From Leucosporidium creatinivorum (taxonomy: Eukaryota > Basidiomycota > Microbotryomycetes > Leucosporidiales > Leucosporidiaceae), in contig BCKL01000004.1 of assembly GCA_001600635.1 (NCBI GenBank), positions 538,044 to 602,043 on the forward strand: a DNA stretch of 64,000 nt, in the 5' to 3' direction. Below the pieces are notes generated by a model, which worked only from the letters and a program-made list of their open reading frames with translations, searched no databases and was not told where the DNA came from. Positions 1 to 64,000 of this stretch are shown here, in pieces (the first letter of the stretch is position 1; the number at the start of each line of letters is the position of its first letter). The position numbers were made by a program, and so were the translations under genes.

Positions 1-92
1 GTTTCTCCTGTCCCGAGCAGCTTAGCTCGTTCGCTTCGCTGCGCTTATTCCGCCTGTCAACCCGACCCTCACGACACCTCTTTTACCTACAG

Positions 93-957
93 GGAGTCTC
101 CATGCCCATCGGCGGCGCCATGGTCGAAAACGCCACCCTCTTCGTCGTCTACAACCAATCGCAAGCCCTCCTCCGTCGCCTCTCTCCCCCTCCACCAACC
201 CTCGCCTCCGAAGCCCCTCCCATCAACCTCACTCACCTCGGCCTCTCCGCCGCGCTCGCAGGAGCCTGTGCATCCTTCGTCCTCACACCAGTCGAGTTGG
301 TCAAATGCAAGATGCAGGTCCAAGGCTCTCTCCCCGTCAAGGACCTCCCTCCGAACTCGACCTCGGCGCCGAAAGCTCCTCCACCTGGCCCCGTAGCCAT
401 CACCCGCGCGATTCTCAAGGCCGAAGGGATCCGAGGACTCTGGCTCGGCCAAACGGGTACCCTCATCCGCGAGACGGGAGGCTCAGCAGCCTGGTTTACG
501 ACCTTCGAGCTCGCCTCCACCTGGTTCGTTCAACGCCGCGTCAACGCCGGACAACGCCGGGAGGACGGCTCGCGGATCAACAAAGGGGACCTCTCTGCAC
601 TGGAGTTGATGGCCAGTGGAGCGTCGGCGGGAGTGGTGTACAATTGTGTCCTGTTCCCCGCCGATTGTATCAAGAGTACGATTCAGACGGAGGACGAGTT
701 GAGAGGTGGAGGAGTGGGGCAGAGGAGGAGTTTTGTACAGGTTGGGAAGGATATTTACAAGGCGAGGGGAGTGAGGGGATTGTATCAGGGTTGTGGGTTG
801 ACCGCGTTGAGGGCGGCGCCGAGCTCGGCGTTGATTTTCTACATGTACGTTCGAGATCGAGGTCGTGCTCGTCCTCCCCCGTCCCTTGACTTGATGCTAA
901 CCTATCCTTGTTGTTCCCCATCACAGCTACAGCCGCCTCGAGTCCATCTTCGGTTGA
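93..957 (+). CDS. Mitochondrial carrier, ornithine/arginine type (5' partial)
   Basis: Exons 93..844 and 927..957 are visible (260 codons plus stop); the first exons lie left of the window. The first visible exon follows a tacctacag acceptor, and the next intron has a gtacgt donor and a gctaac branch site. Two of the three solute-carrier repeats are present, each opening with the signature helix motif (PVELVKCK and PADCIK) and followed by the usual G-rich loop and second helix. The segment GAMVENATLF and the overall spacing resemble fungal ORT1/ARG13 ornithine carriers of the inner mitochondrial membrane. Substrate is inferred from family resemblance only; another basic-amino-acid or acyl-carnitine-like carrier cannot be excluded without the first repeat. 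The short exon encoding the C-terminus ends in SRLESIFG. Confidence 0.8.
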
Positions 958-1270
958 GCCGACGAGGCGGGCTGAGTTCGCACGAAAGCCGGGTCGGCGT
1001 GGGAGCAGGACAGTAAAAAGTGCGGTGGACGTGCTTAGACGTATCCTGGCATAGTAGATGTATCACTTGTGTCTCGAGTAACATAGACCTTGTAGAGCGA
1101 TTCGAGCGGCGGCGGTGAGAAAGACGGCCGAAGAGCTCGCGAGATCTCTCTGCATGCGACGAGGAGATGACTATGTACTGCTGTTGCGATTGCACTACTT
1201 TCACTGCTTTCAAGCTATCAGGAGAGGTTCGTATTTGACTTCGAGCGACCGAGTGGGGTTCGTTCGGCGT
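958..1270. other. Convergent 3' intergenic region
   Basis: Spacer between the stops of the carrier gene (+) and the BLI-3-like gene (-). It should hold both 3' UTRs. No RNA gene, repeat or further coding exon was recognised. Confidence 0.5.
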
Positions 1271-2349
1271 TTAGATCTTCTTGTCGTCGATCTTGCGAGC
1301 GAGCTCGAGCTGTGGGCAAATCGAGGGAAAGTCAGCCCGGTAGCTCAACCACGTAGAAGATGTAGCAACTCACGTCGCTAGCGTTGATGACGCGGAGAGC
1401 GCCGGGGGCGGCAGTCTCGCCGGTGAGGGCTCCCTTGGCGACCTCGTAGGCCTGCGTGAGGGAGGTCTTGGTTTTGATCCACTGTGAGGTCAGATGGAAG
1501 AGTTAGCACGGTGATCGCAGACTCTCAGGCGAGCTCAAGACTTACGTAGCGGATCTGAAAGCGCCGAACGAGAACGAGATCGGAAAGGAAGGGGGAGGGG
1601 AGGGAAAAGCGTGAGCAAGGATCTCGAGCGAGCGGAAAGCTCAGCACGCACCTCAGCGGGAACGACCTGGATGACAGCGACGCGAGGGTCGTTGTAGTCT
1701 CCGGTGTGCTTGCCGTCGCCGAGATCTCCGAACCACTGCGGGTTGATTTCAATCAGCTCTGTACATTTCTGCGTACACAGCAGACTACTCACCGACTTGA
1801 CAGCAGGGTTCCAGAGCGGCTTAATGTGCTCAGCATCCTTCAGCACGCTAGCCTTTCCAGCAGCGGAAGCCCAGTTGGTGCTCGAGGGGGAGGACCAGCT
1901 GATGTTGACCTGCTCGTCGTGAGTCAGGTCGTCGAACTTGCCCGAGTCGGTGTTGGCGATGAAGGAGAAGACGAGGCCATCGGTCCCCGCGGCCGACATG
2001 GCGCGCGAGTGGAGAAGACCGTTCGGCGAGCGGGTGGTGAGCATCGAGAACTTGGACTCGCCGATGATCTGTAGTGTGGTGGTGATATGAGTCATGCTCT
2101 GTGGGCCTCCTCTGATATCTCAACAGCCCAGCGCGCCTCGAAGCGAAGGCTTTCCCCACCCCGCGATGATGACAGCGTCCATTCGCTCGCCATCGAGCTC
2201 GGAGTTGGCCTTGCAACGCTGTCACAAAGCAGAGAGCTACTCACGGTCTTGAGCTCCTCGATCTTTTGGGAAGGGGAAGCCTCCTCGCCGGCCTTGGAGG
2301 TGTAAGGGTCGTTGCCGTGAGTCGAAGTGGATCCTGCTGCGCCCGTCAT
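1271..2349 (-). CDS. bli-3: BLI-3-like protein, pyridoxamine-phosphate-oxidase fold
   Basis: Six exons, complement(1271..1309, 1374..1481, 1546..1554, 1652..1735, 1793..2068, 2245..2349), give 206 aa in one frame. The core (MLTTRSPNGLLHSRAM, then FxxxxxSGKFDDL, WNPAVK and WFGDLGDGKH) matches the general-stress-protein-26 / split-barrel flavin-binding family that contains Neurospora blue-light-induced BLI-3. Family members bind FMN or related cofactors; the substrate is unknown. Length equals the usual ~200 aa. The fourth exon in gene order is only 9 nt (codons I-R-Y), with clean ag/gt borders and correct phase on both sides. The gene is divergent from the TPR gene across a 192-bp spacer. Family confidence is high, function low. 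Confidence 0.85.
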
Positions 2350-2541
2350 GTTGCGAAGGTGAAGTGTAGAGGAGGTGGTGGTGAGAGTGCGAAGTGCTGT
2401 ACGAGAGCGGAGTGCGAAGGACGTGGTGGCAGTGGAGCAGATGAGCTCTTAAAAGAATATGGGAGGAGTCCAAGCCTTCAGAGCACCTCCGCCGAAACGT
2501 CATGCCGGTCTCTTGCCCTTCGCCCGTTTCCAAGTCGAAAG
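2350..2541. promoter_or_regulatory. Bidirectional promoter region
   Basis: 192 bp between the start codons of the BLI-3-like gene (-) and the TPR gene (+). It must hold both 5' UTRs and core promoters. An A/T-rich stretch, cttaaaagaatat, near 2449-2461 is the only TATA-like element seen. Confidence 0.45.
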
Positions 2542-4183
2542 ATGCCGCCATTGCGCCTGCCCAACAAGAAGGGGAAACAGAAGCAGAAACAAGCTCCCAT
2601 CGACTTTACTTCGGTACAATCCGCTCTCCAAGCTCCCCTCGACTTTGAGGGATGGATCGAAGGTGAGCGAGCTCTGTCGCGAGCAGTTCGAGCTCAAAAG
2701 CTGATAGAGTAACACACGAGCAGAAGGCGTACAGCAGGAGGAGCAAGGTGAACGTTACCAATTCGGTCCCAAAGCCCAACGACACTACACCAACGCCGTA
2801 ATCGCCTTCCGCTGCGCCGCTTCCCTCGACCCTTCCTCCTTCGACGCCCTCTACAATTCGGCTCGTATCACCCAGCAGCTCGCTAGCGACCACTTGGCAG
2901 CACCAGAGTGCTATCATGCTCTAGAGGAAGCTGTACAGAGCTATCGCCACAGCTTGACGCTCGCGACGACGGAGGAGGAAAGGATAGACGCCTTGTTCAA
3001 CCTCGCGCAGGCGTGTGTCGAGCTGCAGGAGATGGGAGATGCGGGAGCTACAGGAAAGAAGGAAGGGTTCAGGCTGAAGGAGGCGAGGGAGCTCTTTGCC
3101 GAGGTCGAGAGGCTGCAGACGGCCGCCATGGAGAAGGTCTTTGGCAGCTCGGCCGGCGAGGAGGAGCAAGACGAGGGAATGGACGATGCGGAAGGGAGTG
3201 CGGGTGGATCGGAAGCTGGGGTGCAGATGGGTAACGCGACCGAGGGCCGAATCGTCACGCCTCAGCTCGTGCTCGATACCATCCTCGAGGGCTTCGAGGT
3301 CGACCTGTCGCTGTACTCGACTCATACCCTCGACGCCGACACTCTCGCCACACTCGCCGCTTCCGCTCATGCCGCTCTCCAGCGCGCCTTCGCCCTTCGG
3401 CAGCAGCATCTCGCCGCCTCGGCCCCGGCCGTCGGCCTCACCCTCTCGCTCGCTCGGCTCTCCCTCTCCTCGACCTGCTCCCCTCATCTTCCTCCCACAG
3501 CACCCCTCTTCCTCAAACCAGAAGCCCAACGAGCCCTCTACACCACCCTCCTCCCCGTCCACCCTCGCAACCCCTCCCTCCTCTCCTCCTACGCCGACCA
3601 CCTCCTCGAAACGCTCCCCCTCACCTCGGACGCCTCCACCACTCTCCAGCAAGCAACAATAGCCTACCGTACCGCCTATACACTCCTCGCCGACCGCTTC
3701 TCTCCCCAAAAGGACGTCCCAGCGCACGCGGTTCCAGCGCTCCTCTCCTCCAACCTAGTCGCTCGGTCCTCCCTCCTCCTTCTCCAATCCCATCTCGACG
3801 CTATCACCTCCTCCACCGCCCTCTCCGAAGCCCAGAAACTCGCTCTCGAGGCTATCACCATCACCGCCTCCGGCCTCTCCATCTCGCTCTCCCCTTCCGG
3901 CGCCCTATCCGCCAAAGCTACTCCAGGCAGGAAGGACTGGACCACCATCAAGGCGCTGCGGGAAGCTTGGTTTCACCTCATCCGCATCCGTCTCCGCATG
4001 GACGGGAACGGAGCGGAAGGAGGTCAGGCGAAAGCCCTACTCGAGGCTTGGGGGAAGGCGACGGGCAGAGCGGGCGCTGTGGATGCGAGTTGGTGCGTCG
4101 AGGAGCTGTATAGGGATGATAAGGTGTGGGAGGCGTCGAAGGGTGTGGAGGAGGCGATGTGGAGGGCGTTGGGTGGCGCGTAG
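2542..4183 (+). CDS. TPR-repeat protein of unknown function
   Basis: Two exons, 2542..2662 and 2724..4183, give 526 aa. The start follows a pyrimidine-rich leader; the short first exon encodes a lysine-rich N-terminus (KKGKQKQKQ). Downstream are helical tetratricopeptide-like repeats: A-x-F-x-C-A-A-S-L-D-P-S-S-F-D-A-L-Y-N, then a second with A-V-Q-S-Y-x-x-S-L and E-R-I-D-A-L-F-N-L-A. An acidic linker (residues ~150-180) separates these from a second alanine/leucine-rich helical half, which reads as more degenerate TPRs. TPR proteins are scaffolds; no enzymatic domain is visible and no partner can be named. Nearest neighbours give no functional hint. Confidence 0.75.
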
Positions 4184-4671
4184 AGGGCGAGGAAGGGAGC
4201 GCCGAGCAGTGCAAGTCGTCCGTGATCGCTGAGCTGCAGTGTCGCAGGGGAGAAGATCTGAAGGCGAGGTAGAGAGGTGTAAGATGGTGCTCGAACGGCC
4301 GCTCGAGCTGCTTCTCCTTCCTGCTCGAGCTCGACTGCACTCGGTTCTCGTCATCGCCGAACCGCCGCCCTCGTCTGTTTCTCTCCTCGCTCCCCTCGCT
4401 CGACGCTCGCTCTCCATCTCGCTCAAAGTACCGCAGGAACTGTCCATCTGTAGTTCTGTGCACACAAATCACCGCCGAGAGAGCCCAACTAATCGAAGGG
4501 GGGGAGAGAGAGAGAGAGAGAGAACCAATTTTGAGTGAGGAGAGGGGATCGACCCGACTGAAGGGGAAGCTAAAACATATACGAAAAGAAGGGAGTGCTA
4601 CAGAGTGGGGAGGCGCACGGCGCGGTATAGATACATAATCGACGGGCGAGGGGCAGCGACGGCGAGGCAGA
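4184..4671. other. Convergent 3' region with GA microsatellite
   Basis: Spacer between the TPR gene stop and the stop of the Crz1-like gene. It contains a pure GA dinucleotide run at about 4504-4523. No gene was recognised; small open frames here lack splice-consistent structure or familiar motifs. Confidence 0.5.
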
Positions 4672-7600
4672 CTAGAGCTGCACTCCTCCTCCTCCTCCTC
4701 CTTCCTTCTCGCCGGCGGTGACGCTAGCGGCAGTCGTATCATACGAGATGTCGTATCCTTGCGCCCTGAGTTGCTCGACGCAAGCCTGGCCGATGTCGGA
4801 GCGGTCTGCTCGGCGTGTCGGGGTCAGCTCGGCTCGACGGAAGGGGAAGGGAGACGCACGATGCCTCTGCAACGCGTCCAAGCGAATAAAGTCCCTCCTA
4901 CAGGGCTCGCAGTGATACCTCCTGATGGCGGGGTTACGGCTGGAGGGTCAGTTCGGCGCGAGAGAGAAAGAGAGAGAGGGGACACGGGAGTGGGTAAGTG
5001 TGGGAACATCGGACGCAACATTAGGTAGAGGTAGAGGAGAGAGGCGAGGAGTGGAGTGGAGTGGGAGGGAGGGAAGGAAGACATGATCACGAGGGAGGCG
5101 AGGCAGCGAGGAGGATGGGGAGGGGTGGGAGAGGGACGAAGACGACTAGATCGAGAAGAGAGGAGGGAAAGGTAGCGAGTACTCACCGGACGTTCAGGTG
5201 CAGCAACTCGTGCCTCTTGCAGTCGTGCGCGCGAGCGAAAGCCTTGCCGCAGCCTTGGTAAGAGCAGGCGAAGGGCTTTTCGTTGCGGTGGGCGCGTTGG
5301 TGGCCTGTGAGAGGGCGAGGAGAGAAAGGAGCGAGAAGGACGAAGGGGAGAGCGAGGTCAGCGACGCCGAGGAGGAGAGGGGAGCCAACGCCGAGAAGAG
5401 AGAAACCGACCCTTGAGGTTGTAGCGACGCGTGAAGGTCTCTCCGCAGAGGTCGCTGTTGTAAAAAGCAGGGTCAGCCGCCTCCTCAATCTCAACCAGCT
5501 CGTCGCAATCGGAACTCACCAAGCGAACTTTGCCGTCGACCCAGGATTCCTCCTCCTCATCGCCGCCTCAATAGTCGCCTGCGTCGTCTTACTCTGCGCA
5601 CTAACATAACCCCCACCGGCGCTTCCCCCTCCCGCAGTACTCCCACTCGCACTCCTACTCTTCGCCCCCCTCGCCTCCGCACCATCATCCATCATCATAT
5701 CCTCCGGCGAGCCTGCCCCTCCTCCTCCGGGCATAGGACTCGCGACGGGGGAATGATAGACGTATGGAGTGGTTTGAGGGCCGAGGTAAGGGTGGACGAG
5801 AGTGTGAGAGAGGGAGGGGTGGTAGGAGGGTGGTGGGGGGTGGTGGGCGTTGGAGAGGAAGGAGGGGTCCGAGGTGGTTGGGAAGGAGGGGAAGGAGGGG
5901 GAGGCGTGCGTTTGAGGAGGAGGGGCGGAGGAAAAGTGCGAGTGGGGGGGAGAGACGAATGCCCCGCCGCCGCCGGTGGAGCTCGAGTGCGAGTGGTGAG
6001 AGTGGGAGGAGTGGATCGAGTTGGAGGGAGAGGGGGAGCGGGAGTCGGTGTGCGATTGTTGAGACTGGGCGTAGGAATGGTATTGCGAGGAGGAGGGAGG
6101 GATCGAAGGCGAACGGTGGTTAAGAGGAGGAGCGAGCATCCCCTCGAACATAGCCGGCGGCTCGGCGCTCGGCGCTCCATACCCACCACCATCCCCCTGC
6201 GCCGAGCCATAGACGTAGCTCGGCGTAAAGTCCTCGCTCCTATTGGCCCTCACATGCCCATGCCCATGACTCCTGCTCCTCCTATGCCCGCCTCCACCAA
6301 AGTACGAGTACGCTCCCCCACCACCCTCCTCAAACTCACTCGTCTCAACGCCGAACATCCCTCCCGCTTCATGATACCCTGGCCCGCCCCTCGCCCTCCC
6401 ACCCTGCGCTCCAAAGCTCGCCCTCCCCGTCCTCGTCGCCGAAGCCAACTCATGCTGCTGCATCAATTGCTGATGAAGGCGGACCTGCTCGGCGAGGTCG
6501 GTCTCCCCTCCCCCTCGTCCTCCGGCATCGTGGTTCGAAGACGGCGGAGCAGGAGGCGCGAATCCGAGATGTTGGTACTGTTGGGATTGAGTCGTCGACA
6601 GGGCGTTCCAAGCAGAGGATTGGGGATCGATTTGGAGCGCCGCGGGTTCGGAGGAGGAAGGAGGAGAGAAATAAGGGTGCGGTGGTGGTGGAGGGTGGTT
6701 GGAGAGGTCGAGGAACTGTTGCTGTTGCTGCTGAGGGTTGGCGAGGAAGTCGGGGTACCCTTGCGGAGGATGGGGAGCAGGAGGAGGGTTGGGCAAAGGC
6801 GAGCCACCGGCGTTGAGCTGACCGAAATGGAGCGTCGTTTCCCTGATGTCGGCTTCGGAGCGCGAGCGACGGCGTGTAGTCGGTGGACGAGGGACTGCGA
6901 GCGAATCGAGTAGAGGGGAGGGAGCTGCTGAGGGAGCTGGAGCTGGGGCGGCCGAGTCGAACGATTCTGGGGGAGCGGAAAAGGTGGAGGAAAGGAGGGG
7001 ACGCGGGGCTGTTGAGCGTGCGTCTTGGTTGTCGGAGGTGGTTGTTGTTGGATCTGCGAGAGCGTGGGAGGAGGAAGAGCTCGGCGCAGCGGAGGAGGAG
7101 GAGGAGGAGGGCGGGTGGGGAGTGAAGTCGCTGAAAGAAGAGGTCTGGCGGTGTTGTTGGGTTGGGTTGTTGTGAAGGAGTTGGGGGAGTTTGGGAGTCA
7201 GCGAGCTCGGACCCGACTTTCGAAGGATCATCGCCGTTCGTAGGAGAGAAGGTCCGAGGGGAAGCGACCGAGATCGAACGCTTGGCTGTGCGCGAGGGGC
7301 GAAGGGGGGGAGAGGGATGTAGTGAAGTACAATAGCTCACCTCCTTGGTAGGCCATTGCCCCATGCCCAAGATGCTCTCCAACTCGAGCGTCCCAGCTCC
7401 CTTTGGCCGATCTTTGGGACGAGCGGTGTGGGGCGTCGCTTGGATGAGGTTGAAAGCTGGAGCGTCGGAGGGGATGGCGAGAGGGGCGAGCAGGGGAGGG
7501 GAGGTAGTCCTTGTAGTAGTAGTGGTGAGGAAGTCGTTGGCCGATAACGGAGGTGATTCCGACAGCGGCGAGGTAAATACGAGGGGGAGCGCCGAGTCCG

Positions 7601-8471
7601 AGCCTCCGCCGGGACCGACCTCTGCCAGCTGTTGCGAAGGGGACATGAAGGTGCCCCCTGCTCCCAACCTGTACCTCATGCTCTCCTCCCCCTCCCCCGC
7701 CTCTCCTCCGTGAAACGACAACGGCGAAGCGCTCCTCGCTCCTCCGCCGCCATCCTGCCTATCGCCCAACATCATCGGCTCGAAATCGAAATCGACCATC
7801 CCCTCCAACTCGTCCTCTGCTCCCACTACGCTCCCCGCCCTAGACCCTCCAGCATTACTACTCGCTCCCCCGGCGGCTGAGCTGCCTCCATAGGCTGATC
7901 CCGCCTCCTCGTCCTGTCGAGGATCGCGATACGAGAGGAAAGGGTTGAAGCTGTGTTGATCATCCTGCTCATACTGTCCTCCTGCGCCGAGGGACAAGAA
8001 TGCCGAAGGAGCTGCTGCCGAGGAGGTGTTGAACGAGTTGGACCAGGGGGAGGCGTCGGCGGAGGAAGTCCAAGATCCTGCGTAGGAAGGGGTGCCATAC
8101 GAGTAGTTGTCGACTAAAGGGAATGAATCGTCGTAAGAGTTTGAATCGTGTTGCTGTACGAGATGGGAAGGTTGGCTTAGAGCGAAGGGGATGGCGTTGC
8201 TCTGCAGTTGCTGAGTAGTCGAGGACGAGGAAGGGAAAGCGGCGTAAATGGGGTTGGTAGGAGGTGGTTGAGAGTGTAGTACTAGTGAATCCAATAGCTG
8301 CTGCGTTGTAAGCCCTCCTGCGCCAGAATCGCTTGAAGCGAAGAGCTGAGAGGACGAGGGCGGCTGTGGTGGTGGGAGCTGTTGCTGTTGGTGTTGAGCG
8401 AGGGCTACAGCGTCGGTTTGCTGCTTCATCCAAGCAGCCAAGGCTTCATTGCCTTGTGAATATCCTTCCAT
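4672..8471 (-). CDS. CRZ1: Crz1-type calcineurin-responsive C2H2 transcription factor
   Basis: Six exons, complement(4672..4805, 4860..4939, 5187..5304, 5411..5454, 5520..7285, 7341..8471), sum to 1091 codons (1090 aa). Residues 1-950 are low-complexity, rich in Q, P, S and G, as is usual for activation regions. C-terminal fingers: finger 1 (C966-C969-H982-H986, with TRRYNLK), finger 2 (C994-C999-H1012-H1016, with [11 protein letters not shown]) and a third unit starting C1030-C1033 and ending in DALQRHHRSD-x-G-x-x-C. The RRYNLK and DALxRHxRSxxGxxC patterns are typical of Crz1/Prz1 rather than generic C2H2 factors. In other fungi Crz1 enters the nucleus when calcineurin removes phosphates after a calcium signal. 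A calcineurin docking site was not located by eye. One intron (4940-5186) is unusually long at 247 nt. A 770-bp upstream region separates it from the next gene. Confidence 0.85.
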
Positions 8472-9241
8472 CTCCTGCTGTACGACGTCGAGAGCTCAAG
8501 AGCGACGACAAGTTGAATGGCGAAGGCGAACCCGCTTGCTTCGCTCACGGCCAAGTTCGACCGCCCCCGCCCGAATGGAGCTCTCGAGTCGAGGAGTTAC
8601 GGACTTTGACTTTGACGTCTCTCTCGCTTCCCCTGCAGAAGCTACTACTTACAGTAACACTTCTCACCCAAGCTGTACCTCATCAGCCTCCCGTATTCCC
8701 GCCCATCCTCCCATCTCGGTCGAGTCAGCTTCTCCCAGCCGAGCGGGTCCATGGCCAGTAGTCGAATAGTGTAGCCCACGTTTTGCTATATAGAATGAAG
8801 TCCACGCTGCTAGCAAGATGCAGACCGTGCTTCATTGCATCGTCCACCCCGTATCGAAGGCGGGAGATGCTCCTCCTTCGCCGCTCAGGCCTCTCCTCCT
8901 CTCTCGTTCGGTTCGGCGCTCCTCTTCGAAGCTTGGAATCTGCGATCCTTCGAGCAAGCCTGCTCGACTTGGACCAGGGTGAAGTCGAGTCGAGTAGTGA
9001 GGAGGCTGGACGTGAAGCCCTGTAGCTCAGTCGCCCTGCAGTCAGCGAGAGGGAGCTCCTGCTGACTTCGCCGGGCCGCTCCCACCGGCAGCTTCGAGGA
9101 CTGAACGAAGGATTGCAAAGCGAGCGAGCGAGGGAGTATCAAGGAAAGGCGGGGGTACTAAAGTGAACGAGGGTGGGTAATCGAGGCGAAAAGGGGGTAT
9201 GTCTACAGAAGCGAGACGCGAGGACTCGGCGCCGTGCAGAA
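8472..9241. other. Upstream region of the Crz1-like gene
   Basis: 770 bp without a supported gene, between the start of the Crz1-like gene and the stop of the coiled-coil gene (both minus strand). It probably holds a long 5' UTR and promoter of the former. Open frames here show no recognisable motif. Confidence 0.45.
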
Positions 9242-10415
9242 TCACTCGGAGTCGGAATCGCTCTTGGTGGGGAACCCGCCGTTCGGGTCGTCGTTGGTGC
9301 GGTTAAGAGCTTGTTTGGGGACGAATTGGGTTTGGCCTGTGCGATGAGGTGGGAGGGGTCAGCTCGGCGCTCGCATCGGAGACGAGGGAGATGGCGAGAG
9401 CACAGACTCACCCTTCTTTGGACTCTTCTTCAAGCTCGCATAAGCACGACGAGCAGCACCAGCCGCACCTTTGAGTTCTCCACCCTGACTCCCACTCCCT
9501 CCCTGACTCTGACTGCCCATCCTCCCTCCCCTCGCCCCCGAGCCCGAGCCCGAAGCACCGACCTCCTTCTTCAACCTCTCGACCTCATTCTTCCAATGGG
9601 CCACCTCCGTCTTCCAGCCGTCCGCCTTCCTCTGCGCGTCCGTAGCTTCCCTATTGGCAGCAGCAGCGGCGAGACGGTTGGCTTCGGAGGATGTGTAGGG
9701 GTTGGCCCACTGCGAGGGGGCGCCGAGGGGAGGGTCAGCGTGGTTAGAGGGGCGGAGGCTGGGAAGAGGGAGGACGTACGCGGGTCATGAGCTTCAGCCA
9801 GGGGATGTCGATAGGCTCGTCGGCGGCGGGGAAGAGGTCGACCGAGAGGCTCACATCCTCGGCGACGCAGATGATGAGCTGTAGGGTCGTCCGTCGGGGT
9901 CAGCTCCTACGCTTCTACATATCCTCCAGCGCGCCTGTCGCGAGCAGGAGCCTTCACAAAACTCACCTGCACCGTCCCATCCCCCTCCCCCGCGAGCGCC
10001 TCATCCAACCCCCCAATCTGCAGCTCTCCCCCATCCCAGGCGCTCTTGATCTTCTTGGGCATCTCAGTAGGCGTAATCGCGCAGTTGTCGACCTGCTCCA
10101 ACAGTGTAGCTGGTCAGCTTTTCGCCCTACTCTCGAGCCCTCTCCTCGTTTTGGCGCGAAGCTGTGTGAACTTACGGTCAAGACCTTCTCCACAGCAGCC
10201 AAGTCCAAGTTTGCTTGCCACCACCTATCCTGTTGGCCATCACGAGCCAAGCCAAGGGAGATGAGCCATTCGAGTTGGCCTTCCTCTTGCTCTTGGTGAT
10301 GAGGTGGGGTAGGAGCGCGGCGGAGGGAGGAGAGGGCGAGAGCGTCAGAGTGGGAGAGGGTACAGATTGATTGTTGTAGTTGAGCTAAGGGGCGGAGCAG
10401 GACGGAGGGGTCCAT
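9242..10415 (-). CDS. Coiled-coil protein, unrecognised
   Basis: Five exons, complement(9242..9336, 9412..9709, 9780..9878, 9967..10092, 10176..10415), give 285 aa with all phases consistent. The ATG at 10415 was chosen because the frame upstream has no other ATG before a stop. Layout: an alpha/beta-looking head (residues 1-~150) with several W residues, a predicted coiled coil (~165-205, alanine-rich then KxEVxxWKxEVxRLKKEV), a G/S-rich linker, and a charged tail ending DSDSE. The head-coil-tail order recalls XRCC4/XLF-like repair scaffolds, but no diagnostic residue was seen, so this is only a hint. It is divergent from the alcohol dehydrogenase gene across 280 bp. Confidence 0.7.
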
Positions 10416-10695
10416 TGAGGTACAGAAGTTGGCGCAGTGAGGAGCAGCGAGAGGCAAGAGGGAGAGCGCGTTTCGACCAAGTCCAAGCTTATCCTCCGTC
10501 TTCTCTCTGCTTCAAACCCTCACTGCTCTATCTTGCTACAGACTCCAACTCGCCCTACAGCCGTCCTACATCCCAACACGGCTAATCTCTCAACCCTCTG
10601 CTAACTGCCTCCCGCTCGCTCCCTCCTTCGCCTCGCGCCGACCCCGCCTTCTCTCCCTTCTCTCCTTCTTACCGCCCTACAGCTCAGCAACAAAC
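10416..10695. promoter_or_regulatory. Bidirectional promoter region
   Basis: 280 bp between two divergent start codons. The right half is strongly pyrimidine-rich on the + strand, which is common just upstream of start codons in this window. No specific site was identified. Confidence 0.4.
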
Positions 10696-12539
10696 ATGTC
10701 CACCTCCACCGAAGCTCTCGTCCTCTCCCAGCAAAACGCCCCCTTCCTCCTCCAACCCCTCACCCTCTCCGACCCTCTCCCGAACGAGGTCCTCCTCAAG
10801 ATCACGGCCTGCGGCCTCTGCCACACCGATTTGAGCTTGCAGAGCGGCGTATTCCCTACAGAGTTCCCCTCGATTGCTGGACATGAGGGTAGTGGAGTGG
10901 TATTGAAGGTGGGGAGCGAGGTCGAGAGGGTCAAGGAGGGCGATCAGGTCCTGTTGAGCTTTGCTAGCTGTCAGAGGTGAGTCTCGGTGCTCGGCGGGCG
11001 TGGAGACAAAGCTGACCTTGCACCGGAACAGCTGCGCCTACTGCAAAGACGACCACCCGGCAGGCTGCACTACTTTTGTCGAACGGAACTTCGGCGTTGG
11101 TCCTCTTTCCCTCTTCCTGCCTCTCCTTTCCCCTCGCTGACCGCTCCATCCCAATCTTTATAACAACAGCGCCAACGCCACCCCACCTCCAACTCCCTCG
11201 GCACCGCCACCGCAGCAGATGGCTCCGAAGTCAAGGGCACCTTCTTCGGTCAATCGTCGTTCGCGAGGCATGCGGTCGTGCAGGAGTCGTGTTGCGTTAA
11301 GGTGCCGGAGGGGACGGATTTGGTCACCTTGGCGCCTTTGGGCTGTGGGCTGCAGACAGGGTGAGTTGCGTTGGCGTTTGGGAAGAGGCTTGGTCGAGCG
11401 CTCGGGGTGCGCGAGAAGGAGCTTGCTGACCCCCCCATCTACTACATTCCTCCGCCACTCCAGCGCCGGCGCCGTTCTCAACACCCTCCGCTGCTCGCCC
11501 ACCGTCTCCCCCAAGAACAACTCGATCCTCATCACCGGTCTCGGGGCAGTAGGGATGGCCGCTCTCTTCGCGGCCGTCTACCTCAAACTAGGGACCATCA
11601 TCGTCGTTGATGTCTTGCCTTCAAAATTGGAGATGGCGAAAGGGTTTGGTGCGCATTATGCGTTGGATGGGAGGGAGAGGGATACGGTGGAGAAGGTGAA
11701 AGAGCTGACGGGAGGGTTGGGAGTCAAGTGGGCGGTCGAGGCGACGGGGAATACTAAGGTAAGTTGTATCAGAGGTTGCACATGGGAGGATGATTGTTAA
11801 CAGCTCGTTGTTGCGCTCGCAGGTTCTCGAGATGAGCTTCAAGGCGCTATCCAACTTCGGTCATCTCGCAACGTGAGCTTCGCCTCTACCACTTCGCCAT
11901 CATTCGACCTCTCCAACCTCCTTCTCTTTCTCCCCTTCCCTCGACCCCCTTCGTACACCTACTGCCCTCCCATCTTCCCGCTTTAACTCCGCCTGCTCAC
12001 GCCGAAACCTCCCCTCCTTCCCACCTACTCCCACACACAGCTGTGGCACCCCCGGACCCGGCCCACTCCCCCCTTATCAGATCCACGATTTCGTCAACGA
12101 GAGCAAGACGTTCAGCGGTGTGGCTGAGGGGGATTCGAACCCTCCGGAGGTGAGTGCCGCTTCGGCTGCCTTGAGGTTGGGGGCGTAGCTGATGCAGTGA
12201 CTCGGTGGCGAGCAGTTCATTCCGTTCTTGATGAAGTACGTCCCCCCACTCCTCCTCCTCCTCGTCGTCCTCGCCGCTTGCTCGCCTCGCATTCCCCAGC
12301 GCTGGACCGCCGAGCTCACCCCTCCTCTCCTCTCCCTCGCGCAGGTTATACCAAGAAGGGCACTTCCCGGTCGACAAGATCTCTAAGACTTTCCCTGTAG
12401 AGCAATTCGACGAGGCTGTGGCGGCGATGTACGTCCTCTCTCTTGCCTTCTTGCCTCGGCCGAGCAGGCGCTGACCCGCTTTCGCTTGACAACGCACAGG
12501 AAGAGCGGAGAGGTCATCAAGCCTATTATCCTCTTCTGA
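10696..12539 (+). CDS. Zinc-dependent alcohol dehydrogenase (aryl/benzyl-alcohol type)
   Basis: Nine exons, 10696..10976, 11032..11095, 11170..11360, 11464..11758, 11823..11872, 12041..12149, 12216..12235, 12345..12428, 12500..12539, sum to 378 codons (377 aa). Zinc and fold marks: GLCHTD with the first catalytic-zinc cysteine, the GHEGSGVV motif with the zinc histidine, a cysteine-rich lobe (CQSCAYC..HPAGC) for structural zinc, PLGCGLQTG with the third catalytic-zinc cysteine, and the nucleotide-binding GLGAVGMAA with an acidic residue (VVD) after the second strand, favouring NAD. Length fits medium-chain dehydrogenases. FFGQSSFA and PLGCGLQTGAG resemble aryl-alcohol dehydrogenases. It lies next to the Ppo oxygenase gene, but a shared pathway is not shown. 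Confidence 0.9.
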
Positions 12540-13189
12540 GGCATGGTGTAGCTTTGCGACTGGGTGTAAAGCTGACGTTCCTATTGAGACTTCGTTTCGA
12601 CCTTTCGGTGAGGTCGGCGCGAGGGAAGAGAGCGGATGGATGGATGTCGAGAGGGTGAGCGATTGGGCAGGAGGAAGCCAGAGTCGCTCTCGTGACATCG
12701 CGGTACTGGCTCTAGGAGCGCAGCGTATGAGGAAAAGGGCAGATAGCGGAGAAGTGCGCCGAGACGGGGGGAGGTCATCGCCGAGCTGGCTTCTGGCGCT
12801 GTGCTGTAGGGCGTAAGGTGAGCATTCGGACCTCGGAGTGAAACTGCCGATGTTGATTGCTAATATGCGACTGACTATGGCGCCTCCCGACCTCTCAGTA
12901 GGGCTACAACTCCCGATGGCGCCGACCTCGCTCACAGATTCGCGGTACGCTCGTCTCCTCAGCGGTAGACAGGCGTCGTCTATGCTCGTGAGCGGCGGCC
13001 ACGCTGCTGGCTTGATACTTAAACACTCAGCTGCACGAGAGCTCGCTGCAGAAGAAGCGAGCCAATGAGCGCGAGGCGAGATGAGGCGAGCTCGGCTGGA
13101 GGGCCGAGTTGGAAAGCTCGGCGTGAAATCAGGCTTGTTCTCCCACCACTACCTCGTCCTACTCCACTACACCTCTTCATCTTCTCAGA
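12540..13189. other. Intergenic region upstream of the Ppo gene
   Basis: 650 bp between two plus-strand genes: 3' UTR of the dehydrogenase and promoter of the oxygenase. A ttaaacactc stretch near 13019 is the most AT-rich spot. No gene was recognised. Confidence 0.45.
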
Positions 13190-16100
13190 ATGGCCTCTGC
13201 ACGCGTCGTCTACGCTCCCCCTGGCCCCACCCCTCACACCGAGCGCTACAAGTACCCTCCCGCGCCCAAGGAGTTCTTCCTCACCTCGCAGTGGGCGGTC
13301 GAGAGGGTGACGAAGGTCCCTCTCGCCATCGCGGGCAATGTGGGTGACCCTAGAGCTGTACAGAAGCCGAGGAGCATCGAGCTGACTCTCTACTGCAGGT
13401 CATCAGCTACGCCGAGAGCTGGATTCGCAAGCCCCCTTCGGCGCCCGACCGCCTCTCGCAGCAGTTTGTGCAGGCTCCTAGCGACCCCGAGCCTCAGATG
13501 GACCTCTTCAAGACGGTCATGACACAGATGAGTCAGGGAACGCTTGTTCAGGGTGAGGGTGAATCGCCTACAGCCTCGACCGAGCTGACGTTCGTTTCTC
13601 GGCCAAGATGCTCTCGTCATGCTCTCGGGCGCCATCCAAGGACTCGAGTCTGCCAGGGAGGGTGGCTTGGATGATAGGAAGCTCCTTCTCGAGGAGGTCG
13701 TCGTCATGCTCAGCACCTTGCCCCCCGTGAGTAGCCTCATTGCCGAGCTCGACCTTCTCCCCTCGGCTCGCACCGACTGACTTTCGCCCTGCTCCTCACC
13801 TACAGAACTCGGTCATCGGCAACTCCCTCACCAACACTCTCATCCGCTTCCTCTGGGCCGACTTGAGTCACCCTCCCGTCGCCTACGTCGGCTCCAACCG
13901 CTACCGCAAGGCCGACGGGTCGGGCAACAGCCCTTGGGACGAGCTGCTCGGCGCCGCCAACACGCCCTACGCTCGCTCGGTCCCTCCCATGCACCCTCTT
14001 CCTCCTGATCTTCCCGACCCTGGAACCCTCTTTGACGCCTTGCTCAAGAGGGATGAGTTTGTCCCCCACCCCAGCGGCATCTCGTCGTTGCTCTTCAACT
14101 TTGCGACGACCATCATGTAGGGGCTAGTTCGAGTGAAAGGTAGAATCAGCGCTGACCTTCGCACGAACCCCCATACAGCCACTCGTGCTTCCAGACGTCG
14201 ATGGTCGACCCCAACATCAACGAGGCTTCCTCTTACCTCGACTTGAGCATCATCTACGTGCGTCGTTTCGCGTCCTTCTCACACGAGATAGATCTGACCA
14301 CTCTAATCGACTACAGGGCAACAACCAAGGCGAGCAGAACGATGTTCGCACGGGCAAGGCCGGCTTGATGTACCCCGACGTCGTCTCGGCGAACCGTCTC
14401 TTCCTCATGCCCGCCGCTGTCACCACCTTGGCCGTCGTCTTCACTCGTGAGTAGAGCTGAATACGCTCTCACTACATCTCTACACCTCGATAACCTTGTC
14501 TCGCCGCTCTCCCCTCCCACAGGCAACCACAACCTCATCGCCGAGAAGCTCTTGGCGATCAACGAAGGCGACCCCTTCACCGCCAAGCCTCCTCGCAAGC
14601 CTCAAGTCATGTACGAGGCCAACTACGCCCAGGATCACCCCGACGTCGTCGCCTACAAGCAGGCGTTCGAACAGGATCCCAAGGGCATCGTGCAGCAGGA
14701 TGAGGATCTCTTCCAGACGGCGAGGCTCGTCAACTGTGGTTGGTTCTTGTGAGTTCTGGCGTTCTGTAGCTGAGCCGAAGAGGACCTCGAGCGTTGATGC
14801 GCTGCATCTTCTCCCTTCCTCCCTTCCCTGTCGCTTTGTTCTTCGCCGACTTGTCTCGCTCGCCGTCTCGCTCCTCTGCTCTGCTCCTCTCATACTTACC
14901 TACAGGAATGTCATCTTCCAAGGTAAGGGTCCTATCTAGCTTCTCGTCTCCTTGCCTAAGCAGCCTGCGAGTAGTCGCGAGCCGAGCTGAGAGCCATCGC
15001 CGAGCCTCGTTTTCCGGTCGTCGCTCTTTGCTCGCTTTCTCCACCCTGAAGCTGACCACCTCGTTAACGGCGATAGACTACATTCGAACCATTCTGAATA
15101 TCAACCGCTCCAACTCGCTCTGGTCCCTGGTGCCGACGGGAGTCATCAGGCCGCCTCTCCAAGGCCCTTTCCCTCGTGGAGTCGGCAACGCTGTCGCTAT
15201 CGAGTTCAACATGTGAGTCTAGCGTCTATATTAAGCTACACAGCTCGCTGACACCTCACCTACAGCCTCTACCGCTGGCACGCCGCCGTCTCGAAGCAAG
15301 ACGAGCAGTGGATCGAGACCGAGATGAGGAAGTGGGGTCCTAGGGGCAAGGCTCCCGTCGACTACACCGAGGCCGACTTCTTCGTCGTCTACAACAACAT
15401 GACCAAGGCGATGGGTGAGCTCCGAGTCCTTCTCTGCGCCTCTTTGCGATCGCCGAGGCTGACCTCTCCCTCCTCGGCGCAGGCAACGACGTCAAGAAGG
15501 TGAGCTGTGATGAGTCTTTCCACTCCGAAGCGAGCTGACACCCTCTCNCGACGAACAGTGGAACATCCCCGGCNTCAAGCGCAAGAGTGACGGCTACTTT
15601 GACGACAAGGACTTGGTCAACATCCTCTCGGACGCGACCAAGCACGTCGCTGGCGCCTTCAAGGCTCGTGGTGAGTTGTTCATCGTCTTGGAGAGCGACA
15701 TGGCTCGCGAGCTGACCCCACACCTACGCTACAGGCTCTCCCTCGGCCATGCGCATCATCGACATGATGGGAATCATCGCTGCTCGCTCGACCTGGGGCA
15801 CCTGCTCCCTCAACGAGTTCCGCAAGTTCCTCGGCCTCGAGCAGTTCACCGAGTTCAAGCGTGAGTGTCGGTATCAGAGTGTGGTCGTGTGCGTAGCTCT
15901 CGCTGACTCGCCTTCCTCTCTCCCCCCTCTCGGCGTCGACCCCTGCTCTACTCACCTACCCTCAACTCACTCAGAGTGGAACTCGGATCCCGAGATCGTC
16001 AAGATCGCCAGCAGGCTCTACACGCACGTCGACAACATGGAGCGTAAGTCGTCGTCGATGCTCGGCGCTGGCAGTTGCTGATCAAGCTCCCCGCGACTCA

Positions 16101-18669
16101 GTCTTCCCCGGCCTGCTCGCTGAGGAGGCTAAGCCTAGCATGCCTGGAAGTGGCCTCGGACCTGGCTACACCGTCTCTCGTGAGCTCTCCTTCTCGACCG
16201 AGCCGAGAGGCTGAGGCTGACTGACTCCTCGCCCCCTCGCAGGTGCCATCTTGAGCGACGCTGCGGCTCTCGTTCGCGGAGATCGCTACGTGAGTGACTC
16301 TTTATGCGCTGTGATCGCCTACAGAGCGCTGACCGGGCATCTCACTAAACAGTTCTGCCAGGAGTGAGCTCGGCGTTCGGCGATCCCTCGTCGACTTGGC
16401 GCTGACTCGCTTCTCTCCACCAACAGCATGAACGCCAACAACTTCACCGTCTACCAGTTCGAGGAGCTCACTCCCGACCTCGAGGGCGGCAGCTTCGGTG
16501 GAGTGATGGGCAAGGTGAGCTAGGACTCGAGAGAGCGAGCGACTCGGTCGAGCGAAGGCTGACCTCTCCCTTCACCTCGACCCAGCTCCTCATGCGCGTC
16601 TTCCCCGAGTGCTACACCTTCAACTCGGCCTACGCCCTCTTCCCCTTCTCGATCCCCTCGACGACCGACGACATCCTCGGCAAGCTGGGCATCAAGCGCC
16701 AGTACGATCTCGCCTGCCCTCTCGGCGCCGACGCTCCTCGCCGCCAGACGATCAAGCCGCTGCACACCTTTGACGCTTGCAAGGCTGTGCTTGGAGACAG
16801 GAGCACCTACCGTGGCGTCTACGGCTGCCAGAACGAGGAGGAGGTGATCGCCGCGCCGAGCACCGAGATTCCCCTCTTCGACAAGTGGCACGTCAAGGCC
16901 GAGAAGAGCCCCGATGTCCACCGCACGGGAACCGAAGCTCTCAACGTCGGCCTCTTCCCCGACGCCTGGCAGGGTCAGGTCTCTCAGTGGCTCACCGTCG
17001 ATGCGAGGAGGAGGATCGAGGCTCAGTCGTGGGGCTACGAGACGGGCTCGAAGCACCTCAACATCCTTCGCGACGTCTACGTGGTGAGTGGAGCGTCTTG
17101 TTTCATGCGCGGCAATGCTGACTTCCTCCTTCCTCGCCTNCGCAGCCCNCGTCGATGACCCTCGTCGCCGAGCAGTTCGGCATCCCTCTCAAGACCGAGA
17201 CCAAGAAGGGCTTCTTCACGGCGCANGACCTCTACCGCATGCTCTCCGAGTGCTACACCTACGTCTACCTNAAGTGAGTCATGATTCGCTCCCTTCTTGC
17301 CCTCAACCGTGCTGACCTCCCTGCTCCTTCGCCTTCGCCGAGCAGCTTCGAGCCCAAGGATGGCTTCGCTCTTCGCNAGGTGAGCTCTTAGCGATGATAA
17401 CGACTCGACTATNATCTCACTACNTCNTCTCCCCCAGAACGTCACCGAGTACTCGCACATNCTCGGCCACATCGTCTCGTTGCGCCTCGCAGGCATCGGC
17501 CAGGTCACTGTGAGTTCGANTNNGCTGCCTNTGCNGCTGAGAGCAGCGCTGANGNCCACCCACCACTCTAGGAGGCGCTTCANCACATCACCGAGCACGC
17601 CAAGGCCTTCGTCAAGGGCGTCGGCGTCATGCACTCGTCGCTCTCAGGCTTCGCTCGCGCCTTCTACGCGACGGTCAACGCCAACAAGGGCAATCTCGAG
17701 CACGAAGACGTCTCCANCCTCCTCATCTCGGCTCTGATCACCTCGGTCAACATCGCTCACGGTCAGTGCATCTGCTAGCGCTTCGCCGAGCCTCGACGAC
17801 TGNCTCGACTTCCTCACCTCTCGCAGTCGCTGCNAACGTCACCGACTTCTACCTCGATAACGAAGTCGTGTACAGGGATTTGGTCCGCTTGGCCAACCTC
17901 AACGACCCCACCTCCGACCAGAGGATCGCTGTGAGTGTTCTGTCCCCGAACGCCGGTGAGAGCAGCGCTGACGTCTGGCCTCCTCGCTCGCAGGCCTACA
18001 TCATGGAGGCGCTTCGTCTCTCGCCGATCGTCCCTGGTGTCATGCGCAAGGCTCAGCAGGCGACTCGTCTCGCCGATGGAGGGCAGACGGTGCAGATCGA
18101 CAAGGACGATCTCGTCTACGCCAACTTGACCTCGGCGATGCGCGACGCCGGCACCTTTCCCAAGCCCGACACCGTGGATCCTACCCGCAACATCGCCGGC
18201 TACAAGCCCATCCTCGGCGGCTACTTCAAGAAGTCCAGTGAGTCCCTTCTCAGCCTTTCGTCGACGTCGCTGCTCGGCGAGGACGACTCCAGCGCTGATC
18301 CTCGTCTCCTGACCTCGCAGACATCCCTCACGAGTCCTACATCGTCTTTGCTGCTGTTGAGCTCGTCAAGGAGGTGGGTCAAGACCCGTCTGCTCGAGGC
18401 CTTCGCGAACGAGGCTGACTCTCCTCGGCTCCCGTCGCTCGCAGACCTTCAAGTTGCGCGACCTCCGCCGCGATGCTGGCGCTCCCGGTCAGCTCGGCAG
18501 GATTCCCAACAACAAGCCTCCCTACGGCTCGCAGTACATGATGGCGCAGGGTGAGTCTCCTCGAGCTGACTTCTCGGCGTCGACAGTCAAGCTGACCGGT
18601 CGCTTTCCTCGACTCGCAGGTACCCTCTCCTACTTCCCTCAGGGTCTCACCGTCGTCTACTCGGTCTGA
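13190..18669 (+). CDS. Psi-factor-type fatty acid dioxygenase / P450-like fusion
   Basis: 28 exons give about 1165 aa: 13190-13339, 13399-13552, 13608-13726, 13806-14116, 14179-14257, 14317-14446, 14523-14748, 14906-14922, 15077-15212, 15266-15414, 15483-15499, 15559-15670, 15735-15860, 15975-16043, 16102-16179, ~16241-16289 (left edge uncertain by 2 nt), 16353-16363, 16427-16514, 16586-17083, 17146-17273, 17346-17379, 17438-17509, 17572-17761, 17827-17930, 17994-18237, 18321-18373, 18445-18550, 18620-18669. The N-terminal half is an animal-heme-peroxidase-type dioxygenase: distal H246 (IIHSCFQT), a YLDLSIIYG motif, and the YRWH motif (443-446) with the catalytic tyrosine and proximal histidine. 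The C-terminal half is P450-like with EALR (1020-1023), but the CxG heme-ligand loop is replaced by KPILGGYFKKSN. Relatives oxidise linoleate to hydroperoxides and diols that act as sporulation signals. About 20 undetermined bases fall in this gene. Confidence 0.9.
14974..15245 (+). repeat. Source copy of duplicated Ppo exon-9 segment
   Basis: This stretch spans the end of intron 8, all of exon 9 (15077-15212) and the start of intron 9 of the Ppo gene. It recurs almost base for base at 19040-19311, a constant offset of 4066 bp. Confidence 0.9.
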
Positions 18670-19039
18670 GGATGGCGTATACTAGCTTACAGATACCTGC
18701 TTGCCCTTCGATAGTCTGATAGTCTGATAGCTTGAAACTCGGCTCGCTTCTGCTCTCTCCTCTTGGGCAGCGAGTGCTCAGCGAGGCCAGAGCGGACATC
18801 GGAAGAGAGCAAAGGAGGAGGCAACAGCATTAGCTACCATGTATCGGGGTGCTCACCTCCGAGCCGCTCCTTAGCCGCTGGGCAAGCCAGAGATCAAGGG
18901 GGAGCGCCGAGGCCGGCTCGAGATTTTAGAGCGTCCCCGAAGCGAGGCGTTGATGGTCGCGTGACTTACGAGGGTTACGCAGATCTACTTGTTATGGCTT
19001 GCTTCACGCTCCCTCTTCCTCGACCAGGCAGACGAATTC
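18670..19039. other. 3' flank of Ppo gene
   Basis: 370 bp after the Ppo stop. It has a short imperfect run of a tagtctgatag-like unit near 18709-18732. No gene was recognised. Confidence 0.4.
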
Positions 19040-19311
19040 GTCGCGAGCCGAGCTGAGAGCCATCGCCGAGCCTCGTTTTCCGGTCGTCGCTCTTTGCTCG
19101 CTTTCTCCACCCTGAAGCTGACCACCTCGTTAACGGCGATAGACTACATTCGAACCATTCTGAATATCAACCGCTCCAACTCGCTCTGGTCCCTGGTGCC
19201 GACGGGAGTCATCAGGCCGCCTCTCCAAGGCCCTTTCCCTCATGGAGTCGGCAACGCTGTCGCTATCGAGTTTGACATGCGAGTTGAGCGTCTCTAGTAA
19301 GCTACAGCTCG
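19040..19311 (+). pseudogene. Stray duplicate of Ppo exon 9 with its intron edges
   Basis: Near-identical to 14974-15245 over about 240 bp; only a few substitutions were seen (for example cctcgtgg to cctcatgg), then similarity fades after about 19270. The intron acceptor and exon are intact, but the donor region is changed (atgtgagt to atgcgagt), and no neighbouring Ppo exons accompany it, so it cannot encode a protein alone. The high identity, including intron sequence, points to a recent DNA-level duplication rather than retroposition. An assembly artefact is possible because the parent gene also carries undetermined bases. Confidence 0.85.
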
Positions 19312-19533
19312 TGCTGACACGTCACACCCTCAATGCCACAGCGAGAAGACGCTCAGCCGATTCCCTCGAACTCCCAGCCGAATGCTCGGCGAACATTCGA
19401 AGTGGGGCAGATGGACGGCCCTCGCCGCCAAGTGACCTTTGGCGCTGTAGAACAGCAAAAAAGCAGATCATCTCCAGCCTGGTCCACCTCTGCAGCGAGG
19501 CAGGGAAGGCTGGGAACGACCGCACAAAAGTAA

Positions 19534-19621
19534 TGACCTACCCAGGACTCGAACCTGGAATCTCCTGATGCGCTGATGATTTAATCGTAGTCAGACGCCT
19601 TGACCATTGGGCCAGCAGGCC
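19534..19621 (-). tRNA. tRNA-Arg (anticodon ACG) with 15-nt intron
   Basis: Read on the minus strand, the acceptor arms GGCCTGC and GTAGGTC pair in seven positions (two G-U), followed by discriminator A. The D arm has GCCCAATGGTCAAGGC, the anticodon stem TCTGA pairs with TCAGG, and the T arm is CCAGG-TTCGAGT-CCTGG. The anticodon loop reads CTACGA, then an intron of 15 nt (TTAAATCATCAGCGC) at the canonical 37/38 position, then A. The mature length of 73 nt fits. A TTTT tract lies within 10 nt downstream on the minus strand, as expected for RNA polymerase III termination. Confidence 0.93.
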
Positions 19622-20310
19622 TCTTTTTTATTTTGGTTGACATTGCGGCAATTCTGTGGTGCCGGCCGCGCCCGACTCCTCGCCGATTTCAGCCAGCTGC
19701 CGGCTGGGGCGTCAAGACAAGATGCAGGATAGCTGAGGAGCTCGGGAAGGGAGCGTATGCAGCTGAGATACTCTACGTATACTCACAGTAGTCTCGCCGA
19801 CCCGATACGGTTTGAACGTAACGAAGCTCGGCGCTCTTCGCGCCCTGATCCATCGCCGAGGACGGTTGCTGAAGTCGAAGCCGTCATTCTACCTTCACAC
19901 ACGCAAACAGCGTACAGCTGAGGTGTACTGACTCTCTTCGTCTAGCTACCACTCCATTGCAGACTCGCTCGACGCGCTCGACAGTTCCTCCCTGCTCGGC
20001 GGCGAACGGCTTGGTGGGCGTTTTGCAAGTTGGAGCTGGGTGGAAAGTGGGATAGCATAGTAGCTGAAGGATCACCGGTGAGCTTCAGCGTGTCGACGCC
20101 GTCACGGGCGCAAGTCGTCGGAGCACCATGCTAGCGAGAGCGCTGCACCTTGGCGCCAAAGGTCGTTGGTGCTCGAGGGAAGGGAAGGCTCGCAGACAGC
20201 TTTAGTGAGCACAGACAAGATTCTTATTGACTCGACATGATTCTAGCAAATACAACCAACAGCAGCTCTAAAAGAGCGTCCCCCACTCAACATCGACCGC
20301 CGAGCAGCAC
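19622..20310. other. Intergenic region between tRNA and MFS gene
   Basis: About 690 bp. It should include the 3' UTR of the MFS gene on its right side. No gene or repeat was recognised. Confidence 0.4.
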
Positions 20311-22569
20311 TTAGGTCCTGAAACGGAAGCCAGGGTGCTTCTGACCGAGCATGGCAATCTCCTCGGCGCTCTTGCCCTCGAGAATGTGGTCGTCGCGTCC
20401 TTGCTCCTTCTGCTTGTTCTGCCGGATCTGGTAGGTCCAGAGACCGCCGATGAGGAGGAAGATGAGGGTGGAAGTGCCAAGGTTGAGGGCGTTTCCGGGG
20501 ATTTGGTTGGGCGAAAAGCGAGGGAGGTAACTCCAGGTGGCGACCAATCCTCCAAGGTTACCGCCGAAGACGACCGTGGCAACTGAAGAGGGAGAAAGGG
20601 TCAGCATGCAAACGCCGAGTAGAGCCTGAGCACGAGAACGTACTGGTAGCTGCACGAGCGGTGTCCGAGGTAGTGTTGATACTAGCCCACGAGTTGCACA
20701 AGGCTCCCTGTAAAGCGAGAAGCGCGAGGTTAGCGACCAATGCACGCCGAGTCGAAGTTCGGCCGGCAAGCGAAGCGACCTCGCTCTGGAAGGCAGCCAG
20801 CCCCGTCCTCTAGCACGGGAAGCAGAAAAGGACTCACGAAGGAGAAGGCTCCGATGGCGATGAGGAAGGTAGCAGCGTAGCGAACCGTGGGGTTGGTGCT
20901 GCCGAGGAACATCGCGTAGCCAACCATGATGAAAGGTGCACTGATAGCCATGTACAAAGCGCGACGGCTGGTCTTCCAGGAGAGGTAGGGGACGAAGAGG
21001 GTGGCGGCGGCTCCGACGATGTAGGGAGGGCTGTAAGAGCGAGAGGTCAGCTCTCGGCGCTCGGTGCGCTCAGTCGGGCGAGAACGTACACAGTCTGAAG
21101 CTGGAGCTGAACCGTAGTCTTGGTAGGGTAGATGGTCTTGATGATGGAGGGAAGGAAGAAGCCTGTGGCAAAAGTCAGAGTCAGCTTCGGCGGAGAGGGA
21201 ACGAGCTCGGGACGACGACTCGCCCATTCCCTGAACCGTGATGTTGTCGAGTAGGAAGATGAGGGTGACAACAAGAGTAGTGGGGTTGAACATGGCCTGG
21301 CGAACGACGGAACCGTGCATAGAATCGAGGACCTCGACCGAACCGACATTCTCGGACTTGATGCGAGCGGCGCAGAGAGCTGAGAACGGTAAGATGTCAG
21401 CTCGGTAGGCTCAGAATAGCTTTAAGGCTCTCGTGTGAGCCGCAGAGCTCCGGCGCGAGCGTCTAAGCCACCGGGATAGCGTCAGAACTCACCCTTCTCC
21501 TCGGCAGTCAACCACTTGGCCGCCTCGGGACTGTCTGGCAGCACGAACCACGAGATGATGGCAATTCCCATCGTCACGATCCCTTCGGCAAAGAAGATGA
21601 TCCTCCAGCTGTGGATCATGCCGAAGCCGGGGCACTTGAGGAAGCCAGAGGCGAGGAGTCCTCCGAAGGCGCCGGCAAGCGGCGCGCAGACGATGTAGAG
21701 GGCGAAGCGGAAGCCTAGCTCGTCCTTGCGGTAGAAGCGGGAGAGGTAGTAGGCCATTCCGGGGAACACTCCAGCCTCGGCGACTCCAAGGAGGAAGCGA
21801 ACGGCGAAGGCTTGACCGAAGTTGTGGACGAAGGCCATAGCGAAGGAGAAGAGGCCGAAGGTGAAGGAGAGGACGGGAATAAAGCGTCCTGGGCCGACCT
21901 TCTTGCATAGGAAGTTGCACGGCAGTTCGAATGCGACATAGGCGACGTAGAAGGCGGTCTGTAGGGCAGTAGAGTGAGCACCAGAAGCGCTACAGCAGCC
22001 AGAAGGCTGAGAAAGCGATCGCCGAAGCGCCGAGGCGACTCACGAGGAGGAGGTTGTAGCCGTAGCCACCGTGGGTGGGAGGGAGGATACCGAGATCCTT
22101 CTCGAGTCCTGCTACACGAGCGTTACCGATGTTGGCGCGCTGTCAAGATCGTAAAGATAGGGCGAGGAGAGCGACGAGCGAGGGGTCAGTCCGGATGTAG
22201 CGCGGAAATGGGATAACATGCCACTCACGTCGATGAAACAGAAGAGGTAAAGTAGCGCAATCATAGGAACGATCCTCATGTCGAGCTTGCGCCTATTGAA
22301 GAGCGAGATCAGCGATTCCGGACGGCGAAAGGGGGGCAAGCGCCGTAAAAGCTCACCTCAGAGCGGCCTCAGCCTTGTGGTCAATCTCGACGAGAGCATG
22401 GCCGTACTTGTCGGTAGCAGCGTGTCCCTTGAGAGCGACCTCGTCGACTGTGGAAGGAGAGCCAAAGGTCAGCGCCGACGAGCTGAAATCGACCAAGAGG
22501 TGGCGACGCGCGCGTACTGTGGTGGACCTCCTGCTTCTCCAGCGAAGCTGAGCGGTTGAAGTCTGACAT
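20311..22569 (-). CDS. MFS transporter, Dal5/allantoate permease (anion:cation symporter) family
   Basis: Ten exons, complement(20311..20582, 20644..20707, 20838..21030, 21090..21162, 21224..21379, 21493..21958, 22044..22139, 22229..22292, 22357..22447, 22518..22569), sum to 509 codons (508 aa). Features: a hydrophilic N-terminus; RKLDMRIVPMIALLYLFCFID opening helix 1 with RANIGNA after it; EAGVFPGMAYYLSRFYR between helices 4 and 5; a central hydr ophilic loop; then six more helices; and a basic tail. These are hallmarks of the fungal ACS/Dal5 family, which imports small carboxylates such as allantoate, nicotinate, biotin precursors or pantothenate. The substrate cannot be read from sequence. 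The intron after 21224 has a GC donor (G|gcgagt) rather than GT; the phase and the conserved protein on both sides support it. Confidence 0.9.
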
Positions 22570-23897
22570 TGGTGGGTGTCGAGCAGCTGTCGGGGAGTGG
22601 TGAAGGGCGGGCGTCGGCGAAGGAGAGAAGCGACGAGTGATGAAGAAGGAAGAGAGAGGCGAAGCGACAATCGACAAAGACGAGGGGGGGCTGCATCCTG
22701 GCAACAACGATTTCCCCAGCCGAGTCAAGTGGGGACCCCTTGGCGCTCCAGATGGTTGCTCCAGACCCAAGCGATCGGAACACGGCAAGCACCTTCCTTG
22801 AACGCTGGGCGGCGACTGAACCGCTGCATGGCGCGCTAGAAAGGAGGCTAGCTCCTGTAGGTTCATAAAAGATGGAGAGAAGCCTCACCGAAGCCGTCTC
22901 GTCCAGCTCCCAGCCCCCAGCAGTCCCGGCAGCCTGCGAAGGCAAAAGCCGAGTCCACATCTTCCGAGGCTCCCAGGCACTCCGTGCGCGCCCGTTGCGA
23001 CGGTACAGAAGGCAGCCGGACCGTCTCTCATCAAAAACAGCAGAAGCTCTTGGATGAAGTGCCAGCCGAGCGGGACAACAAGCAGCCAGGGAGGGCCCCT
23101 CGGGGATGCTCGAGTATCAAAAGTCGAGTGTGGAGGGCTACAGCGGGGCAGGGGACGACGTTGAAGCGAAGGGATGATAGCCATCACGATACTTGAGGCG
23201 CGCGAGGGGATCAAAGCTGAGCCCGAGCTCTCCTACCTCGCTTCGGCGACCCTTTCCTCAGCAGCCCATCGCCGAGCATCTGCCACCGCATCTGCACTGC
23301 ATCAGTCGATCCCTGCCCATCTCCGGAAATCGAAACAGCCCATTACCCCAAGCGTCAGGCGGGCTCCACACCACTCCTCTGCGTGATAGCAAGGCAACTG
23401 CAAGCCGAGCGGATTTCGACGACGGAGAGCAGAGGTGCAGACCAGATTTGGGGCCGAGACTCGACAAAGAGGAGCTGACAGGCGTCCTGTCTATAAGTAT
23501 CACCTCCTCGCGGCTTATGGTGGCCGCTCTGCTTGCATCGACCGCGAAGGAGAGGGCGAGAGAGCCGAGTCGTTCCACTCGGCCTTGTTGAGCTGTAGCG
23601 AGCCGAGCTGGGTGTGAGGGTTCATATGTTGGGATCGCAGGCGAAGTATGAAGCGAGCAGCTGATGGTAGGAAAGCAAGAAGCAAGTGCGGCGCTTTGTC
23701 AAAGGCTTACGGCCGGCCTGCCGCTCTCACTCTCCCTCAGCTTTGAACCTCCGCGCCGAACTTCGGCATCGAAACTGAACGCCAAGAGAACGGTAAAACG
23801 GTACAGACTGAAGTCTAGAGCTACACGTGAGCATCCTGCTGCCTTTCTAACGCGCTTCCAGTCTACTAACTTGGAGTTTGTTTGGCAGCTCCAGGCG
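22570..23897. promoter_or_regulatory. Long divergent intergenic region
   Basis: 1.3 kb between the MFS start (-) and the next plus-strand start. A ctataagta TATA-like element lies near 23491. The in-frame extension upstream of 23898 back to 23664 contains an acceptor-like sequence and may include a 5' exon, but nothing recognisable is encoded. Confidence 0.4.
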
Positions 23898-25532
23898 ATG
23901 GACGAGCGCTTCTCGAGGGCAGACCGCCTGCGCGCCATCTGCAGCCCTCTCACCTGCTGCCTACCCACCTGTCAACTCGCCCCATCTCCTTCCTCGGAAT
24001 CGCTTCACAACGACTCAGATCGCGCTTGGTTCGAACAGTCACGTTCATCAGCTGAGCCGCCGACCTTCGCGACGAGCATACCCGGCGACTGGGAGGATGC
24101 AGAGGAGCGGAGCATGCGCAGGGAGGCCGACCTGCTGAGCCTACACGATGGACTCGGGCAGCAGAGGCCTCGTCGGCGACGGGGAGGCGACATCTCCGGC
24201 AGTGGAGGCGACTTTGGCTCGGGACTGTCGCGGTGGACGCTCCTCAAGAGCTGGTGGAGGGGCAAGGGAGCATTACGGCTACCGGACTCGGACGACGAGG
24301 ATGACCTCGACGCTCAGCCAACCGGCGCGTCGGATCTCGAGGACGGCGACCGCACCTTCGAAACGGCGGGGACGACAACGCTCGTGGAAGGCGAAGGGGA
24401 GGCAGATGCCGTGGTCCTTTCTACCGTCGCACTCCTCTCACCACCCTCGGAACCACCGCTGTCGCCCACTCGCTCGGAAGGCCCGACCCTCGTCGACGAA
24501 GACCGAGAAGAGCGGCGAGCTCGTCGCCGAGCGCGTAGGAGAGCACGAGAGCTCGGGATGAGCGTAGAAGAGTTTGAAGCAGGTGCGGCTGTTGAGCCGG
24601 ACGAGCTGCTGGTCGATGTCGAGTCGACCCCTCGCGCTCTTGGACGAAGGAAGAAGGACGGCTCGCGCTCCTCCTCGACTGAATCTCGCGACAACACCTT
24701 CGCACACGTCCCCTCCACCACTTCAACCTCATCCAACGGCTCGCACGGCTTCGACTTCACCCACTCTCCCTCCCTACCGGCCGTTGGCGAGGACGAGGCA
24801 GTCGATGGAGGGGAGGAGCTGTTCGGGCGTCGCAAGGATCGTCGGTCGAGGCGCGATGGCGATGGAAGCTCCAAGGGCTCTCGCAGCGCCAGCGGAGATG
24901 TACGCAAGACGTCCTCACACGGGTCGGCTAGCAGCTCGTCTCGCCAGCACCTCGCGGTCGAACCTCATCTCCTCCCTCTTCCCGCCTCTCCTGCACCTTC
25001 CTCGACATCCCACCTTCATCCTTCGGACGCCCCGAAACGTTCCCGACAGCGCTCCCATCCCTCGACCTCGACGACGTCGACCACCTCCTCTGGACGCCAG
25101 CGCCGACCAAAGCGCCATCACCAGCAAACCACTTCGCCTCTCGAGGCGCCTTTTGAGGGGGACGACGGCTACTATGCAGCTTCCCCCACATCGGAGCAGT
25201 ACTACCAAGACGAGTACGGCCAGCTACACCTCGCTCCTCCCAATTCCGTCCAATATGCCGAGAATCAGCATTTCCACGACCCCTCAGCCGAGACGACCTA
25301 CGACCAATATACCTCAGCATCACCCATCGAATACTCGGCACCCTCTTACGACCAACAAAATTCTCCTTACGACCAGCCTACCTCCTCTTACGACCACATC
25401 GGCCAACTTCCTCCCCTTCCCGCCTCGCCCGCTCTCGAGCAGCATCCCGACGAGCTCGATTCGACCCCACCAGCAACGGCTGTGCCATCGCTGCAGCCAT
25501 CGCTTCTTTCCCGAGACGACGGTGGGCACTGA
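23898..25532 (+). CDS. Uncharacterised, mostly disordered protein
   Basis: One uninterrupted frame of 544 aa from the ATG at 23898. An in-frame extension exists upstream, but the chosen ATG begins a more protein-like N-terminus with a cysteine-rich SPLTCCLPTC motif followed by D-R-A-W-F. Other parts: a WDEDAEER-like acidic helix (~55-75), a basic R-rich patch near residue 95, a second acidic/basic helix with repeated RRARRRAR (~205-220), and a long S/T/P-rich tail with YDQ-containing repeats (PSYDQ, SPYDQ, SSYDH) near 480-510. The LTCCLP cysteines could be lipid-modified, which would suit a membrane-peripheral protein, but this is speculation. No family was recognised. Confidence 0.65.
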   Translation: MDERFSRADRLRAICSPLTCCLPTCQLAPSPSSESLHNDSDRAWFEQSRSSAEPPTFATSIPGDWEDAEERSMRREADLLSLHDGLGQQRPRRRRGGDISGSGGDFGSGLSRWTLLKSWWRGKGALRLPDSDDEDDLDAQPTGASDLEDGDRTFETAGTTTLVEGEGEADAVVLSTVALLSPPSEPPLSPTRSEGPTLVDEDREERRARRRARRRARELGMSVEEFEAGAAVEPDELLVDVESTPRALGRRKKDGSRSSSTESRDNTFAHVPSTTSTSSNGSHGFDFTHSPSLPAVGEDEAVDGGEELFGRRKDRRSRRDGDGSSKGSRSASGDVRKTSSHGSASSSSRQHLAVEPHLLPLPASPAPSSTSHLHPSDAPKRSRQRSHPSTSTTSTTSSGRQRRPKRHHQQTTSPLEAPFEGDDGYYAASPTSEQYYQDEYGQLHLAPPNSVQYAENQHFHDPSAETTYDQYTSASPIEYSAPSYDQQNSPYDQPTSSYDHIGQLPPLPASPALEQHPDELDSTPPATAVPSLQPSLLSRDDGGH

Positions 25533-25838
25533 GCAGGCGCCGAGGGCTCAGCGGGGACTTGGGACAGCGAGCGAGGCGAAGTGGAGAGCAGAGGGAGCGC
25601 CGAGAATCTCATTAGTGCACTTTGTTAGTATTCATATGTTGTAGGATTCAGAAGCTTAATCATCGGACACTATCTGCGCTTCTTGTTCGCGACGGAGAGA
25701 GATCGGGAGCAGAAGAAGCTCTCGCCTGCGTGCTCGCTCGCTCGCTCGCTCGGGGAAGGCAGGCTCGTCTCAACACCCAGTGATCACCAAGCTATCAACA
25801 TCGACCGTACATCAACGTCCGTCTCCTACTCACACAGC
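25533..25838. other. Convergent 3' region with CTCG microsatellite
   Basis: 306 bp between two stops. It contains about five tandem CTCG units at 25733-25752. Nothing else was recognised. Confidence 0.5.
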
Positions 25839-28586
25839 CTATCTCTCCCTCCTCCTCTTCTCCTCCCTATTCCCCTCGCCGCTCGCCGTACGCTTGATGG
25901 CGAGATGGAGCGGCTCGTTGCCTCCTCTCGAGCTGGGGCGAGGAGGGAGACCGACGGGAGCCGGTGCTGCGCTGATGCGGTCGAGGAGGGAGACAGGTCG
26001 AGCAGGAGGGGTAGCGGGACGGCGAGGAGGTGAAGCCGAACTGGCGGCTCCGTTGGTGCCGTTGCGAGTTGAGTTATTGGATTGGCCGTTGGTGCGCTGT
26101 AGGAATGCAAGGCGAGACATGTCAGAACACGATCCGAGCTCGAGGGAGACAAGAGAGAGAGAGATAACGAACCTCAGCACCAGGACGACTCGGCAAGAGC
26201 GGATTAACGGGTAGCGAAGTCGACACGACCTTCCTCTCCTCCTCAACAGGCGGCACATAAGGCCTCAACTCGGGCGCCTCACCACCCGCATCCCTATACT
26301 TCCCCCTCAAATGACTCCCGTTGTTCCCCGGCGGAGGGCTCTTGGACCAATCCCTCATCGGCGCTCCGATAGGAGGGAGCTTCTCTCCCGTCCTCGCGTC
26401 GATTCGATCCCCTTCCCTGATACTCCAACGATCGGCAGGAGGGAGTGGGTCGCGACGAGGTCCCAGAGGACCGTCGTAGAGACGAGGAGGGGAGCGGTCC
26501 CGAGGGCGTCCTCCTCGGTCTCGGTTGTCGCGGCGGGGTGGAGGACTGAGAGAACGATCGCGGTAGCGCCGGGGAGGAGGTGGACTGGGAGAGCGCCTAC
26601 GAGCGCGAGGAGGAGGACTCGGCGAACGACGACGAAGGGGAGGGCTGAGCGAGCGTCGGCGGAGAGGAGGGGGACTTGGCGAGCGGCGACGGCCGTTGCT
26701 GCCGCTGTTGCTGTAGGAAGGGCGGGGAGGGCTGAGAGGTCGACGAGGAGAGGGAGAACGGGAACGAGGTCGTCCTGCGCGGCTTGCGAGGTGAGGCGGA
26801 GGGGAGCGCGAGCGGTAGGCGACTGGCGGGGGAGGAGGACTGGGTTCGCGACGTCGAGAAGGGCTGGGATCACGACGACGCAGAGGAGGGGACGGGTCTC
26901 GGCGGCGAAGAGGCGGCGAGGGAGAGCGGCGACGGGAAGGAGGAGGTGGATCATCGTAGCGAGCTCGGCTGGGGGGCGCAGGGGGGCTTGGCGAACGACG
27001 ACGACGCTCGGGCTCTGCTACAGCAGTAGCTGTACGCGCAGCTCGAGGTCCCCAGTTGTTGACAGGCTGCGCCGTCGTAGTCGCAGGCGCAGCAGGAGGA
27101 GCCCTGACCGGCGAGCGAGACCGTCCCCTCGGCGCCTCAGCCTCAGCCTCGACGACAACAGCAGCAGCGGCAGCAGCGGCAGCGGCGGCCTGACCAAAAG
27201 GTCTCCTCGGTCCCAGGGGAGCGGCATTAGCCGCCGTGACCTTCATCACAGGTCCTCCTCCTCCTCGACTGGCACGACGATCTTCGGCGTCTCGTTTCTT
27301 CTGGACGGGGGAAGGGCCGAGAGGAGGGGAGAGAGAACGACGCTTGAAGGGCGGAGCGGGGGGTCGCTCCTCCGCTTGCTGCGATGGACGAGCACGTTGA
27401 TGAGGAGGGGGGTCGCGGTCGATGAGAGGTGCTGCTGCGACGGAGGAGGAGGCTGCAGGAGGAGGTCGAGCGACCTCGCGCGAGACCGAAGGGCTCCTGG
27501 AAGGCCTAGCAGCGTTGTAGGATTCGAGCGAGTCGTCCAATGCTTTGGGGTCGAGGGGGAGGCGACCTCGGGGCCCTGCAGGTGCAGCAGGAGGGGCAGC
27601 AGCTGGAGACGAGGTTCGGCCGCCTCGAGGTGCCCAGCGGTTGGCGTCGGTCTTGGGTCCCGTAGGGGCGGAGGACGACGCTTGGCGAGCCATCGGTGTG
27701 GGGGCATCCCTACTAAAAATGTAGAAGCCGAGTCAGCTTCCACCCTTGGAGCCCCCAGCGAGCGAGACCCTCACCTTCCAGTCCCTGCCCTCGGTCCAAG
27801 TCCCGGCGGCGGAGGCGTCGGCGCCGCCTTCCCCGTTGTCGTAGTAGCCCACCTCGGTCCCGTCCCTTGCGGTGGTGCGGCCCATCTATCGTCTTTCCTC
27901 TGCGCCGCCGCTGGTGGGGCAGGTGCCGAACGAGGACCAGTGGGCGGGACGATCTCCTTCTCCCTCTCTATTGTAGCAGAAGCGACGGGTACACGAGGTC
28001 CACTCGGAAGTAGAGGAACCTGGTTGGCGCTGGTTGGCGAGGCAGCTGCGCCGGCGCCGAAAGAAGCTCGTCCAGTGCGGTCGCGGCGGCCTCGTTCGCT
28101 GCGAGGGCCGGAGGGAATGATCTGCTGTTGAGGTGGGAGGGGTTTGCGACCTGGAGAATGAGGAGTGGAGCGAGGTGGATGAGTGGGTTGGTCTCGGGAG
28201 AGAACGTCGAGTGGGGTGAGTCCGCGAGGGAGGAGAGGGAGATCCAGCCTCGGCGGACGAGGTGAGGATCACGAAGTGAGGCGAGCAGCTCGGGCTCAGC
28301 CTACACTTCGTTCTCGTATCCCGATCCACCAGCGAGAGCGCGCGACGACTCGCTGTCTGCGCGGGGCCTTCCCTCGCTTCCCTCCCAGCCTCCCCCCCTC
28401 GCCTCCCACAACGACGACGACGAATCCCAAAAGCTCACCCTGCTCCATCGACAATCTCCTCAATCCTAGCGGCCTCGACGATGACGAGTCCTCGACGTTC
28501 GATCCATCTAAAGTAGGTCGGAAGGCGAGAGGAGGAGGAGGAGGATGAGTGGCGAGTTCTGAGTGAGTTGGCGGGGTTGCAGCCAT
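25839..28586 (-). CDS. SR/RS-repeat-rich protein (probable RNA-processing factor)
   Basis: Four exons, complement(25839..26096, 26173..27712, 27775..28150, 28439..28586), sum to 774 codons (773 aa). Introns separate a short N-terminus (MAATPPTHSEL...), a G/R/P-rich second exon, and a large third exon with more than a dozen RRRSPSPP-type units (about residues 340-500). The C-terminus contains LDRISAAP and a lysine/arginine-rich nuclear-type tail (REEKRRRER). No RRM or zinc finger was seen. Multi-unit RSPSPP tracts resemble SRRM-type splicing co-activators and suggest nuclear speckle localisation and SR-kinase phosphorylation; this is inference from composition. The first intron (28151-28438) is long for this window. 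The gene sits just downstream of the WW-domain gene, same strand. Confidence 0.75.
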
Positions 28587-28972
28587 TGCCCGGCGCGCGC
28601 GGAGTGAGGAGAGGAGGGCGAGCAGAGCCGACAGCTTCGTGCGTCGACTTGCCCGCCGCGAGGCCGAGACGAAGAGCGGTGGAAGGCCTCCAGCGACGAG
28701 CCAGCGCCGAAGCCAAGGCGATGACTATCCATGTCGTGCGCGAGTGCATCTCAAGCGACGCCATGTCCTCTTCCAACCGACGACGACCTGCAGGTGAGCT
28801 TCTGCGATGCGACACCTCCAGCGATACGGCGCGAAGGGCGAGCCAGCGCCGAAGCCGAATCGCCGCCTATCCATGGACGACAGCCAAGCCGGTTCCACCT
28901 CGACTCGACGACGATCTGCGAATGAGCCTCTGCGATGCGAGAACACGAGCTCGTCGCTGCAGCCGCAGCCGC
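28587..28972. repeat. Spacer with diverged tandem repeat of ~140 bp
   Basis: Two related units lie between the WW gene and the SR-rich gene, at about 28695-28812 and 28838-28944. Both open with cgagccagcgccgaagcc, share ctatccatg shortly after, and close with a cgacgacgatctgc-like block and gagc(c/t)tctgcgatgcga. The middle parts have diverged. It is not coding in any supported frame and may be a promoter duplication. Confidence 0.55.
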
Positions 28973-30096
28973 TTAAGCTCCCTGCAGCCGACCCTCTCGT
29001 CCGTTCGCCCTTCGCCGGGGAGAAGCGATTCCGAAGCGCAGACGACGCCTCAAGTAGCGACGAGGCTCACCAGGTTGAGTCCTCGAGTCCGAGGGAGGGT
29101 CTGTGATGAGCGACGAGGTTAGTCTGAGGCTCGAGGGAGGGGGGGACCGAAGCAGGTCAGGTCAAACTCACCCGAAGGAGTAGCGCCGACGAGTTTGAGT
29201 CGATCCGGATGAACCGCGAGCTTCCTCGGCTGCTCCTGCTGCTGCTGCTGCTGCTGCTGCGTCTCCTGCACCTTCTCCTTCTCCCTCTCCCTCTCCACCG
29301 CCTTCTCCTTCTTCTGCACCACCGGCGCCGTCTCAACAATCCTCGGCGGCGTAATCTCCCTACTCGGCGCGCCGGCCGGCTCCGTAGGAATACCCCAACT
29401 ACTCGTGTTGTTCAGAGTATTCCTGTAGTACAGGTCTTTCGTCGATTTGGAGACGCGAGAGACCCATCCGAGGGGGAGAGGGGCGCCGAGCGAGTCGAGG
29501 GATTCGTTGTGCGCTTGGGCAGGAGCTGGAGGAGCGGAAGAAGGAGGGGTGGGAGCGGAGGCGGGGGCGGGAGGAGGAGGAGCGGGAGCGGGAGTCGAGC
29601 CAGCGGATTGTGGTTGCTGGATGGGAGAAGCACGAGCGGAGGAGGAAGAAGGGCGAGGGGCGAAGCGGTCGTCGGCGGCTCGCCTGGCGTCCCTGGGGCT
29701 ATCCCTCCTGCTGTCCCTGCTATCGCGTTCAGCCTGTCGAGGAAGCGTCCTGCCCCAACTACCAGGAGCGCCACTGCTGCTACCTGCGGACTTGTGCGCT
29801 TCCTCGCGGCGCTCGCGGTCGCGCGTCGTGACTGAGCTTGAAGCGGAGTGGTCTTGATCTTGACGAGGTGCAGAGGCGGTAGAGGAAGGAGGGTTCTGCT
29901 TGGAGGTAGAAGTCGACGCTGCTGAGGCCTTGTCGCTCCTCTGCCCCGTCGAGTCGTCGTCGTCGAGGACGAGCGTTTCGACCGCCTGCTGGGGCTGCTC
30001 TTGCTGCTGAGGTTGTGCTGCTGTAGTGGAGGGAGGAGCGGGATTGTACTCGAGCTCATCCTCCCCGAAATCGAGCTCAAAGTCGTCGTCGTGCAT
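28973..30096 (-). CDS. WW-domain protein
   Basis: Two exons, complement(28973..29100, 29172..30096), give 350 aa. The N-terminus is acidic (DDDFELDFGEDELEYNP). After a long S/D/R-rich linker comes one WW domain: LPLGWVSRVSKSTKDLYYRN, then TSSWGIP, with the two defining tryptophans and the central YY. A charged coiled region with a CAG-encoded run of eight glutamines (about 29241-29266) follows, then an R-rich tail. WW domains bind proline-rich or phospho-Ser/Pro motifs. The adjacent SR-rich gene encodes many such motifs, so a partnership is imaginable but unproven. The 3' exon is less certain: a donor-like sequence inside it could lead to further exons. The ATG follows a ctacag, so a 5' UTR intron is likely. 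Confidence 0.75.
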
Positions 30097-30359
30097 CTGT
30101 AGCGGAGCAGGAGATGGGGGCGAGGAGAGAAGAGGAAAAGGCGCGTGTGCGAATGAGGTGCAGAGTGGTACTGTGAGTGAGCTGGGTGAGCTGCTGATGT
30201 AGCATTGTACACACCTTGACGAGCTGTAGAATGAGCTACAGAACTTGGACAGACGAAGCAGGAAGCAGAGGTTGGAAAGCGAGCGCTCCCTCTCCCTCAG
30301 TCGTCTTCCCTGCTCTCCTACAGCTTTCGTCTCCCGTCTTCTCGTCTACAGCGCCCTTG
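30097..30359. promoter_or_regulatory. Bidirectional promoter region
   Basis: 263 bp between the WW-gene start (-) and the Gmh1 start (+). An in-frame ATG at 30231 would lengthen Gmh1 by 43 residues; the composition there looks like a leader. A ctacag acceptor 7 nt before the chosen ATG suggests a 5' UTR intron. Confidence 0.4.
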
Positions 30360-32227
30360 ATGCTACCCAGCGGATCTTCGTACAGCTCTACCAGCGGCCC
30401 TTCCCTCTCAAACAGGTCCGCCTCGCCTCGCTTCATTGCTCGTCCCAGTCCAGCAGCCTCGGGCGCTCATCCTGCCTTCAATAGCAGCTCGTCGAAACAG
30501 CACGGCAACCTCAACCCGAATATGTCTAGTAACAGATTAGGCGCAGGAGGGATGAAGACCTTTTTGAGGAGGTTGAGCAGGTGGCCGCAGATGGTGAGTG
30601 ATTGCCTGGAGGAGAGTCGCGCTCGGGGAGGGACAAGGAGGGCTGCGGGTCGGCTGGGAAGCAGAGGAGGATAGCTGTACATAGCTACAGACTGCTCCCT
30701 CTACTCAGCCACACCGCCCACCTCGGCGTTAGCTCGAAGAGCTTCCAACCAAGCCACGCAGCTCCCAGCTCCCTTCCGGCGCTCTCTCGGTTCACTCCCA
30801 AGCTAACCTGGCTTCTACCACCCTACAGGATTTCGAACTAGCAGGCTGGACATTGTTGCACGTCTGCATCGCACCGCGGCGAGTGTGAGTCGTCTCCCCT
30901 CCAGTTCGCTTCTTGGAAGCCCGACGCGTTGCCCGGAGCTCTAATCGCTGACTCTGTACCCCTCCACAGCTACCGCAACGTCTACTACCACAAGCGTTCG
31001 CTCTTCTTCTCTCCTTCGCATCCCCCTCCCAACTAACGCCCTTCTTCCCAACAGAAACCAAAAACACCTGGGCGCGCGACGACCCCGCCGTGCCGCTCCT
31101 CATCTCCGCCTGCCTAGTCCTCGCAGGGCTGCTATGGAGCATACTGTACGCGCACTATGATGTCTGGATGACGTTGCGGACAATATTCGGGATGGTGGTG
31201 GTGCAGTTCTTGGGAGTCGGGGTGGTGGTTAGTACGGCGCTTTGGTGAGTTTCGCGCTTGAGGTGGTGTTGAGGAAGAGAAGCTGATGATTGGGCGTTGA
31301 TAGGGCACTCTCAAATCGTTTCCTTACCCATGCGACGCACACGCATGCGACGGATCAGCATGTCGAGTGGTGAGTTTGAAATCGTTGAGCTTCTTCGGCG
31401 CTGAAGTCGGACGTACACGATTGCTGACCTGGCTCCTTGCTTTTCACCCCCCTTCTCCATCACTTGGTCACTCTACATCCTCCTCCCTCGTCGCCTCACC
31501 CTCGCCGCCAACCCTCACCCATCCTCGGCGCTCTCTCCCTCCCCTCCCCTTCCCTCCCCTCCTTCTCACTCCCTTCCCCTCCTCCTCCTTCCCAACCCAC
31601 TCCGACAAACCCGCTGCTCACTCGCTCGGCAACTCTCACCAGGCCCTACGCCTTCGACGTGCACGCCAACTCGTTCTTCCCCCTCTTCCTCCAACTCTAC
31701 GTCGCCCAACTCCTCCTCGCCCCCGTGGTAACGAGGCACAATTGGGTGTGCTTGTGGGTTGGGAACACGCTGTATTTGAGTGCTGTGAGTTTTGCTTTCG
31801 TCGCTTGAGGGGGTTGAATGGGAGGCGCGGGGAGATGGAGAGCTGACGCTGAGATCCTCTTGTTCAATTGTACAGTTCACTCAATACGTCTACGTGACTT
31901 GTGCGTTGATTTTGAGCTGGACTTACATCCTTCGCCTCGAGCTGACCTTTTCCCTCCCTTCTCCCTTCCCGCTCGCAACAGACCTCGGCTACAACGGTTT
32001 GTCCTCCCTCTCTCCCTCCCTCTCCTCCTGATTCTCACTAACTCGTCCTCTCTCTTATCACCGACCACCCCTCCACCCTCCCCCGTCTCACACCCACAGC
32101 CCTCCCCTTCCTGATCCGCTCCGAGCTCCTCCTCTTCCCCATCTGTGTCTTTGCCGCCTTCTTCCTCGTCTCCCTGCTAGGGTTCAACATTTCCCATTTC
32201 GTGTTGGAGAAGATGTTTGGCGTGTAG
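30360..32227 (+). CDS. GMH1: UNC-50/Gmh1 family Golgi membrane protein
   Basis: Nine exons, 30360..30593, 30829..30884, 30970..30995, 31055..31244, 31304..31369, 31643..31784, 31876..31900, 31982..31996, 32100..32227, sum to 294 codons (293 aa). After a variable S/N-rich N-terminus come the family's defining blocks: FLRRLSRWPQMDFELAGW, then APRRVYRNVYYHKQTKNTWARD, and five hydrophobic helices ending SHFVLEKMFGV. YRxxxYHKQTKNxWARDDP is diagnostic for UNC-50/Gmh1. These proteins reside in the early Golgi; yeast Gmh1 binds Arf guanine-nucleotide exchange factors, and worm UNC-50 is needed for assembly of certain receptors. Two very small exons (25 and 15 nt) are supported by phase and homology. 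The start could be 30231 instead. Confidence 0.92.
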
Positions 32228-32637
32228 TGCTGTAGCTTGTTGATAACTTGTTGCGAAAGGAAGGAGAAGTACAAAGCGAGGGGCTCGGCGATCAGGCTAA
32301 ACGGGAGAGGCGAATGAGCAGAGCATGCGGAGAGAGAGAGGACTACTGACCGAGATGTATGATCGCACCTACGAAGCCTACTTCGCCGCCTTTGGGCTGC
32401 TAAGAAGAGACTTTGAACCTTTGCCTTCAGCGCCTCGAACCAGGTTAACCAGGCGCCGCGAAGCCTCTCGCAGGGTTGCCCTCTCGCCACCACTTGCTGG
32501 TTCTCGCATCTCTTCAACTCGCGGTCGTTACAGCACTACAGGCGACTTGTAGCAAGTCCTCCGTCTGTACTACAACCCTACAGAACACGAGCAGGTCTCG
32601 CCCCATCAAACGCGTCTCATCACCTTCTCCTCAAACC
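32228..32637. other. Intergenic region before Gdt1
   Basis: 410 bp between two plus-strand genes. The last ~150 bp are pyrimidine-rich and contain two ctacag acceptors, so a 5' UTR intron is possible. No gene was recognised. Confidence 0.4.
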
Positions 32638-33861
32638 ATGCTGGACGGACTGCCTACCTCGTTCGACGGCCTCGGCCGGGCTATCTGTGAGCCTTTTGCT
32701 CTTCTATAACACGGCGCAGCCTGAGCTGTACAGCAGCGGGTACAGGCGGAAGCTCACACGAATCCACGTTGCGCGTTCTACCCTCTCCTACTCCTCCCTC
32801 CTCCTCGACTTGATCTTGGTCCGATGATACTGCAGCCGTCATCGTCGTGTCGGAGATTGGAGACAAGACCTTCCTCATGTACGTCTACAGCTCTGCCCCT
32901 GAGCGAAAGAGCTAAGCTGATCTCCTCGCCTCGCCTGCAACAGCGCCGCCATCCTCTCGATGCGGCACCCCCGTCTCACCATCTTCGCCGGCTCAATCCT
33001 CGCCCTCGCCTTGATGTCCCTCCTCTCCTCCCTCCTCGGTACCATCGTCCCCACCCTCCTCCCCAAACGCTACACCACCATCGCCGCCGCCGTCCTCTTC
33101 TTCGTCTTCGGCGCTCGGATGTTGCAGGAGGGGTTGGAGATGGAGGCGGGCGAGAAGGGCAGGGAGAAGATGGAGGAGGAGATGAGGGAGGTGCAGAAGG
33201 AGGTGGAGGAGGCGGAGGAGGAGGTCAGCGCTGGAGGAGCGAAGAGGGCTGGGGGTGGACCGAGTTATGCGATGTCTGATTTGGAGGAGGGCAGGATGAG
33301 CCCTGCGAGGGTCGCTACGCCTCCTACGGGGAGGAGTAGGAGGGGCAGCTTGACCATGCCGAGCAAGGACGCCGCGGTATCGGGATTGAAGGACGGAGCG
33401 AAGAACCTCTGTCACCTCTTCTTCAGCCCCATCTTCGTCCAGGCTTTCGTTCTTACCTTCCTCGCGGAATGGGGAGATCGGAGTCAAATCACTACCATCG
33501 CTCTTGCTGCCGCTCATGTGAGTCTCCGAGCGCTGGACAAACGAACGCCGAAGCTGACCTTGGCGATTGCTTGGAACAGAACGTCTGGCTCGTCACCTTT
33601 GGTACAACACTCGGCCACTCATTCTGCACCATGCTCGCCGTCCTCGGAGGTCGCTGGATCTCGCAGCACATCTCCATCAAGCATGGTTCGTCCTCGCCTT
33701 CTCACTCTCCTTTCCTCTCGCTCTTCGCTGACCACTCTCCGCGCACAGTCACCCTCGGCGGAGCGGTCCTCTTCCTCATCTTCGGCTGCGTGTACGCCTA
33801 CGAGGCTATCTACTACGAGGAGGTCGCCGATATTGTCCTCGCCGGAGTCGAGTCGCTATAG
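32638..33861 (+). CDS. GDT1: Gdt1/TMEM165 family Ca2+/Mn2+ transporter
   Basis: Five exons, 32638..32686, 32836..32878, 32944..33517, 33580..33685, 33749..33861, sum to 295 codons (294 aa). Both family signature motifs, ExGDK/RT/S, are present: EIGDKT (23-28) in the first helix and EWGDRS (206-211) after the central loop, giving the expected inverted-repeat topology of about six helices. The central hydrophilic loop (~80-180) has a charged coiled-coil-like E/K-rich part and an S/P-rich part. Family members bring Mn2+ and Ca2+ into the Golgi lumen, supporting glycosylation. The N-terminus lacks the longer signal/first helix of some relatives, so an unseen upstream exon is possible. It follows Gmh1, another Golgi protein, in the same direction. 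Confidence 0.93.
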
Positions 33862-34130
33862 ATTGATGTTGTAGATGCTGGAGGGAGAGAATGAGGAAAG
33901 GGAAGGGATGTCGCACATAAAATGCACAGCATCGTAATGGACGATTTGCTATTGTGTTGCTCAAGCAGATGGTCGAGGGAGATAGGGAGATAGAGGCGAG
34001 AGCGCCGAGAGCGCAGTCGATTCGCTGAGCTCTGGTCGGCCAAAGGAGAGGACATCGAAAGATCTACTAATTCACAACATGCGATAGATGTATCGCGAAA
34101 AAAGGCAGCTACTGCTAACAAACAACTCCA

Positions 34131-37100
34131 TTACTCCTCCTCCTCATCATCTCCGAGCAAGTGAAAGTCCTCCGTCCTCGCCCATCCAACAACTCCATCA
34201 GCAGTCCGACCCAACAGCCATCCTGCACCACCTTCAGCTCGGTCGGCCTCTTCCAGCTCGACGTCCATGCGGTCGCCCATCTGCGAGGAGGGAGGTCAGC
34301 ATTGGCGCTGAGACGGGAGAAGAGACGAGAAGCGAGAACTCACCTTGAACGATAAGATGGGGAAGCCACTCCGATACGCCATCGGCGCCGTCGTATCCCT
34401 CATCGCCTCGGCGGTATACAGCTTCCCACCATCAAAGCCCTCTCCCTCATCTCCCTCCTCCTCGCCCTCCCCTTCTCCATCCGAGTCATCGAATCCCTCC
34501 CCCGCCTCGACATACACGCTAAACGTCGACATATACTTGCTCTCCGACTGACTGCTCCCGCCACTAGCCGTCCTCCCAATCGTAGGCCTTAGTCGAGGGA
34601 TGTCCAGCTCGGACGACGAGGTGTAAGGCCCATCCTCTTGTGCGCGAGGCGGGGGCACAGGCTCTCGGAAAGTGACGACTGAAGGCGAGGGTCCCGCACA
34701 GCTACAGCTTCCCGATTCGTCGAGAGAAGAGGGAGACGGCTGCTCGACTTCGTGGATTGGGACTGAGGGGAGGGGCGCTTCGTAGCGAGCGGCGAGGGAG
34801 GAGTGTCGGCGGTGGTCGAAGGCGGAGGAGGAGGGAGGGTGACCATGTCCAATGGGAGCGCCGAGCGAGTGACGCTGAGAGGGATTGTGAGGAGGGGACT
34901 TGAGGTAGCCGTTGGAGGAGGAGCCGGTGAGGGGTGGAGGAGTGGTCGGCGCGCCGCTGGAGGACCCTCCGCCATTGGAGGAGAGAGCGAAGGAGGGCGT
35001 CGAAGAGTCGGAAGTAACGCTACTTCGGTTTGTGGCGAGGCTGATGCGGTTGGCGCGATTGCCGTTGGAGGTGGGAGGAGGAAGGTAGGACTCGGCGGTG
35101 GAAGGGACGAGGCGGGTGGAGTGACGACGATCTTCGGCGGGAGGAGGGAGAGACTGGCGTTGAGGGAAGGGACTGGATGCAGGCGAGCCGTGGGAGATGC
35201 CAGAGAGGCGAGAGAGGCGCTTGCGAGCGGCGGGAGAGTTGACGGCCGAGGCTGAGCGCGAGAGGGGAAGGTCAGCTAGCGGTTCATACTAGAGTGAAAT
35301 GTGATGCTCACCGGTGACGGCCACACCCAGACCGGCGGCCAAACGACCCATCATCTCGGTCGACGACTGCTGTTGCGAGCCGAACGAATCGCGGTAGTTC
35401 TGGCTCTGCTGCTCGAACTGCTCGGCAAAGGCGTCCCATCGCTCCTGCACAGCCTCGTGGTAGGCTTCCTGCGCGCCTCCAAAGTGTCCGACGATGATGT
35501 CGTAGTACCTCGAGACGCTGCCGAGAAAGCGAGGAAGCTCCTCCAACAGGCGACTGGAAAGGTCGAGAAACTCTTCCGAGCCTCGACGATCGGCGGGCAG
35601 CTTCTTGGCGAGGTAGCGCGAGTGCTCGAGCATCTTGTCGTTGCGCTTGGCGATGAATTGGCGCGGCGACTCGAAGAGGCTGAGAAGATGGTCGGTCTTG
35701 AGAAGCAGCGAGCGGCGAATCTCGTGATCCTGTCGCGCAATCAAGGTCAGCTCGGGATCAATGAGCGAGAAGACGATCAGAAACGTACCAGCTCCCTCCA
35801 TGGCCCATCGATGATGGGATCCAAGACCTCCTCGAGGAAGATGCAGAGGCGACTGTAGAGCGAGGACTCGGAGTCGTCCGCCAGAGGAGCGTACATCTCG
35901 ATCCAGCCGTCGACCATGGTGACTTGCGCCTCGAGACCAGCCTTGGTGGTCCTCGACCAATCGCGCATCTCGTTGGAGAACCTGAGCACGGCGGACCGAG
36001 TCGAGTCGACGAGATGAGCGAGCGTATCGAACATGTCGTCCCGCTCGCCCGAGTCGCCCATGGCCGACTTGCTAGGCTTGGGTGTCGAAGCGCGAAGGAA
36101 CTTCTTGGTGACGGCTGAGCCAATGGAGCGAGTTGAGTCTCGCCGACCGTTAAGGTCCTTCTTCGGCGTGAGGCGCTCGACTTGACGATGGCGTTGCTTC
36201 TGCTCGTTGATGTGCTCGGCGACTCCTAGCATCTTCTCGTTGGCGCGTTGGAGGTAGAGGCGATCGGGGTGGTCCTCGGGGGTGACGGCGAGGATTTGAT
36301 CGAGGAGGAGGGGGTACCTGCAGAGAGCAGCTGGTCAGCTCGGCGAAGAGAGACGAGAATAGGGCTCAACTCACTTGAGACAGCGCTGCACAGGCTTGAT
36401 GAGCAGACTACCGAGATCCCAAGCTCCCGTTCGACCGTGGCTGAGGGTTTTGCACTCGGCGAAGTAGCCTCGAAGCGTCGGCTCGAGCTCTTGAAGGCGA
36501 ACGATGGCGCGGTCGTGGCGTGAGCAGTAGGCCGAGTAGATCTTCTCGATGCGAGAGATCTGCGCGAGGGCGAGAAGCGTCAACGCATAGCACAATGCGA
36601 GGAGCGAACAAGCCAACTCACCATCTGACAGAAGACCTCGCCGATGCGATCATCCATCTCATCGTCGCTGCCCCGGGCACCCTCGAGCACTCGTGCGAAC
36701 GTCTCTGCTAGTCCAGCGACCTCCTCGAGGTTGGCGAAGACGATGTGCAGGTCCTTGGTCGACATGAGCGCCTGGCTCGGCGTGACTGCCTCGATCCTTC
36801 CCGCTGCGAGCGTAGCCCTCCGTTGTTCGAGCTTGGCCGAGAAGGAGGGTACGATGGAAGGTCGACGCATCTCATTGGAAGCGAGTGAAGGGCGTCTGAG
36901 ATCGGCGCGAGAGGCGGCGGGCGACTGTCCGGCGGCGTAAAACGAAGCGGTGAGGTTGTTGCCGCCACGGAGGGGAGATGGAGGGGAAGCTGCCGATTTG
37001 CTGAGTCCGAGACCAGAGTTCATGACTCTGTCAGCGATGGCGCCGATGTCTGTACGAGAGACAAGGGGCGAAGGTCAGCCAACAGCGAGAGCCAGCCGAG

Positions 37101-39176
37101 CAGAGAGAACAAAACTGACCGACTCCCTTGGCTCGGGCGAGGTAGATATCGCGAACGACTACCATGTCGACAGCATAACTCGCCTCCGTCTCGATGAGCT
37201 CCTGGATCGTCCTCTTGCGCTTGTCCGCGACCTTGGCTCGTTTCTCCATCTCATGCGCCGCTTCGACCGAGATGACGGGCACTGGCTCAGCAATCGTCGG
37301 AGCGACGAACTCGCGTGTGCTGGCGGGAGAGCTGGCGCGAAGGGTGGAAGGCGACCGATCGGCTGCCGAAGGTCGAGCGTTGGTGAGGTTCGACTGGGTC
37401 TTGATGTCGATATTGAAGCCGAGGCCGCCGCCTGACTGCTTCCGTGCAGGCTGAGGTCGTGTCTCATCCTCCTCGTCATCCTCGCGCTCGTCATCTCCTC
37501 CCTGTGGGTCGCTGCCGCTCCCGTTGTCCTCCTCGTCACTGGAAGACGAGTCGGGATCGGGCGTGAAGTAGACGGTTCGGCGATTGTCGAGCATCGAGGG
37601 GTCGACGGGGCTGCGGTTACGAGCGATGGGAGCGGGTGTTGGTGTACCAGGCGAGGATCCTGGACCAAAGCTGTTGGTGCTGTCCGAGTTGAACCCGACT
37701 CGCGAGCTGTTGCGAGGCGAGCGATTGCCCTCCTCCGAATCGACGAGAACGACGGCGGGAGAGGTGAAGGGAGAGGTAAAGGAAGAGGTGAAGGGATGAC
37801 GGTACTCGACGGGAGGCGCGAGACGAGGAGAGGCAGTGGCTTCGGCGAGCTCTGACATGGATTTGCCAGGCTCCGACTCGGTGGCTCTCGCTTCGGGCAG
37901 CACCATAGCGAGCGAGCGACCTCCTTCCATAGCCTCCGCCGTCTGATCGAGGAACGCAGCCAGTCGCTTCCTCTTCTCAAGGTCTTCTGGTCTACGGTCT
38001 TGCAGCGACTTGACGGAGAAGTTGGACTCGGTTGGCGACTCGAGATCGGACGGCAGAAGTCCGCCGTAACCGTTACTGGGAGCCGAGCTGTCGGTGGACT
38101 CCATCGAGACTGACGATACGACCGAGGGGCGGCGAGTGTCGTCGACCGGTGGGCCGAGGAAGGCGCCGGGGACGAAAGTGCCGGGGTTGTAGGTGCTCGG
38201 CGGCTGTCGCCTCTCTTGGTCGGCGTGGAAGATGGAGTCGGTGGAAGTGGTTCGGAAGTTCTTGGGTCGAGAGGGGAAGGGGAGACTCTGTACTGAGCCG
38301 AATGACCGTGCAGGAGATCCTGAACGGGGGCGAGGGTCAGCGCTCGTTCTCGACCGCTTGCAGCTCGCAGGACTTACTTGGTGGTTCTAGGTCACCCGAA
38401 TGTCGAAATCGAGTACTAATCAATGACTTGTCCGAGCCGACGCTTGCTCGTCTGGCGCCGGTAGAAGGGAAGGCGCTACTCGGCGCTGAACGTCCTAACG
38501 GGCCTCCCTCCGACACGATCCTCCGAGTCGACGAGAAGTTGGGTCGTGGTGGTGGTTCGTCATCGAGGAAGGAGAAGTCGAGTCCAAAGCAGTCGTCTGT
38601 CCGAAGAGCGGATCGCGGGAGGAGGGAAGGGCGGCGGGCGGATTCGTCGACGGGTTCCAAGTTCTGCGAGACTCGACGGGAGTCGCGACGATTTGGCGGA
38701 GGGCCCTCGAGAAAGGAGTAGGTGCTGTTACGATTGATGGATGTGGTAGGGGAGCCAGCGGTAGGCTCCAGCGGGAGCTGCGAGGTGCGATGCCCCCGGC
38801 GTGAGCCTGCCGAAGTCGAAGATAGCCGCCGCTGTTGGTGAAGGTCGTGATCCACCGTCATGGGCGATCCCACGGGCAAAGGTGGTAGTCTCGGTCCTCC
38901 CACACCGTTTCCGCTCAGCCTACGACCAGCGGAAGGGTGGCGCACTCGACTCGGCGGAGAGTTGTCGGATTGAGGGTGGTGAGGGTCGTCGTAAGGCGAG
39001 AAGGAGCCACGCTGCGGCGGAGAGTGGTATCTCTGCTGTAGTTGCTGCTCCTGCTGCTGACTAGCCGAGAGATGCGCCGGCGGTGAAGGCGGAGGAGTGA
39101 GAGGTTGTTGATGTGGTCGGCTGGAGCGAGTCGATGCTGAGCTCGTTGGCGCTGGTGCTGACGGCGCCGAGTACAT
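34131..39176 (-). CDS. Rho-family exchange factor with DH, BAR and SH3 domains (Gef1/Tuba-like)
   Basis: Eight exons, complement(34131..34280, 34344..35251, 35312..35729, 35789..36317, 36375..36559, 36622..37049, 37120..38319, 38378..39176), sum to 1539 codons (1538 aa). Residues 1-630 are disordered, S/P-rich. A DH domain begins at about 632 (KRTIQELIETEASYAVDM) and ends after LLIKPVQRCLKYPLLLDQIL (~880); this last helix is the canonical GEF helix. The DH is interrupted by a ~90-residue S/A-rich insertion (about 675-765, exon 3). A helical BAR region follows (~890-1180), then a disordered stretch and a C-terminal SH3 (~1470-1530; ILSFKMGDRMDVE and GWLLGRTADGVVGW). DH-BAR is the arrangement of S. 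pombe Gef1 and animal Tuba, which activate Cdc42; no PH domain was seen. Confidence 0.88.
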
Positions 39177-41360
39177 TTCGACAGCGATGTACTAGCTACT
39201 AGCTAACGAGCTGAGCTGCAGGCGAGTATCGGCGAAGGCGAGCGAAGGGGCAAGGGAGGAGGAGGCAGGCCGGCAGCTCCTGCTCCTCGAGCAGGCGGCG
39301 CTCGCAGAGTGCATTCAGAGCTCGGCTGTCGTCGTAGGGCGAGGCTCTGTACCTTGTTGGTCGGGAAGGCAGCGCACCCCTCGGCGAAGCTCCAATCCCT
39401 TCATAGCGACGGAGGCAAGGTACGAAAGCCGAATCTAGAAGGTGGTTTGTACGCTCGCTGCAAACGCCGCCCAGCGCTCCTAAGCTGCTGACGACCTAGA
39501 GCTTGCAGATTTATGCATTTAAGATGTCCTTAGACAGCGGGTTGCAGGCCTTTTCCCCCTGAATCTGCGGTAGCCGCCGCGGAACAGCTCTTGCAGTCGA
39601 TTAAGCTGCCCTTTCATTTTACCAGGAAGCGACACGGAAACGTACTAGCATGTACATCGATTCTGTTCAGTTAACCTCCCCGTAGGCCTCGCCCACCTTT
39701 GCTATTCAGCCCTCTTCCTCTTCGCCGAAAGGGTCGCTGGTGCAGGTGGACAGCGATTTCCCGTCCTCGGCAGCACCAGAAACCTCGCTAGAGTTACTCG
39801 GCAGCGCCTGCGGGCGCATCATCACCCTCGAATCTGCTTCCTTGTACGTCAGGCTTCGGTGACCACCGTAAGCTTGCGCCGAAGGCCGTCCTTCTGGCTT
39901 CCAAATCGCTCCTTTGGATCAAGCCCACTTCCGCATAGTACTTCCCATCAATTGCTTCACACACGACTTGACCATGCGGGACTACTTCCGCAGGCCTTGC
40001 TTCTTCCTTCCCCTCCGAGTTGACCAGCCTCCCTTCCGCTCCCTACGCCCTCGCAGCGACTCCATCGCATGGCTTTCTTATTTCTTATCCCGCGCTTTTT
40101 TTTACCGCGAAGCTTTGCATCAGATATCCTGGTACTTCGCGGCATTACATGTCGTCGAATCGCCGCTGCGAGGGCGGATTCGGCGCCGAAGAAGTGGGTT
40201 CCATCTCTCCCTTGGTGCAGATCGCCGGCAACTCGACGAGACGCAAACAGGTGAGCCCAATTTCGTGTCTTGGGTACACTTCGTGTATGAACAGGCAGTA
40301 GAGTGGGTTCGGGTCAGCTGTAGGACAGTCGTGAGCTGGGAGGAGTCGCTGACTTTGATCGAGTGAGGAGATACCACCGAGGAGGGAAGTTACACGATTT
40401 GCGCCAGGGTTCCATGCTACGGCGCTTGTACTTCTGCAGCAAGAGCTAACTCTGGAAGGTGTAGAAGTCGAAGCGATCGCTGCTCCCTCGTTCGGGCACC
40501 TCGCTCTCCGTGCTGCCCTTTGACACCTCTCCCGCGGCTGTAAGCTGGAGATGTAGCTCATTCTGTAGCAAAGCTAAGCTGGGATAGTCGAACAGGCCAC
40601 ACGCTCAACTTAGCTGCAGCGAAACCTGCCCTCGGCGACTGCCGTTTCTCGGCGCTCGCTCTGGCTCGAGTCTTTCCTCTGCAGGCTTCACCACTGAGGG
40701 CTTGTGTGCTAGGGAAGAGGCCAAAAGCTTCCAAGAAGAAATGCAGTAACTTCTGCTCTCCCATCACCCTTTCCAAGCCGGATAAAGCGCCCAGAGCTGA
40801 GAAAGCCTGTCTCCTCAGCAGACCTTGAGCAGAGCTTAGTTGGGTATGTGTCTCTGAGACAACCGGAGTAGCTTTGTAGGGTTCTCTTTCAAGCTCCCGC
40901 AACGTCCTTTGAGGCGGTGCAAGGCCAGACGCCAGCTTCTCGGCCTGCTCTCGGTGCACAAGCTGGCGAGCGCCGAGAAGTCAGTAGGGGAAACGAGACG
41001 GTCGGAAGCGCGTGCAAGCTCTACCCCTGCAGTATCGTACCGTATGTAGGTACATGTTGGTACCTTTTTAGCCATCACTGGCTACGAGGCGAAGCAGAGC
41101 AGCTCGGCGAAAGGAGGGAGGCCGAGCAGGCGGGTCTTGCGTAGAGCCAAACGCTCAGAAGGTCAGACGGAGAGAAACAAATCGAGTCGGTGAATCTTAT
41201 ACATCAGCGGCAGCGAAAATCGACCCCTCAATTTTAGCCGAGGTTCAAGCGAGTCGAATGCGCTCCTTCCTCCCTCCCCCCTCATCCTCGTCCACTTCTC
41301 GCCGTCACTCGGGACAGCACATCGTACAAATCATATTTACTGCACGCCCTCTGATACATC
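39177..41360. other. 2.2-kb stretch without recognisable genes
   Basis: No conserved protein, tRNA or splice-coherent gene was found. The left 300 bp is the presumptive promoter of the exchange-factor gene. From about 39500 to 41000 the sequence is noticeably richer in A/T than flanking genes, with tttatgcatttaag near 39512 and several short open frames, the longest 128-151 codons (for example about 39914-40366 on +). These frames have no familiar motif. Old mobile-element debris or a lineage-specific gene are both possible. Confidence 0.4.
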
Positions 41361-42550
41361 ATGTGAGCTTCCTGACTGCTCTGCAGCCGCTGGAAACGTG
41401 CTGACGCTCTCTTGCTCCTCAGGCCGGTCGAATTCACCGTAGACGCCATGTGAGGCTCACAGAATACGCCAGAATCATGATACAGTTACTGACAGCAAGT
41501 TACAGCCTTTCGGACATGGATGGGACGCTCGTAGACTCTACTCCGGCGGTGGAAGGAGCGCTGAGTAAATGGGCTCGCTCGCAGGGCATCGAGCCTGAAG
41601 AGTTCTTCGCCGTGAGCCACGGCGTAAGGACTAGGGACAACATCAAGCGATTTCAGACGGTCCCAGTGTCCGGAAGCTCGCTCACCGAGGAGAGGCTGGA
41701 CGAGGCGGCTCGGAAGATTGAGTATGCCATCGCCGAGGAAGGGAGGCTCTTGTTGGAGGCTGGAGGACGTGGTATCACTCGTCTGCCTGGTGTCGAGAAG
41801 TTCCTCGCTGGCCTGCAGAAGGGAGGAGCTCGCTGGGGAATCGTCACCTCCGGTAAGTCGCCGAGCTAGATTTGAGAGAGGACGAGGTCATTTGGGCACT
41901 CTCGCACTTTACGGTGATGATACCTGGAGTGCAAGCTCGAGCTTGAGCCTCTCACTGACCTCTAAACGCCTTACAGCGACCATCATCTACGCTTCCTCGG
42001 CACTCACCACCTCCGGCGTGGGCAAGGAGCCTCCAGCCGTACCCTTCCTCGTCACTGCCGATAACGTCAAGCATGGCAAGCCTCATCCCGAGCCTTACCT
42101 TGCCGGTCTCGAGGGTCAGTCGAGCTCCATTGGCTTCGAGGACTTGCGCCGAACGCTTAACCTCGGCTGTTGCATCTTGTACAGAACTCAAGAAGCTCGG
42201 TGGAGCCCCCATTGATCCTAAGCGTGTGCTTGTATTGGAAGATGCTCCTTCTGGACTCGCCAGTGGTCTCGCTGCCGGCTGCCAGACCCTCGCCGTGTGC
42301 ACTGGCCAGACGAGGGAACGGATTCGAGCTACGCCCGCTACCTACCGCGTTGTTGACTTTGACCGGTGAGTGGAATTGCCTTCTCTCCCAACCCTCCTCT
42401 GCACCTCACCTCAAGCCTTCTCCTCTCTCGTTTCGGCGCTGACCTCCTTCGCATCTCGGTCGCAGGGTCGAGGTCGTCTCCGCTTCGCCTGAGGGCATCA
42501 CTCTGCGTATCAAGACCCTAGAGGAAGAAGATGGTGAGGAGCAGCAGTAG
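41361..42550 (+). CDS. HAD-superfamily sugar/glycerol phosphatase
   Basis: Six exons, 41361..41362, 41423..41449, 41506..41852, 41977..42114, 42185..42365, 42466..42550, sum to 260 codons (259 aa). The start codon is split: the first exon gives AT and the second gives G. All four HAD motifs are visible: I, DMDGTLV (13-19) with nucleophile and acid aspartates; II, the threonine of GIVTSAT; III, the lysine of KHGKPHPEPY; IV, VLEDAPSG. The alpha-helical cap and KPxPxxY match the Gpp/Dog glycerol-3-phosphatase and 2-deoxyglucose-6-phosphatase group. Substrate is inferred at class level: glycerol 3-phosphate or a sugar phosphate. A second phosphatase-family gene follows after 115 bp. Confidence 0.88.
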
Positions 42551-42665
42551 ATTTGTTTAGAAGCAACTACATGCACAAAATCGCATGACGCTCGTCTGCC
42601 TCGATGCGCGATCGCTTTTGCTGCTCTCTCATCGACCGTTACCTCGCCTGTACTTCACTTCGACC

Positions 42666-44779
42666 ATGGCGCCTATCGCAAGAAGTCTAGCAGTAGCTGC
42701 TGCTGCTCTGTCGCTCGTTACCGCCGCCCCTACCTCTGGGGAACAATTCACGTTCGCGGGAGAGGATTTGAGTGAGTTGGTCGTCGTGTCCGCTCTCGAT
42801 GGCAAGCTGATGGGTGTGTATTCCTACAGAAACGTACAAGGGAGGCAGTGGGAGACTCTTCAACCCCATGGACCACATGAGCGGTATAAGTCCCTACCAT
42901 GATTCGCCAGGCGCGAGCCTCACCCCGCCGAAAGGCTGTAAAGTGTCCGCGATGGCGCTTCTGATGCGACACAGCTGCATTCACGGTACGTAGTCCGCTG
43001 CAGAGCCTTTCTCGGCGCTGGTCGAGCCCGTCTCGCCGCTCTTGGGCCGCACTCGGCGCTGTCACTCTTCCCTTTCGGCGCTGTAAAGCCTCTCAGAACT
43101 CTGTACACTGATGCTTAAAACCCCTTCAATAGCCAACAGCGACGAATGGGCCGACTACATGCTTCCCTTCGCCGAGAAGATCGAAGCTGCCCAAGCCGAG
43201 GGCGCTTTCGACGACCTGGACGCCGATTCACCTCTCGCGTTCTTGAAGCAGTGGGATGGCAAAGCCGTCGTACCCGAGGAGCAGGTTTCCCAAATCACCG
43301 AGCCCGGTCGTGAGGACGCTTTCGGAATGGGGAAGCGGATGAGGCATCTCTACAGCCCGCTGTTCCCGCCGAAGGAGAAGCGGAAGGGAGATGGCAAGAA
43401 CATCACCGTGAGTTACAGAAGATGCTAAGGACTTCGAGGCCGGCAGGCCAGACGGGAGGGAAAGCGGGAGACGACGAACCTCGGCGCAAGCTGAGGACGA
43501 CTGCTGACTCGCTCCTCGCTCGCAGACTCCGTTCAAAGTCTTCACCGCATCGTCTGAGCGCGACGTCGAAACCTCGAAGGCTTTCATCAAGGGCGTATTC
43601 CCCAAGTGGCAGGAAGGCGAGGACGGCGAGGGCGACGGCAAGTACGTCTCGCTCGTCAAGGTCAGCAACAAGGTGAGTCGATTTGCTTCTGTTTCTACGT
43701 CTTGAATGCGTCGCTAACTCTTCGCCTCTCCTCCCTTCCTCCTCCCACGTCTTACATGACAATAGGACCCCGACTGGGCCGGCTCGCTCACTCCTCACGT
43801 GCGCTTTCCTCTCCCTCGGCGCGCTGCTCGTCCCGCTCACCCTTCTTCCATAATCGACATCTGCAGAAGATCTGCCCGGCTTTCTCCAAGGAGTTCGGCA
43901 AGCCCGAATCCCGCCTCTGGCTTGAAACTTGGGGCTACACACCTCTCGCTCGCCTCCACAAGATGGTCCCTCGCGTCGAGCTCACCCTCGATGATGTAGT
44001 AGCGATGTTCATGTGGTGCGGATACGAGAGTGTGGTGAGTGTTCTGGGTGCTTGCTGAGCTCTAGTAAAGCTAATCTCCTTATCTCGGCGCAGATCCTCG
44101 ACGAGCGCAAGTCCAGCTTCTGCCAGCCGGGAATCTTCCTCGAGCACGAGTTTCACGCTTTCGGATACCACCAAGACATCAAGTACTGGTACCAGGTCGG
44201 ATACGGAGCCAAGTACTCGCCCTACCTCGGCGTTGGGTAAGTGATGCTCTCGCGTTTCGTTCCAGCTCCGAGGCCCGTAAGCTGACTTCTTGCTCGCACA
44301 GATGGCTCAACTCTTCCACCCACAATCTTCTCGCCGCCTACGCGCCCCCTCACCCTCACCTCCACGATCTCTCCGGGGGCACGGACGACCTCCCCCCTCC
44401 CGATGCTCCTCCCGACACCGAGCACACGCAGCTCTTCTTCCCCTACTTCACCCACCGCGAGGAGCCACCTCTCGTGCTCACTGCTCTCGGTCTCTGGAAC
44501 GGCACCGCGCCGGATCCCTACCGTATTGACCACCACAGGCCCTGGAAGACGAGCAGGATCTTGCCCTTCCTCGGTCACGTCGCGCTCGAGAGGATGTCGT
44601 GCAAGGCCGAGGAGGATCAGATCAGAGTCATCGTCAACGGCGCTGTGCAGAAGCTGCCCCATTGTCACTCGGGACCAGGAGGCAGCTGCCCTCTCGGCGA
44701 CTTTGAGCAGTTTGTCAAGGAGCGGGTCGAGAAGTACAAGGACTTCGAGGGAGCGTGCAAAGCCGAGGAGGAGGAGTAG
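42666..44779 (+). CDS. Secreted histidine-acid-phosphatase-like (phytase-fold) protein with altered active site
   Basis: Eight exons, 42666..42771, 42830..42985, 43133..43407, 43526..43672, 43766..43798, 43867..44034, 44094..44236, 44302..44779, sum to 502 codons (501 aa). The N-terminus is a signal peptide (charged start, AVAAAALSLVTA core, cut near residue 21). The C-terminal half aligns with fungal phytase/acid phosphatase blocks: LTALGLWNGT and ILPFLGHVALERMSC. In canonical members the catalytic motif is RHGxRxP; here it is RHSCIHA (R82, H83). The canonical HD pair is replaced by H394-R395-E396. The nucleophilic His and the first Arg remain, so activity is possible with Glu as acid, or the protein is non-catalytic. 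It probably belongs to a divergent fungal branch. Confidence 0.85.
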
Positions 44780-45114
44780 ATCTAAAACCGGATAGACCTT
44801 GCAAAATTATGATACAAGCAATCGTCGAGCGCCGTCTGAAGAAAGCTGGTCAAAGATCTCGGCTTCGGCGTTGGCGAGCTTTGCCCATCTCGAGCGAGCT
44901 TGCCGGCTTGTAGATGCGCTGGAACCGCAGAGGACGCCTGCTAGGCTTGCTGTCCAGCGTTTCTATGGTCGACTTGCTTCCTGCACGGTGACAGAGAGCC
45001 AGACTTTCAAGGAGACCGCTCTCGGCGTTGCTCCGGTCTCACGAGAGACGTTGCCTCCAACGCTCTGCTCGGCACGTCAGGAGGTTGATGATGCACTGCG
45101 ATTTAATCTTCCAT
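44780..45114. other. Convergent 3' region
   Basis: 335 bp between the phosphatase stop and the Sec65 stop. Nothing recognisable was seen. Confidence 0.45.
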
Positions 45115-46021
45115 CTATCGCCGCTTGGGGTGGATCTTCTTCATCTTGGGCTTCGTCGCTTCCTTCTTCTTCGGCGCTTCGATAGCGGGCACCTCCTCCT
45201 CCTCAGCTCCTCCTCCGCCGCCCAACAAGTTGCCCAGCATTCCTCCCATTCCTCCACCCTTGGCTGAGCTTTCGAGGATGCCGTGCGAGATGGCGGGCGA
45301 GTTGCCTGGTAGGCGCTTCTCGATGGGAGGGAGGCCGCCGGGGGTTGAAGGTTTTGGCTGGCTCGGCTGGAGGATGGTGCAAATGCGTTGGAGAAGGATG
45401 CGCTCTGGTAGATAGTACGAGGTTAGCTACGTGATCAGCCACACGGAGAGCTCGGGAGAGGGGAGCTCGACGCACTGTTCTTGATTGCCGAGTTCTTGGG
45501 CTTGCCATCCTCCTTGATCAACACCTTGACCCTTCCAGGGTTAGCCCAGTCCTTTGGGTGGCTCTTCTGAGGCTGTAGTGGAGCTCGTTAGCCTCCGTAT
45601 CGCTCAGAGAGCTGAGAGAGCGACTCACCTCGTACACGCTCTGGAAGCCTAGCGCCGTGCATGCCCTCGCCATCGTTTCTGCCAGCGGCCACTCGAGCGC
45701 GTACTCCTTGCTCACCCTCCGTGCGCCATCCTGGTGCGGCTGCTTGGCGTCGACGTAGATGGGGTAGAGCGTTTCCCAGCTGTAGCAGCGCTTGTTAGCC
45801 GGTTCAGCTGCAGAGACGAGCAGCGAGAGCACGCACCCCTTGTACAGCTCTGCTGGCACCTCCTTGAAGCCCTGCGGTCCGGTGAAAGCGATCCCGTTGG
45901 GCAGGCCAGCCTGGGGAGCTGCTTGAGGAGGGAACTGGGGAGCGGAGGCGCGTGGTGGGAGAGGTGCAGCGTCGAGAGGAAGATCCTCTGGGTCCGAGAA
46001 GTCGTCGTCGATAGTAGGCAT
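45115..46021 (-). CDS. SEC65: Signal recognition particle subunit SRP19/Sec65
   Basis: Four exons, complement(45115..45404, 45476..45572, 45629..45779, 45837..46021), sum to 241 codons (240 aa). The SRP19 core is clear: LYPIYVDAKQPHQDGARRVS at the start, ALEWPLAETMARACTALGF, and HPKDWANPGRVKV. These form the RNA-binding fold that clamps helices 6 and 8 of SRP RNA before SRP54 joins. A C-terminal extension is rich in glycine (GGGMGGMLGNLLGGGGG), then acidic, then a strongly basic tail (KKKEATKPKMKKIHPKRR) typical of SRP19. The N-terminal 60 residues are P/A-rich and acidic. It acts in co-translational targeting to the ER. The start lies 156 bp from the Cef1 stop on the same strand. Confidence 0.95.
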
Positions 46022-46177
46022 GGCTGGTAAGGTGCAGAAACGCGAGACGAGATAAGCGGAGGAGGGAGAGTTTGGAGACGGCTGGCCAGCTCCATTCTGT
46101 CCCGCTCCATAGGCGATTCTGTCAGTCTCGCACAGAAGATGCTACAAAAGATGAGTTACTATTGGCGAGCTACAAAA

Positions 46178-49149
<2,972 letters not shown>

Positions 49150-49437
49150 GTTGAGCCGAGAACGAGTGAAGTGAGGAGGGGAAGCTGTGAGCCGCTCGCT
49201 CTCGAGGCTTGACATTCGACTACAACCTGCCAGCTCATCAATCATCTCGCTGCAACTTCGAGCTATATTGGACCTCCCACCCGCTACTCGGTCAAATCCA
49301 CCACCTTACAGCTCGCTCAAAGCTACTTCTTCGCCTCCTCGGTTCGCTCAGCTTTCTCGCCCCTCGCTGCACCCCGACCCGCTTGGTAAAACTGGCTACA
49401 CCGCAACTGGGACTGGGTACATCCTCGCCTGCTCACC
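49150..49437. promoter_or_regulatory. Divergent spacer between Cef1 and MYND copy A
   Basis: 288 bp that must hold the CEF1 promoter. A ctatattgg TATA-like element lies near 49262. It lacks the leader motif seen upstream of MYND copies B-D. Confidence 0.35.
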
Positions 49438-50130
49438 ATGTACAACAAACCGCCTCTGAAGATGGCGACCTTCGGCGGAGGCTTCTCTACCTCAATGTGT
49501 GATGGCTGTCAGGAAGCTGTCGGACCCGGGACCAAGTTCAAAGCTCGGGTGTGTGGGCGCTGTGACACCGCTTCATAGTGAGTAGCTTCGCAGAGTGGGC
49601 GATTGAAGCTCGGCGTTAATTTCTCTTCATCCCTCTCGGCGCAGCTGCTCGGTCGAGTGTCAGCGTAAAGCGTGGTCACTCGATCACAAGCTCGAATGCA
49701 AAGCTATGGTCAAGCGGCAGCATCGACTCGACGAGCTCGCCATCTCGGAGCCTCACAAGGCGGCACTGGAAAATGCGCTGAACTACTAAGGCGCCGACAT
49801 CCTCGCCGAGGTCATTCAGATCCCTATGCGCACCCTCCACCGACTAGGACACCCCGACCAGCTCGCCCACTCTCATCTCGTACGCCTTTACTTCGACTTC
49901 GATCCGAGTGTCGGCGAATGTCTTCGCATGCGCTTCTCGTACCGCAAGTTCGACCTCATTCCATTCGAGGATGAGGAGAAGCGTCTGGCGGGACTGGAAG
50001 ATCCCAATGTCCATTTGCCGAGCTTAACGGAGAGGGAGGCCCGGAGGTTCAGCGCGACCGCTACCTCGGTGCGGGGTGAAGATAGAGATGGCGGCCGACA
50101 GGCCAATTGGCGAGTTGACTATCTTTACTC
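49438..50130 (+). pseudogene. MYND zinc-finger gene, copy A (decayed, 3' truncated)
   Basis: Exon 1 (49438..49577) and exon 2 (from 49634) encode a MYND finger: CDGC, CGRC, YCSVEC and H-x-x-x-C (HKLEC). As in the other copies, exon 1 ends in TA so that the finger tyrosine is split by the intron. The frame meets a TAA at 49787, just after the finger, yet continues open for over 100 codons with family-like sequence (HSHLVRLYFDFDP). The C-terminal DWP module found in the other copies is absent. Either a short finger-only protein survives or the gene is dead. The right edge is approximate. It is the most divergent of the five copies; no other copies share its N-terminus. Confidence 0.6.
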
Positions 50131-50672
50131 GCCCATACCGCTTTCGCTACTGACACTCGCACCACCACAGATATGCGCAAGACTTGGCTCGCGGCTTGTA
50201 GAGCGTTTCCTTGGTATTGAAACCGTTCTAGTCGTTGCGTGCGGAGGGGGACTCGAGGCAGGGCGTAGAACGACTAGAGTATCACTCTGATGATGTATCT
50301 GCTCCTCTCGCCCCCCTTCGCCTCGTCGAACCAGTGAAGACGATGGCTCATCGGATTGGCCCTTCGACGAGAGCGCCGAGAGAGCACCGAGCTGTTCCTC
50401 AATAGCAGACACGCGCTGGGAGGTCTTTCCTCGCCTTAACAGAGCTCTTGACCCCATTCTGTAGCGTGATCAGCTGCCTTGATCGACTTGACCCCTTTCC
50501 GAGTCGAGGGGAAGAGCGGCTCAACCGCCGAATCGCCTCTCTCCTTCCTACCTCATCTTGCTCGCTTCTCACCGCCCGCTCGCCCTCTCCGTCTTCCGCT
50601 GCACAGAGCTCGCTTCCTAGGACTTCTCATCATTCGTCTGGGGCCTCTTCTGCCAGCCCCCGCGTCTACGCC
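50131..50672. other. Spacer between MYND copies A and B, with leader repeat
   Basis: Degraded 3' remains of copy A, then the promoter of copy B. The segment 50489-50575 is the conserved leader described separately. Confidence 0.4.
50489..50575 (+). repeat. Conserved leader upstream of MYND copy B
   Basis: Closely similar to 52535-52620 and more weakly to 54115-54195. Shared blocks are gacccctttcc, gaagagcgg, tcaa(c/a)cgccgaat and ctcatcttgctcg. It lies ~100-180 bp before the ATG in each case, so the duplicated unit included promoter or 5' UTR. Confidence 0.7.
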
Positions 50673-51829
50673 ATGTCAAGCGCAAGTCCGAGCCCGGATA
50701 CTCCCATCAACGGCGGCGAGATGGCGAAGTCCTGCAACAACTGCCAGCGTCGCATCGGAGAGGGACCTTCGATACCAGTCCGAGTTTGTGGCAAGTGTAG
50801 ACATGTCCTGTAGTGAGCTTTCGGAGTCTTGCGATTCTGAGACGACTGAGGCTAACGCCGAACTTTTCGCAGCTGCTCTCAAGAATGCGCCGTAAGAGCT
50901 GTGCTCACCTATCTTGGGGCTCCGATTGACACTGATCGCGCTCCTCTATAATAGGTAGCGCATTGGAACCAGCATCTACCCATCTGCCGCTTCCAAAGGC
51001 AGCAAGCTCGGCTTACGGAGGAAAGCACACTTGCTCGACCGCAAGGCGCGGCTCTCGCTCAAGAACTGGAAGCCTACGCCCTATACACTCTTCCCGAGGT
51101 CATCAAGCTCGCCTGCCGCTCAGCGTTCCGCGTTGGCCAGCCAAACGATTTGTGTGATTCGCACATCTTGCAGGTCGAGCTGCTGTTCGATGAGCACGAC
51201 AAGGCACCCTCCAACATTCGACAAAGGTTCCGATTGACGCATGCCGGCATCAACTCCTACGAGTCTGTGTTGAGCTCGATGAAGAAGCGCGATCCTGAGC
51301 TGCACGATGATTTGGAAGACGACCAAGAAGCAGCTGGACAGGTCGGAGGGAAGAACCATGTCGGTCATCTTTGGCGCTCGGCAGAACAAGAGCTTGATGC
51401 ATAACCATTACGGTCAGCTCTACCGCACTGCAGTCCAGCGTACTCGGCTGATGCTCGGCGTTCCTTCACCTCGCAGTCGTTCCCTCCGTCACGATTCAGT
51501 TCGATCCTCGCGAGGATAACGTTGTACCGTGGAATGAACAAGGCTTCCTACCGGACTGGCGCCGCACCCTCGCCATGTCGCTCGCTCGACCTACCAAGCC
51601 GAGCATCATCGAGCTCATCGCCGAGGACTACGTCGGCAGTGAAATGGTGGAGGTTGCTATACTGCTGCTCATGGCTATCGGCAACTCTCCGAAGTATGCT
51701 ATCACACTTGCTGTACAGGCTACGGTACGTTTTCCCTCTGTCTCTCGGCGTAGAGGTTGAGCTGACCGTGACCTTCTCGCGCAGGATCGGCTCGCCAAGG
51801 TGCCTTCGTACGAGGTTGATGACATGTGA
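50673..51829 (+). pseudogene. MYND zinc-finger gene, copy B (one frameshift)
   Basis: Exons 50673..50812, 50873..50891, 50955..51412, 51477..51724, 51785..51829 follow the same five-exon plan as copy E, including the 19-nt second exon. The MYND finger is complete: CNNC, CGKC, YCSQEC, HLPIC. Then come CRSAFRVGQPNDLCDSHIL and the C-terminal FLPDWRRTLAMSLARP module, ending LAKVPSYEVDDM. Within exon 3, near 51310-51330, homology to the sister copies moves from one reading frame to another, so a single indel interrupts the frame; read straight through, it ends at a TAA near 51402. A sequencing error is the main alternative. The N-terminal MSSASPS is shared with copy D. Confidence 0.7.
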
Positions 51830-52722
51830 AGCACGCGGAACGCTGCCAAGGTAAGCAGTCTTACGCAGCCTCGGCTCTCGATGTCGCTAACCCGGGACTC
51901 GCTTTCCGCAGAGAACGACTTGAGGAAGGCTTCGGCGCCTCGGCGTGCAAGGAGAGAGGAAGGAGGCTGTTGCAGCAGACTAGGACTGGAAGGTGGGGAG
52001 CTGTATGGCTGTGAGCGGTACTCGACTCGGTAAGCACGAGAGGGTCAAGAGCAACAAGCTGTTGTCGTAGCAATCTAGCTCACGAGCGCCGAGCTTTCGC
52101 AATTTCGACTTCTCGGCGGACATCTCTCGCCTCCAGGAAGTGAGTAAGCTACGGTCTCACTGTCGATAGTCGTCTATAACGATCTCCGGGGAGCGATCCC
52201 TTGTCTGCACAATGGAAGGAAGGGTGAAGAAGCGCCTGCTCGGCGATGACTTGACGAGCCGAGTACGCCCTCGAGGTCGAACGGGACGCGTAGAAGGGTC
52301 GCTCCTTCCTGTGCGTGCAAGTTCGGCTCTGCTGCTGCTGTACCATACAGCGACGACCTCCTACAGGCCTGGTCTCGGCTGCGAGGCCAGCTGAGAGTCG
52401 CTGAGGAGTGGGAAGGTCGACTCGCCGAGCGGCGACACGCGCAAGGCGTCTCTCTCTGCATAGGTTATCCTAGTTGCTCGAGTAGGGTGCTCTCGGTCTG
52501 TCTCTGCGGTGACAGCCTCCCCTCGGCTTAGATGTGACCCCTTTCCAGCAGCCGAAGAGCGGATCAAACGCCGAATTGCTTCTTTCCCTCCTACTTCATC
52601 TTGCTCGTCTCTTGCCGTCTCACTGCTCGGATCGTCGCCCCGATACGCTCGCATTGTTTCCCACTCTACTCGACTACATCACTCGCACATATTCGACCGC
52701 TCTAGACTACAGTATCTGCACG
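51830..52722. other. Spacer between MYND copies B and C
   Basis: About 890 bp. The right part (52535-52620) is the conserved leader. The left part has intron-like signals but no recognisable coding sequence. Confidence 0.4.
52535..52620 (+). repeat. Conserved leader upstream of MYND copy C
   Basis: Second copy of the leader found at 50489-50575; see that entry for shared blocks. Confidence 0.7.
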
Positions 52723-53904
52723 ATGTCAGACCAGTTTCAAGGGCGAGGTCGTCCGCCGCCTGACTCGAAGGGGGTCATGTGCAACAACTGCTTCCGCTTC
52801 ATGGGCCCGGGAACGTCCACTCCCAGTCGACGATGCGGGAAGTGCCGGTCGGCCTCGTAGTGAGTACTTGGAAGCCTCCATTCAAGGGTGGAAGCCAGCG
52901 CCGAGCTCGCGCTGATCTCGATTGTCCAATAGCTGCTCGCAGGAATGCGCGGTAGGTGCCTATCAAAAGTGCGTCTCGTGAAGGCTTGCTGACTCTTCTC
53001 ACCGATAGGTCGCGAATTGGAAGGAGCATTTGCCAATGTGCCGTTTCCTGCGCAAGATCTCCGGCTTAGCGGAAGAGAACGCCCTCATGAACCCTCGTGG
53101 GCCGGCCATGCGACAAGCACTTGCAGCATACGCCGAGGAGATCAACGACGAGGTGCGCGAGCTGGCCGTCCGGTCGGCCTTTCGCGTGACCCAGCCGAAT
53201 CACCTTTGCGATACTGTTCTCCTCCAGCTCTGTTTCGAGTGGGATGACCGGCCTACCAACATTCGCCAACAGTTTACACTATGAGCCACGGGAACTCCCT
53301 CATTCCAGGAGGTCATCAATTCCAAGGAGGAGCCAATTTGCGATTTGCTGCCGTCGATGCTCGAAGCCAGGAAGCAAGCGTCGAAGCCTCCTCATGCCAA
53401 GCAGATGATCGTGCTCTTCTTCGCTAAGCACCATATCACCGAGATGCACGCGGACATCCGTACGTTCCGGCAATCTCTCCGGATCGCTCACAGCTGACCT
53501 CGGCTCTCGTCCTAGTCATACCCAGCTTCACCTACTCCATGCCTCCCTTCATCAATCCCGTCCCTCCCTACCTCGAGCAAAAGTTCATCGCCGACTGGCC
53601 TGGCACTCTCGCCATGTCCCTCGCTCGCCCCTTCAAGCCGACCGACGCCGTCCTGCTCGCCGACAATATCGTCGCGAGTGAAGGCCTGGGCACGGCCATT
53701 CGCATCATGGTGCGCTCGGGAATGACTGTCGAAGCTGCTCAAAAATCTGCTACGGAAGCTCAGGTGAGTCACTGCCTACCTTCCCCCTCTTCGAAGCGAG
53801 CTGACTCGCTGACCCTGTGCTCGCTGCTCGCTGCTCGCTGCTCGCAGAAACGGCTTGCGACCGTACCTTCTTTCGAGGTCCTTCAGTTCCGCCTAGCACA
53901 TTAG
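52723..53904 (+). pseudogene. MYND zinc-finger gene, copy C (one in-frame stop)
   Basis: Exons 52723..52859, 52933..52951, 53009..53459, 53516..53763, 53848..53904 match copy E exon by exon (137, 19, 451, 248 and 57 nt against 137, 19, 448, 248 and 81). Finger: CNNC, CGKC, YCSQEC, HLPMC. Then ELAVRSAFRVTQPNHLCD and FIADWPGTLAMSLARP, ending KRLATVPSFEV. A TGA at 53282 interrupts exon 3 in frame; sequence on both sides stays family-like, so the stop looks recent. It is the closest relative of copy E: both begin MSD and share tctgcacg just before the ATG. Without the stop's effect the gene would be 302 codons by length. Confidence 0.7.
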
Positions 53905-54294
53905 ACAGAAGCCTGAATATGCATAGAGATAAGCTATAGACCTGCAAGGAGCTGGTCTTTGCGGTCACGAACGAAACGAGCTTGCAAACATCGCCGAGCT
54001 CCGGCCTTACCTAGCGAAGAAAGAGCGAATCCCGAGGTCGAGGAGACGCAGACTGCACATGCCAAGGGCATTTCTAGAATCGTCTGAAGAGCACGGCCCC
54101 TACTCGGCTAAAGTTGGCTCCTTTGCGTCGTAGGGACGATCAGAACGAACGCCGAAACGATTCTTTCCCTCCTGATTCATCTTGCCCGCCTCGCGTCCAA
54201 TCTCACGGGCTGCCCACTCTCCACTGAGCTCGGCCTCTCTTTCTCATAAAGATCTGAAGCATATCTTGTACCTCCACCCGCGGCACTCATTGCC
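53905..54294. other. Spacer between MYND copies C and D
   Basis: 390 bp; includes the third leader copy at 54115-54195. Nothing else was recognised. Confidence 0.4.
54115..54195 (+). repeat. Conserved leader upstream of MYND copy D
   Basis: Weaker third copy of the leader: ggctcctttgcg, gatcagaacgaacgccgaa and ttctttccctcctgattcat align with the other two. Confidence 0.55.
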
Positions 54295-55487
54295 ATGTCG
54301 AGCGCAAGTCCGAGCCAGCAGTCATCGATTCCGACTCGGCCCAACGACACCTTGTGCGCTTATTGCTTCAAGACAGGGAGGAAGGCCTGCGGGAAGTGTA
54401 GAAATATCGATTAGTCAGTCACCGTTGACCGAAGTGCTGCTGTCGACTGCGCTCACCGAGCTTGCCCTCGCAGCTGTTCGCAAGAGTGTGCGGTGAGTCG
54501 ATGCGTCGGTCTTGTCGTCCCGAGCAGGTAGTCTAATCGGCTCCTTGTGAGATCAGGTAGCGCACTGGAAGCAGCATCGACCGCTTTGCCGCATGACGAG
54601 GACGTTGGTGAGAGCACAGGAGGAGCAATTCCTCGCCGAGCCCATGGGCATCGTTCTCCGAGACGACCTGGGGAGACTCGTGGAGGAGACTCTCGGCGAG
54701 GTACAGCGTCTCGGCTGTCGATCAGCCTTTCGCGTCACCCAGCCCGACCACCTCTGCGACACACATGTACTCAGGCTCGGTTTTCGCTTCGACGACCGCC
54801 CCTCCACGGTCCGCGCGAGGTTCACGCTCATTGCGGCAGCCATTGAGACCTTCGAGGCTGCTCGGGAGTCGGTGAAGCTGGTCAGCAAATCGCTGTACGA
54901 TGAATGGCCGGCGGTTCTTGAGTGAGCGCGGATCAAGCTTGATCGGTCGCTGGGGCGGCAAATGCTGGTGATATACTACGCGGAGAACAGAGATTTGCTC
55001 CATGCACATATCAGTGAGCTGCTTCTCGCTATCTGAGCCAATACCCCCTGCTGACTCTCACCTGAACGCATTGCTCGGCGCTCCCCCCTGCAAAGTCCTC
55101 CCCTCAGTGACCCTACTCCACAAGAACTTGGACAACACGGCGGTACCTCCAAAGGAGCAGAAATTCCTCCCCGACTGGCCTCGTACCCTCGCCATGTCCT
55201 TGGATCGCCTCGACACGCCTACCATCCACGAGATCCTCGCCGACGACTGGGTCGGGAGCGAGGGGACTGCTACCGCCATACGGATGATGATAGCGAGGAT
55301 GTCCACTAGATGTTGCCCAAGTTGTCGCAGACAAGGCCGAAGTGAGTTTGCTATTAAGCCGTCTCTCTCGATGACGCTGATGCTCGGCGATCTGTCGAAG
55401 GCTCGCCTCGCCACCGTCCCCTTGTTAAACGTTCGAAGCATGGCGGAACTGATGAAAGCGCGAGAAAAGCCTTCCCGGACCACGTGA
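54295..55487 (+). pseudogene. MYND zinc-finger gene, copy D (at least two breaks)
   Basis: Same exon plan (54295..54413, 54474..54492, 54557..55013, then ~55052 onward). The finger is shorter between its first two cysteine pairs (CAYCFKTGRKACGKC) but complete: YCSQEC and HRPLC. CRSAFRVTQPDHLCDTHVL and FLPDWPRTLAMSLDR follow. A TGA at 54922 interrupts exon 3, and in exon 4 near 55300-55310 homology changes frame just before the expected DVAQVVADKAE donor region. The last exon still shows KARLATVPLLNV. It is the most damaged of the copies that keep all parts. Confidence 0.68.
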
Positions 55488-55944
55488 GGCTGTACGAGGA
55501 TGCAAGGAGCTGGACTTGGACGATGAGACGAGTTGGCGAGCAGCGAGCACCGAGCGCTGAACGCCGAGGCTTGGGAGAGGGGGGCGAGGCAGCGCTTTTT
55601 GTTAGCTGCGCGGGACAGAGAACATCGGAAGCTGTGCGCTCTCGTCATCCACCGCTCGCTCTCTTTCTCATGCTCTCCGATGCCACAGGTGAGCCGCCGC
55701 CGACGCCAAAGTGCCGAAACGGGACGAGTCGCGGGGCCTTGAGAGCTGCGTAGGCGAGAGATATAGTTGCATGTAGCTCGTTACATCGAAATCGTTCTGC
55801 AAGTTGAGAGGGATGTTCATGGAGCAGCTTGAGAGCAGCTGAGCGCGAGCCGAAGCATCGCCGAGACTCTCTCTGCGCTGATCTGCGCTCTCCTGCACCC
55901 AGTCAATGCTAATAAGCTCATCCCTGTTCCCTAAACACATCAAT
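55488..55944. other. Spacer after the MYND array
   Basis: 457 bp between the end of copy D and the stop of the next minus-strand gene. No gene was recognised. Confidence 0.4.
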
Positions 55945-56847
55945 TTACTTCTTCCCCCTCTTCTTTCCTCCCGCCGCTCCCGCCTCAGCGACCGGCGTCT
56001 CCACCACCTTGGGCACAAACTCGGCCACAGCGGTCTTCTTCCTCTTCTCGCCCTCCTCCTTCTCCTTTTGCACCTTCCTCTCAGCGCTGAGCTGCTCATC
56101 CTTGATCCTGCGTGCGTCGGCCCATCCGCGAGCTTTATGGCTGATGAGAAGTTGGACGGCGATTCCAACCGCTGGAATTATAAAGGAGCTGTATTGCTCT
56201 AGGAGGGCGAGGGCCTTTTGGGAGGCGGCTTGGACGGGCTCGCTAGCTATTGAGTGGTGCCGTGCAGAGTTGACGAGAAGGCGAGGTGAGGGGACAGAGG
56301 AGCGGGAGGGTCGGCGATGGCGGTGGAGGGCGCAGGAGACATGTTGAGGGTCGGTCGAGTGTTGTAGATGTACAAGAAGATACAAAGAAGATGTTGTGAG
56401 AGTCGGTGGGATTGAGAGAGGTGCAGAAAATGTCGGAGATGGTGAAGAAGGAGGTGGCAGCCGCGGGTTGGAGACAGAAGGTAATGGGAGTGAAGTTGAG
56501 GGACGGGGTGGGAGTGCAGCGGTGCAGAATGATGTAGCGAGGAAATTCCGGGCCATGGCGGGATTGGCAGAGGTGTAGGCGATGAAATTGACGAAGGATT
56601 GCGACGCGAGTTGAGAGATGGCGAGTTGGAGCAGTCAAGATGCAGAGCATTGGGGGTGCAGCGGGTGAGATGTAGAGGAAGAGTACGATCAGCTCACGTA
56701 TCCCCGATCAGAGACCAGCAACTACGCACCGACAGCAGCCACAACGGCCTTGGCGACGGGAGACTCCGACGCCTCGAGGAAAGCGTACCCTTCCCTAGGA
56801 TAGTGAAGGACCGAGGACCAGTTGACGGCTTTGATAAGGGCGGCCAT
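55945..56847 (-). CDS. Small single-span membrane protein, basic tail
   Basis: Two exons, complement(55945..56246, 56730..56847), give 139 aa. They are joined by a 483-nt intron, the longest in the window, with a gtgcgt donor and a caatag acceptor; phases match and the joined protein reads smoothly. Residues 1-40 include HYPREGYAFLEASESP; a hydrophobic segment at ~58-75 (FIIPAVGIAVQLLI) is the likely membrane span. It is followed by a highly charged helical tail with E/K repeats (~88-110) and a GGKKRGKK end. No family was recognised with confidence. Location in mitochondria or ER is guesswork. An alternative model starting inside the intron is possible because one frame there is open. Confidence 0.65.
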
Positions 56848-57237
56848 TTTGCTGCTTTGCTTCGATGAGGTGGGAAGACGACGTGAGGGGAGGAGCGAAA
56901 GAAGTTGAGAGATGGAAGTCGAGGCTGAGAAGCGATCGACGTGTCGATGTTGAGGGATGAAGTGTGATGGTAGAGAGCTGAAGAAGCTGTGTGAATATAG
57001 CTCTACAGTCCAGAGGCGCTAATGGCCGCTCAGTCAGCTTAGAATTCGACTCTCAAGCGGGTCCGAAGCTTCGCCGAGAGGTCTTAGAAGCCGAGCGAGC
57101 CAGCTGCACCTTGGTGTAAGAGAGCGGTGATATGCCCGTCCATTCCTAGTATACGACTCTATGCTACAGTGATCCTCCTCGTCCTTCTCTGTCCCTCCTA
57201 GCGCCACAGCCTTTGGCGCCGAACCCCTCCTCGAGCA
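56848..57237. other. Upstream region of the small membrane protein gene
   Basis: 390 bp, with the 3' UTR of MDM35 on its right edge. Nothing recognisable was seen. Confidence 0.4.
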
Positions 57238-57754
57238 CTACCTCTTCAAATCCTCCTCCGTAGCGACCTTAATCCCGCCCCATCCATCCAGCGGCTCCTC
57301 TTTCCGTGCCGACTCGAGCATCGAGGGAAGGTCTTCTTTTGTTGGGATCTCGCGCTGTTTGGGGGGTTCGGCGAAGGGTCAGCTGTTGGGTTCGGCTCGG
57401 CGGTGGCCGTGCGAAGGCGTCTGGCGAGGCAGGGGACGAGCGAGAACGCACCTTTAAGCACTCCTGATAGCTCTTATAACTCGCTCCACACTCTCCCTCC
57501 AACTTCTGCTTCATCCCCTCAATCTCCTTCGCGCGCTTCTCCCGTTCCTTCTTGCCGTCTGGCGAGTCGAGGGGGTGGGCGAGCGGAGGAGAGACGAGGA
57601 TGAGGTAGGATTTGAACCACGTGTTGAAGCAGGTGTCGTAGGCGTGTTTTGAGGGGTTGCAGGAGGTGGAGAGGGAGGAGGCCTGTTGAAGCGGAGCAGA
57701 GGAGAGGTGTCAGCTGGGGGTGGAGTAGCAGAGCACAAGAGAGGGACGTACCAT
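57238..57754 (-). CDS. MDM35: Mdm35/TRIAP1-like intermembrane-space protein
   Basis: Three coding exons, complement(57238..57354, 57452..57682, 57752..57754), give 116 aa. The first coding exon holds only the ATG, followed at once by a gtacgt donor. The twin cysteine motifs of the Mdm35/TRIAP1 family are present: CNPSKHAYDTC (a CX9C) with FNTWF after it, and CGASYKSYQEC (CX9C), followed by a C-terminal LPSMLESARKEEPLDGWGG block that matches the family's conserved tail. These proteins fold by Mia40-driven oxidation in the mitochondrial intermembrane space. They chaperone Ups/PRELI lipid-transfer proteins that move phosphatidic acid or phosphatidylserine. The stretch between the two motifs is longer than in yeast. 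Confidence 0.92.
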
Positions 57755-58050
57755 GATGGGGAGCTGCTAGCTGTAGCTGAGTACGAGGAGAAGAGCGAGA
57801 GGAAGCCGAACGAGGTCTAGGGAGGGGGCGTCACGAGTGAGCGGGCGAAAGGCGGCTATCGGAGAACAGAAGTAGGCTTACAAGAGACGAGTACGAGTGC
57901 TAAACGGGTGCAGAAATGTCGAGAGTGAGAAACGAGCAGATTGAGGCGGGAGCGAAAGAGCGGCGGCCGGCGGCGCTTCCAACAAGGGTTGGCTCTCACC
58001 TCGTACTCGGCTACAAATCTCGACTTAGCGGAACGACCACAGAGTCAGAA
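57755..58050. promoter_or_regulatory. Bidirectional promoter region
   Basis: 296 bp between MDM35 (-) and the Q-rich gene (+). An in-frame ATG at 57916 could extend the latter by 45 residues. Confidence 0.35.
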
Positions 58051-59070
58051 ATGGCTTCCATTTCATTCCCAGCAGCGCCCACCCCCCTCGCTCCTGCAGC
58101 AGCAACTTCCCCCGCTCCTTCCGCTCCTCCTCCACCCCCTGCTGCCAGCTCGTCCAGCTCTGCCCTCTCGACTCCCTCGACCCAGCTTCCCTCTTCGCCT
58201 GCTGGGCTACAGAAATATCTCCACCACCGTCACCTCTCTTCCCTCCGCTCCCTGTTCGAGCTCAAGACCATCTCCTACGCTCAACAACAGCAGCAGGACC
58301 AACTTCAACGCCAGCTCAAGCGCCAAAGGAGCAGGGCAAACCAGGGAGCAGCAGGAGGGAGAGGGAGCAGATCTCGGAGGAATAGCTCCCCCGCCCCGTC
58401 TATAGCGACTACCGAGCAAGAGGATCAGCAACAGGATCAGGACCTCCTGCTCAAGCTCCGGCTCGCCAACTCGTCGTCCTCCTCCTCGGCCGACTCTCAG
58501 GCGACGACAGGCATCGACCCAGCACACGCCTACGACCTCCTCTTCGACCTCACCCCCGGCGGCGCTTCCGACGCCTACTACCATGGTCCTCATCCCCCAC
58601 CACCAGCCAAAGTCGTTCGCACCGTCCTCCGCGCCGTCCGGCAAGCACCCTTCTTCGACCCTAATGGAGTGAGCGTCGAAGCGCTGGATTCGGCTGCTCG
58701 GGAGAGTTGGAGTGCAGAGGCAGGGAAGGAGGAAGGAAGCGCCGAGACGGAGGAATGGGAGCAAGAGATGATGGCTGCCTTCTCCGGAGCTTGCGCCGAG
58801 AGGATAGGGATGGGGTTGGCGAAGCTGCCGCCTACGCAGCGGAGTAGGGAGGGCGTGCAGGCTCAGCTGCAGGTGCAGAGGGAGAGGGACGCCGCTCAGG
58901 CGCAGGCGCAGGCGGCGGCTTCGGCGCAAGCTCAAGCTCAGGCTCAGGCGCAGGCGCAGGCTCAGGCTCAGCAACAGCAACAGCAGCAGCAACAGCAACA
59001 ACAGCATGCGATGGGATCGGGTGGATACGATGCGTATGGGCAGCAGCCGTTTTGGAAGGGGATGTACTGA
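58051..59070 (+). CDS. Q/A-repeat protein, unrecognised
   Basis: Single frame of 339 aa from the ATG at 58051; an upstream in-frame ATG at 57916 exists, but its product lacks protein-like features and contains a gtgag donor-like sequence. The N-terminus is P/A/S-rich. A conserved-looking helical part, LQKYLHHRHLSSLRSLFELKTI (~50-72), is followed by a basic R-rich linker; a second folded-looking part at ~150-290 includes AYDLLFDLTP and KVVRTVLRAVRQAPFFDP. The C-terminus has an alternating QA tract and a glutamine run (~58900-59007), then GYDAYGQQPFWKGMY. The short aromatic tail is the most distinctive element. No family was recognised. Confidence 0.65.
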   Translation: MASISFPAAPTPLAPAAATSPAPSAPPPPPAASSSSSALSTPSTQLPSSPAGLQKYLHHRHLSSLRSLFELKTISYAQQQQQDQLQRQLKRQRSRANQGAAGGRGSRSRRNSSPAPSIATTEQEDQQQDQDLLLKLRLANSSSSSSADSQATTGIDPAHAYDLLFDLTPGGASDAYYHGPHPPPPAKVVRTVLRAVRQAPFFDPNGVSVEALDSAARESWSAEAGKEEGSAETEEWEQEMMAAFSGACAERIGMGLAKLPPTQRSREGVQAQLQVQRERDAAQAQAQAAASAQAQAQAQAQAQAQAQQQQQQQQQQQQHAMGSGGYDAYGQQPFWKGMY

Positions 59071-59580
59071 GCGCGAGGGAGGTGAGTTCGGAACTCGGCA
59101 TTCGTTTCGAAAGGCGTTTGGCTAACAAGCTGCTGCTCTCTTTAGACAGGAGAAGGGAGCAGCGATATATGACGCCCATCTTGTTGTAGAGCTACTTTTG
59201 GTCAGCCCCGTTTCGTGCCATTCGAGGTGAGCAGAGACCGAGAAGGAGAGAGCCAAGCGCCGAAGTTGCAGCAAAGTAAGCCGTCGAAGCGAGGGAACGC
59301 TCTGTTGGCAGCTCTAAAAGTCTCCACTTCCGCTCGTATCAGCATCCGACACCCTACTTCCCTCCTTCTCCCCTCCGCTTCGCGAGTCAAGGTCCCTCGC
59401 CGCGCCCAAGTCGCGGCTCTCCTTCTCCTGCTCACCTCGTCGTCTCGTCTCTTCTCGACTCGACAAGCGGACAGCATCTAGTCAGCTACAGCATCTAGCT
59501 GCTCTCGCTCTCTACACACCTACAGCAGACCAACAGCACCCCTTCTCCCACCCTCAAATCTTCCACACGCATCTTGAGCT
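59071..59580. other. Intergenic region with probable 3' UTR intron
   Basis: 510 bp between the Q-rich gene and FRS1. Positions 59082-59145 have a gtgagt donor, a ggctaac branch site and a tttag acceptor, so the upstream gene probably has a spliced 3' UTR. The remainder is presumptive FRS1 promoter. Confidence 0.5.
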
Positions 59581-62553
59581 AGTTCGTCCTTCGCTCTCCT
59601 CCGCGCTCGCTGGAACAGCTGGCTAATCGAGTGTATCATGCTACAGTGCCTACCATCACCGTTGACCGCGCTCTCTTCTTCGAGAAGCTGGGCAAGGAGT
59701 ACAGTCAGTCCACGAGCGCATCCTCTCCCTCGCTGCTCGTTCAGCTCGCTGATCCTTCCGCACACTCCGGCAGCTTTCGAGGAGTTCGACGAGCTTCTCT
59801 TCGAGTACGGTCTCGAGCTGGACGAGGATGTAAGCCATTCTCTTCTCCCCTTGCTCCTGCGTCCCTCGCTCACCTCACCTCGAACCCTCTGTAGACCACC
59901 AATGACCCCTCGCACCCCGCTACCGAGCCTCACCAGCTCAAGATCGAAGTCCCTGCCAACCGCTACGACTTGCTCTGCGCAGAGGGTATCGTCAGGGCTT
60001 TGAAGCTCTACTTGAACCCCGAGATTGGAGCGCCCAAGTTCAGGCTCGTCCCTGCGCCTCAGGTGAGTTGTACGAGGGTTTAGTATGAGAGCTTACAGAG
60101 CTGATCAGGTCCACTTTGTGCTGTGCGTGGAACAGGGCCAGGAGAGGACCGTGATTGTCAAGCCTGAGGTTCGTCTCTCCCTTCTCTCCGTCTCGCCCCA
60201 GCGCGAGACTAACCTCCATCTTCATTCACTGCAGACGTCGCAAATCCGCCCCTTCTTCGCCTCGGCCATCCTCCGCAACGTCACCTTCGACAAGCTCTCC
60301 TACGCCTCCTTCATCGACTTGCAGGACAAGCTCCACTCCAACCTCGCGAGGAAGAGGACCTTGGTCGCGGTGGGAACGCATGATTTGGATAAGATCGCGC
60401 CGGGGGATATTACCTACGAGGTGAGTCGGCGCTGGGTAGGGGAAGCGAGAGGAAAGGGGAGAAGCTGATGAGATTCGAACGGCACTGCACAGGCTCTTCC
60501 TCCCAAGGACATCAAGTTCGCCCCTCTCAACAAGGCGCAAGAGTACACTGGAGAGGAGATGATGACTCTGTACAAGGTTCGTCCTGTCCTCCTTCTGAGA
60601 TCTTCCTCTCGGCGCCGAGCTGACCACCCCGCGCGTCTAACAGGAGGACAAGCACCTCTCCAAGTACCTTCACATCATCGAGGACTCGCCCGTCTACCCC
60701 ATCATCTACTCGAGCACTCGTCAGGTCCTCTCCATGCCTCCCATCGTGCGTTTCGGCCGCTACCTTCTCCCCTCACGCCCGCCCCCGCTAATCTGTCTAT
60801 CTCTCTCACACTCCTCTCCTCCGCCTGTCCTTCTTGTTCGTCTGCCTATCTCTCCCTCGCCTGTGCCACCCACCATCACAGATCAACTCGAACGAGACCA
60901 AGATCTCGGTCGAGACCAAGAACGTCTTCATCGACGTTACGGCCACCGACGAGACCAAGCTCGGCTACGTCATTGACATGCTCGTTACCATGTTCTCCGA
61001 GTACTGCTCGGAGCCCTTCGCGTGAGTCGAGGCTCTTGGAAGGGACGCCGAGGGCGGAGGACGACCAAGCGCTCTCGGCGATGCTGAGGTCGAGCTCATC
61101 GCTAATACGCTCACACCTCACACAGCATCGAGCCCGTCAAGGTCGTCTACTCGGCCGGCTCCCCCTCCGGCCCCCGCACCATCCTCACCCCCAACCTTTC
61201 CCCCCGCCCCTTCGTCGCCCGCACCTCCTACATCAACTCGTGCACCGGTCTCTCCCTCTCCAAATCCTCCGTCATCTCCCTCCTTCAAAAGATGGGCCAC
61301 GAGGCACACGACCCCACTCCCGCCCAGGCTCAAACCTTCGTCGCCATCAACGCCCAGGAGAGCTTGCTCATCCCTCAGGAGGATCTGATCCACGTTCTCG
61401 TGCCCGCGAACCGACCGGATATCCTTCACGAGTGTGATATTATGGAGGATGCGGCGGTGGCGTATGGATTTAACAACCTCAAGAGGACGTTCCCTCCTAC
61501 TAGCACTGTCGCCAAGCCCTTCCCTCCCAACAAGCTCAGTGATACGATCAGGAGGCTGTGCGCCGAGGCTGGATGGGTCGAGGTATTGCCGTTGATTCTG
61601 GTGAGTTTCTTGCGTTCGCCCCGAGGAGGAGGGCGGGCACCGAGCCGAGTCGAGCCGAGCTGACCTCGCCCGACATCCACACCACCAGTGCTCCCACGAC
61701 GAGAACTTCAAATTCCTCAACCGCGTCGACCCCGGAACCCTCGCCGTCGTCCTGGCCAACCCCAAGACGATCGAATACCAAATCGTCCGCACCTCGCTCC
61801 TCCCCGGCATGCTCAAGACCATCCGCGAGAACAGGAAGCACGCGCTCCCTCTTCGGATCTTCGAGGTCAGCGATGTGGTCGTCAAGGACTCGAGGGAGGA
61901 GAGGCAGGCGAGGAATGTGAGGAGGGTGGGAGCTGTCTTCTGTGGAAGGAGGGCGGGCTTTGAAGTCGTCCATGGGCTGTTGGATAGGTTGATGCTCGGG
62001 TTGGGCATCAGGAATCTGGGGAATGCGGACAGTGAGGGAGAGAGTGGGTACTACATCAAGAGCTGCGATGGTGAGTCTCGATTTCTCTCTCCTTCTCGTC
62101 GCTGCCTCGCTGACCCTCCTTCCTTCCTTCCCTCCTTCCCCGCCTCTCCGCGTCGATTCGAACTCACGACCAGACGCCACCTACTTCCCTAACCGCTCCG
62201 CCAAGATCGTCTACCGCCCCCCTCTCGTCGCCGGCGCGCACATCACCTTCGCCCCCGTCGCCTCAGCCGACGCCTCGAACGCGTCCGCTGCTGCTCCCAC
62301 TTCCGCTCCCGCCACTCCCGCCGCCACTTCGGAGGAGAAGGAGGAGAAGAAGGGACCTCTCGACACTATCAAGTCGTCGCTGCAGAACGTCCTCCCCGGT
62401 CACCACCACAAGGAGGAGAAGAAGGTTGAGAAGGTCGCGAGCAGGGACGTCGAGATTGGAGAGATTGGTATCCTTCACCCTTCGGTGCTCAAGGCGTACG
62501 AGTTGGACTTCCCGTGCTCGAGTCTCGAGTTTGATATCGAGCAGTTCCTTTAG
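59581..62553 (+). CDS. FRS1: Cytosolic phenylalanyl-tRNA synthetase beta subunit
   Basis: Twelve exons, 59581, 59647..59703, 59774..59829, 59895..60062, 60136..60168, 60235..60420, 60493..60576, 60644..60745, 60882..61021, 61126..61600, 61689..62070, 62174..62553, sum to 688 codons (687 aa). The expected start MPTITVD requires a split start codon: A at 59581, TG at 59647. Family blocks: [38 protein letters not shown]3/B4 region, the B5 domain, [22 protein letters not shown], and the catalytic-like core with [27 protein letters not shown]. It pairs with the alpha subunit to charge tRNA-Phe. Near the C-terminus an A/P/T-rich then K/E-rich insertion of about 66 residues (590-655) splits the final [11 protein letters not shown] block. 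Yeast Frs1 is 595 aa, so the insertion explains most of the extra length. Confidence 0.95.
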
Positions 62554-62767
62554 AGGGTTCGCTTGCTGGAGGCAGGAGTCAAGATGTAAAGAATGAGATC
62601 GCCCATCTCGTATCGGCTGTTCCAGGTGATTAGTGAGAGGTGAGAGCGCAGAGAGCGGGGCAGCGTTCTCTTCCAATCGCCTTGCCGCCAATCTCGGTGC
62701 TCGGCGATCGCCTGGGAGTGCTGTGGCGTCGAAGACCAGCTTCCAACACAGCTACAGAGGGAGCAGG
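62554..62767. other. Convergent 3' region
   Basis: 214 bp between the FRS1 stop and the stop of MYND copy E. Nothing recognisable was seen. Confidence 0.4.
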
Positions 62768-63957
62768 CTAATCATAAAAATACTTGATCGTCGGGTCGTC
62801 TGTCTTCAGTGGGATGATGTAAAAGGAAGGGACGGCGACGAGTTGGGACTTAAGGAGGAGAGAGAAGGTCAGCAAGTCGACCTGCTGCTCGCAGAGGAGC
62901 CCGACTCACTTGCGCTCTTTTTGCAAACCTAGGAGCCTCCACCGCACTCGTTCCAGCCCTCATCATCACCCGAATGGCTTTGGCGAAGCCTTCGCTTGCG
63001 ACGAGCGACTCGACGAAGACCTCGTCCTCTGTCGGCTGGACAGGGCGAGCTAGAGACATGGCAAGCGTGCGAGGCCAGTCGGGAATGAAGTTTTGGTGCA
63101 GATATGGGATGATGGGGTTGGCGTGCATTGCCAAGGTGTATGAGAAAAGTGGCTTGACTGCGAAGGGTCGAGAGAGAGAGATTAGCGGAGAGCTTCAACT
63201 GCGAGAGACGGCAGAGCCTACAGAGGCTGACGTTGACGGCGGCTCGGCGGTGCTGTGCGCAGAAGCACACGACCATCGAAAGAGCTCCTTCGGGCAAGGC
63301 CGTTTCTTCCCTCGTCTCCACCATCGTCGGCAGAGCGTCGCGCCACGAGACTTCCGCGCTCATCACCTCCTCATGTGAGAACAAGCCCGTTCCAAAGAGC
63401 GTGAAGCGCCGGCGAATGTTTGCAGGCTCGGGGTCCCAGTCGAAAGACAAACGGAGATGATGCGAGTGCCGGAGATGATCCGGCTGAGTGATGCGGAAGG
63501 CTGACCGAGCGGCGAGCTCGCGCACTTCACCATGAACCTCTATGGCGTATGTGTTCAGATCCTTGCGCATGGCGTCGAATGTAGGACTCCTGAGAGCGAC
63601 TTCCTCCCGCCGCTGCTGGGTCGTTTGCAGATAGCGGCACGACGACAGATGCTGCTTCCAGTTGGTGACCTGTGCGACAGAGGAGAGTCAGTACAGGATC
63701 CTGGGAGAGCCCTGAGGGGCTCAACGAAGTCACCAGCTCCTTACTGCACACTCCTGCGAGCAACTGCCGAACTTGAGGGTCAGTAACGCTCTCGAATCGG
63801 TTCGGAGCCGTTGTACTCACTACGAGACAGCCCTGCACTTGCCACACTTCCGCCTTGGAATAGGTGTCCCTTCACCTATACGTTTGAAGCAGTTCGTGCA
63901 TCCGAGGCCGGCAGTCTCTTCAGGCGGCAGTGGTGGTTTGTGGACCTCGTCTGACAT
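62768..63957 (-). CDS. MYND zinc-finger protein, copy E (intact)
   Basis: Five exons, complement(62768..62848, 62910..63157, 63222..63669, 63745..63763, 63821..63957), sum to 311 codons (310 aa) with no break. Residues ~20-62 form a MYND finger: CTNC, CGKC, YCSQEC, and H-x-x-x-C (HLSSC). The middle (~65-200) contains ELAARSAFRITQPDHL and an FDWDPEPANIRRRFTL block. The C-terminal module has FIPDWPRTLAMSLARP and ASEGFAKAIRVMMRAG, ending near AVPSFYI. The last exon is longer than in the sisters. MYND fingers mediate protein contacts, often with PxLxP motifs; no SET or other enzyme domain is visible. It is on the opposite strand, 7.3 kb from the decayed array, and is the reference for their exon plan. 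Confidence 0.85.
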
Positions 63958-64000
63958 CGTGCAGATAGTCTAGAGAGGTCGAGCTTGTGCGAGTGGTGTA

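What the first reader, a model, noticed from the sequence alone, without database searches (positions are those of the whole stretch)
49438..63957. Local family of five MYND zinc-finger genes: four decayed in tandem, one intact
Copies A-D (+) and E (-) share a MYND finger. B-E also share a 19-nt second exon, identical intron phases, and nearly equal exon lengths. Only E reads through unbroken. This is the footprint of a birth-and-death gene family with fast local turnover, as seen for recognition or conflict genes in fungi; the conflict idea is inference.
Basis: partly seen in the sequence, partly recalled or inferred. Interest (0 to 1): 0.72.

Follow-up and report, generated by a model that had tools for sequence, protein, structure and literature searches.

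The report
Ageing family of MYND zinc-finger genes
A fungal chromosome carries a cluster of old, related zinc-finger genes of which most copies have recently broken and one still looks whole; they belong to a much larger family scattered over the genome, of a kind already known to vary in number between related yeasts.

Summary
Largely right, but framed too small. B-E are real paralogs with a split MYND finger, a 19-nt second exon and intron phases 2,0,1,0; A-D are broken, E reads through. Corrections: A is a distant paralog; the local clade is B-G, with F and G just beyond the window and also broken. The family has at least 43 places in this genome. The 19-nt exon occurs in 24 of 32 modelled members on four contigs, so it marks the family, not local duplication. 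'Fast local turnover' is unsupported on the birth side: the closest of 32 copies differ by dS 0.79, while lesions are few per copy and differ between copies. Close pairs have dN/dS 0.23-0.34; no sign of diversifying selection. The conflict idea is untested. Variable MYND numbers in Microbotryomycetes are in print (PMC4469406, PMC10662464). New detail: between C and E the upstream sequence is better conserved than the genes. Verdict: an ordinary multigene family, real, mildly interesting.

The parts
49438..50113 (+). Copy A: distant MYND paralog, exon 1 49438-49577, fused exon from 49645, stop TAA 49787-49789, later exons not aligned
50673..51829 (+). Copy B: exons 50673-50812, 50873-50891 (19 nt), 50955-51412, 51477-51724, 51785-51829; one frameshift at about 51348-51354
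52723..53904 (+). Copy C: exons 52723-52859, 52933-52951 (19 nt), 53009-53459, 53516-53763, 53848-53904; TGA 53282-53284
54295..55487 (+). Copy D: exons 54295-54413, 54474-54492 (19 nt), 54557-55013, 55096-55341, 55401-55487; TGA 54923-54925 and frameshift near 55296
   Evidence: bridge the TGA by an intron instead
62768..63957 (-). Copy E, intact: exons 63957-63821, 63763-63745 (19 nt), 63669-63222, 63157-62910, 62848-62768; 310 aa
50488..50579 (+). Conserved upstream module of B (85% to that of G), no sign of coding
52535..52611 (+). Conserved upstream module of C (90% to that of G), no sign of coding
54135..54192 (+). Weaker version of the upstream module at D (79% to C over 58 bases)
52395..52734 (+). 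Tract upstream of C and through its start codon, 83.9% identical over 341 aligned bases to the stretch upstream of E (E's side runs past the window end); similarity drops at about base +12 of the gene

Best explanation
This is a small cluster inside an old, lineage-expanded fungal gene family. Each gene encodes an N-terminal MYND zinc finger spread over three exons, the middle one of 19 nt, followed by a region of roughly 100 residues that no Pfam family claims and a shorter conserved C-terminal part. Shown here: copies duplicated long ago, diverged under purifying selection on average, and several now carry separate, few lesions; E is the only one of seven neighbours without one. Inferred: the lesions are recent losses; the proteins act inside the cell as protein-interaction adaptors through the MYND finger, as other MYND proteins do (recalled), and are redundant enough for single copies to be lost; B-G share a promoter element, the conserved 80-100 bases that end roughly 90-110 bases before the start codon.
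For: At least 43 homologous places in the genome. Same small exon in 24 of 32 modelled copies. B-G one clade, support 94/90, which the tool marks as neither shown nor rejected; F+G 95/89. dS 0.91 or more with dN/dS 0.24-0.45 in 14 of 15 B-G pairs, the last saturated. Lesions differ in place or kind between copies. Random change of E's coding sequence gives on average 1.5 stops at 0.05 changes per site and 11.4 at 0.9 (300 runs each), against none or one stop in each B-G copy. Error control: the PheRS beta gene between D and E, exon borders set by hand, joins 11 exons into 686 residues with no lesion that align to human PheRS beta over 1-575 and 650-686 (E 3.6e-158). Copy numbers of zf-MYND vary widely within Rhodotorula (mean 24.7, SD 15.1, 7 in R. 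sphaerocarpa; PMC10662464, passage).
Against: Adaptor function is not shown; there are no expression, binding or phenotype data. The post-MYND region has no named domain and its model is poor (mean pLDDT 54.4). Single lesions could in part be strain-specific or sequencing artefacts; one, in C7_526, sits in a run of G. D is free of lesions under other aligner settings. 11 of 43 places were not modelled, so young duplicates among them are not excluded. dS near or above 1 is imprecise. B and D were searched for lesions over their whole length, the 25 distant copies over the conserved first part; in 12 of those the E-only run also printed frameshifts or a stop outside that part, which I set aside as misfit of a distant profile, and C29_110's frame closes 369 nt into exon 3, also not counted. 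If some are real, more copies are dead and decay is older than I say.
Confidence: 0.7

Rival explanations
1. The family is a recognition or conflict repertoire (self/non-self or anti-parasite), copies being lost as their targets vanish.
For: Clustered, lineage-expanded, many broken copies; a MYND protein, het-Va, is an allorecognition gene in Podospora (PMC9262711, passages).
Against: The five closest pairs printed show dN/dS 0.23-0.34; no pair of modelled copies under dS 0.79; Pfam finds only zf-MYND in E.
Confidence: 0.1
2. The lesions are sequencing or assembly errors and most copies are intact.
For: Most broken copies carry one recognised lesion; one lies in a homopolymer.
Against: 686 codons of PheRS beta between D and E without a lesion; E and 17 of the other 31 modelled copies show no confident lesion, one of them uncertain; several lesions are base substitutions to stops or splice-site changes rather than indels.
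Confidence: 0.08
3. The broken copies still work, by stop read-through, alternative splicing or as truncated proteins or regulatory RNAs.
For: Little further decay recognised; upstream module kept at broken B, C, D, F and G; D's TGA lies inside a splice-donor-like GTGAGC, and runs with a lower intron cost spliced there.
Against: That intron would remove residues conserved in C, and a run with the clade profile and higher intron cost did not use it; lesions are of different kinds and places; low decay is also what recent death predicts.
Confidence: 0.12

Closest known systems
Expansion of zf-MYND (PF01753) genes in Microbotryomycetes (Perlin et al. 2015, PMC4469406; Rhodotorula comparison, PMC10662464)
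   Same: Fungal genomes with many and variable numbers of MYND genes: 7 in Microbotryum lychnidis-dioicae, 11 in S. roseus, 26 in R. glutinis; mean 24.7, SD 15.1 over Rhodotorula strains (passages)
   Different: The passages I saw give domain counts; gene layout, clusters, lesions and upstream module are not in them. This genome gives 88 exon matches to PF01753, none of them on contig C4, where the finger is split. That the window's organism belongs to this class is my inference, not tested.
Fuz1, MYND protein of Ustilago maydis (cited in PMC7409079, passages)
   Same: Basidiomycete MYND protein; cell morphogenesis
   Different: Listed there with one identifier per smut genome; not compared by sequence here
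het-Va of Podospora anserina (PMC9262711, passages)
   Same: Contains a MYND finger and works in fungal conflict
   Different: SET and Rubisco-LSMT domains with a C-terminal MYND; Pfam finds only zf-MYND in E
SMYD lysine methyltransferases
   Same: Weak sequence match of E confined to the MYND finger (best E-value 0.059)
   Different: No SET domain found in E

Membership tests
zf-MYND proteins (PF01753) | Pfam score above curated cut-off | tested here: met
   E 34.3 bits, cut-off 22.7; A-D not scanned because their fingers are split or broken
zf-MYND proteins (PF01753) | Zinc-binding Cys/His pattern present | tested here: met
   Paired cysteines and final His/Cys visible by eye in B-E and in many of the 32 rows; a few rows lack some; pattern itself recalled
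SMYD / SET-MYND | SET domain | tested here: not met
   Only zf-MYND found in E at E up to 1
Birth-and-death multigene family | Clustered paralogs with intact and broken members | tested here: met
Birth-and-death multigene family | Recent duplicates (continuing birth) | tested here: inconclusive
   None among 32 modelled copies, smallest dS 0.79 of 496 pairs; 11 of 43 places not modelled; identical copies could be collapsed in the assembly
Birth-and-death multigene family | Copy number differs between related species | not testable with these tools
   No fungal relatives held; published counts for Rhodotorula vary (PMC10662464)
Fungal allorecognition (het) genes | Balancing or diversifying selection | tested here: inconclusive
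   Pairwise dN/dS 0.23-0.34 in the five closest pairs printed; site-wise or population tests not done
Fungal allorecognition (het-Va type) | SET and Rubisco-LSMT domains with MYND | tested here: not met

The most novel reading that the evidence does not exclude
A clustered MYND repertoire whose members keep or exchange a common control region (341 aligned bases, 84% identical between C and E up to the start codon, while coding dS is about 1.5) as the proteins diverge: promoter exchange by gene conversion with its edge at the start codon, so that diverged proteins stay under one switch, in a family now shrinking by independent losses.
Probability: 0.15. Interest if true: 0.5.

Novelty: new member of a known kind. 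Interest (0 to 1): 0.27.

Why it matters
It gives a concrete anatomy to a gene count that comparative papers list: a lineage-expanded MYND family with a shared layout, a companion region without a Pfam match, old duplicates and apparently recent losses. If the shared upstream tract is promoter exchange, it would be a tractable case of how a diverged family stays co-regulated. It also corrects the claim of fast turnover: the losses look young, the modelled copies are not.

Tried and rejected
Rejected: local family of five (A is outside the clade, F and G belong; the clade's support of 94/90 is short of the tool's mark). Rejected: 19-nt exon as a mark of recent local duplication. Rejected: changed genetic code; lesions include TAA, TGA, TAG, frameshifts and splice sites at unrelated positions. 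Rejected: upstream module as a coding exon; variable columns fall 10/11/11 over the three codon positions, 27 columns each, five copies. Rejected: decay concentrated in this cluster. 6 of 7 local against 8 of 25 elsewhere gives p 0.027, but B and D were scored over more sequence; over the same stretch 4 of 7 against 8 of 25 gives p 0.38. The 4 include C, whose TGA falls just after the last aligned column. An earlier test with 7 and with 9 of 25 is; the count became 8 because the same call showed an extra base in C10_596, and C1_764 stays uncertain.

Led nowhere: PF00118 as an error control, because matches run across introns, so I used PheRS beta instead; fold of E exon 3 (mean pLDDT 54.4), so no fold search was made; profile search of the post-MYND region in PDB (best E 0.063, to SMYD2 outside its finger) and Pfam (six families, one member each, best E 0.0026); literature searches for MYND with birth-and-death (0 papers) and allorecognition (4 papers, one used).

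Not settled: identity of the organism; taken for a fungus, probably basidiomycete, from gene content and introns (recalled).
Full report
What was checked. The window lies at G000:C4 538044-602043 of an unnamed 27.7 Mb genome in 63 contigs. I rebuilt the five genes from sequence, then wrote a splice-aware protein-to-DNA aligner that allows frameshifts and stops at a cost and a variant that also allows non-canonical splice sites.

The genes. E reads through as 310 residues in five exons of 137, 19, 448, 248 and 81 nt and carries one Pfam domain, zf-MYND (34.3 bits, cut-off 22.7). B, C and D have the same layout, with phases 2, 0, 1, 0. A is broken by a TAA (49787-49789), B by a frameshift near 51350, C by a TGA (53282-53284), D by a TGA (54923-54925) and a frameshift near 55296. 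For D the result depends on settings: with a lower intron cost the aligner put an intron over the TGA and reported no lesion. A lacks intron 2 and its later exons were not aligned. Beyond the window, F (exon 3 at 603 kb, minus strand) has a one-base lesion at the end of exon 1 and G (610 kb, plus strand) a TGA. So six of seven neighbours are broken and E is the exception.

The family. tblastn with E exon 3 finds 37 places in the genome. Four further queries from diverged members add more; merged by hand they give 43 places (25 on contig C4, 9 on C29, 4 on C10, 3 on C7, 1 each on C33 and C1) and 3 weak ones on C3 and C5. I modelled 32 of the 43: the 30 loci (L009-L038) and two fetched regions (L042, L043). 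24 of the 32 have the 19-nt exon with phases 2 to 0, on C4, C7, C29 and C33; 4 have exons 2 and 3 fused; 3 on C10 have an 8-nt exon instead; 1 (C1) is unclear. The small exon is therefore a family trait.

Lesions elsewhere. Of the 25 modelled copies outside the cluster I count 8 with a confident lesion: C29_199 (TAG), C33_133 (TGA and a changed donor), C4_727 (frameshift), C4_729 (changed donor), C4_411 (changed acceptor), C7_524 (TGA and frameshift), C7_526 (frameshift in a run of G) and C10_596 (one extra base in the finger). C1_764 is uncertain. C29_185 has a GC donor, which I accept as working. With the 6 local ones this makes 14 of 32. Set aside: in 12 distant copies, with the E profile alone, printed frameshifts or a stop outside the conserved stretch, where that profile fits badly; and C29_110's frame closes 369 nt into exon 3. 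The true number of broken copies may be higher. The excess in the local cluster is not firm: 6 of 7 against 8 of 25 gives p 0.027, but over the same stretch 4 of 7 against 8 of 25 gives p 0.38.

Age and selection. The tree of 32 rows over 131 columns joins B-G with support 94/90 and F with G at 95/89; A is elsewhere. Many deep branches are weak and end branches long. Among B-G, dS is 0.91 for F-G and higher or saturated otherwise, with dN/dS of 0.24-0.45 in 14 of 15 pairs; by segment single values reach 0.61. Over all 496 pairs of modelled copies the smallest dS is 0.79 (C4_729 with C4_765) and 155 pairs are saturated. Of the 14 lowest-dS pairs printed, the five with amino-acid identity of 52% or more have dN/dS 0.23-0.34; the nine others, at 26-39% identity, have 0.66-0.81, which I put down to unreliable dS. 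Births among the modelled copies are thus old; 11 places were not modelled and could hold younger pairs. Deaths look recent: mutating E's coding sequence at random gives on average 1.5 stops at 0.05 changes per site, 5.0 at 0.2 and 11.4 at 0.9, while each B-G copy carries none or one.

Error control. The PheRS beta gene between D and E joins, with exon borders set by hand, 11 exons into 686 residues and a stop, with GT donors and AG acceptors at its ten introns and no lesion. The protein aligns to human PheRS beta from residue 2 to its end, except for one long unaligned insert near the end (E 3.6e-158). A second control with PF00118 could not be read because matches cross introns.

Upstream sequence. 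A DNA search with 98 bases upstream of G finds four places in the genome: G itself and the stretches upstream of E, B and C, 85-90% identical over 77-92 bases. D and F carry weaker versions. Codon-phase counts give no sign of coding (10/11/11 variable columns of 27 each). Between C and E the likeness extends over 341 aligned bases at 83.9%, ending about 12 bases into the gene; by stretch it is 95% in the module, 84-92% from there to base +12, 66-76% further upstream, 44-64% in exons other than the 19-nt one (79%), and 47-57% in introns, against 37-47% for 12 shuffled comparisons. Between F and G the module is 77% alike, little more than their exon 4 (75%), with the rest of the upstream stretch near the shuffled level and the other exons compared at 53-60%. 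Conserved promoter or local gene conversion would both fit; I cannot separate them.

Function. MYND fingers bind short peptide motifs in partner proteins (recalled). The region after the finger matches no Pfam family in more than one of 24 members, best E 0.0026, and no solved structure convincingly (best E 0.063). The AlphaFold model of E exon 3, from six short rows, has mean pLDDT 54.4 and was not used. Adaptor function is inference.

Known work. Perlin et al. 2015 (PMC4469406, passages) list zf-MYND in a table of expanded or depleted domains: 7, 11 and 26 genes in three Microbotryomycetes, 3 in Mixia, 7 and 4 in two rusts, with p 5e-8 in the column headed Pucciniales comparison. A Rhodotorula study (PMC10662464, passage) gives a mean of 24.7 with SD 15.1 and 7 in R. 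sphaerocarpa. In a Microbotryum hybrid study the first two columns, which I take for the parent species, read 7 and 7 (PMC7499883, passage). I found no description of this gene layout or cluster in the listings of searches, which cover one library of open papers; I opened six of the listed papers, for passages only.

Verdict. Real, correctly spotted, but a part of a larger and older family; ordinary in kind, with the upstream tract as the one detail worth following. On checking, I lowered the main confidence slightly (0.72 to 0.70) and raised the rival of still-working copies (0.10 to 0.12) because D's lesions depend on aligner settings.

Noticed in passing
G000:C6 957-1208 kb, read at L041:900-1600: Another MYND family in head-to-head pairs; in the one pair read the two start codons are under about 150 bases apart, and the MYND exons of several such pairs start about 240 bases apart.
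   Followed up: partly
G000:C31 20-272 kb, C11, C10, C44; L002-L008: A second MYND type with the finger at the end of a long exon, many on C31 in divergent pairs about 2.3 kb apart; L005 and L006, 30 kb apart and inverted, look nearly identical by eye, so this type may have a young duplicate.
   Followed up: partly
window 55846-55999 and G000:C4 between E and F: A 150-base stretch near the end of the gene downstream of D recurs at 74% between F and E, so neighbouring sequence was probably duplicated along with the genes.
   Followed up: partly
L032, L033, L037 (C10): In three C10 members the small second exon is 8 nt instead of 19, with the first intron in another phase.
   Followed up: no
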